Assembly (NCBI GenBank): GCA_035691305.1 | Contig: DASSJF010000002.1 | Coordinates: 1-36,926, forward strand | DNA length: 36,926 nucleotides | Source: a bacterium | GTDB taxonomy: Bacteria > Sysuimicrobiota > Sysuimicrobiia > Sysuimicrobiales > Segetimicrobiaceae | Direction: 5' to 3' | Shown: in pieces, positions 1 to 36,926 of the stretch | How the letters are laid out: every line of letters starts with the position of its first letter | How positions within the stretch are numbered: the first letter of the stretch is position 1 | Notes under the pieces: model-generated | The model's input: only the letters and a program-made list of their open reading frames with translations | Databases searched by the model: none | What the model was told of the DNA's origin: nothing | Translations under genes and position numbers: made by a program

Positions 1-1642
1 CTGCCCCGCCCGCCGGCGCCGACCCCGCCACCGCCGACCCGGCCGACGCCGCGACGGCCGGCGCGAGGCGGCCCCGCCCCTCGCGCTCCATCTCCGCGAA
101 CAGCTTGCGCAGCCGGCCAGCGCCAACTCTGTGAATCTCGCCGACGTGCGTCCGCACCACGTTGTAGCGGAGGTCCGCGGCCAGCATGCCCCACGCCGAC
201 AGCACCGGCGCCTGGCGCGGCACGACGACCCGGCCGATGTCGAGCATCGCCGCCACGGCCGTCGCGTGCAGCCCGGCCGCGCCGCCGAACGCCAGCAGCG
301 CAAAGCGCCGGGGATCGATGCCCCGGCGTACAGACACGACCCGGATGCCTTCCGCCATCGCGGTGTTGACGACGTCGTAGATGCCGCGCGCCGCGTCGAT
401 CGTCGTGCTGCCGAAGCGGCCCGCGATCGCGTCCACCGCCCCGTGCGCCGCCGCCGCATCGAGCCGCCGGCGCCCGCCCCAGAACGTCTCCGGATCGAGA
501 TAGCCGAGCACGACGTTCGCGTCGGTGACCGTGGCGCCGGTGCCGCCTCGCCCATAGCACGCCGGGCCGGGCTCCGCGCCCGCGCTCTCCGGGCCGACGT
601 GCAGGATGCCGCCCGCGTCCACGCGCGCGAGCGAGCCGCCGCCGGCGCCGAGGGTGTGGATGTCGACGCTCGGCATCGCGAGCGTGTGGCCGCTGACGCG
701 GCGGTCGCCGGTCACCCGCGGCCGCCCGTCCTCCAAGAGCGCGATGTCCGTGCTGGTGCCGCCCATGTCGAAGGTAATCAGGTCGCCGTCGCCGAGGAGG
801 CGCGCCGCGTAGCCGCCGCCGGCTACCCCGCCCGCCGGCCCCGAGAGGATCGCGCCCGCGGCGAGCCGCGCCGCTTCCGAGATCGACGCGACGCCGCCGT
901 GCGACTGCATCACGAACACGTGGCGCCGGTACCCCGCCGCGCGGAGGCGCGATCTCAGCCGCGTCAGGTAGCGCTCGAGGGCCGGGCCGACGTAGGCGTT
1001 GATGACCGTCGCGCAGACGCGTTCGTACTCCTTGATCTGCGGCAGCACGTCCCACGACGGTGACACGTAGGCCCGCGGAAGGCGCCGCCGCACCGCGTCT
1101 CGCGTCGCCAGCTCGTGGCGGGGGTTGCGGTAACCGTGCAGGTAGCAGATCGCGACCGAGTCCACGCCGGCGCGCTCGAGCGCGCGGATCGAGCGGTCGA
1201 GCGAAGGCCGCGCGAGCGGCACGGCGACGGTGCCGTCCGCGCGCGTGCGCTCCCGGACGCCGAGCCGAAGCGCCCGCGGCACGAGCGGGACCGGCGGCGG
1301 CATCCGCAGATTGTACCGGTCCGGTTTCAGGCCTTCGCGCATCTCCAGGACGTCGCGATGGCCTTCCGTGGTCAGCAGGCCCACCTTCGCACCGCGCCGT
1401 TCCAGCAGGGCGTTCGTCGCGACCGTTGTGCCGTGGACGATCTGCGACGTGGCGGCGAGCAGCGCGCGGGAATCGACGCCGAGGCGTTCCGCGAGGGTCT
1501 GGATCGCGTCGAGCACGCCGACGGACGGATCGGCCGGGGTAGAGGCGGCCTTCGCGAGCGTGACGGCGCCTGCGCCGTCCACGCAGACGGCGTCCGTGAA
1601 GGTCCCGCCGACGTCGATGCCGATTCGGTAGGACGCGCTCAC
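1..1642 (-). CDS. hyuA: N-methylhydantoinase A / 5-oxoprolinase ATPase-type subunit HyuA, C-terminus cut by window start
   Basis: This is the ATP-binding subunit of the ATP-dependent hydantoinase/oxoprolinase family, which with HyuB opens cyclic amides such as N-methylhydantoin or 5-oxoproline in the cytoplasm. Reading in from the GTG start, residues 7-17 give the family's N-terminal phosphate-binding signature (IGIDVGGTFTD). A second sugar-kinase/Hsp70-like ATPase motif (DMGGTSTDIAL) lies near base 750, and an HTLGAGGGS segment follows. About 547 residues are visible; the family is usually near 680-700, so roughly the last fifth lies outside the window. The GTG start at 1642 overlaps the hyuB stop by 4 bases, implying translational coupling. 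The exact substrate cannot be told from sequence: hydantoinase, oxoprolinase and acetophenone-carboxylase-like members share this architecture. Confidence 0.9.
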   Translation of the reverse strand, partial: MSASYRIGIDVGGTFTDAVCVDGAGAVTLAKAASTPADPSVGVLDAIQTLAERLGVDSRALLAATSQIVHGTTVATNALLERRGAKVGLLTTEGHRDVLEMREGLKPDRYNLRMPPPVPLVPRALRLGVRERTRADGTVAVPLARPSLDRSIRALERAGVDSVAICYLHGYRNPRHELATRDAVRRRLPRAYVSPSWDVLPQIKEYERVCATVINAYVGPALERYLTRLRSRLRAAGYRRHVFVMQSHGGVASISEAARLAAGAILSGPAGGVAGGGYAARLLGDGDLITFDMGGTSTDIALLEDGRPRVTGDRRVSGHTLAMPSVDIHTLGAGGGSLARVDAGGILHVGPESAGAEPGPACYGRGGTGATVTDANVVLGYLDPETFWGGRRRLDAAAAHGAVDAIAGRFGSTTIDAARGIYDVVNTAMAEGIRVVSVRRGIDPRRFALLAFGGAAGLHATAVAAMLDIGRVVVPRQAPVLSAWGMLAADLRYNVVRTHVGEIHRVGAGRLRKLFAEMEREGRGRLAPAVAASAGSAVAGSAPAGGA

Positions 1643-3411
1643 CGGCTCGTCCTGCGCGCGCGGCGCCTCTTTGGCAGGCGAGCCTTTCGCACGCGGGGTT
1701 CCTGCGCACGGCCCCGCCTCGACACGAAGCCGTTGTCGATGTCGGCCGCCCGCGCCGCGGCGTCACGGTACCTGGACGGCCCATAGCCGCCGCCTCCGGA
1801 AGACTCGACCAGGAACAGGTCGCCCGGCTGAACCGGGATGCCAACCTCCTTTGTCCGCAGGATGCGCGTCCGGCCCTTCGAGATGAGCCGGTACCGATGC
1901 ACCGCGCCGTCGCGGCCGCCGAACAGGCCGTAGGGCGCGTGCCGGACGCCGTCGCCCGCGGTGTTCGCCACGGCCGGTGCGGCGGTCTCCGCGCGCATCG
2001 CGAGCTCCGCGCCCACGCCGCCGCGAAACTGCCCGTCGCCGCCGGAGTCCGTCCGGAACTCGTGGCGCTCCATGACGAGCGGAAAACGAACCTCGGTCAC
2101 CTCCACGCTGCCGAACTTGAGCCCGCCCGCGGCTTGGCCTTCGCCGGCCGTCGCCCAGCCGTCGCCCGCGGCGGAGGCGCCGCCGCCCGGCCGCGCGTGG
2201 AACATGTGCCAGATGAACGGCCGGCCGCTGCGCGGATCCGTGCCCCGGATCGCGATCCGGAACCGGCGGCCCCATCCGGCGATCGCGCGCTCAGGACAGG
2301 CCGGGGCGAGGGCCTTGAGCACCGACTCCGCGATCTCCTGGCCGCAGTGGTTCGTGCAGAGCGTGACGGGCGCCGGCGGGCGCGGATGGACGATCGTGCC
2401 TTCCGTCGTCAGCACCGTGACCGGCCGGAAGGTCCCGTCGTTCTTCGGAATGTCGGCGTCGATCAGGTACGCGACCGCCATGTGCACCGCGGACATCGTG
2501 TTCGGCAGCGAGGAATTGACGAAACCCGTGACCTGCGCGTGGCTGCGCCGCAGGTCGACCGTCAGCGCGTCTCCCCGTTTCGTGACGACCGCCCGCACCG
2601 CGATGTCTGTTGCGCCGTGCCCGTCGTCGTCGAGCACCGACTCGCCGGCGTAGACGCCGTCTTTCCACGGCCGGATGCAGGCGCGCGTGCGCCGTTCCGT
2701 GCCGTCGAGGACCTCGCGCAGCGCGTCGAGCAGCGTCTCGACCCCGTACTCTTCCGCGAGCCGGTGCAGCCGCCGCTCGCCGAGCCGCGCGGACCCCATC
2801 GAGGCGCGGAGGTCGCCGAGGAAGTCGCGGGAGTGGCGAACGTTCGTCGCCACCATGTTCAGGACGTCGTCCCGCTCGGTCCCCGCGTCGTACAGCTTGA
2901 GCGGCGGCACCCGCAGGCCTTCCTGCCAGATCTCGGTGGCGGCCGCATTATAGCTGCCGTGCGTCGCCCCGCCGATGTCGCTCTGGTGCGCGCGGTTGAT
3001 TGCCCAGCAGATGAGCCGACGGTCCGCCCGGCCCGCCGTCCCGTTCCCGGCCGGTGCCGCAAAAACCGGCAGGACGACCGTCAGGTCCGGCAGGTGGCTG
3101 CCGCCGCAGTACGGGTCGTTGACCAGGTAGAGATCGCCGGGCCGGATCCGGCCCCGGAAGAATTCGAGCACCGACCGCACCGACCAGGGAAGTGCGCCGA
3201 CGTGGATCGGCACGTGTTCGGCCTGGGCGAGCAGACGTCCGTCCGCGCCGCAGAGGGCGGTAGAGAAGTCGCGGCTGGAGTTCAGGATCTGGGAGTAGGC
3301 GGTGCGGAGCATCGCCTCGCCCATCTCCGCGACGATGGCCGTGAGGCGGTGTTGGACCACGGAAACCGTGATGCGATCGGGGGGGACACGGCCGGTTTCG
3401 GGCACGTCCAC
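1639..3411 (-). CDS. hyuB: N-methylhydantoinase B / oxoprolinase subunit HyuB
   Basis: This is the partner subunit of HyuA, 590 residues and normal to slightly long for the family. The hallmark segment VNDPYCGGSHLPD lies at residues 97-109, preceded by a typical N-terminal stretch (SSRDFSTALC near 45-54). A GGGGYG motif lies near the C-terminus, followed by a strongly basic tail rich in Arg and Lys. The start is the GTG at 3411; no other ATG, GTG or TTG exists upstream in frame before a stop, although the ribosome-binding site is weak. hyuA follows with a 4-base overlap, so the two are one operon transcribed away from the efflux operon on the other strand. The family acts on cyclic amides with ATP hydrolysis; the substrate here is unknown. 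Confidence 0.9.
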   Translation of the reverse strand: MDVPETGRVPPDRITVSVVQHRLTAIVAEMGEAMLRTAYSQILNSSRDFSTALCGADGRLLAQAEHVPIHVGALPWSVRSVLEFFRGRIRPGDLYLVNDPYCGGSHLPDLTVVLPVFAAPAGNGTAGRADRRLICWAINRAHQSDIGGATHGSYNAAATEIWQEGLRVPPLKLYDAGTERDDVLNMVATNVRHSRDFLGDLRASMGSARLGERRLHRLAEEYGVETLLDALREVLDGTERRTRACIRPWKDGVYAGESVLDDDGHGATDIAVRAVVTKRGDALTVDLRRSHAQVTGFVNSSLPNTMSAVHMAVAYLIDADIPKNDGTFRPVTVLTTEGTIVHPRPPAPVTLCTNHCGQEIAESVLKALAPACPERAIAGWGRRFRIAIRGTDPRSGRPFIWHMFHARPGGGASAAGDGWATAGEGQAAGGLKFGSVEVTEVRFPLVMERHEFRTDSGGDGQFRGGVGAELAMRAETAAPAVANTAGDGVRHAPYGLFGGRDGAVHRYRLISKGRTRILRTKEVGIPVQPGDLFLVESSGGGGYGPSRYRDAAARAADIDNGFVSRRGRAQEPRVRKARLPKRRRARRTSR

Positions 3412-3617
3412 CGGCTTCGATGCGGCCCCAGGCGGGTCCCCCGGCCGGCCGGGACTCTGGAACAGGCCCTGGAGGTCCCTAGACGGTGTTCACAACAGCC
3501 CTACGAGACCTTCACAATTCACATATCCGCCCGGGATACATTGAAGGCGGTCGGTTCGCTAAGTAAGCGGTTAATAAGTAAGCGGTTAAATTGAAGGGAA
3601 TGCTAAGGAGGCAGCAG
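3412..3617. promoter_or_regulatory. Divergent control region between hyuBA and the efflux operon
   Basis: This 206-bp stretch is visibly richer in A and T than its surroundings. It holds three TTCACA words at 3489-3494, 3511-3516 and 3518-3523, then the 15-bp tandem repeat described separately. A possible weak plus-strand promoter is TTCACA at 3511-3516 with GATACA at 3535-3540 (18-bp spacer). It matches the -10 consensus poorly, so this is only a candidate. A strong ribosome-binding site (AAGGAGG, 3605-3611) precedes the ATG at 3618. The region must contain promoters for both directions because genes diverge from it. Confidence 0.5.
3560..3589. repeat. Perfect 15-bp tandem direct repeat, candidate response-regulator operator
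   Basis: Two exact adjacent copies of TAAGTAAGCGGTTAA occupy 3560-3574 and 3575-3589. They lie 29 bases before the start codon of an operon that encodes its own OmpR-family regulator. Members of that family commonly bind short direct repeats as tandem dimers, so autoregulation is a reasonable inference. The repeat itself is directly seen; its role is not shown. Confidence 0.6.
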
Positions 3618-4108
3618 ATGCGCCACCGTTTGATCGTACGCCTCTCGATGGTCGCAGGCGTTGTGGTGCTTGCCGGCGTACTTGGCGGCGGGGCCGTGCC
3701 TGGCTTCGGCAACATGGCGCTGGCCCAACACGCCCCGCTGTTGACGGCGCAGGGTGCGCCTACGCCGGGCACGCCCGGCAATCCGGGGACGGCTCCAGGC
3801 TACGGGTCCGGGGCGCCCGGCTATCCGGGATACGGGTCCGGCTCTGGCCGCGGGTTCGGCCCGGGCCGTATGATGTATGGCGGCGGGCGCGGATTCGGCC
3901 GGCGCCCCGGCATCGCCGCCGGCGTGTTCGTCCTGATGGCCCTCCTGAGGTTCTTGCTCCTGGCCTCGCTCCTCGTGATCGCGTGGAAGGTGATCACGCT
4001 GCGTTCGCTGTGGGGCCGTCCCGACGCCGCCGTGCAGGCCGTCCGCGAGCGCTTCGCCCGCGGCGAGATCAACGAGGAAGAATATCGGAAGCGGCTGGTG
4101 GTCCTGTC

Positions 4109-4112
<4 letters not shown>
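3618..4112 (+). CDS. Small membrane/secreted protein with C-terminal SHOCT domain
   Basis: This 164-residue protein opens the efflux operon. Residues 1-36 form a signal peptide or membrane anchor (basic start, hydrophobic core, ALA before QHA). A Pro/Gly/Tyr-rich linker follows (about 50-95), then a transmembrane helix (about 102-124, rich in Leu and Val). The C-terminal 30 residues match the SHOCT short helical module (AVQAVRERFARGEINEEEY). SHOCT domains are small oligomerisation-type modules found on many membrane proteins. The start chosen at 3618 has an excellent AAGGAGG site 6 bases upstream; an in-frame start at 3591 lacks one. It overlaps the regulator gene by 4 bases. Being first in a sensor-regulator-efflux operon suggests an accessory sensing or envelope role, which is inference. 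Confidence 0.8.
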
Positions 4113-4841
<729 letters not shown>

Positions 4842-4849
<8 letters not shown>

Positions 4850-6029
4850 TCTCAGCACGCGGCTGAGCGTCGCGGTCATCGCGGTCGCCGTGCTGACGAC
4901 CGTGCTTTCCGCGACGTTCAGCTCGTACCAGGCGCGGCAGACCTTCCGCCAGTACGTCGAGCGGCGGGAGGCGCCGGCGCCGGGCGGCACTGTGGCCCCC
5001 GCGCCGGGCGAGCGGCCGGCCAACGTCGCGCCGCAACCGCCCGACCGCCAGCGGCGGCGTCCGCTCGGCCCGCGCGAGATCCTGTTCGAGAGTCGTTTCC
5101 GCAACGCCATTTGGGGCGGTACGGGCATTGCGGTGCTCCTCGGTCTTCTCGTCACGTTGTGGCTGACGCGCCGGCTGGTGCGTCCGATTACCGACCTGAC
5201 GGTCGCGGCGCGCGTGATCGCCCGCGGCGGGACGCCGCCCGCGGTGCCGGTGCGAGGCCAGGACGAGGTCGCGGAACTGGCGCGCGCCTTCAATAGAATG
5301 ACGGAACGCCTCGCAGCCGATGAGGAGCAGCGGCGCCGCCTCTTTGCCGGCGTGGCGCACGAGTTGCGCACACCGCTGTCCGTCATCCAGGGCACGCTCG
5401 AAGGTGTGCTCGATCGTGTGATCGAGCCGACGCCGGAGCGGATCGCGACCCTGCACAGCCAGACGCTCCTGCTCGCGCGGCTCATCACGGACCTGCGCGA
5501 TCTGTCGCTCGCGCAGGCCGGACAGCTGCAGTTGAGCCTGAAAAAGATCGACGCCGGCCGCGTGGTGCGCGAGACGCTGGAGGCCGTTTCGCCGCTCGCG
5601 GAAGAGCGCGGCGTCGCGCTGCGTACGGACGTCCCGCAGCGGCTGCCGCGCATCGACGCCGATCCGGACCGCCTGCGCCAGATCGTGCAGAACCTGGTCG
5701 AGAACGCGGTCCGCTTCACGCCCCAGGGCGGCGAAGTCCGGGTGGCCATGGGCGAGGACGATGTCGGGGTGCGGCTCCAGGTGTCGGATACCGGGGTCGG
5801 CATCGCGGCGGCGGACCTGCCGCACATCTTCCGGCACTTCTACCGAGCGGACCAGTCGCGGGCGCGCACCAGCGGCGGCACGGGATTGGGACTGGCGATC
5901 GTCAAGTCGCTCGTCGAGGCGCACGGCGGCCGGGTGTCCGTCGACAGCGCCGTCGGATCCGGCAGCACGTTCACGGTTACGTTCCCGAGGCGGCAGGAGG
6001 CCGCCGCGGTAGAGGAGGCTGTAGTATGA
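4842..6029 (+). CDS. Membrane sensor histidine kinase (HAMP-HisKA-HATPase)
   Basis: This 395-residue inner-membrane kinase is the partner of the preceding regulator. A first transmembrane helix (about 8-27) is followed by a short Pro/Arg-rich periplasmic segment (about 28-88). A second helix (about 89-109), a HAMP linker (110-160), a dimerisation/phospho-acceptor domain with H173 in VAHELRTPLS, and an ATPase domain follow. The ATPase domain has an N-box (QNLVENAVRFTP), a G1 box (DTGVGIA), an F-box (IFRHFYR) and a G2 box (GGTGLGLAIV). The sensor loop is only about 60 residues and has no recognisable ligand fold, as in kinases that sense membrane state or depend on a partner protein. The ATG at 4842 overlaps the regulator by 8 bases. 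Confidence 0.95.
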
Positions 6030-7432
6030 GAGGTCTGGTCCGTCAACTCGCCGTGCTTGTCCTCGCGCTCGCGATGAGCGCGGCGACGTTCATGGCGCCG
6101 CGGCCCGGTGCGGCACAGGCGCCGCCGGCACCGCCCGCATCTCCGGCGCCCGCGGCCCCTGCCGCGCCCTCGACGGCGCAGAGCTACACGCTGGCCCAGG
6201 CGGTGCAGACGACGATTACGCACAACCCGCAGATCGTCGCGGCGCAACAGACGCTCGAGGCGGCGCAGCAGAGCGTGGCGCTGGCCAAGGCGGGCTACGC
6301 GCCGACCGTGTCGCTCACCGGCAACGGCTCGTACGGCACGACCAATTCATCGAACTCTACCTTCACGTCGGCGCCGCTTCCCAGCGTGGGCGCGAGCGGC
6401 ACCGCGACGGTCGCCGGCAACGTGACGCTGTTCGACAACGGGCGCACGGCGGCGCTCGTCGGAACCGCCGAAGCGACGGTCTCGTCCGCGCGGGCGGCGC
6501 TGCGGCAGACGGAGCAGGATCTCGCGCTGCAGGCGGCCACGCAGTTCTTCACGATTCTCGGAAACGAAGGCGTCGCGCAGGCACAGCAGCAGTCCCTGGC
6601 GCAGGCGCAGGCGCAGCTCGAGCTCGTTCAGGCGCAGGTGCGCGCGGGGGTGGCGCCGCAGGCCGACGTGATCCAGGCGCAGGCCCAGGTCGCGCAGGCC
6701 CAGGTCGCCGCGCTCAACGCGAACGCGCAGATCTTGACGGCCAAGGCCAACCTCGCCAGCACCATGGGCATCGATACGACGGCGCCGATCGAAGCGTCGC
6801 GCCCGACACCGTCCGTGCCGCAGGTATCCGTGACCGGGGATCAGGTGATCTCCGCCGCGCTCGCGAACCGGCCGGAGATCGCGAAGGCGAACGCGGCGGT
6901 GCAGTCGGCGCAGGCGGGGCTCGCGACCGCCTACGTGAACGCCGGGCCCCAGGTGAACATCGGGCTCGGCGCCGGCTACACGCCGTACAGCACCGCACCC
7001 GCACTCAACAACTCGTCGTCGTACGGCCTCACCGGCTCGATCAGCTTGCCGCTCTTCGACGCGGGCCGCGGCCGGGACGAGATCTCCGCCGCGCAGGCGA
7101 CGCTCAAGGGCGCGCAGGCGTCGCTTGCCTCGCAGATCCTCGCGATCCGGCAAGACGCCTATCAGTCGTACCTCGGCGCGCTGCAGGCGGCCGCCAACGT
7201 GACGGCGACCCAGGCGGCCAAGACCGCGGCCGACCAGGCGTTCAGCGTGGCGCAGGGGCAGTACCGCGCCGGCGTCGGGACCGTCATCGCGGTGATTCAG
7301 GCGCAGACGACGGCGACGCAGGCGGACGTCAACGCCGCGTCCGCGCAGTTTCAGTTTGAATCCGCGCTCGTGACGCTGCGGCACGCGGAGGGCGCACCCG
7401 TCGTGGCAGGCGTGGGGGGAGGTTCGCAATGA
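6026..7432 (+). CDS. TolC-family outer-membrane efflux channel protein
   Basis: This 468-residue outer-membrane factor has a signal peptide at about 1-32 (ending GAAQA), a Pro/Ala linker, then two OEP-type repeats dominated by long Ala/Gln-rich helices. TolC-type trimers form a beta-barrel in the outer membrane and a helical tunnel across the periplasm, letting substrates leave the cell through a three-part pump. The ATG at 6026 overlaps the kinase stop by 4 bases and is preceded by AGGAGG at 6013-6018. The helical region at about 6585-6710 is encoded by near-repetitive GCGCAG-type DNA. Its presence indicates a diderm envelope. It works with the adaptor and ABC proteins encoded next. Confidence 0.92.
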   Translation: MRGLVRQLAVLVLALAMSAATFMAPRPGAAQAPPAPPASPAPAAPAAPSTAQSYTLAQAVQTTITHNPQIVAAQQTLEAAQQSVALAKAGYAPTVSLTGNGSYGTTNSSNSTFTSAPLPSVGASGTATVAGNVTLFDNGRTAALVGTAEATVSSARAALRQTEQDLALQAATQFFTILGNEGVAQAQQQSLAQAQAQLELVQAQVRAGVAPQADVIQAQAQVAQAQVAALNANAQILTAKANLASTMGIDTTAPIEASRPTPSVPQVSVTGDQVISAALANRPEIAKANAAVQSAQAGLATAYVNAGPQVNIGLGAGYTPYSTAPALNNSSSYGLTGSISLPLFDAGRGRDEISAAQATLKGAQASLASQILAIRQDAYQSYLGALQAAANVTATQAAKTAADQAFSVAQGQYRAGVGTVIAVIQAQTTATQADVNAASAQFQFESALVTLRHAEGAPVVAGVGGGSQ

Positions 7433-8988
7433 GATTTTTCCGCTGGTTCACCGTCCGGCGGATCATCGCGCTGGCCGTCGTCGCCGCGCTCGCCGCGGGC
7501 GGCATCGTCGCAGTGCAGCGGCTCGGGCAGCGGCGCACCGCCGTCCGCTACATCGCCCGGCCGGTGCAGTATGCCGACATTTCGTCGACCGTGACGGAGA
7601 CCGGCACGGTGAACCCGGTGGATCAGATCCAGGTCGGGACCCAGGTGTCCGGCACGATCGCGACGCTCGGCGCCGACTACAACTCGCGCGTCAAGAAGGG
7701 CCAGGTGCTCGCCACCCTCGATCCGACGTCGTTCCAGTCCGCGGTTGAACAGCAGAGCGCCGCGCTCGCGGCCGCGCAGTCGACCGCAGCCGCGTCGCAG
7801 AGCGGCATCGCGCAGGCTCGGGCCGGGGTGCAGACGGCGCAGGCCAACTACGAACAGCAGCTCGCAAATTTGCGGAACGCCCAGGCCGGCGTGACGAAGG
7901 CGCGCAGCCAGCTCGCCCTCGCGCAGACGACCGTGAAGCGCGACCAGCAGCTGCTTGCGCAGGGCTACATCGCGCAGAGCCAGATGGACACGGATCGGAC
8001 GGCCGCGCAGACGGCACAGGACGATCTCGCCGCCGCGCAGGCGGCGGTCGGCGCGGCGCAGGCGCAGGTGGCCTCGAGCCTGTCGTCGGTGCGCAGCGCT
8101 CAGCAGGCCGTGCAGACCGCGAGCGCCCAGGCCGGGACCTCCGGGCACCAGGTGCAGTCCGCCTCCGCGCAGCTGCAGACGGCACAGTACAATCTCTCCC
8201 GCACCATCATCACGAGTCCGGTCGACGGCGTGGTCATGGCGCGCAACGTGAGCGTCGGCCAGACCGTGGCCGCGTCGCTGCAGACGCCCACGCTGTTCAC
8301 GATCGCGTCCAACTTGAAGGACATGCAGGTGGACACCTCGGTCGATGAGGCCGACGTGGGCACCGTCCGGCAGGGCAACGCCGCGACGATCACCGTCACG
8401 GCCTATCCCAACGTCACGTTCAACGGCACCGTGAAGCAGGTCCGCGTCAACCCGACGGTCGTGTCGAACGTGGTGACCTACGATGCGGTCGTCGCGGTCC
8501 ACGATGATTCCGGCCGGCTCTTTCCCGGCATGACGGCGCAGGTGACGATCAGCACCGAGACGCGCACGCATGTACTTGCGATCCCGCTGCAGGCGTTGCT
8601 CTTCCGTCCCCTCCAGCAGGGCGCGCGGCCGACCACCACGGGCGGCGGCGCGCCTTCCGGCGGCCCGTTAGGCGGCGTCGGATTCGTGGGGTCCGGCGGC
8701 GGTGCCGCGGCCGCGCCCGTCGCCGGCGCGCCCGGCTCTACCGTTACCGTGTGGCTGCTGCGCACCAATCAGCCGTCGCCGGTTCGCATCGTCATCGGCG
8801 TGTCAGACAATAAGAACGTGGAGGTCCGGTCCGGACTCCAGGAAGGCGACCGCGTGATCGTCGCCGCCGTGCGCGGCAATCGCCGGCCGGGGCAAGGCGG
8901 AAGCGGCCGGCAAGGCGGCGGTCAGGGCGCGCCCGGCGGGAGCGGCGGAACGAGGCCGAGCAGCACGCCGTCGAGCGGGAACCCGTAA
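7429..8988 (+). CDS. MacA-like periplasmic adaptor (membrane fusion protein)
   Basis: This adaptor of a tripartite ABC efflux pump is 519 residues, long for MacA-like proteins (about 370-400). A single N-terminal membrane anchor (about 10-30) precedes a split lipoyl domain (about 65-100, VSGTIATLGADYNSRVKKGQ, completed by TSPVDGVVMARNVSVGQ near 265). Between them lies a long Ala/Gln-rich coiled-coil hairpin (about 105-260). A beta-barrel domain and a membrane-proximal domain follow. The extra length comes from a Gly/Ala/Pro-rich insertion encoded at about 8615-8740 and a low-complexity Gly/Ser/Pro tail. The ATG at 7429 overlaps the channel gene by 4 bases, and the ATPase start shares one base with its TAA stop. 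Confidence 0.92.
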   Translation: MRFFRWFTVRRIIALAVVAALAAGGIVAVQRLGQRRTAVRYIARPVQYADISSTVTETGTVNPVDQIQVGTQVSGTIATLGADYNSRVKKGQVLATLDPTSFQSAVEQQSAALAAAQSTAAASQSGIAQARAGVQTAQANYEQQLANLRNAQAGVTKARSQLALAQTTVKRDQQLLAQGYIAQSQMDTDRTAAQTAQDDLAAAQAAVGAAQAQVASSLSSVRSAQQAVQTASAQAGTSGHQVQSASAQLQTAQYNLSRTIITSPVDGVVMARNVSVGQTVAASLQTPTLFTIASNLKDMQVDTSVDEADVGTVRQGNAATITVTAYPNVTFNGTVKQVRVNPTVVSNVVTYDAVVAVHDDSGRLFPGMTAQVTISTETRTHVLAIPLQALLFRPLQQGARPTTTGGGAPSGGPLGGVGFVGSGGGAAAAPVAGAPGSTVTVWLLRTNQPSPVRIVIGVSDNKNVEVRSGLQEGDRVIVAAVRGNRRPGQGGSGRQGGGQGAPGGSGGTRPSSTPSSGNP

Positions 8989-9779
8989 TGGCGATCCGGC
9001 GCACCCTGCCGACTCATTCGGACCTTCTCATCGAGGTCCGCGACATGACGAAGGTGTACGGCGCCGGTGACATGGCGGTCCACGCGCTGCGCGGCGTGAG
9101 TCTCGACGTGCGGCGCGGAGAGTTCGTGGCGATCATGGGCCCGTCGGGCTCCGGCAAGTCCACGTTCATGCACCTGCTCGGCTGCCTGGACCGGCCGACG
9201 TCCGGATCGTACAAGCTTGCCGGCCAGGAGGTCTCGCGCCTCACCGCGGACGAGCTCGCCGTGGTGCGCAGCAAACAGATCGGCTTCGTCTTCCAGAGCT
9301 TCAACCTGCTCGCCCGGACCAGCGCGCTCGAGAACGTCGAGCTGCCGATGCTCTACGCCGGGATCCTGCGCGAAACACGCGACGCGAGGGCCAAGGAGCT
9401 GTTGGAGAGCGTGGGGCTGGGCAACCGGCTCGACCACAAGCCGAGCGAGCTCTCCGGCGGGCAGCAGCAGCGCGTCGCGATCGCCCGCGCGCTGGCGAAC
9501 GGCGCGCCGCTCCTGATGGCGGACGAGCCGACGGGGAACCTCGACAGCAAGAGCAGCGCGGAGATCATGACGCTGTTCCGGCGGCTCAACGACCAGCGGG
9601 GACTGACCGTCCTGGTCGTCACGCACGATATCAACACCGCGGCGTGGTCGAAGCGGGTGGTGACCTTCCGCGACGGCCTCATTCTCTCCGACCGGCCCAT
9701 GACCGAAGCGATCCCGGAGTCCGTGCGCGCCGTCGTCGACCAGGCGCCCGCGGCCGCCGGGCCGGAGGTCCGCGTATGA
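8988..9779 (+). CDS. MacB/LolD-type ABC transporter ATPase
   Basis: This 263-residue cytoplasmic ATPase powers the efflux pump. Walker A (GPSGSGKST) is at residues 51-59, the Q-loop at VFQSFNLL, the signature at LSGGQQQR, Walker B/D-loop at LLMADEPTGNLDS, and the switch His at VVTHD. The ADEPTGNLD form is typical of the MacB/LolD/FtsE group, which exports or extracts substrates rather than importing them. In classical MacB the ATPase and permease are fused; here they are separate genes. It begins in the last base of the adaptor stop codon and overlaps the permease gene by 4 bases, so equal expression is expected. Confidence 0.95.
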   Translation: MAIRRTLPTHSDLLIEVRDMTKVYGAGDMAVHALRGVSLDVRRGEFVAIMGPSGSGKSTFMHLLGCLDRPTSGSYKLAGQEVSRLTADELAVVRSKQIGFVFQSFNLLARTSALENVELPMLYAGILRETRDARAKELLESVGLGNRLDHKPSELSGGQQQRVAIARALANGAPLLMADEPTGNLDSKSSAEIMTLFRRLNDQRGLTVLVVTHDINTAAWSKRVVTFRDGLILSDRPMTEAIPESVRAVVDQAPAAAGPEVRV

Positions 9780-10993
9780 GCCTCGGGCTGCTGCTCCGCG
9801 TCGCCTGGCAGGCGCTCCGCCGAAACGCGACGCGTTCGCTGCTGACGATGCTCGGCATCATCATCGGCGTCGGCGCCGTGATCACCTCGATGGCGATCGG
9901 ATCCGGCGCGCAGGCCGCCGTGCTCGCGCAGATCGAGAGCCTCGGCGCCAACCTGGTCGTGGTCATCCCGGGCGCGCAGAGCACGGGCGGCGTCAACCTG
10001 GGGGGCGGGAGCCGGACCACACTCAAGCTCGACGATGCGACGGCGGTCGCGAACGAAGTGCCGTCCGTCGGCTCGGCGGCGCCGCAGTCGTCGACCGGCG
10101 CGCAGGTGGTCGCGGGCGGAGCCAACTGGTTCACGTCGATTCAGGGCAGCACACCCTCGTGGACCGACGTTCGCAACTGGCAGGTGGCCACCGGACGCTT
10201 CTTCGACCAGACCGAGGTCACCCAGGAAGCGAAAGTGGCCGTCCTCGGCTCGACGGTCGCGCAGAACCTCTTCCCGAGCGGCTCGCCGGTCGGCGCGACG
10301 GTGGTCATCAAGAACGTGCCCTTCCGTGTGCTCGGCGTGATGACGTCCAAAGGGCAGTCGGGGTTTGGCCGCGACCAGGACGACTTCGTGATCGTGCCGA
10401 TCACGACGCTGCTCGATCGCCTGACGGGTCAGGCGTACGTCGGGCAGATTCTCGTTTCGGCCGGCACCCCCGAGGACGTCCCGGGGGTGATCGACGCGAC
10501 CGAGCGGCTGCTTCGGCTGCGACACCATCTCACGGCCGCCCAACCCGACGACTTCTCGGTGCGCAACATCGCCGACATCCAGCAGGTCCGGCTCGCCACC
10601 TCGCAGACCCAGGCGCTGCTGCTCGCCGGCATCGCGGTCGTCTCGCTCGTCGTCGGCGGCATCGGCATCATGAACATCATGCTCGTGTCGGTCACCGAGC
10701 GGACGCGGGAGATCGGACTGCGCATGGCGGTCGGCGCGCGCGGCCACGACATCCTGATGCAGTTCCTCGTCGAGGCGCTGACGCTGGCCTGCCTCGGCGG
10801 GCTGATGGGAATCATCATGGGGGTCGCGACGGCCCAGGGCGCCTCGGTGATGGCGCACTGGCCGACGCTCGTTTCGCCGATGTCGATCGTGCTCGGCTTC
10901 GTCTCGTCGCTTGCGGTCGGAGTGGTCTTCGGCTTCTACCCGGCGCAGCGCGCCGCCGCGCTCGATCCGATCGTGGCCCTGCGGTACGAGTAG
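9776..10993 (+). CDS. MacB/FtsX-type ABC transporter permease
   Basis: This 405-residue inner-membrane permease of the pump has the MacB architecture. An N-terminal transmembrane helix (about 22-43) is followed by a large periplasmic MacB_PCD domain (about 44-275). A C-terminal FtsX domain has three helices, including the conserved GGIGIMNIMLVSVTERTREIGLR segment region and AVGARGHDI. The protein ends in the family's typical DPIVALRYE. The ATG at 9776 overlaps the ATPase gene by 4 bases. With the TolC-like channel and MacA-like adaptor it should form a complete tripartite exporter for a drug, lipid or peptide; the substrate cannot be read from sequence. It is the last gene of the operon; only 3 bases separate its stop from that of the convergent acetyltransferase gene. 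Confidence 0.93.
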   Translation: MSLGLLLRVAWQALRRNATRSLLTMLGIIIGVGAVITSMAIGSGAQAAVLAQIESLGANLVVVIPGAQSTGGVNLGGGSRTTLKLDDATAVANEVPSVGSAAPQSSTGAQVVAGGANWFTSIQGSTPSWTDVRNWQVATGRFFDQTEVTQEAKVAVLGSTVAQNLFPSGSPVGATVVIKNVPFRVLGVMTSKGQSGFGRDQDDFVIVPITTLLDRLTGQAYVGQILVSAGTPEDVPGVIDATERLLRLRHHLTAAQPDDFSVRNIADIQQVRLATSQTQALLLAGIAVVSLVVGGIGIMNIMLVSVTERTREIGLRMAVGARGHDILMQFLVEALTLACLGGLMGIIMGVATAQGASVMAHWPTLVSPMSIVLGFVSSLAVGVVFGFYPAQRAAALDPIVALRYE

Positions 10994-10996
10994 GAC

Positions 10997-11467
10997 TTAG
11001 AGCGCCTTGCGGAAGTGTACGCACCGGTCGACGACGGCGTAGCCCAACGCCTCGTGGGCCCGCTGGGAGAGGTCGTTGTCGATCCACGTGTCGGAGGCCA
11101 TCTCCACGCACCCCCGGCCGCGCGCCCACTGCTCGGCGGCGGCGACGAGCCGGCGGCCGATGCCTTGACGCCGGTGCGGGGCGGCGACGTACCAGCCTTC
11201 GATGTAGCCCACGGCGCGTGCGGGATCGCAGCCCTCCGCGTGTGACCGCAGGCCGACTTCCAAGAATCCCACGAGCGGGCGGCCGGGCGCCTCGGCCACG
11301 AGGACGGCGAGCGGCATCGTGAGTTGAGCGCTGCCGTCGACGATCGCCGCAAGTTGCCGCGCGTGCTCGTCGACGGAGGCGGACGGCCACAGCGCCTCGC
11401 GCATCTTCGCCAACCCGGCGACATCCGACTGCCTGGCGAACCTGACGGCGACCCCGGCCGGTGCCAT
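10997..11467 (-). CDS. GNAT acetyltransferase resembling AAC(6') aminoglycoside N-acetyltransferases
   Basis: This 156-residue GNAT enzyme transfers an acetyl group from acetyl-CoA. The acetyl-CoA loop is R-x-x-G-x-G/A type (RRQGIGRR, about 99-106). Several blocks recall the AAC(6')-I group: LWPS near 27-30, EGCDP near 79-82, GYIEGWYV near 88-95, GCVEMASDTW near 119-128, and SQRAHEALGY near 134-143. The MASDT and Q-HxALG(F/Y) blocks are characteristic of aminoglycoside 6'-acetyltransferases as I remember them, so drug acetylation is a specific hypothesis. The ATG at 11467 follows a GAGGTGAGG site. A TTG nine codons upstream (11494) is possible but poorer. It converges on the efflux operon. 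Confidence 0.85.
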   Translation of the reverse strand: MAPAGVAVRFARQSDVAGLAKMREALWPSASVDEHARQLAAIVDGSAQLTMPLAVLVAEAPGRPLVGFLEVGLRSHAEGCDPARAVGYIEGWYVAAPHRRQGIGRRLVAAAEQWARGRGCVEMASDTWIDNDLSQRAHEALGYAVVDRCVHFRKAL

Positions 11468-11618
11468 CCACCTCACCTCATGTTCGGCACACAATCGTCT
11501 TTCTTACTATAACGAGGGCGGACCGCGGAGAGGGAGAATCTCCCAACGGACATTACATGGCGCCGTCCACGGGCCCTTCGATCGGCACCGACTCAACGCT
11601 CGGGACGGGAGGAACGAA
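11468..11618. promoter_or_regulatory. Divergent promoter region between the AAC(6')-like and ThDP-enzyme genes
   Basis: A short AT-rich patch at 11500-11513 contains TATAAC on the plus strand (11508-11513) and TATAGT on the minus strand (11511-11506). Each is a plausible -10 element for one of the two diverging genes. No good -35 match is present at normal spacing on either side. A GGGAGGA ribosome-binding site at 11607-11613 sets the TTG start at 11619. Promoter function is inferred from position and composition. Confidence 0.4.
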
Positions 11619-13229
11619 TTGGCTACGAACGCCGAGGCCATCGCCGCGGTGCTGGCGGACGCCGGCATCGACCACGCTTTCGGACTGCCGGGCGGCGAGA
11701 TCACCGTGCTCATCGAGGCGTGCCGCCGCGCGGGCATCCGATTCTACCTCACGGGCCACGAGGCAAGCGCCGCGTTTATGGCGGATGTGACCGGCCAGAT
11801 CACCGGACGCCCCGGCGTCTGCATGGCGACGCTCGGACCCGGCGCGATGAACCTCGGCCTCGGGGTCGCGAACGCGCTGCTCGACCGCTCGCCGGTCGTG
11901 GCGATCACCGCAGACCTCTCCACCGCGATCGCACCGCATTTCCCGCACCAGCGCCTTCCGCTCGGGCGGCTCTTCGGCGCCATCGCCAAGGCGAGCGCCA
12001 CCGTGGACGGCCGGGGGACCGGCGACCTCGCGCGCCGCGCGATCGCCCTCGCCGCGAGCGCGCCTCCCGGCCCGGTGCACCTTGCGCTGCCGAGCAACCT
12101 CGCCCCGGCCGCGGAGTCCGCCGGCGCGGCCTCCGATCTCGCGCTCCTGCATCCGGGCGGTACGCCGTCTCCGGGCGCGGCCGAGAATTCGGCGCCGGCC
12201 CTCGCCGAAGCCCGGGACCTGCTCGGCGGCGCGGAGCGCCCGCTCATCGTGGTCGGCCTCGGCTGTACCCCGGCCGACGCGCCGGCGCTGCGCGCGTTTG
12301 CGGACCGTACGGGATGGCCCTTCATCGTGACGCCGAAAGCAAAAGGCATGTTACCCGAAGACGGGCCCGGGTTCCTCGGCGTGGTCGGCGGGATGGCGAT
12401 CGACGGCGCCGTGATGGAGACGGTCGAGCAGGCCGATGTCCTGCTGGGCGTGGGCTTCGATCCCGTCGAGTGCGACAAGGACTGGTACGTCCGGAGCCGG
12501 ATCGTGAACCTCTCGCGCGCTTCTACGGCCGAGGGCGCGTACCGGCCGGTCGAACCGCTCGGCGGCATCGCCGAGTCCCTCGCCGCCCTCGGCGGCGTTC
12601 GCCCCCGCCGCTGGTCCGAGTCCGTGCTGGCCGCCGCCCGCGCGCGGATTCGCCCCGAGCCGCTCGCCTTCCCGGACCCCGCGGGGATCAGCCCGCTCGC
12701 CGCGCTGCGCGCGCTGCGCGACGCCGCGCCGCACGACACGGTGCTCACGTGCGACGTGGGCTCGCACAAGTACTACTGCGGGCAGTTCTGGACGTCGTAC
12801 GAGCCGCAGACGTTCTTCATGTCGAACGGACTCTCCGGCATGGGATACGGCGTACCGGCGGCGATCGCGGCCAAGCTGGAGCTCCGCGGGCGCCCCGTGC
12901 TCGCCGTGACCGGCGACGGCGGCCTCTCGATGATGCTGCACAACCTGACGTTCCTTCGTCAGTACGAGGTCGCGGTGACGATCGTCTGCTTCGTCGACGC
13001 GAGCCTCAGCCTGATCCGCGTCGGGCAGCGCCGCCGGGGCTTCGACCCGTACGGCGTCGATTTTCCGCCGCCCCGGTTCGAGGAGATCGCGCGCGGGTTC
13101 GGGATCGAGGGCGTGCGCGCCGAGTCCACGGATGCGCTGCGCCGCGCGGTCGCCGCGGCGTTGGGGTCCGGCCGCCCCGCGGTCATCACCGTGCCGATCG
13201 ACGGCCGGGAATACAATACCTACTGCTGA
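11619..13229 (+). CDS. Thiamine-diphosphate enzyme of the acetolactate synthase / decarboxylase fold
   Basis: This 536-residue ThDP-dependent enzyme has the three-domain IlvB-like plan. The N-terminal Pyr domain has the cofactor-activating Glu E48 in GHEASAAFMAD. A central domain (about 190-325) follows, then a C-terminal PP domain with the metal-binding GDG at 432-434. The second metal-ligand position is Asp (D460 in VDASLSLI) rather than the Asn of typical biosynthetic acetolactate synthases. No small regulatory subunit gene is adjacent, which argues against a dedicated branched-chain biosynthetic enzyme. Members of this fold decarboxylate or ligate 2-oxo acids. The start is TTG with a GGGAGGA site. 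Only 22 bases separate it from the transporter binding-protein gene, so it probably acts on, or downstream of, what that transporter imports. Confidence 0.85.
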   Translation: MATNAEAIAAVLADAGIDHAFGLPGGEITVLIEACRRAGIRFYLTGHEASAAFMADVTGQITGRPGVCMATLGPGAMNLGLGVANALLDRSPVVAITADLSTAIAPHFPHQRLPLGRLFGAIAKASATVDGRGTGDLARRAIALAASAPPGPVHLALPSNLAPAAESAGAASDLALLHPGGTPSPGAAENSAPALAEARDLLGGAERPLIVVGLGCTPADAPALRAFADRTGWPFIVTPKAKGMLPEDGPGFLGVVGGMAIDGAVMETVEQADVLLGVGFDPVECDKDWYVRSRIVNLSRASTAEGAYRPVEPLGGIAESLAALGGVRPRRWSESVLAAARARIRPEPLAFPDPAGISPLAALRALRDAAPHDTVLTCDVGSHKYYCGQFWTSYEPQTFFMSNGLSGMGYGVPAAIAAKLELRGRPVLAVTGDGGLSMMLHNLTFLRQYEVAVTIVCFVDASLSLIRVGQRRRGFDPYGVDFPPPRFEEIARGFGIEGVRAESTDALRRAVAAALGSGRPAVITVPIDGREYNTYC

Positions 13230-13251
13230 GATGCGCGAGGAGGGGGCGGCG

Positions 13252-14832
13252 ATGAAGCGGTTGCGGCGTCGGGAGCTGTTGAGAGAGGGCGCGCTGCGGT
13301 CCGCGGCGGCCGCGGTCGTCGTGGGGTCGGCGCCGTTGGCGATTCTCGGGGCGCCCCGGCGCGCGTCGGCCGCGGTGCCGAGGGAGCAGACCTTCGTCGT
13401 CGCCGACGGCACCGAACCCAACAGCCTCGAGCCCGCGGTCGGCACCGGCCCGTTCCAGGCGATCATGAACGCGATGTACGACGGCTTGGTGACCTGGAAC
13501 AACAAGGGGCAGGTCGTGCCGGCGCTCGCCACCTCGTGGAAGGCGAGCGCCGACGGCCGGAGCTGGACGTTTGGGCTGAGGCCCGGGGTCAGGTTTCATG
13601 ACGGCACGCCCTTCAACGCCGAGGCGGTCCGCGCGACGTTCGACCGGATCTTCGACAAGAGCGTGCCCGCGACGCGCCGCGGCAACTACCTCCTGATCAA
13701 AGAAGTCGCCGCGGTCGACGACCGCACGGTCCGCTTCACAACGGACCCGCCGAATCCGGATTTTCCGCTCTTGATGGCGGACGTCTCGGCGAAGATCATC
13801 AGCCCCGCGGCCGTCAAGCAGTACGGCCAGGACTTCGGCCGCCACCCCGTGGGAACGGGGCCGTTCAAGTTCGAGGAGTGGATCCCGAACGATCACGTCT
13901 CGGCCGCGGCCAACCCGGACTACTGGGGCCCCAAGCCGCGCGTGCGCCGCATCGTCTACCGGCCGATTCCGGAGCCGGCCGCGCGGGTGGTGGTGTTGAA
14001 GACCGGCGAGGCCGACGCCGTGCTCAACCTGCCGCCGGCAGACGTGCCGGCGCTCCGGCAGACGTCGGGCCTTTACCTGCGCGCGGAACCGAGCCAGACG
14101 ATCGCCGAGCTCGAGACGGCCGACACGAAACCGCCGTTCTCCGATGTGCGGGTGCGCCGGGCGCTCAACATCGCAATCGACAAGGACGCGATCATCAAGG
14201 GCATCATGAAGGGCTTCGCCCGGCCGCTCAACAGTCCGGGCGTGCCGGGGCTGTGGGGCAGCTTCGATTTTCCGCCGTTCCACTACGATCCCGAGCGCGC
14301 GAAGCGCATGCTTGCCGAGGCCGGCTACGGTTCCGGCATGCGCGTGACCGTGAATCTCACCAGCGGCCGGTGGGCCGGCGATACGCAGGTCGTGCAGGCC
14401 GTGCAGGGCTACTGGGCCAACGTCGGGGTGCAGATGACGATCCGCGAGATGGCGTTCGCCGATCTGCTGGCGTTCAGCTCCTCCGACCCGGACAACCGTC
14501 CCGGCACCGCGACCTGTCTGCTGAAGGGCAGCCCCTACATCGACTATCACCTCTACCGGATGTACGACTCCGCGGCCACGAACGTCCCCGCGACGCAGCA
14601 GCGGACGGGCTACGCCAACCCGAAGGTCGATGCGCTGATCGCGGCGGAGCGCCGCACGTTCGACCCGGAGAAGCGCCTGCCGATCCTCAAGGAGGCGCAG
14701 CGCCTGGTCTGGGACGACCAGCCGATCGTGTACCTGCTGCAGCTCGTCAACATCTGGGGCGCGCGGAACGGGACGTCGGGCTTCACCGTGCTGCCGACCG
14801 GTGAGTTCGTGCCGGGCCGGCTCGCGCGCTGA
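13252..14832 (+). CDS. Peptide/nickel-type ABC transporter substrate-binding protein (SBP family 5)
   Basis: This 526-residue periplasmic binding protein has DppA/OppA architecture. An RRRELL motif in a positively charged N-terminus, followed by an Ala-rich stretch ending ASAA near residue 41, suggests Tat-type export. The mature part has the family markers SLEPAVGTGPFQ, FGLRPGVRFHDGTPF and GTGPFKFEEW. The start at 13252 has GAGGAGG 8 bases upstream; an in-frame ATG at 13231 lacks a good site. It follows the ThDP enzyme by 22 bases and precedes two permeases. The family binds peptides, but many members take up other amides, opines or glycosides, so the ligand is open. Confidence 0.92.
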   Translation: MKRLRRRELLREGALRSAAAAVVVGSAPLAILGAPRRASAAVPREQTFVVADGTEPNSLEPAVGTGPFQAIMNAMYDGLVTWNNKGQVVPALATSWKASADGRSWTFGLRPGVRFHDGTPFNAEAVRATFDRIFDKSVPATRRGNYLLIKEVAAVDDRTVRFTTDPPNPDFPLLMADVSAKIISPAAVKQYGQDFGRHPVGTGPFKFEEWIPNDHVSAAANPDYWGPKPRVRRIVYRPIPEPAARVVVLKTGEADAVLNLPPADVPALRQTSGLYLRAEPSQTIAELETADTKPPFSDVRVRRALNIAIDKDAIIKGIMKGFARPLNSPGVPGLWGSFDFPPFHYDPERAKRMLAEAGYGSGMRVTVNLTSGRWAGDTQVVQAVQGYWANVGVQMTIREMAFADLLAFSSSDPDNRPGTATCLLKGSPYIDYHLYRMYDSAATNVPATQQRTGYANPKVDALIAAERRTFDPEKRLPILKEAQRLVWDDQPIVYLLQLVNIWGARNGTSGFTVLPTGEFVPGRLAR

Positions 14833-14844
14833 GGGCGGCCGCCC
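14833..14844. repeat. 12-bp GC palindrome between binding-protein and permease genes
   Basis: GGGCGGCCGCCC directly follows the TGA of the binding-protein gene and occupies most of the 18-base gap before the permease ATG at 14851. As a perfect palindrome without a loop it is a weak hairpin former. No convincing ribosome-binding site remains for the permease. It could damp translation or stabilise the upstream message, which would fit the usual excess of binding protein over permease; this is inference. Confidence 0.4.
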
Positions 14845-14850
14845 GGCGCG

Positions 14851-15771
14851 ATGCTCCGCCACATCGCGGAGCGCCTGCTGTGGGCCGTCCCGGTCCTGCT
14901 CGGCGTTTCGCTCATCGTCTTCGGCATCCTGAAGGCGATTCCGGGTGACGCGGCGGCGGTGATGGCCGGCGCCGACGCGACGGCCGCGGACGTGCAGGCG
15001 ATCCGCGTAGCACTCGGGTTGGATCAGCCCGTCTACGTGCAGTACGCCCGCTGGCTCGGGCGGTTCGTGCGGTTCGACCTCGGCCGTTCCGCCGTGACCC
15101 GGCGCCCGGTCGCCTACGAGATCGCAACACGCGTCGGCCCGACCGCCGAGCTTGCCGCGGCGGCGATGGCGTTCGCGGCCGCGGCCGGGCTCACCGCGGG
15201 CATCACGTCCGCCACCCACCAGCACTCCGCGTGGGACGCCGCCGCGTCCGTCGCGACCGCGCTCGGCATCTCGGTGCCGATCTTCTGGCTCGGCCTCATG
15301 CTGATGATGCTGTTCTCGGTGTCGCTGCGCTGGCTGCCGAGCACCGGCGCCGGCACGGCGGCCCAGCTGGTCCTGCCGGCGCTGACCCTCGGCGCGGCGA
15401 CGGCGGCGACGGTCGCGCGCCAGGCCCGCGCCGCGATGCTGGACGTGCTGCGCCAGGACTACCTCCGCACGGCGCTGGCGAAGGGCGTCGCGCGCGGGAC
15501 GCTCGTGCTGCGCCACGCGTTCCGCAACGCCGTCATCCCGATCGTCACCGTGCTCGGCCTGCAGCTCGGGTACCTGCTGGCCGGCACCGTGCTGACGGAG
15601 ACCGTGTTCGCCCGCCCCGGCCTCGGCCGCCTTGTCGTGGACGCGATCCGCACCAGGGACATCGCGGTCGTGCAGGCTACCGTGATGTTGTTCTCCGTCA
15701 CCTTCATCGCCGTCAACCTGGCCGTCGATCTGCTGTACGCCTACCTCGACCCGAGGATCCGCTTTGACTGA
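14851..15771 (+). CDS. dppB: Peptide/nickel-type ABC transporter permease DppB
   Basis: This 306-residue inner-membrane permease has about six helices. The N-terminal RHIAERLLWAVPVLLGVSLIVF segment and GLDQPVYVQYARWLG region are characteristic of DppB/OppB. The cytoplasmic coupling loop (EAA-type, ATPase contact) lies near residues 207-230 with DYLRTALAKGVARG. The last residues DPRIRFD close the family pattern. It pairs with the next gene, which begins inside its last 8 bases. No ATPase genes are adjacent, so the transporter would need ATPases encoded elsewhere. Confidence 0.93.
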   Translation: MLRHIAERLLWAVPVLLGVSLIVFGILKAIPGDAAAVMAGADATAADVQAIRVALGLDQPVYVQYARWLGRFVRFDLGRSAVTRRPVAYEIATRVGPTAELAAAAMAFAAAAGLTAGITSATHQHSAWDAAASVATALGISVPIFWLGLMLMMLFSVSLRWLPSTGAGTAAQLVLPALTLGAATAATVARQARAAMLDVLRQDYLRTALAKGVARGTLVLRHAFRNAVIPIVTVLGLQLGYLLAGTVLTETVFARPGLGRLVVDAIRTRDIAVVQATVMLFSVTFIAVNLAVDLLYAYLDPRIRFD

Positions 15772-16666
15772 ACAGGCGGTTTCCGGCCGTCCCCGATTCG
15801 CGCCCGCCGCGCGCGCGGCCGCGGCGCCGGCGAGTCCGTGGGTCCGCGCGGCGCGCAGCTTCTTCCGCCGGCCGGCGGCGGTGGCGGGGCTCGCGGTGCT
15901 GGTGCTGGCGGTCGTGGTCTCCGCGGCGGCGCCGTGGCTCTCCCCGCACCCGCCCAATCTCGTCGACGTCGCCAACCCCGGAGCGCCGCCGTCGTGGACG
16001 CACCCGCTCGGCACCGACGAGCTCGGCCGGGATATCACGAGCCGGCTGCTGTGGGGCGGGCGCAACACGCTGCTGATCACGCTCGGCGCGGTCGCGCTCG
16101 CGTTCATCGCGGGCTCCGCGCTCGGCGTCGTCGCCGGGTATTACGGCGGGTTCGGCAGCACGGTGATCATGCGCGCCATGGACGTCCTGCTGGCGATCCC
16201 GGGGTTTCTCCTGGCCGTGGCGGTGATCGCCGCGCTCGGCGTGGGGATGGGCAACGTGATCGTCGCGATCGGCATCAACTCGATCCCGCCGTTCGCGCGC
16301 ATCGCGCGCGGGTCGACGCTGCTCGCGCGGCAGGAGGTCTATGTGCAGGCGGCGCAGGCGCTCGGCGCCGGCGAAGGGACGGTCATGATGCGGCACATCT
16401 TCCCGAACATCCTCTCGCCGCTCGTTGTGCAGTCGACGCTGCGCCTCGCGACCGCGATCCTCACGGCCTCCGGGCTGAGCTTCCTCGGCCTCGGCGTGCA
16501 GCCGCCGGCCGCGGAGTGGGGCGCCATGCTGAGCGTCGGCCGCAACTACATCACGAGCAGCCCGCAGCTCGCCGTCATTCCCGGCATGGCGATCCTCGTC
16601 GTGACGCTGGCGTTCAACGTGGTCGGGGACGCCGTGCGGGACGCGCTCGATCCCCGCGAGCTGTAA
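15764..16666 (+). CDS. dppC: Peptide/nickel-type ABC transporter permease DppC
   Basis: This 300-residue second permease has the DppC pattern. It has an N-terminal cytoplasmic tail, a first helix (about 45-63), the conserved HPLGTDELGRDITSRLLWGGR segment region, and a coupling loop near 190-215 with YVQAAQALGAGEG. It ends with VGDAVRDALDPREL, typical of the family. The chosen start is the TTG at 15764, overlapping dppB by 8 bases. A GTG at 15837 is possible but would remove part of the N-terminal tail. It is the last gene of the set and is followed by a convergent hydrolase gene. Confidence 0.92.
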   Translation: MTEQAVSGRPRFAPAARAAAAPASPWVRAARSFFRRPAAVAGLAVLVLAVVVSAAAPWLSPHPPNLVDVANPGAPPSWTHPLGTDELGRDITSRLLWGGRNTLLITLGAVALAFIAGSALGVVAGYYGGFGSTVIMRAMDVLLAIPGFLLAVAVIAALGVGMGNVIVAIGINSIPPFARIARGSTLLARQEVYVQAAQALGAGEGTVMMRHIFPNILSPLVVQSTLRLATAILTASGLSFLGLGVQPPAAEWGAMLSVGRNYITSSPQLAVIPGMAILVVTLAFNVVGDAVRDALDPREL

Positions 16667-16741
16667 AGGCAGCCCGCCGCGCGGCCGGTGGGGTTGGGGA
16701 ACACGGCGGCGGGGCGGCCGCTCACGTACGACGGGGGAGGC

Positions 16742-18412
16742 CTAGCCCAGCCGCTCGAGGCACGCCTCGACGTGCCGGCACGCTTCCTGGATCGCAGCGG
16801 TGACCGCGTTGCGCCCGCGCACGAGGTCCACGCGCAGGAACTTCGCCTCGTCACCGCCGGCCGGCAGCGCGGCGAGGCGTCTCACCGCGGCCAGTCGCGG
16901 CAGAAACGGCGTTTCGAGCGCCGGGTCGTGCGCGAACGGCCCCGTGGAAGTGTAGATCGCCGGGATCAGCGCGCGCCCCACCTGCCGCAGACAGGTGTTG
17001 ATCGACCGCGCGGCGGCCCCGCCTTTGACGTCCACGGCCGCCCGGGTCAACCGGTCGCACAACGCCTCCAGCCGGGCCGCGGCCGCGGGAGCCGGGGCCA
17101 GGTCGAAATCGGGTGCCGCCTGCTGCAGCTCCTCGAGGCTCTTCCGGAGGTCGCGCGCCGCCGCGCCGTAGTCGAGCGGGAGGACCGGATCTTCGAGAAG
17201 GCTTGAGATCGCCCGCACGAAGACCCTGGTGTCGCGCACGAGCCGGGCCGGATCGATTTTGTCGAGCGTGTCGTGCGGTGTGTGCCACCACCAGCCGAGG
17301 CTGCCGTCCGTTTGGTGCGAGACCGAGCCGAGCAGCGACGGCACGCCGGCCCCGAGGAACGACTGGTCGGAGTTGCGGCCCACGCGCTTGGCGTCGAGGA
17401 TCGCGTTCGCGGCCTCTTTCACGGCCCGGATGCCGAGCGGCGCGGTCTCGGGCATCGAGTTGGTTGCGAACGTGTCCGCGTCGACGCCGCCGAGCGAATC
17501 GACGTTGACGTGACAGACGCAGCGCTCGGCGAGCTCGGCCCAGTTTGCGTCGGCGTACCACGCCGACGATGAATAGCGGCCGTGCGAGTGCCCCGACCAA
17601 AACGCGAGCCGCAGCCCCCGCCGGAACCCGGCGCGGTCCGGCGCGAGCACACGCGCCACCTCGAGCATCGCGGCGTTCGCGCTGCCGTTGTCCATCGCGC
17701 CGAGGTACCAGCCGTCGAGGTGGCCGGAGAACAGCACGAACGTCCCGTCCGCCTCGGCGTGGCCCGCCGCGAGATCGCCGATCACGATCGGCGTCCGGGT
17801 CCACCCGGTCTCGACCTCCGCGGTGAATTGGATCTCGATCCGGCCGCGCGCGCAGAGGGCGCGCAGCGCTTCGCCGTCCGCCTTGTCCACGGAGAGCAGG
17901 TGCACCCGCGGCAGCGCGCCCACCGTGCCCTCCGACGGGTTGCCCCAGATCGGCGAGCAGCACATCTCGTGGGCCACGCGGCCGCTGATGCAGACGATCC
18001 CAAGGACGCCGGCCCGGGTCGCGTTGACCGCGTGCGCCGGGGTGGCCCGGCCCTCGACGAGGGCCACCTTACCGGTTGCGCCCGCCGTCGCGTACTCCTC
18101 CGCGGAGCCCTTGCCCGCGTACACGAGTTCCGCGGCGACGGCGTGCCCGCCGGTCGGAACGCCCATCGAATGGGTGATGCACGGCAGGTTGCGCGATTCG
18201 GGCGCGGTGACCCGCAGCGAGGCCGCGCGCGGCAGGCTGATGTAGGCGTCATGCACGATCGTCTGCGCCGCGAAACCGAACGCGCGCAGCCGGTCCTCCA
18301 CGTAGGCCGCGGCCTCGCGCTCGTCCTGCGAGCCGGAGAGGCGGGTCCATCGGGCGATCGTGCGGTTGAACTCGGTGAGTTGGGCCTGCGAAACGGAGTC
18401 GAGGGCGGTCAC
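16742..18412 (-). CDS. M28-like metallohydrolase with PA-type insert and GHSHGRYS motif
   Basis: This 556-residue protein has the M28 aminopeptidase fold with a protease-associated-like insert (about 90-200). Metal-ligand equivalents are visible at H231 (FSGHLDGW), bridging D241 (AMDNGSANAAMLE), D305 (NVDSLGG) and H377 (WWWHTPHDTLDKID). The position normally holding the catalytic Glu-Glu pair (WGAEE-type) reads FWSGHSHGRYSSS at 271-283, so both glutamates are replaced. No signal peptide is evident, so it is probably cytoplasmic. The GTG at 18412 has a strong AGGAGGAGACC leader. It is divergent from a paralogue with the same motif. Hydrolysis of a peptide-like or amide bond is likely but chemically uncertain given the changed site. 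Confidence 0.85.
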   Translation of the reverse strand: MTALDSVSQAQLTEFNRTIARWTRLSGSQDEREAAAYVEDRLRAFGFAAQTIVHDAYISLPRAASLRVTAPESRNLPCITHSMGVPTGGHAVAAELVYAGKGSAEEYATAGATGKVALVEGRATPAHAVNATRAGVLGIVCISGRVAHEMCCSPIWGNPSEGTVGALPRVHLLSVDKADGEALRALCARGRIEIQFTAEVETGWTRTPIVIGDLAAGHAEADGTFVLFSGHLDGWYLGAMDNGSANAAMLEVARVLAPDRAGFRRGLRLAFWSGHSHGRYSSSAWYADANWAELAERCVCHVNVDSLGGVDADTFATNSMPETAPLGIRAVKEAANAILDAKRVGRNSDQSFLGAGVPSLLGSVSHQTDGSLGWWWHTPHDTLDKIDPARLVRDTRVFVRAISSLLEDPVLPLDYGAAARDLRKSLEELQQAAPDFDLAPAPAAAARLEALCDRLTRAAVDVKGGAAARSINTCLRQVGRALIPAIYTSTGPFAHDPALETPFLPRLAAVRRLAALPAGGDEAKFLRVDLVRGRNAVTAAIQEACRHVEACLERLG

Positions 18413-18437
18413 GGTCTCCTCCTTGCGCGGGATCTCC

Positions 18438-18456
18438 CCCGCGTCGGGGACGCGGG
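18438..18456. repeat. Inverted repeat (8-bp arms, GGG loop) between the divergent M28-like genes
   Basis: CCCGCGTC at 18438-18445 and GACGCGGG at 18449-18456 are exact reverse complements around a 3-base loop. The site lies 26 bases upstream of the GTG of the minus-strand hydrolase and about 100 bases upstream of the plus-strand one. It is therefore placed to act as a shared operator or as a leader hairpin of the minus-strand message. A second, weaker pair (CCGGCC and GGCCGG) follows near 18462-18482. Confidence 0.4.
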
Positions 18457-18555
18457 CTTCGCCGGCCGAGGGCTCTGGCCGGGCGTGGCGCTCTTCGACG
18501 CGACGCCAGGGACGCCTCCCGCGGGCTTCGAAGTGCAGAGCCGGAGGTGAGGTCC

Positions 18556-20304
18556 TTGGCGGCTCCTCTGGAAACGGCGGCCGCGGCGGTCCGGCCGGAC
18601 CGGCTCGCCGGCCATCTCGAGTGGTTCGCGGGCGTGCGGCGCGACACGGGCGGGCCCGGCGAGGGCCGGGCGGCCGAGTACATCGCCGGGCAACTGCGCG
18701 ACGCAGGCGTGCCTGTCGAAGTGCACGAGTTCGACGCGTTCCTCAGTTATCCGATCCGGGCGACGCTCCAGGTGCTGGAACCGGAGCGGCTCACGCTCCC
18801 GTGCCTCACGCACTCGTTCGCGCGCTCCACCGGTCCGGACGGCATCGTCGCGGAGCTCGTCGAGGTCGGAGACGGCCGCGTGGAGCAGGGCGCGGGACGC
18901 GCGGCGCTCGTCAACGGCCTGTCGACGCCGGTGACGGTGCTGCGCGCGAGCCGGGCCGGGTGCGCCGCGGTGGTGTTCAGCAACCAGGATCGCGTGATCC
19001 ACAATATGATCGGCACGACGATCTGGGGCACCCCCGACCTCGATCAGGTCGACCGGCTGCCGCAGTGCCCCGCGGTCTCGGTGGACGTCGAGGGTGGCCG
19101 CGCGCTGCGCGGCCTGCTCGGGCGCGGCGGTCCGGTGCGCGTCCGGATCGCGGCGGAGGTCAAGACGGAGTGGCTGCGGTCGCTGCTGCCGGAGGCGACG
19201 ATTCCGGGCACCGGCGCCGGCGGCGCCGACCCGGAGCAGTTCGTGCTGGCCGGCGCGCATTATTGTTCCTGGAATGTCGGGATCACCGACAATGCGGTGG
19301 GGGACGCGTGCCTGCTGGAGGCGGCGCGTCTGCTCTGGGAACACCGCGCGGGGCTCGCCCGCGGCGTCCGGGTCTGCTGGTGGCCGGGCCACTCGCACGG
19401 CCGGTACAGCGGCTCGACGTGGTACGCGGACACCCGGTTCTTCGAGCTCGCCGACCGATGCCTCGCCTACTACAATGTCGACTCGCCGGGCGTGCGCGGC
19501 GCCACGCGGTACGTCGCGCGCAACACGACCGCGGACATCGAACGGTTTGCAAAGGCGATGATCACGCGCACGGTGGGCGCGACGGATCCGCCGGCCCACC
19601 GCCCGGCGCGGGCGGCCGACCAGTCGTTTCTGCCCAACGGCGTCTCGTCGTTTTCGATCTACCCGTTCCTGCCCGAAGACCACCCGGACTTTCGCGGATG
19701 GACGGGCGGGTCGGCCAACGCCTGGTGGTGGCACACGGACTTCGACACGCTCGAAAAGGCGGACTCGGCGGTCCTCGCGACCGACACGCGTATCGCGGTG
19801 ACGGCGGTCGGCGAGCTCGCGAACGCGCGCGTGTTGCCGCTCTCGCCGGGCGACACGGGCGAGGAGATCCGGAAGGCCGTGTCGGACCTGCAGCCCGGGC
19901 TCGGGACCCATCTCGATCTGCGGCCGCTCGTCGCCGACGCCGACGCGTTCATCGCGGCCGCGCGGAGTCTCGACGAGGCGCGAGACCGTCCCGGCGCCCC
20001 GCTCTCGACGCGGCGCCTCAACACGGCGCTCCTGCGCCTCAGCCGGATCCTGAACCCGGTCGTCTACAGTCGCCGCGGGCGGTTCTTCCACGACCCGGCG
20101 GAGTGGTCGCCGATCATGCGGGCGAGCGGGCGCTACGTGCTGCCGGGCCTCACGCCGGCCGCGGCGCTGCCGTCTCTCGCGGGCACCCGCGATTACGGAT
20201 TCCTGCGCGCGCAGCTGCGGCGCGAGTGCAACCGCATCCGCGCGGCGCTGCGCGAAGGAACCGGGCTGGCGGCCGGCGTCGCCGAGCGGCTCGGCCGGAC
20301 CTAG
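18556..20304 (+). CDS. M28-like metallohydrolase paralogue with GHSHGRYS motif
   Basis: This 582-residue paralogue is the divergent neighbour of the preceding hydrolase and shares its layout: M28 core with an inserted PA-like domain. With the TTG start, ligand equivalents are H235 (AGAHYCSW), D245 (GITDNAVGD), D309 (NVDSPG) and H393 (WWWHTDFDTLEKAD). The normal Glu-Glu motif is again replaced, by WWPGHSHGRYSGSTWY at about 275-290. The TTG at 18556 has GGAGG 8 bases upstream; a GTG at 18547 is in frame but its site is too close. The mid-region differs from the sister protein (EWLRSLLPEATIPGTG), suggesting different substrates. Its stop is 4 bases from the convergent dehydrogenase gene. Confidence 0.85.
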   Translation: MAAPLETAAAAVRPDRLAGHLEWFAGVRRDTGGPGEGRAAEYIAGQLRDAGVPVEVHEFDAFLSYPIRATLQVLEPERLTLPCLTHSFARSTGPDGIVAELVEVGDGRVEQGAGRAALVNGLSTPVTVLRASRAGCAAVVFSNQDRVIHNMIGTTIWGTPDLDQVDRLPQCPAVSVDVEGGRALRGLLGRGGPVRVRIAAEVKTEWLRSLLPEATIPGTGAGGADPEQFVLAGAHYCSWNVGITDNAVGDACLLEAARLLWEHRAGLARGVRVCWWPGHSHGRYSGSTWYADTRFFELADRCLAYYNVDSPGVRGATRYVARNTTADIERFAKAMITRTVGATDPPAHRPARAADQSFLPNGVSSFSIYPFLPEDHPDFRGWTGGSANAWWWHTDFDTLEKADSAVLATDTRIAVTAVGELANARVLPLSPGDTGEEIRKAVSDLQPGLGTHLDLRPLVADADAFIAAARSLDEARDRPGAPLSTRRLNTALLRLSRILNPVVYSRRGRFFHDPAEWSPIMRASGRYVLPGLTPAAALPSLAGTRDYGFLRAQLRRECNRIRAALREGTGLAAGVAERLGRT

Positions 20305-20308
20305 CGCC

Positions 20309-21385
20309 TCAGGCCAGCGCTTCCAGCACGGCGCGGCCCGCGGCGCGCGTCGAGGCGACGGTGCCGCCCGGCCGCAGGCCCAGCGAGCCGCCGGCCGCCG
20401 TCCGGTCGACGGCGGACCGGATCCGCGCCGCCGCGACGGGCAGGCCGAGCCACTCGAGCATCATCGCGCCGGCGAGGATCATCGACGCCGGGTTCGCGCG
20501 GTCCGTGCCGGCGATGTCCGGCGCCGAGCCGTGGACGGGTTCGAACAACCCGTGGCGCGCGCCCAAGTTGGCGGCGGGACAGAAGCCGAGGCCGCCGATC
20601 GTCGCGGCCGCGACATCGCTCACGATGTCGCCGATGAGGTTTTCCGCGAGCAGCACATCGAAGCGCCGCGACCGGTCGACGATCGCCGCCGCGGCGGCGT
20701 CCGCGTACACCGCGTCGAACTCGACGTCCGGATACAGCTCCGCGATCTCGCCCGCGACGCGGCGAAAGAAGGCGAACGACCGCAGCACGTTGGCCTTGTC
20801 GCAGCAGGTGACGCGCGCCCCGCCGCCGGCCGGGGATGCCGTCCGCGCCGCGGCGCGCCGGCGCGCGAGCTCGAAGGCGAGGCGCGCCACGCGCTCCGTG
20901 CCTTCGCGGCTGATCCGGATGCGGTCCTCGGCCGCCTCGGCGGTGACCTCGCCGCCGCCGCGGGTGGCGTACGCCCCCTCCGTGTTCTCGCGGACGATTA
21001 CGTAGTCGGTGCCCTCCGGCGCGATCGCGGGAACGCCCGGGACGCGGCGTACGGGCCGGACGTTCGCGAACAGCGTGAAGGCTTTGCGGAGCGGCCCGGC
21101 GACGGTGCCGGCCTCCGTGCCGTCGGCGTGCCGTACGCCCGGCAGGCCGGCGGGGCCCTTCAGCATCGCGCGCGCCGCGCGGCAGGCTTCGAGGACGTCG
21201 GGCGGGACGCTGCCGCCCGTGCGCGCAAACGCCCGCGTGCCGGCGTCGAGCCGCCGCCACTCGAGCCGCGCGCCGGCGTCCTCGGCCGCCGCCTCGAGCA
21301 CGGGGAGCGCCGCCGCCGTGATCTCGGGGCCGATGCCGTCGCCTTCCATGAGGGCGATCGCGTAGACGGTGGATGCGGGATCCAC
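20309..21385 (-). CDS. Isocitrate/isopropylmalate/tartrate-family NAD(P)-dependent beta-decarboxylating dehydrogenase
   Basis: This 358-residue cytoplasmic dehydrogenase oxidises and decarboxylates 2-hydroxy acids carrying a second carboxylate. Motifs in order are GDGIGPE (15-21), the substrate/cofactor stretch [13 protein letters not shown] (99-111), VRENTEGAY (131-139), CDKANVLR, and [15 protein letters not shown] in the nucleotide-binding region. VRENTEG is closer to isocitrate, homoisocitrate and tartrate enzymes than to leucine-pathway LeuB, which usually has RELTGG. No leuCD genes are nearby, so a catabolic role is more likely. The start is uncertain: GTG at 21385 gives a family-typical length, TTG at 21400 is an alternative, and neither has a strong ribosome-binding site. 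Longer in-frame starts would run into the divergent gene's leader. Confidence 0.85.
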
Positions 21386-21437
21386 GGCCGGGAAGTTCAA
21401 CGGCAGGACGGACGGTTCCCGGGAAAAAGAACCCGTG

Positions 21438-21459
21438 CACCGGCCCGCTTCGGCCGGTG
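21438..21459. repeat. Inverted repeat in the divergent leader before the flavin disulfide reductase gene
   Basis: CACCGGCC at 21438-21445 and GGCCGGTG at 21452-21459 form a perfect 8-bp stem with a 6-base loop (CGCTTC). It ends 10 bases before the GAGGAGG ribosome-binding site (21469-21475) of the plus-strand gene and lies about 50 bases upstream of the minus-strand dehydrogenase. No T-run follows, so it is not a standard terminator. A protein-binding operator or an mRNA leader hairpin is possible. Confidence 0.45.
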
Positions 21460-21480
21460 AGCCCGTACGAGGAGGACAGC

Positions 21481-22869
21481 ATGACGCCACCCCCGGTACG
21501 CTACGATGCCATCGTGATCGGGTCGGGCCAGGCCGGCACGCCGCTCGCGCGCGCCCTCGCCGGGGCCGGCCGCCGCACGGCGTTGATCGAGAGCACCCAC
21601 GTCGGCGGAACGTGCGTCAACGAGGGCTGCACGCCCACCAAGACGATGGTGGCGAGCGCGCGCGTCGCATATCTCGCACGCCGCGGCGCGGACTACGGGG
21701 TGCGCACCGGTGATGTGTCCGTGGACATGGTCAAGGTGCGCGAGCGCAAGCGCGCGATCGTGGACAAGTTCCGCGGCGGCAGCGAGAGGAGCCTGGCCAA
21801 GCTCGAGCGCCTGGAGCTCGTCCGGGGCGAAGCGCGCTTCACCGGTCCACACGACCTCGACGTGGCGGACGGCTCCGGCGGCAGCCGGTCCGTGTCGAGC
21901 GACCTGGTCTTCTTGAACGTCGGCGCGCGGCCGTCGAAGCCGCCGCTGCCCGGCTTGGACGCCGTGCCGCACCTCGACTCGACTTCCATCATGGAGCTGG
22001 AGGCGGCGCCCGAACACCTGCTGGTCCTCGGCGGCGGGTACATCGGCATCGAGTTCGGCCAGATGTTCCGGCGGTTTGGCAGCCGCGTGTCGATCGTGCA
22101 GCGCGGCATGCATCTGCTCGCGCGGGAAGACGCGGACGTCGCGGAGGCGGTGGAAGGCATTCTGCGCGAAGACGGGATCGAGGTGCTGCTGAACACGGAG
22201 GCGCGCGGCGTCGAGCGCGGCGCGGACGGCGCGATTCGCCTCCGGGTGCGCGAGAGCGGGATCGAGCGGACGTTGAGCGGCTCGCACCTGCTGGTCGCGG
22301 CAGGACGCGCCCCGAACACCGACCGCCTGAACCTCAAGGCCGCCGGCATCGCGCACGATCACCGCGGGTTCATCCGCGTCAACGACCGGCTGGAAACGAA
22401 CGTACCGGGCGTCTACTGCCTCGGCGACGCCAAGGACGGGCCGGCGTTCACGCATATTTCGTACGACGACTTCCGGGTCGTGCAGACCAACGTCCTCGGC
22501 GGCGGCGGCGCGAGCATCGCAAACCGCATCGTGCCGTACTGCGTGTTCATGGACCCGGAGCTCGGCCGCGTCGGGCTCACCGAAGCCGAGGCGCGCCGGC
22601 AGGGACACCCGGTGCGGGTGTTCACGACGCCGATGAGGGGCGCGGCGCGCGCGCTCGAGATGGGCGAAACGCGCGGTCTGATGAAGGCCGTGGTCGACGA
22701 GCGGTCGCAGCAGATCCTGGGCTGCGCGATCCTCGGCGTGACGGGCGGTGAGGTGATGACGGTCGTCCAAGCGGCCATCATGGGCCGCCTGCCGTACACG
22801 GCGCTGCGGGATGCCGCGATCGCGCATCCCACCATGGCGGAATCGCTCAACAATCTCTTCGACCAATAG
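21481..22869 (+). CDS. Class I pyridine nucleotide-disulfide oxidoreductase, mercuric-reductase-like
   Basis: This 462-residue FAD enzyme is from the glutathione reductase/lipoamide dehydrogenase/MerA superfamily. The N-terminal FAD-binding GSGQAG is at 14-19 and the redox-active disulfide is C45-VNEG-C50. The NAD(P)-binding [10 protein letters not shown] is in the middle, and the second FAD motif is [12 protein letters not shown]-terminal dimerisation domain ends with [12 protein letters not shown], which supplies the His-Glu acid-base pair position. The N-terminal metal-binding domain and C-terminal cysteine pair of true mercuric reductases are absent, so mercury reduction is not supported. 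It has a strong GAGGAGG site and starts a four-gene operon; the next gene is 17 bases downstream. It may recycle a thiol or dihydrolipoamide-like cofactor; the substrate is unknown. Confidence 0.88.
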
Positions 22870-22886
22870 CAAAAGGGGGGCGCGGC

Positions 22887-23753
22887 GTGGCGAAGCATCT
22901 GGTCTGCCTGACGTTTGATTTCGACGCGATCTCGATCTGGGTCCGGCGCGGTCAGACGACGCCGACGGCGCTGTCGCGCGGCGAGTTTGGCGTCGTCGGC
23001 GCCGAGCGCATCCTCGATCTGCTGCGCGCCCGCCGCATTCCGGCGACCTGGTTCATCCCCGGCCACACGCTCGACACCTATCCGGACACCTGCCGGCGCA
23101 TCCACGCGGAGGGCCACGAGATCGCGCATCATGGCTATCTCCACGAGCCGCCGGCCACGCTCGCCCGCGACGATGAGGACCGCGTGCTCGTCCGCGGCCT
23201 CGAGGCGATTCGGCGCATCACCGGCGGCGCGCCGAAAGGCTACCGCTCGCCGTCGTGGGATCTCAGCCCGCACACCATCCCGCTCCTGCTCGCCCACGGC
23301 TTCGCCTACGACTCGAGCATGATGGCGCACGACCACCTGCCGTACCGCGCGCGTCAGGGCGACGAGGTCGGGCCGGACGGGGCCGTGCGCTGGGGCGGGG
23401 TGACGCCGCTCATCGAGATGCCGGTGTCGTGGTCCCTTGACGACTATCCCGTGTTCGAGCGGTTTTCCGGCCCGAACGGCATTTCGCCCGGGTTGATGCC
23501 GGCGGCCGGGGTGCTCGACAACTGGGTCGACGACTTCCGCTACATGGCGCGCGAGGCGGAGTGGGGTGTGCTGACCTACACCTTTCACCCGCAGGTCAGC
23601 GGCCGGGGCCACCGGATGCTGACGATCGAACGGCTGATCGACGCCACGCGCGATCTCGGCGCGACGTTCGCACGCATGGACGAAGCCGCGGCCGAATTCG
23701 CTGCGCGCGACCGCGGCACCGGCGCCGCTGGGGCCCGGGGGCCGGCGCGATGA
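22887..23753 (+). CDS. Polysaccharide-deacetylase-family amidohydrolase (PgdA/PuuE/cyclic-imidase type)
   Basis: This 288-residue metal-dependent hydrolase is from the NodB/CE4 superfamily. Motif 1 is TFDFDA (D11, D13), the zinc-binding motif is H82-GYL-H86 within HEIAHHGYLHE, and motif 3 is RSPSWDLS. No signal peptide is present, so it is cytoplasmic and unlikely to act on the cell wall. The compact cytoplasmic members related to Helicobacter PgdA, PuuE allantoinase and bacterial cyclic imidases hydrolyse small cyclic amides or imides. That activity would fit the nearby hydantoinase genes. The start is GTG at 22887. It overlaps the enolase gene by 4 bases. The substrate is inferred only from family and neighbourhood. 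Confidence 0.85.
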   Translation: MAKHLVCLTFDFDAISIWVRRGQTTPTALSRGEFGVVGAERILDLLRARRIPATWFIPGHTLDTYPDTCRRIHAEGHEIAHHGYLHEPPATLARDDEDRVLVRGLEAIRRITGGAPKGYRSPSWDLSPHTIPLLLAHGFAYDSSMMAHDHLPYRARQGDEVGPDGAVRWGGVTPLIEMPVSWSLDDYPVFERFSGPNGISPGLMPAAGVLDNWVDDFRYMAREAEWGVLTYTFHPQVSGRGHRMLTIERLIDATRDLGATFARMDEAAAEFAARDRGTGAAGARGPAR

Positions 23754-24850
23754 GGGTTACGGGCGGCGAGGCGGCGTGCTACCGCATCCGCCTGCGGGAG
23801 CCCTGGCAGAGCTCGAGCCACGTCATCAGCGTGTTTGAGCTCGTTACCGCGCGCCTGCGGACGGACACGGGGCGCGAGGGGGTGGGATGGGCGTTTACCG
23901 TCGGCGCCGGCGGGACGGCCATCACGTCGTTCCTCAATGACGACCTTCTGCCGAAGGCCGGGGGACTGGACCCGGCGCTTGTCGAGCGCGCGTGGAGCAC
24001 GCTGCACGGCACCGTGCGCGACGCCGCGCCCGGCGGCCTCGCGCTTCTGGGGCTGTCGGCGGTGGATATCGCGCTCTGGGACCTCAAAGCGCAGGCGGCC
24101 GGCGAGCCGCTGTACCGCCTGCTGGGCGGCGCGCGCGACCGGGCCGAGGCGTACGGCAGCGGCATCAACCTCAACCTGCCGGTCCCGGCGCTGCTCGCGC
24201 AGTTTCGCCGCTGGCGGGCGCGCGGCTTCCGCGCGTTCAAGATGAAGGTCGGCTCCGACGACGCGCGCGTCGACGTCGAGCGCGTACGCGCCGTTCGCGA
24301 GGAGATCGGGCCGGACGCGGTGCTGATGCTGGACGCGAACCAGAAGTGGACGGCGGGAGAGGCGGCCGGGCGGATCCGCGCGTTCGAGCCGTACGACCCG
24401 TACTGGATCGAGGAGCCCCTGCCGGCGGAGGACGTGGCCGGCCACGCCTGGCTGCGCGCGCGGGTGCGGTGCCCGATCGCGCTCGGCGAGAACCTTTTCT
24501 CCGCGGCGGCGTTCAACGAGTTTCTGCGGCACGGCGCCGTCGACGTCGTCCAGCCGGACGTCGTGCGGGTCGGCGGCATCACGCCGTTCCTCAAGATCGC
24601 GCACCTCGCCGAGGGCTACGGCATCCCGACCGCGCCGCACCTGGTGCTGGAGCTGTCGGGACAGCTCTGCTGCGCGATCCGCCACGCGTCGATGATCGAG
24701 GACCTCGACGGCGGCAACCTGCTTGACCTCGAAGCGCTCGAGGACCCGATTCACACCCAGGACGGGTACTTTACGCCGCCGGCCCGGCCGGGTCACGGGG
24801 TGCGGTTCAACTGGGACGCGCTCGCGCGCTGGAGGGCCGGCCGTGGGTGA
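23750..24850 (+). CDS. Enolase-superfamily enzyme, mandelate racemase / sugar-acid dehydratase type
   Basis: This 366-residue enzyme abstracts the proton next to a carboxylate, leading to racemisation or dehydration. The full catalytic set of the mandelate racemase subgroup is present: K164-x-K166 (FKMKVG), metal ligands D195, E221 and E247 (LDANQ, IEEP, GEN), and the D270/H297 dyad (QPDVVRVGG, APHLVLE). The RVGGITPFLKI stretch and the IEEP-to-GEN region recall talarate/galactarate dehydratases more than muconate cycloisomerases, which use a second Lys instead of the His. It is coupled to the deacetylase gene by a 4-base overlap and to the SDR gene by 8 bases. A hydroxy-acid or amide-derived acid substrate is plausible; the exact one is unknown. 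Confidence 0.9.
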   Translation: MRVTGGEAACYRIRLREPWQSSSHVISVFELVTARLRTDTGREGVGWAFTVGAGGTAITSFLNDDLLPKAGGLDPALVERAWSTLHGTVRDAAPGGLALLGLSAVDIALWDLKAQAAGEPLYRLLGGARDRAEAYGSGINLNLPVPALLAQFRRWRARGFRAFKMKVGSDDARVDVERVRAVREEIGPDAVLMLDANQKWTAGEAAGRIRAFEPYDPYWIEEPLPAEDVAGHAWLRARVRCPIALGENLFSAAAFNEFLRHGAVDVVQPDVVRVGGITPFLKIAHLAEGYGIPTAPHLVLELSGQLCCAIRHASMIEDLDGGNLLDLEALEDPIHTQDGYFTPPARPGHGVRFNWDALARWRAGRG

Positions 24851-25583
24851 CCTTTCCGGGAAGACCGTTCTGGTGACGGGGGCGGCGCGCGGCATCGGCC
24901 GCGCGGCGGCGGTGCGGTGCGCCGCGGAAGGCGCCGCGGTCGTCGCGGCCGACCTCGCGCCGCCGGAGGAGACCGCCGCCGCGGTGAAGGCCGCCGGCGG
25001 GCGGGTGCTGGCGCTAGCGGTCGATGTCGCGGATCACGAGGCGGTCCGTGCGATGGCCGTCGCCGCGATGCGGGAGTCGTCACGGGTCGACGTCCTCGTC
25101 TCGAACGCCGGCATCGGGTTTCCGGACCCGGTGCTCGAGATCACCGAGGAACGTTGGGACAAGGTGCTCGACGTGAACCTGAAAGGCGCGCTCTGGTGCG
25201 CGCAGGCGCTGCTGCCGCCGATGCTGGCGCGGCGGGCCGGGGCGCTCGTCTTCGTGTCATCGATCGCGGGCCGGCGCCTGAGCTTGATCAACGGCGTCCA
25301 CTACACGTGTTCGAAGTACGGCCTGATCGGGATGACGCGCCACCTCGCCTCGGAGCTCGCGGGAACCGGCGTCCGCGTCAACTGCGTCTGTCCGGGTCCG
25401 ACGGAGACCGATCTCCTTGATCGCTACACGGATGAAGCGAAGCGTCGCGAGATGGTCGCGCGCACGCCGCTGCGGCGGATCGCGCGGCCGGAGGACATCG
25501 CGGAGATCATCGCGTTCGCCGCCTCGGACCGCGCCCGTCACGTCCACGGCGCGATCCTGGACGTGAACGGCGGCCTCTACTGA
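24843..25583 (+). CDS. Short-chain dehydrogenase/reductase (SDR)
   Basis: This 246-residue classical SDR has TGAARGIG (12-19) for cofactor binding, Asp37 after the second strand (favouring NAD over NADP), NAG (88-90), the catalytic set N112, S140, Y154 and K158 (YTCSK), and the PGPTETDL segment after the active site. It ends GAILDVNGGLY, typical of the family. The GTG at 24843 overlaps the enolase gene by 8 bases, making it the final coupled gene of the operon. It likely oxidises a secondary alcohol produced or consumed by the same pathway; the substrate is not identifiable. Confidence 0.92.
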   Translation: MGDLSGKTVLVTGAARGIGRAAAVRCAAEGAAVVAADLAPPEETAAAVKAAGGRVLALAVDVADHEAVRAMAVAAMRESSRVDVLVSNAGIGFPDPVLEITEERWDKVLDVNLKGALWCAQALLPPMLARRAGALVFVSSIAGRRLSLINGVHYTCSKYGLIGMTRHLASELAGTGVRVNCVCPGPTETDLLDRYTDEAKRREMVARTPLRRIARPEDIAEIIAFAASDRARHVHGAILDVNGGLY

Positions 25584-25614
25584 AGGGGCGCGTGAACGAC
25601 GCCGTTCTGGAAAC

Positions 25615-25637
25615 CCGCCGGGTCGGGCGACCGGCGG
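25615..25637. terminator. Possible bidirectional terminator hairpin between convergent genes
   Basis: CCGCCGG at 25615-25621 pairs with CCGGCGG at 25631-25637 around a 9-base loop that can close further with a bulge. It sits in the 70-base gap between the convergent SDR and secreted-protein genes. There is no T-run on either strand, so intrinsic termination is uncertain. Confidence 0.35.
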
Positions 25638-25653
25638 ACTCGCGCGATCCCGG

Positions 25654-26169
25654 TTAGTCCCCGCGCGCCGTGAAGATCGAGCTGTAGTGCCCCGGCGGGA
25701 AGACGTACATCAGCGAGACCCGCTGGTCCAGCGCACCGCCGTTGTCGACTACGAACGCGATCCCGAGCTTGTCGTAGACGTACGTGCTGTCGTCTTGGTG
25801 CTCGTCGATCGAGTCTTCCTTGCCGTAGGCGCCGCGGAAGGCGCCGATGTCGGACCCGATCGCGATGCCGCGGTCGGTCTTGTACGAGTCGTCGAGCGAG
25901 ACGACCAAGGCGACGACCTTCTTGGTGTCCTTGTCGGCGATGATGCCGATGCGTTTGAGCGGCCAGTAGTAGCCCGTCATCGTGCCGGACGGCAGGTCGT
26001 CCGACGAGTGCAGCGGGCCGAGGGTCGATACCAGCGGATCCAGCACCTGACCCAGCTGATAGTCGCCGATCGCTTTCCCTGGGATGACGGACGAGCCCTG
26101 TGCCGCGGCGGCCGTGGCCATCGCGACAACGGCGGCCAGCGCGAGCGCATAGCTCGTGAGACGACGCAT
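25654..26169 (-). CDS. Secreted protein of unknown function
   Basis: This 171-residue protein has a clear signal peptide (MRR start, Ala/Val-rich core, cleavage likely near residues 22-24 before QGSS). The mature part has short repeated G-x-x-(I/L)-G units, IGDYQLGQ near 34-41 and IAIGSDIGAFRGAYG near 102-116, each followed by a predicted short helix and strands. This is a pattern seen in small periplasmic beta-rich domains. I do not recognise a named family. The ATG at 26169 has GAGGGGG upstream; a longer start at 26202 would add residues before the signal peptide. It is transcribed alone, divergently from the liv cluster, so it could be co-regulated with that importer, but nothing shows a functional link. 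Confidence 0.7.
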   Translation of the reverse strand: MRRLTSYALALAAVVAMATAAAAQGSSVIPGKAIGDYQLGQVLDPLVSTLGPLHSSDDLPSGTMTGYYWPLKRIGIIADKDTKKVVALVVSLDDSYKTDRGIAIGSDIGAFRGAYGKEDSIDEHQDDSTYVYDKLGIAFVVDNGGALDQRVSLMYVFPPGHYSSIFTARGD

Positions 26170-26377
26170 TGAAGCTACCCCCTCGTGTAGTTGGCGTGCC
26201 ATGAGTCGTGCCGCGTATTTACCCCGGACCAGACCGTAAACTTCAAACCCTCATACACCCGATTCGATGACGCATCGCGGGCGGGGAGGACTGCCTCTCT
26301 GACTCCTCGAACCGCGTTTGCCATTCACAATTACCGCGCGGCGTGAGGGCGCCCGCCGGCCCAAGGAGGCGATTTGA
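26170..26377. promoter_or_regulatory. Divergent control region before the liv importer and the secreted-protein gene
   Basis: This 208-bp region is locally AT-enriched at 26210-26270 and 26315-26335. On the minus strand, TTGAAG (26246-26241) and TAAATA (26221-26216) are a weak promoter candidate with a long 19-base spacer. On the plus strand, AAGGAGG at 26363-26369 sets the livK start at 26378. A TTCACAATT word at 26324-26332 also occurs in the 3511 control region. No riboswitch fold is evident by eye. Confidence 0.4.
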
Positions 26378-27631
26378 ATGCGTACGTGGCTCGCGGTGGC
26401 AGCGGCGGTCGGTGTTGCGGCCCTGGCGGTGGCCGGTCCGATGCCCGGCGCCGGCGCGCCGGGGCCGGTGAAGATCGGCGTGCTGATGCCCCTCAGCGGG
26501 AATTCCGGGGCCGCCGGCCAGGCCTCCAAGGCGGCGATCGAGGTCGGCGCGGACATCGTGAACTCGCCCCATCCCGGCCTCTCGGGCCTGCCGCTCGGGG
26601 CCGGACAGGGCCTTCCCAAACTGGGCGGCGCCAAGATCCAGCTGATTTCCTCCGACCACCAGGGGAACCCGTCGCTCGGCCAGAGCGAGGCGCTCCGGCT
26701 GATCACGCAGGAACACGTTGCGGCGATCGTCGGAGCCTACCAGTCGTCGGTGACCTTCGCCGCGACGACGGTGGCGGAGCGCAACGGCGTGCCGTGGATG
26801 GTGGGGGATTCGTCGTCGCCCAACATCACGGGCCGCGGGTTCAAGTGGGTCTTCCGGACCACGCCGATCGCCGGTGACTTCGCGACCGCGTACTCCGGCT
26901 TCCTGAAAGACCTCGGCGCAATGGGTCATCCGGTCAAGACCGTCGCCATCGTGAACGAAAATACGGAGTACGGCACGTCGGTCAGCGGCGTGATCAAGCA
27001 ACGGCTGCAGCTCGACCGCTATCAGGTCGTGGCGCAGATCCCGTACAACGCCAACGGCACCGACGTGTCCGCGCAAGTCCTGCAGCTGAAGGAGAAGAAC
27101 CCGGACGCCGTCATCTTTGTGAGCTACACGTCCGATTCGATCCTGTTCATGAAGACGTTCAAGACCCTCGACTACAAGCCGAAGCTCGTGATCGGCGACG
27201 ACTCCGGGTTCTCGGACCCGGCATTCGTCGCCGCGGTCGGCAACCTCGCGCAGGGCGCGGTCAACCGGAGCGCCTGGAGCGTCGGCAAACCGGGCAGCGT
27301 GACGTCCCGCATCAACGAGCTCTACAAGGCCAAGACCGGACGCGACCTCGACGACACGAGCGGGCGCAACATGGAGGGGTTTCTCGTGCTGGCCGACGCG
27401 ATCAATCGCGCCGGCTCGACGAACCCGGAGGCCATCCGCGCCGCGCTCGCGGCGACGGACCTCAAGCCCAGCCAGCTGATGATGGGCTACAAGGGCGTGC
27501 GGTTCGATAAGACCGGCCAGAACGTGCTGGCGTACACCTACCTGATCCAGCTGTCCGGCACCGACTGGGTGACCGTCTGGCCGAGATCGTCGGCCGAGGG
27601 CGCCCTCGTGTGGCCGTTCAAGGGCTGGTAG
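26378..27631 (+). CDS. livK: Branched-chain amino-acid-type ABC transporter substrate-binding protein
   Basis: This 417-residue periplasmic binding protein is of the Peripla_BP_6 / LivK class. A signal peptide (about 1-27) precedes KIGVLMPLSGNSGAAGQ, the classic first strand and loop that contacts the amino-acid head group. EHVAAIVGAYQSSVTFAA and FRTTPIAGDFA follow, then NENTEYGTS in the second lobe. The ATG at 26378 has an excellent AAGGAGG site. It is the first gene of a complete importer cluster. Many family members bind amides, aromatic acids or urea rather than Leu/Ile/Val, so the ligand is open. Confidence 0.93.
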   Translation: MRTWLAVAAAVGVAALAVAGPMPGAGAPGPVKIGVLMPLSGNSGAAGQASKAAIEVGADIVNSPHPGLSGLPLGAGQGLPKLGGAKIQLISSDHQGNPSLGQSEALRLITQEHVAAIVGAYQSSVTFAATTVAERNGVPWMVGDSSSPNITGRGFKWVFRTTPIAGDFATAYSGFLKDLGAMGHPVKTVAIVNENTEYGTSVSGVIKQRLQLDRYQVVAQIPYNANGTDVSAQVLQLKEKNPDAVIFVSYTSDSILFMKTFKTLDYKPKLVIGDDSGFSDPAFVAAVGNLAQGAVNRSAWSVGKPGSVTSRINELYKAKTGRDLDDTSGRNMEGFLVLADAINRAGSTNPEAIRAALAATDLKPSQLMMGYKGVRFDKTGQNVLAYTYLIQLSGTDWVTVWPRSSAEGALVWPFKGW

Positions 27632-27665
27632 CCGGCCCGCCGGTTTCTGCTGCACGGCCGGTGCC

Positions 27666-27698
27666 GGCGGGGGCCGGGGCAGCGCTCCGGCCCCCGCC
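27666..27698 (+). repeat. Strong 12-bp hairpin between livK and livH
   Basis: GGCGGGGGCCGG at 27666-27677 and CCGGCCCCCGCC at 27687-27698 are exact reverse complements around a 9-base loop. It lies in the only sizeable gap of the cluster (94 bases), right after the binding-protein gene. The following bases are not T-rich, so it is more likely an RNA-stabilising or partial attenuating hairpin that keeps livK message in excess over permease message than a full terminator (inference from the common pattern in such operons). Confidence 0.6.
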
Positions 27699-27725
27699 GC
27701 GCGGTCTCTTCCTGATCCGCGCGCG

Positions 27726-28589
27726 ATGATCGTCGCGATCCAGGTCCTCGTGGGCGGCCTGCTCCTCGGAGCCGTCTACGCGCTGTTCTCCTCGGGCCTC
27801 ACGCTCATTTGGGGCATGATGAACGTCATCAACTTCGCCCACGGCGACTTCGTGATGGCGGGGATGTATTTGGCCTTTCTCGGGGCCGTGTGGCTGCATG
27901 CCGGTCCGTTTCTCTTCAGCGCCATTTCCGCGCTGCTGCTGTTTCTGTTTGGAACGGCCGTCTACTATGCGCTCATCCGGCGCGTGATGCGCGGGCCGAT
28001 CTTCGCGCAGCTTCTGTCCACCTTCGGGCTTGCGCTCCTGCTGCGCTACAGCGCGTTTTGGATCTTCAGCGCGAACTTCCGCACGCTGCCCGCGACCGCG
28101 CTGTCCGGGACGGTGCGGCTCGGGCCGATCTTCGTGGGAGTCGCGCAGCTGGTCGCCGGCGTGGTTGCGCTCCTGCTGACGGCCGGGATGCACCGGCTGT
28201 TGACCCGGACGACGCTCGGCAGCCAGATCCTCGCGGTGGCCGAGGACCGTCAGGCCGCGATGCTGATGGGCATCCGGCCGGACCGGATGCAGGCGCTCGC
28301 GTGGGGCCTCGCGGCCGGCGCCTGCGGCGTCGCGGGGGCCCTGATCGCCACCTTCTACTACATCTCGCCGACGGTCGGCGAGTCGCTCGCGATCATCGCC
28401 TTCGTGGTCGTCGCGTTCGGCGGCTTCGGCAGCGTGCCGGGTGCCATGGTTGCCGGGATCGTGATCGGTCTGATCGAGGCCACCTCCGCCTTCTACATCG
28501 GCCCCGTCTACAAAGACGTCGCCGTCTACGCGCTGTTCGTTGCGATCCTGTGGGTGCGGCCGCAGGGCCTCATGGGAGAGCGCTTCTGA
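27726..28589 (+). CDS. livH: Branched-chain amino-acid-type ABC permease LivH
   Basis: This 287-residue inner-membrane permease has about eight helices. The N-terminal GGLLLGAVYALFSSGLTL and VINFAHGDFVMAGMY segments are diagnostic of LivH. The cytoplasmic loop with AVAEDRQAAMLMGI (near 173-186) is the ATPase-coupling region, and it ends with WVRPQGLMGERF. The ATG at 27726 has no strong ribosome-binding site. Its TGA shares one base with the livM ATG, so the two permeases are coupled and form the heterodimeric channel. Confidence 0.95.
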   Translation: MIVAIQVLVGGLLLGAVYALFSSGLTLIWGMMNVINFAHGDFVMAGMYLAFLGAVWLHAGPFLFSAISALLLFLFGTAVYYALIRRVMRGPIFAQLLSTFGLALLLRYSAFWIFSANFRTLPATALSGTVRLGPIFVGVAQLVAGVVALLLTAGMHRLLTRTTLGSQILAVAEDRQAAMLMGIRPDRMQALAWGLAAGACGVAGALIATFYYISPTVGESLAIIAFVVVAFGGFGSVPGAMVAGIVIGLIEATSAFYIGPVYKDVAVYALFVAILWVRPQGLMGERF

Positions 28590-29599
28590 TGATCGCCGCG
28601 GGCGCCGAGCGGCCGCGCGCCCGGCCGTGGGGCTGGAGCGTACTCGCGGCGGCGGCGCTGTTTGCGCCGGTCGTCGTGCCGGGAGCGTTCTATCACCGCG
28701 TGCTCGCGCTCATCGTGCTCGCGGCGATCTCCGCATCGTCGTGGAACATCCTCGGCGGCTACGCCGGACAGATCTCGTTCGGGCACGCGATGTTCTTCGG
28801 AGCCGGCGCCTACATGCCGGCCTTCGTCTACACATACTGGCACGCGGCGCCGGCCCTCGGCCTGCCGCTCGGTGTGGCCGTCAGCCTCGCGATCGCCGTC
28901 CTCATCGGCGTGCCGTCCTTCCGGCTCCAGGGCCACTACTTCTCGATGGCGACGATCGCCGTGGCCGAGCTGATCCGCATCCTGGTGAGCAACTGGCCCG
29001 TGCTGGGGGGGGCCGTCGGGCTGCAGGGCCCGGCGACCGCGCGGACGGTGTGGGACCTCACCTTCCGCGGCTCGATCACCTACTACTACATTTTCCTCGC
29101 GGTGCTCGCCGTGCTGCTGGCGGTCACCGCCTGGATGGAGCGCAGCCGCATGGGCTATTACCTGCGCGCGATCCGCGCCGGCGAGCGCGCGTCGCGCAGC
29201 CTCGGGGTCCCGGCGCGACGGTACAAGCTCTACGCGCTGATGCTGAGCGCCGCGTTCACCGCGATCGCGGGGTCGCTCTACGTCGTGATGATCGGCTTCG
29301 TGGACCCGGACAGCGGGCTCGGCATCCTGATCTCGGTCGAGATGGTGATCGTGACGGCGCTCGGCGGCGCGGGCACTCTGTTCGGGCCGCTCCTCGGCGC
29401 CGCGATTCTGATTCCGCTCGAGCAGACCGCGAACGTGCTGTTCGGCGGCGGCGGGACGGGGTTCACCTATATCTTCTACGGCGGAGTCATCATTCTATTG
29501 AGCCTGTTTGAACCGGGCGGCCTGCTCGCGGTCTGGCGGGACCGCCTGGCGCCCGCGCTGCGGCGGGGGACGGAGGGACCGGCGCGCCATGCTGCTTGA
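28589..29599 (+). CDS. livM: Branched-chain amino-acid-type ABC permease LivM
   Basis: This 336-residue permease partners LivH. A short cytoplasmic N-terminus is followed by helices carrying WNILGGYAGQISFGHAMFFG, the diagnostic LivM block near residues 52-71. GHYFSMATIAVAELIRI comes next, then the coupling loop near 185-205 (RAIRAGERASRSLG). The ATG at 28589 overlaps the livH stop by one base, and the gene overlaps livG by 11 bases. It ends in a short basic tail (RRGTEGPARHAA) that may be partly a by-product of the overlap. Confidence 0.95.
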   Translation: MIAAGAERPRARPWGWSVLAAAALFAPVVVPGAFYHRVLALIVLAAISASSWNILGGYAGQISFGHAMFFGAGAYMPAFVYTYWHAAPALGLPLGVAVSLAIAVLIGVPSFRLQGHYFSMATIAVAELIRILVSNWPVLGGAVGLQGPATARTVWDLTFRGSITYYYIFLAVLAVLLAVTAWMERSRMGYYLRAIRAGERASRSLGVPARRYKLYALMLSAAFTAIAGSLYVVMIGFVDPDSGLGILISVEMVIVTALGGAGTLFGPLLGAAILIPLEQTANVLFGGGGTGFTYIFYGGVIILLSLFEPGGLLAVWRDRLAPALRRGTEGPARHAA

Positions 29600-30326
29600 G
29601 GCCCGCGGGGTTTCCAAGGCGTTCGACGGCTTCTTCGCCGTCCGCGGCGTCGACTTCGAGGTGGCGCCCGGCGAGATCGTCGGGATCATCGGTCCGAACG
29701 GCGCAGGCAAGTCGACGCTGTTCAACTGTCTCGCCGGCGAGGCGGGCGCGACCGCAGGGCATGTGCGGTTCGACGGCGCCGACGTCACGGCCGCGACGCC
29801 CGAGGCCCACGCCCGCTTGGGGATGGCGCGGACGTTCCAAATCCCGGCGACTTTCACGGACCTCACGATCCTCGAGAACGTGATGGTCGGGGCGTTCCTG
29901 CGTCACCCCCGCGCCGCGGACGCGCGCGAGGCGGCGATGCGCACGATCGAATTCGCGGAGCTCGCCGGCGTCGCGCGCCTCCGTGCGGCCACGCTCGGGA
30001 CGCCGGGGCGCAAACGCCTCGAGATCGCTCGGGCGCTCGCGACGGAGCCGCGCCTCCTCCTGCTCGACGAGGCCCTGGCGGGGCTGACGCCGGCCGAGAT
30101 CCGGCGCGCGATCGACTTCGTGCGCGAGATCCACCGGCGCGGGGTGACGCTCGTGATCGTCGAGCACGTGATGGAAGTCATCCTGGCGCTCGCGCAGCGG
30201 GTCGTCGTGCTGAACCACGGCGAGGTCATCGCGAGCGGCGTGCCGGAGGAGGTCGTCAACCGGCGCGAGGTCGTCGAGGCCTACCTCGGCCGTAGCCTCG
30301 GCGGCCGACGGGAGGGCGCGCCGTGA
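29589..30326 (+). CDS. livG: LivG-type ABC ATPase with non-canonical signature motif
   Basis: This 245-residue ATPase of the importer has Walker A GPNGAGKST at 35-43, a Q-loop at RTFQIPATF, Walker B LLLLDE at 156-161 and the switch His in IVEHVM. The ABC signature, normally LS-x-G-Q, reads LGTPGRKR at 136-143, and the D-loop approach reads DEALAGL instead of DEP-x-AGL. I recall a LivG subgroup with comparable changes (RKR-LE-ARAL), so this may be a subgroup trait rather than damage. Such asymmetry means only one of the two ATP sites formed with LivF would have a canonical signature. The ATG at 29589 overlaps livM by 11 bases. Confidence 0.93.
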   Translation: MLLEARGVSKAFDGFFAVRGVDFEVAPGEIVGIIGPNGAGKSTLFNCLAGEAGATAGHVRFDGADVTAATPEAHARLGMARTFQIPATFTDLTILENVMVGAFLRHPRAADAREAAMRTIEFAELAGVARLRAATLGTPGRKRLEIARALATEPRLLLLDEALAGLTPAEIRRAIDFVREIHRRGVTLVIVEHVMEVILALAQRVVVLNHGEVIASGVPEEVVNRREVVEAYLGRSLGGRREGAP

Positions 30327-30339
30327 CGGCGGGGGCGGC

Positions 30340-31062
30340 ATGCTGATCGTCGGGCACCTCGAGGTGCGCTACGGCGATCTCGTCGGCGTCTCGGACGTCT
30401 CGTTCCGGGTGCCGGAAGGCTCGGTCGTCGCACTGTTGGGCTCGAACGGCGCGGGGAAGACGACGACGTTGAACGCGGTGACGGGTCTCGTAGCGCCGAG
30501 CCGCGGAACGATCACCTGGAACGGCGATCGCATCGACCGGCTCGGCGCCACGGCGATCGTCCGCCGGGGTCTCGCGCTGTCCCCGGAGGGCTGGCGCCTG
30601 TTCACCAAGCAGACGGTCGAGCAAAACCTGAGGCTGGGCGCGGTGCCGCTCGCGCGGACCCGGGTCCCGGCGCTCCTCGACCGTGTCTACGCGCTGTTCC
30701 CGCGGCTTCGCGAGCGCGCCCGGCAGCGCGCCGGCACCCTGAGCGGCGGCGAACGGCAGATGTTGGCGCTCGGCCGCGCGCTGATGAGCGACCCGAAGCT
30801 GCTGCTGCTCGACGAGCCGAGCCTGGGCCTGGCGCCCACGGTCGTCGAAGCGCTGTACGACACCCTGCGGCGGCTGCACGGCGAAGGCCTGACGCTGCTG
30901 CTCGCCGAGCAGTCCGTGCCGCTCGCGCTCGACATCGCCGACTACGCCTATGTGCTGCAGACGGGCCGCACCGTCCTCGAGGGCCGGGCCGCCGATCTGC
31001 GCCGCGACCCGCAGGTCGAGCGCATCTATCTCGGCGTGGACGGCAGGGCGGGGGCGTCGTAA
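30340..31062 (+). CDS. livF: LivF-type ABC ATPase
   Basis: This 240-residue second ATPase of the importer is fully canonical. Walker A GSNGAGKTT is at 34-42, followed by LSPEGWRLF (the LivF-typical Q-loop region), signature LSGGERQ, Walker B LLLLDEPSLGLAP and AEQS at the switch region, as usual in LivF. It starts 13 bases after livG and closes the livKHMGF set. A short 37-base gap leads to the DUF3105 gene. Confidence 0.95.
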   Translation: MLIVGHLEVRYGDLVGVSDVSFRVPEGSVVALLGSNGAGKTTTLNAVTGLVAPSRGTITWNGDRIDRLGATAIVRRGLALSPEGWRLFTKQTVEQNLRLGAVPLARTRVPALLDRVYALFPRLRERARQRAGTLSGGERQMLALGRALMSDPKLLLLDEPSLGLAPTVVEALYDTLRRLHGEGLTLLLAEQSVPLALDIADYAYVLQTGRTVLEGRAADLRRDPQVERIYLGVDGRAGAS

Positions 31063-31099
31063 GCCGCCGCCCCCCCGTGCAGACCGACGGCATAGTAAT

Positions 31100-31762
31100 A
31101 TGGAAGAGCACCGCAACGTCCCCATCTTCAAGGGAGTGACGACACTGTCGAGAGGTCCAGCGCACGTCTCCCGCGCCGAGCGGCGCGCCGCCGCGCGGTC
31201 CGGCGACGCCGAGAGTCCGGCGCCCTCCCGGTCGGGACGCTCCGCCGCCCGGTGGATCCTTGTGCTCGTCCTGGTCGTGGGCTCGGGCGGGGTCTGGTGG
31301 GCGCTCACAGCCCGACACGCGCAGGCGCCGGCCGGCCCGATGCTCGGCCAGCAGTTGCCCGACGAGGGCTTCGAGCACGTCGCGGTCGGGTCCGTCCTCA
31401 AGTACAAAGCCAACCCGCCCGCATCCGGTCCCCACTACCCGTATCCGGCGCCGGCCGGGGTGTATCCGAACGGCCTGCAGACCGGATTCTGGGTCCACAG
31501 CCTCGAGCACGGCTACATCGTCCTGCTGTACAAGCCGCCGGTTTCCGGCGGGCAGCTCGCCGAGTTCGACAAGATGGTCAAGGAGTTTCCGAAGAGCAAG
31601 TACGGCAACGTGAAGTTCTTGATCGCGCCGTACCCCGACATGCCGCATGCGTACGCCGTGCTGTCGTGGGACTGGCGCCTCCAGCTGGACTCGTTCGACC
31701 GGGCGACCGTCCTCCAGTTTTACAAGGAACACGTGGATCACGGCCGGGAAGACATCCCGTAG
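31100..31762 (+). CDS. DUF3105 single-pass membrane protein
   Basis: This 220-residue protein has a basic, Ala/Arg/Ser-rich cytoplasmic N-terminus (1-50), one transmembrane helix (52-69) and an external domain with the DUF3105 pattern NPPASGPHY (105-113), GVYPNG and WVHSLEHGYIVLLY (131-144). The paired histidines H133 and H137 are conserved-looking and could bind a metal, but the family has no established function I know of. The start is uncertain: ATG at 31100 lacks a ribosome-binding site and follows an AT-rich TAGTAAT stretch that could itself be a -10 element; a GTG at 31136 is an alternative. It is 35 bases upstream of the aldehyde dehydrogenase gene, so co-transcription is likely. Confidence 0.75.
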   Translation: MEEHRNVPIFKGVTTLSRGPAHVSRAERRAAARSGDAESPAPSRSGRSAARWILVLVLVVGSGGVWWALTARHAQAPAGPMLGQQLPDEGFEHVAVGSVLKYKANPPASGPHYPYPAPAGVYPNGLQTGFWVHSLEHGYIVLLYKPPVSGGQLAEFDKMVKEFPKSKYGNVKFLIAPYPDMPHAYAVLSWDWRLQLDSFDRATVLQFYKEHVDHGREDIP

Positions 31763-31797
31763 CGCGCAGTGAACGACGCGTCTCAGGAGGGACTGCC

Positions 31798-33219
31798 ATG
31801 AAGATGTACGTCGGCACGGAATGGATCGACAAGCGGCAGACCATCCCCGTCATCAATCCGTTTGACGGCTCGACGGTCGACACCGTCCCGAAAGGGGACG
31901 CCGACGACGTCGAGCGCGCCCTGCAGACGGCGGCGCGCGGGGCCAAGGCGATGCGGGCGCTCAGCGGCTATCAGCGCGCGCAGATCCTCAAGAAGGCCGC
32001 GGAGCTGATGACGGCGCGCACCGACGACTTCGCCAGGACGATCACGCTCGAGGAGGGCAAGATCCTCGCGGAGTCCCGGATCGAAGTCGCGCGCGCGACG
32101 GAGATCATGGTGCTCTCCGCGGAGGAGGCCAAGCGGCTCGGCAGCGAGGTCGTGCCCCTCGACGGCGCGCCGGGGGTGACCAATGCCACCCAGATGGGGT
32201 TCACGCTGCGCGTGCCCTGCGGGGTCGTAGTGGGGATCAGCCCGTTCAACTTCCCGCTGCACCTCGTCGCGCACAAGGTCGGCCCGGCGCTCGCCGCCGG
32301 CAACGCCGTCATCCTGAAGCCGGCGACCGATACCCCGCTCTCCGCGCTCAAGCTGACCCAGCTGCTGCTCGACGCGGGCGTGCCGGCCGAGGGGATTCAG
32401 TGCCTGACCGGCAGCGGCGGAGACATCGGCGACAAGCTGGTCGCCGACCCGCGGGTGCGCAAGATCACCTTCACCGGGAGCCGCGACGTCGGCGAGCGGA
32501 TCTGCAAGACCGCGGGCCTCAAGAAGGTCACGATGGAGCTCGGAAGCAACGCCCCGGCGATCATCATGCCGGACGCCGACCTCGAGAAGGTCGCCGCGGC
32601 GATCGCCGCGACCGGCTACGCGAACGCCGGCCAGGTCTGCATCAGCACGCAACGTGTCATCCCGCTGAAGTCGATCTACGGCGATTTCATCGGCGCCCTC
32701 AAGGCGAAAGTCTCTGCGATCAGCACCGGCAACCCGCTCCAGGAAGGCGTGAAGATGGGCCCGATGGTCCGCGAGTCGGACGCCAAGCGCGTGGATACGT
32801 GGGTGAAGGAAGCCGTGGCCGCGGGCGCGCGGCTGGTGACCGGCGGCGAGCGGCAGGGCGCGGTGTACGCGCCGACGATCCTCGCCGACGTAACGCCGGA
32901 GATGAAGATCTCCCGCAGCGAGGTCTTCGGCCCCATGGTCGGCGTCACGCCCGCCGAGACGATCGACGACGCGATCGCGATGGCGAACGACAGCAACTAC
33001 GGGCTCTCCGCCGGCGTGTTCACGCAGAACGTGAACTGGGCGATGAAGTTCGCCCGCGAGGTCGAATCCGGCAACATCCACATCAACTGGGGGCCGCAGT
33101 GGCGGGTCGATCTGATGCCGTACGGCGGGCTCAAGGAAAGCGGCTTTGGGAAGGAAGGCCCCAAGTACGCGGTGCAGGAGATGACCGAGTTGAAGATGGT
33201 GGTCTTCCACCTGTCGTAG
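31798..33219 (+). CDS. NAD(P)-dependent aldehyde dehydrogenase
   Basis: This 473-residue cytoplasmic enzyme oxidises aldehydes to acids. Visible features are the oxyanion-hole Asn N151 (SPFNFPL), cofactor-binding K174 (LKPATDTP), FTGS (226-229), the general base E247 (MELGS) and nucleophile C281 (AGQVCIS). ELGSNAP in place of ELGGK is typical of the lactaldehyde/succinic-semialdehyde-like branch with broad substrates. The ATG has CAGGAGGG upstream. It probably shares a transcript with the DUF3105 gene before it (35-base gap) and the quinone reductase after it (31-base gap). Confidence 0.94.
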   Translation: MKMYVGTEWIDKRQTIPVINPFDGSTVDTVPKGDADDVERALQTAARGAKAMRALSGYQRAQILKKAAELMTARTDDFARTITLEEGKILAESRIEVARATEIMVLSAEEAKRLGSEVVPLDGAPGVTNATQMGFTLRVPCGVVVGISPFNFPLHLVAHKVGPALAAGNAVILKPATDTPLSALKLTQLLLDAGVPAEGIQCLTGSGGDIGDKLVADPRVRKITFTGSRDVGERICKTAGLKKVTMELGSNAPAIIMPDADLEKVAAAIAATGYANAGQVCISTQRVIPLKSIYGDFIGALKAKVSAISTGNPLQEGVKMGPMVRESDAKRVDTWVKEAVAAGARLVTGGERQGAVYAPTILADVTPEMKISRSEVFGPMVGVTPAETIDDAIAMANDSNYGLSAGVFTQNVNWAMKFAREVESGNIHINWGPQWRVDLMPYGGLKESGFGKEGPKYAVQEMTELKMVVFHLS

Positions 33220-33250
33220 GCGGCGACGCAGCGACCGAGGAGCGACGAGG

Positions 33251-34219
33251 ATGAATGCCGTCCGCGTGTACCGGCACGGAGGACCGGAGGTCCTCAAGCT
33301 CGAGGAGCTGCCGACGCCGGCTCCCGGCCCCGCGGAGGCCCTCATCCGGATCGAGGGCATCGGCGTCAACTTTGTCGACATCTACCAGCGCGAAGGCGTC
33401 TACAAGATGTCGCTGCCGTTCACGGCCGGCAGCGAGGCCGCGGGCGTCGTGGAGTCCGTCGGCGGCGAGGCCGCGGACGTGAAGCCCGGCGACCGCGTCG
33501 CCTACACCGGCGTGCTCGGGGCCTACGCCACGCACGCGGTCGTGCCGGCCGCGCGTCTCGTGAAGCTGCCGGCGGGCGTCGACACCAGGACCGCCGCCGC
33601 GGTTATGCTGCAGGGCATCACCGCGCACTACCTCACGCACTCGACGTACCCGCTCGGGCCGGGCGACACGGCGCTGCTCCATGCCGCCGCGGGCGGCGTG
33701 GGGTTGCTGCTCACCCAGATGGCCAAGATGCGGGGCGCCAAGATCATCGGCACCGTCTCGACCCAGGAAAAGGCGGCGCTCGCCCGCGGAGCCGGGGCGG
33801 ACGAGGTCATCCTGTACTCCCAGCAGGACTTCGAGGCCGAGACCAGGCGCACGACGGGGGGACGCGGCGTCCAGGTCGTGTACGACTCGGTCGGCAAGAC
33901 GACGTTCGACAAGAGCCTGAACTGCCTCGCGCCGCGCGGGTACCTGGTGTTGTTCGGACAGTCGAGCGGCGTTGTTCCGCCGCTCGATATCCAAGTGCTC
34001 AACGCGAAGGGTTCGCTCTTCCTCACTCGCCCGACGATGCGCGACTACATTCTGACCCGCGAGGAGCTGATGAAGCGGGCCGGCGACGTACTCGGCTGGG
34101 TCGCGGGAGGCCGCCTGAAGGTTCGGATCGATCGGACGTACCCGCTGGCGCAGGCGGGCGACGCGCACAAAGCGCTCGCGAGCCGCGCCACCGCCGGCAA
34201 GGTGTTGCTGATCCCGTAG
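33251..34219 (+). CDS. qor: Zinc-independent NADPH:quinone reductase (MDR family)
   Basis: This 322-residue medium-chain reductase lacks the zinc-binding cysteines. Features in order are NFVDIYQREGVY near 37-48, AGSEAAGVVE, GITAHYLTHSTYPLGPGD, the nucleotide-binding HAAAGGVGLLLTQMAK, and YDSVGKTTFDKSLNCL, all as in QorA. It reduces quinones or other enones with NADPH and often serves detoxification. The ATG at 33251 has GAGGAGCGACGAGG upstream. It ends the DUF3105-aldehyde dehydrogenase-qor unit and is followed by a strong hairpin. Confidence 0.93.
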   Translation: MNAVRVYRHGGPEVLKLEELPTPAPGPAEALIRIEGIGVNFVDIYQREGVYKMSLPFTAGSEAAGVVESVGGEAADVKPGDRVAYTGVLGAYATHAVVPAARLVKLPAGVDTRTAAAVMLQGITAHYLTHSTYPLGPGDTALLHAAAGGVGLLLTQMAKMRGAKIIGTVSTQEKAALARGAGADEVILYSQQDFEAETRRTTGGRGVQVVYDSVGKTTFDKSLNCLAPRGYLVLFGQSSGVVPPLDIQVLNAKGSLFLTRPTMRDYILTREELMKRAGDVLGWVAGGRLKVRIDRTYPLAQAGDAHKALASRATAGKVLLIP

Positions 34220-34245
34220 CGCCGCGGGGGATCCGCCGTTGCCTT

Positions 34246-34285
34246 CGCGGCCGCCCGGCGACGGGCGGCCGCGCCGCTTTCGTTC
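34246..34285 (+). terminator. Likely intrinsic terminator after qor with GCGA tetraloop
   Basis: CGCGGCCGCCCG at 34246-34257 pairs exactly with CGGGCGGCCGCG at 34262-34273 around a GCGA loop, a GNRA-type tetraloop that stabilises RNA hairpins. A modest T-containing tail (GCTTTCGTTC) follows. It lies 27 bases after the qor stop and 86 bases before the next gene. The U tract is weak, so strength is uncertain. Confidence 0.6.
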
Positions 34286-34358
34286 GAGCGCAACGCCGCC
34301 GCAGGAAATGCCCGCGCCACACCGAACGCGAACCCACTTTTCTGGGGGTGACGTTCGC

Positions 34359-36056
34359 ATGAGACGCGCTCGCATCTCGGTGTTGGCGTGGCCCGTCATC
34401 GCGGCGGCCGTCGTGTTGGTCGCGCAGCCGGCGGTTTCCCAGCAGCCGCGGCGCGGCGGAACCGTGACCATGGCGCTCTACCAGGAGCCGGAGCTCCTCA
34501 ATCCGCTGATGGCCTCGCAGACCGCGTCCGCCGAGGTCACGGTGTTTGTCGTACAGGGACTGCTCCGTGTCGGACCGGATGGCGCCTACCAGCCGCAACT
34601 GGCAACCGAAGTGCCGACCCGCCAAAACGGCGGCGTCTCCGCGGACGGCAAGACGATCACGTACCACCTCCAGCCCGGAGCCCAGTGGTCCGACGGTCAA
34701 GCGCTGACGTGCGACGACGTGAAGTTCACGTGGCAGGCGCTCACCACGCCGAAGAGCGGTGCCATCTACACGAGCGGCTACGATCAGATCCAGAGCGTGG
34801 ACTGCCCGACCCCCCAGACGGCGGTGGTCCGTTACAAACAATTTTACGCGCCATACCTCTCGCGCTTCGGCGACATCCTGCCCCGACACGCGACGGGGGA
34901 CCCGACGAACATGACGAAGTGGGCGTACAACCGGAAGCCGATCGGCACCGGCCCGTTCGTGGTCACCGAGTGGGCATCCGGCGACCACGTCACGCTGGTC
35001 CGCAACCCTCACTATCGTGGAAAGGATCAGCCGTATCTCGACCGTGTGATCGTTCGCATCGTGCCGAGCCGCGAGGTCGGCAAGCAGCTGATTCGCACCG
35101 GTGACGTTGACATCGTCTGGGATCTCGTCGAATCCGACGTGCCTGAGTTGAAGGGCGCGGGGGGCGTCAAGATCAGCTCCGTGCCCAGCCCGGACGCGGA
35201 GCGTCTGGTGCTCAACTTCGCCGACCCGTCGATCGACGGACCCGACGCGGCCGCGGTCGCGCAGCATCCGCACCCCATCCTCGGCGATCCGCGCGTGCGC
35301 GACGCGATCGAGCTCGCCATCAACAAGCGTGAGATCACGAGCAAGCTGCTGTACGGGTTGGCGGCCGTCGGCACCAACGAGCTGCACATCGGCTGGGCGA
35401 GGTGCGATACCGCGATCAGCACCTACAATCCGCCGCGGGCGCGGGCGCTGCTCCAGGAAGCCGGCTGGGCGCCGGGGCCGGACGGGATCCGCGTGGCCAA
35501 AGGCGCGCGGTATGCGAAAGACAGCACCCGCCTGCGTCTGAAGCTTCAGACGACGACCGGCAATAAGCTGCGCGAAGAAGCCGAGCAGCTGATCATTCAG
35601 TACATGCGGGCGATCGGTCTCGAGTTCTACATCGAGAACGTTCCGTCGCCTGTGCTGTTCGGCTCCTGGGGGAGCGGGGCGTTTCGCAAGCACGGACACT
35701 TCGACGTCGTCATGTACACGACGAATCCCGACGTCGATCCGCAGTCCCAGGTCGAAGGGTACTTCGCGTCGTGGAAGATGCCGACCGCCCAGAACGCCGG
35801 CGACGGCTTCAATTACGCGCGCTACGCGAGCCCTCGGGTCGACGCCGACATCAAGAAGGCCGCGGCGTCTCCGGATCTGGACGTCCGCCGCGGCGCGTAC
35901 TGCGACGCGATGCATCAGATCGTGGCGGACCGGCCGCACATCTACCTGTACAGTCGAAGCGCGATCCACGCATACCGCGACCGGCTGGAGGGATGGCTCG
36001 CCAATGGGTGGGCCCGTCTCGGCTGGAACTCGCAAACCTGGTGGGTGGCGCACTAA
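34359..36056 (+). CDS. Peptide/nickel-type ABC transporter substrate-binding protein (SBP family 5)
   Basis: This 565-residue periplasmic binding protein is the second of this family in the window. A Sec signal peptide covers about 1-27 (cleavage near AVSQQ). The mature part has GGTVTMALYQEPELLNPL, YHLQPGAQWSDGQALTCDDV, IGTGPFVVTEWASGD and LYSRSAIHAY, all in family order. It is not closely similar to the binding protein at 13252, which argues for a different ligand rather than a recent duplication. The ATG at 34359 follows GGGGGTGA. A permease gene starts 13 bases after its stop. Confidence 0.92.
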   Translation: MRRARISVLAWPVIAAAVVLVAQPAVSQQPRRGGTVTMALYQEPELLNPLMASQTASAEVTVFVVQGLLRVGPDGAYQPQLATEVPTRQNGGVSADGKTITYHLQPGAQWSDGQALTCDDVKFTWQALTTPKSGAIYTSGYDQIQSVDCPTPQTAVVRYKQFYAPYLSRFGDILPRHATGDPTNMTKWAYNRKPIGTGPFVVTEWASGDHVTLVRNPHYRGKDQPYLDRVIVRIVPSREVGKQLIRTGDVDIVWDLVESDVPELKGAGGVKISSVPSPDAERLVLNFADPSIDGPDAAAVAQHPHPILGDPRVRDAIELAINKREITSKLLYGLAAVGTNELHIGWARCDTAISTYNPPRARALLQEAGWAPGPDGIRVAKGARYAKDSTRLRLKLQTTTGNKLREEAEQLIIQYMRAIGLEFYIENVPSPVLFGSWGSGAFRKHGHFDVVMYTTNPDVDPQSQVEGYFASWKMPTAQNAGDGFNYARYASPRVDADIKKAAASPDLDVRRGAYCDAMHQIVADRPHIYLYSRSAIHAYRDRLEGWLANGWARLGWNSQTWWVAH

Positions 36057-36069
36057 GGCCGACGCGGCC

Positions 36070-36926
36070 ATGATCCGCTTCCTGGCCCGGCGCCTGCTGC
36101 AGGCGGTGCCGCTGCTCCTGCTCGTCAGCGCGGCGGTGTTCTTCCTGATCAACATCGTGCCGGGCGGCCCCACGGCGGCGTATGAGAACAACCCGCGGCT
36201 GACGTCCGAGGACATCACCCGGATCGAACAGGAGCTCGGTCTTAACCAACCGATCTACGTGCGGTACTTGAGGTGGCTCGGGGCGGTCGCCCGCGGCGAC
36301 TGGGGGTATTCGCTGGTCACGAAGCGGCCGGTGCTGGTCGAGATCGGGGAGCGGTTTCCGAACACCGTCTACCTGATCGGCATCCAGTACCTCGTGACGC
36401 TGGCGGTCGCCGTGCCGGCCGGAACGCTGTCCGCGGTGCGGCGGTATTCGGTTTTTGACCACGCGACGACGACGATCGCGTTCATGGGCCAGTCGATCCC
36501 GATCTTCTGGTTCGGGTTGATCCTGATCATCGTCTTTCACGTCACGCTGCGGAATCCGTTGACCGGCCTGCCGCTGCTGCCCGCAGGCGGCATGTACACG
36601 ATCGGCGGGCCGTTCTCGATCGGCGACCGCATCGGCCATCTCATCCTGCCGGTCGCAATGCTGACGCTCGCCAACTGCGCGGCGATCGTGCGGTACGTCC
36701 GCGGCAGCATGATCGAGGTGCTGCACGCCGACTACATCCGCACGGCGCGCTCGAAGGGCGCGAGCGGCCGGCGCGTGATCTGGCGGCACGCGCTGAAGAA
36801 CGCCGCGCTCCCCGTGGTAACGATCATCGCGCTCGATCTGCCGGTGCTGTTCGGCGGGGCGCTGTTCACCGAGACGATCTTCAGCTGGCCGGGCATGGGC
36901 CGGCTTTTCTACGATTCCGCGCTGCG
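36070..36926 (+). CDS. dppB: Peptide/nickel-type ABC transporter permease DppB, cut by window end
   Basis: The first 285 residues or so of a DppB-type permease are present. The N-terminal RFLARRLLQAVPLLLLVSAAVFFL helix, IVPGGPTAAYENNPRLT, GLNQPIYVRYLRWLG, and the coupling loop ADYIRTARSKGASGRRV identify it. The window ends after a GALFTETIFSWPGMGRLFYDSAL block, so only a few tens of residues are missing. It follows the binding-protein gene by 13 bases; DppC and ATPase genes would be expected beyond the window. Confidence 0.93.
   Translation, partial: MIRFLARRLLQAVPLLLLVSAAVFFLINIVPGGPTAAYENNPRLTSEDITRIEQELGLNQPIYVRYLRWLGAVARGDWGYSLVTKRPVLVEIGERFPNTVYLIGIQYLVTLAVAVPAGTLSAVRRYSVFDHATTTIAFMGQSIPIFWFGLILIIVFHVTLRNPLTGLPLLPAGGMYTIGGPFSIGDRIGHLILPVAMLTLANCAAIVRYVRGSMIEVLHADYIRTARSKGASGRRVIWRHALKNAALPVVTIIALDLPVLFGGALFTETIFSWPGMGRLFYDSAL

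Follow-up and report, generated by a model that had tools for sequence, protein, structure and literature searches.

The divergent gene pair and its surroundings

The window is a 36,926-nucleotide stretch of DNA from a bacterium of the Segetimicrobiaceae (phylum Sysuimicrobiota), and all positions given here refer to it. Two divergent genes in the window encode M28-like proteins, as established by ORF calls, Pfam, AlphaFold (AF2) models and Foldseek. P0001, on the reverse strand at 16742-18412, is a soluble three-domain protein of 556 aa that resembles glutamate carboxypeptidase II (GCPII). P0002, on the forward strand at 18547-20304, is a deeply diverged paralogue of 585 aa, and the two are 37% identical. 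Both pass the curated cut-off of 21.3 bits for Pfam Peptidase_M28 (PF04389), P0001 with 68.7 bits and P0002 with 51.0 bits. The genes are separated by a 134-bp intergenic region (18413-18546), in which a promoter scan found no sigma-70-like site.

Each protein carries a GHSHGRY motif, which reads FWSGHSHGRYSSSAWYAD in P0001 and WWPGHSHGRYSGSTWYAD in P0002. Pattern matching places the motif codons at 17573-17593 on the reverse strand for P0001 and at 19387-19407 on the forward strand for P0002. The central motif residues are H275-S276-H277 of P0001, within WSGHSHGRYSSSAWYAD, and H282-S283-H284 of P0002, within WPGHSHGRYSGSTWYAD. When the motif was back-translated and used as a search pattern, five copies were found in the 3.58 Mb genome, while the reversed control gave 0. 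The five copies are the pair in the window, another pair on contig 41 and a single copy on contig 54. M28 proteins with the Glu-Glu pair are also encoded in the same genome. Compared with the nearest congener, dN/dS is 0.15 for P0001 and 0.14 for P0002, with a dS of about 0.6, and both genes are real ORFs under purifying selection. The earlier claim that the change in the motif was selected, not decayed, is borne out by these ratios, by the 5 versus 0 pattern matches and by strict conservation in the family; the same three lines of evidence rule out a chance or frameshift origin of the motif. No signal peptide or strongly hydrophobic N-terminus was found in P0001, P0002 or eleven relatives whose starts are annotated, whereas the three periplasmic binding proteins that served as controls do show strongly hydrophobic N-termini.

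A peptide-type ABC importer adjoins the pair (13252-16666). It consists of a DppA/GsiB-type periplasmic binding protein (13252-14832, Pfam SBP_bac_5), a DppB-type permease (14851-15771) and a DppC-type permease (15764-16666), all on the forward strand; the two permeases were assigned as ORFs with homologues near relatives of the pair. Upstream of the importer, at 11619-13229, is an acetolactate-synthase-like ThDP enzyme that falls below every NCBIfam cut-off shown. The divergent pair is conserved in two congeners, along with the DppABC, ThDP-enzyme, dehydrogenase and enolase-family genes that flank it, and two members of a different genus of the family show the same divergent arrangement. At 22887-24850, genes of the polysaccharide-deacetylase family (weakly PuuE allantoinase-like) and of the enolase superfamily also keep their synteny with the pair in congeners. 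Homologues of hydantoinase/oxoprolinase A (HyuA, 146-1630) and B (HyuB, 1903-3378) were detected on the reverse strand by tblastn, with 44% and 28% identity. These hydantoinase genes (146-3378) lie more than 13 kb from the pair, with unrelated genes between.

Predicted fold and the changed catalytic positions

The AF2 models have a pLDDT of 95.9 for P0001 and 91.0 for P0002, and they are similar to each other. In Foldseek searches, both models group with GCPII, NAALADL and transferrin receptor at a TMq of about 0.8, near full length and with 14-19% identity. P0001 matches human GCPII with a TMq of 0.81 and 15-18% identity. NAALADL is the best match of P0002, and at the sequence level, too, the C-terminal part of P0002 matches the helical domain of NAALADL. 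Protease, apical and C-terminal helical domains, the M28B domain set, were all found in both models. The two proteins are thus predicted to have the three-domain GCPII/transferrin-receptor fold.

In GCPII, the zinc ligands are His377, Asp387, Asp453, Glu425 and His553, and Glu424 is the proton shuttle (PMC10794815). The catalytic motif of M28 enzymes, xEE, combines a Glu base with a Glu ligand (PMC7804941). The positions in P0001 were assigned with a MAFFT alignment of 153 homologues, with hhalign against Glu-Glu M28 proteins of the same phylum and with hmmsearch against PDB/GCPII chains. All three place H275 on Glu424, S276 on Glu425 and H277 on the hydrophobic residue that follows Glu425, and all three align H231, D241, D305 and H377 with the remaining four GCPII ligands. 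One extra residue is present after the motif Gly relative to GCPII. P0001 and P0002 therefore have His-Ser where xEE has Glu-Glu, and both keep the other four ligands (His, bridging Asp, Asp and His), which are H238, D248, D312 and H396 in P0002. The first-pass annotation had placed GHSHGRYS at the Glu-Glu site of two M28-like ORFs and had listed four retained ligand positions. Both points are confirmed, the former by the ORF coordinates, the Pfam M28 matches and the three alignments. In P0002 and a few relatives, the residue two positions after the first His ligand is Cys (HYC) in place of Asp; the chemistry of this clade may diverge further.

Two other explanations of the motif were tried and rejected. 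If the alignment were shifted by one residue, Ser and His277 would fall on Glu424 and Glu425. All three methods give an ungapped motif, in agreement with the AF2 model of P0001, where strand 266-272 leads into a short helix (275-278). A shift is also contradicted by relatives of the GHET type, whose Glu lands exactly on Glu425. The motif is not assigned as helix in the model of P0002. A compensating Glu pair elsewhere in the protein is ruled out by Glu conservation in an 82-row alignment. The only invariant Glu is E31; the nearly invariant ones include E251, which is also present in ordinary M28 proteins. A second Glu pair at the catalytic positions, which would have spoken against the earlier proposal, was not found in the alignment.

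P0001 and P0002 share with the human M28B proteins GCPII, GCPIII and NAALADL the three-domain architecture (protease, apical/PA and helical dimerisation domains) and four of the five metal ligands. They differ from them by the replacement of Glu424 with His and of Glu425 with Ser, by the one-residue insertion, by the lack of a membrane anchor or signal peptide and by their bacterial and archaeal catabolic context. Among the best PDB sequence matches for P0001 are the Aneurinibacillus aminopeptidase (2ek8) and YwaD (6hc6), which have the M28 core and PA domain in common with it but possess the Glu-Glu pair and are without a C-terminal helical domain. The same three-domain fold occurs in transferrin receptor 1, a non-enzymatic receptor. 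Unlike that receptor, which has lost the metal ligands and carries a membrane anchor, P0001 and P0002 retain four ligands and look soluble. Glutaminyl cyclases have the M28 fold and a single zinc held by Asp, Glu and His; in P0001 and P0002, Ser stands where the Glu ligand would be.

Relatives, motif types and gene linkage

A scan of GTDB genomes found at least 454 loci of the family, in Alphaproteobacteria, Chloroflexi, Bacillota, haloarchaea and Deinococcus. GHSH[G/A]RY is present in 80/80 of the best 80 of these 454 loci, a count that is biased since GHSH was contained in one of the two search patterns. Searches with the full-length proteins, which were not seeded by the motif, gave matches at E <= 1e-20 in 32/43 genomes of the phylum. 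They also matched 60 plasmid records, including those of rhizobia, Ketogulonicigenium, Deinococcus and haloarchaea. The pair had been presented as a distinctive oddity, and this view does not hold. P0001 and P0002 belong to a widespread family with graded motifs (Glu-Glu, His-Glu and His-Ser). No published account of the motif was found in the literature searched, which left out most subscription papers. An uncharacterised subfamily name in MEROPS or CDD may already exist. Annotated records of relatives carry the product name "M28 family peptidase."

Among the 153 collected homologues, 146 have His in the Glu424 column, and these 146 form the set of relatives considered here. The M28B proton shuttle is thus replaced by His in 146/146. 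Their motifs are of three types: 119 HSH, 19 HS[T/Q] and 8 HE[T/N/V/Q], so that the Glu425 position holds Glu in 8 and Ser in 138. The ligand positions H231, D241, D305 and H377 are retained in at least 144/146. R279-Y280 occurs in 138/138 Ser forms, and Arg in 0/8 Glu forms. Both new histidines had been suggested as residues that could reshape the metal site. Only the first is invariant across the wider family; the second is Thr or Gln in 19/138 Ser forms, which rules out two essential histidines. The GHET, AHEN and GHEQ sister forms (L140-L143, L139, L198 and L200, all unnamed) share this architecture and likewise have His in place of the Glu base. They differ in that the metal-ligand Glu is kept and the following Arg is absent. 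In one AHENG-type relative (L171 / L139, G007:C140), the last His ligand, GCPII His553, is replaced by Gln, and this relative is a possible truly inactive branch. Two Chloroflexi sequences (L012 and L013) combine GHSHARY with Glu at the D305 ligand position.

A tree of 94 rows was built in quick mode with the motif columns removed. The Glu-Glu proteins lie outside, the HE forms branch next and the HS forms follow; the fine order is uncertain because one HE row (L200) sits on a long branch and several forks stay open. P0002, represented by its 66% orthologue L161 and not a row itself, falls in a clade separate from that of P0001. A simple reading of these groupings is that Glu-Glu would have changed to His-Glu and then to His-Ser, with R279-Y280 gained together with the Ser.

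Gene linkage was examined for the best 80 of the 454 loci. An M20 gene is present at 39/80, mostly within 1.5 kb, one of the tested importer types at 44/80 and HyuA at 7/80. The start of the M28 gene overlaps the stop of the M20 gene by 8 bp in R. etli, A. vitis and Shinella, where a divergent GntR gene lies upstream. The R. etli M20 protein belongs to the TIGR01891 amidohydrolase subfamily, and downstream of the M28 gene R. etli and Shinella have an amino-acid importer. The Ketogulonicigenium cluster contains hydantoinase A/B, two M20 genes and an IclR regulator; that of Acuticoccus contains hydantoinase A/B, two M20 genes, a GntR regulator, an Asp/Glu racemase and an importer. Asp/Glu racemase-family genes lie beside or near the M28 gene at L198, L199, L201, L202 and L204 (Acuticoccus, Pantoea, Nitratireductor and haloarchaea). 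Within the phylum, a DppB or DppC homologue was found within several kb at 11/13 inspected loci of relatives, often only 30-50% identical to those of the window, and some of these loci are orthologous. The 3.58 Mb genome encodes about 60 permeases of the DppB type (70 matches, some of them split), an extreme expansion of peptide-type importers. About one gene in six is expected by chance to lie within 5 kb of a DppB copy. Because of these many copies, the importer linkage is weaker evidence here. Taken together, the importer and M20 linkage suggests that imported amides are hydrolysed ahead of a second amidohydrolase step. An amide-like context had been proposed from the adjacent importer and an adjacent hydantoinase. 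The importer is indeed adjacent and amide-type genes are common near relatives, but the hydantoinase is not adjacent.

Proposed function and its alternatives

The reading we prefer, with about even confidence, is that P0001 and P0002 are active metallo-amide hydrolases of the cytoplasm, which descend from M28B di-zinc peptidases and act on imported small amides with His as the base. The fold family, the aligned substitutions and their conservation, the grouping of motifs on the tree, purifying selection, the absence of a signal peptide and the importer/amidohydrolase linkage come directly from the analysis; activity, the role of His, the metal number, the role of Arg and the substrate class are inferred. 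Small amide or peptide-like compounds would enter through the neighbouring DppABC-type importer and be cleaved in the cytoplasm. Metal site 1 (H231, D241 and D305) is intact, and the invariant His275, in place of the proton-shuttle Glu, would serve as general base/acid. Site 2 is short of one ligand. With Glu425 replaced by Ser276 and the new Arg279-Tyr280, this site may have disappeared, become weaker or been rebuilt with, for instance, water, H377 or H277; Arg279 may bind a substrate carboxylate. More tentatively, the Glu-to-His base swap may have been followed by loss of the second ligand, which would leave a new centre, possibly with a single metal held by His-Asp-Asp, that uses His as its base and acts in the cytoplasm on non-peptide amides. 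Histone deacetylases have a His-Asp-Asp site with a His base, and the likeness to them would be one of logic, not homology.

Several findings count against an active hydrolase. PDB titles call the GCPII mutants E424A and E424M inactive, so loss of this Glu can abolish the reaction. The joint loss of the base and a metal ligand is also the pattern expected of a pseudoenzyme, and P0002 is without the usual Asp after its first His ligand. It is conceivable, if rather improbable, that the proteins are non-catalytic and have a ligand-binding or regulatory role comparable to that of the transferrin receptor, one of the best structural matches. However, four ligands and His275 are essentially invariant across several phyla and both prokaryotic domains, the genes lie within catabolic clusters and sometimes overlap an M20 gene, and a signal peptide and membrane anchor are absent. 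An ordinary M28 aminopeptidase or carboxypeptidase with neutral variation in its motif would explain the Pfam scores and the product names of annotated relatives, but we give this very little credence, as the motif is fixed and coupled to R279-Y280 and replacement of Glu424 inactivates GCPII according to the same titles.

Among readings that keep catalysis, His275 could be a metal ligand in place of Glu425, with a metal-bound hydroxide or Tyr280 as the base of what would still be a hydrolase. Ser276 is a poor substitute for the Glu ligand, and the adjacent invariant His could serve. We nevertheless consider this unlikely: the HET sister forms hold His275 together with the Glu ligand, and since the His is not tied to ligand loss, a replacement base is favoured over a replacement ligand. 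It is also doubtful that the scaffold supports another chemistry, namely lyase, cyclase or transferase activity with His275 removing a proton from a carbon or nitrogen atom; the enzyme would then act in pathways that also involve hydantoinases, Asp/Glu-type racemases and M20 enzymes. Such a role fits the loci where genes for hydantoinase A/B, Asp/Glu racemase and M20 lie nearby, and the M28-fold glutaminyl cyclases indicate that the fold is capable of other chemistry. Still, the hydrolase metal ligands are preserved, and racemase and hydantoinase genes are absent at many loci.

Public records label these proteins as M28 family peptidases, yet the key M28 catalytic residue is absent in every member examined. 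If the proteins are inactive, hundreds of annotations are wrong. The genomic context points to an undescribed use of imported amide-like compounds by soil and rhizosphere bacteria and haloarchaea. If the proteins are active, the family would be an experiment of nature on how a di-zinc peptidase centre can be rebuilt, from Glu-Glu through His-Glu to His-Ser, with the intermediates still living and on the fold of GCPII/PSMA, a major drug target.
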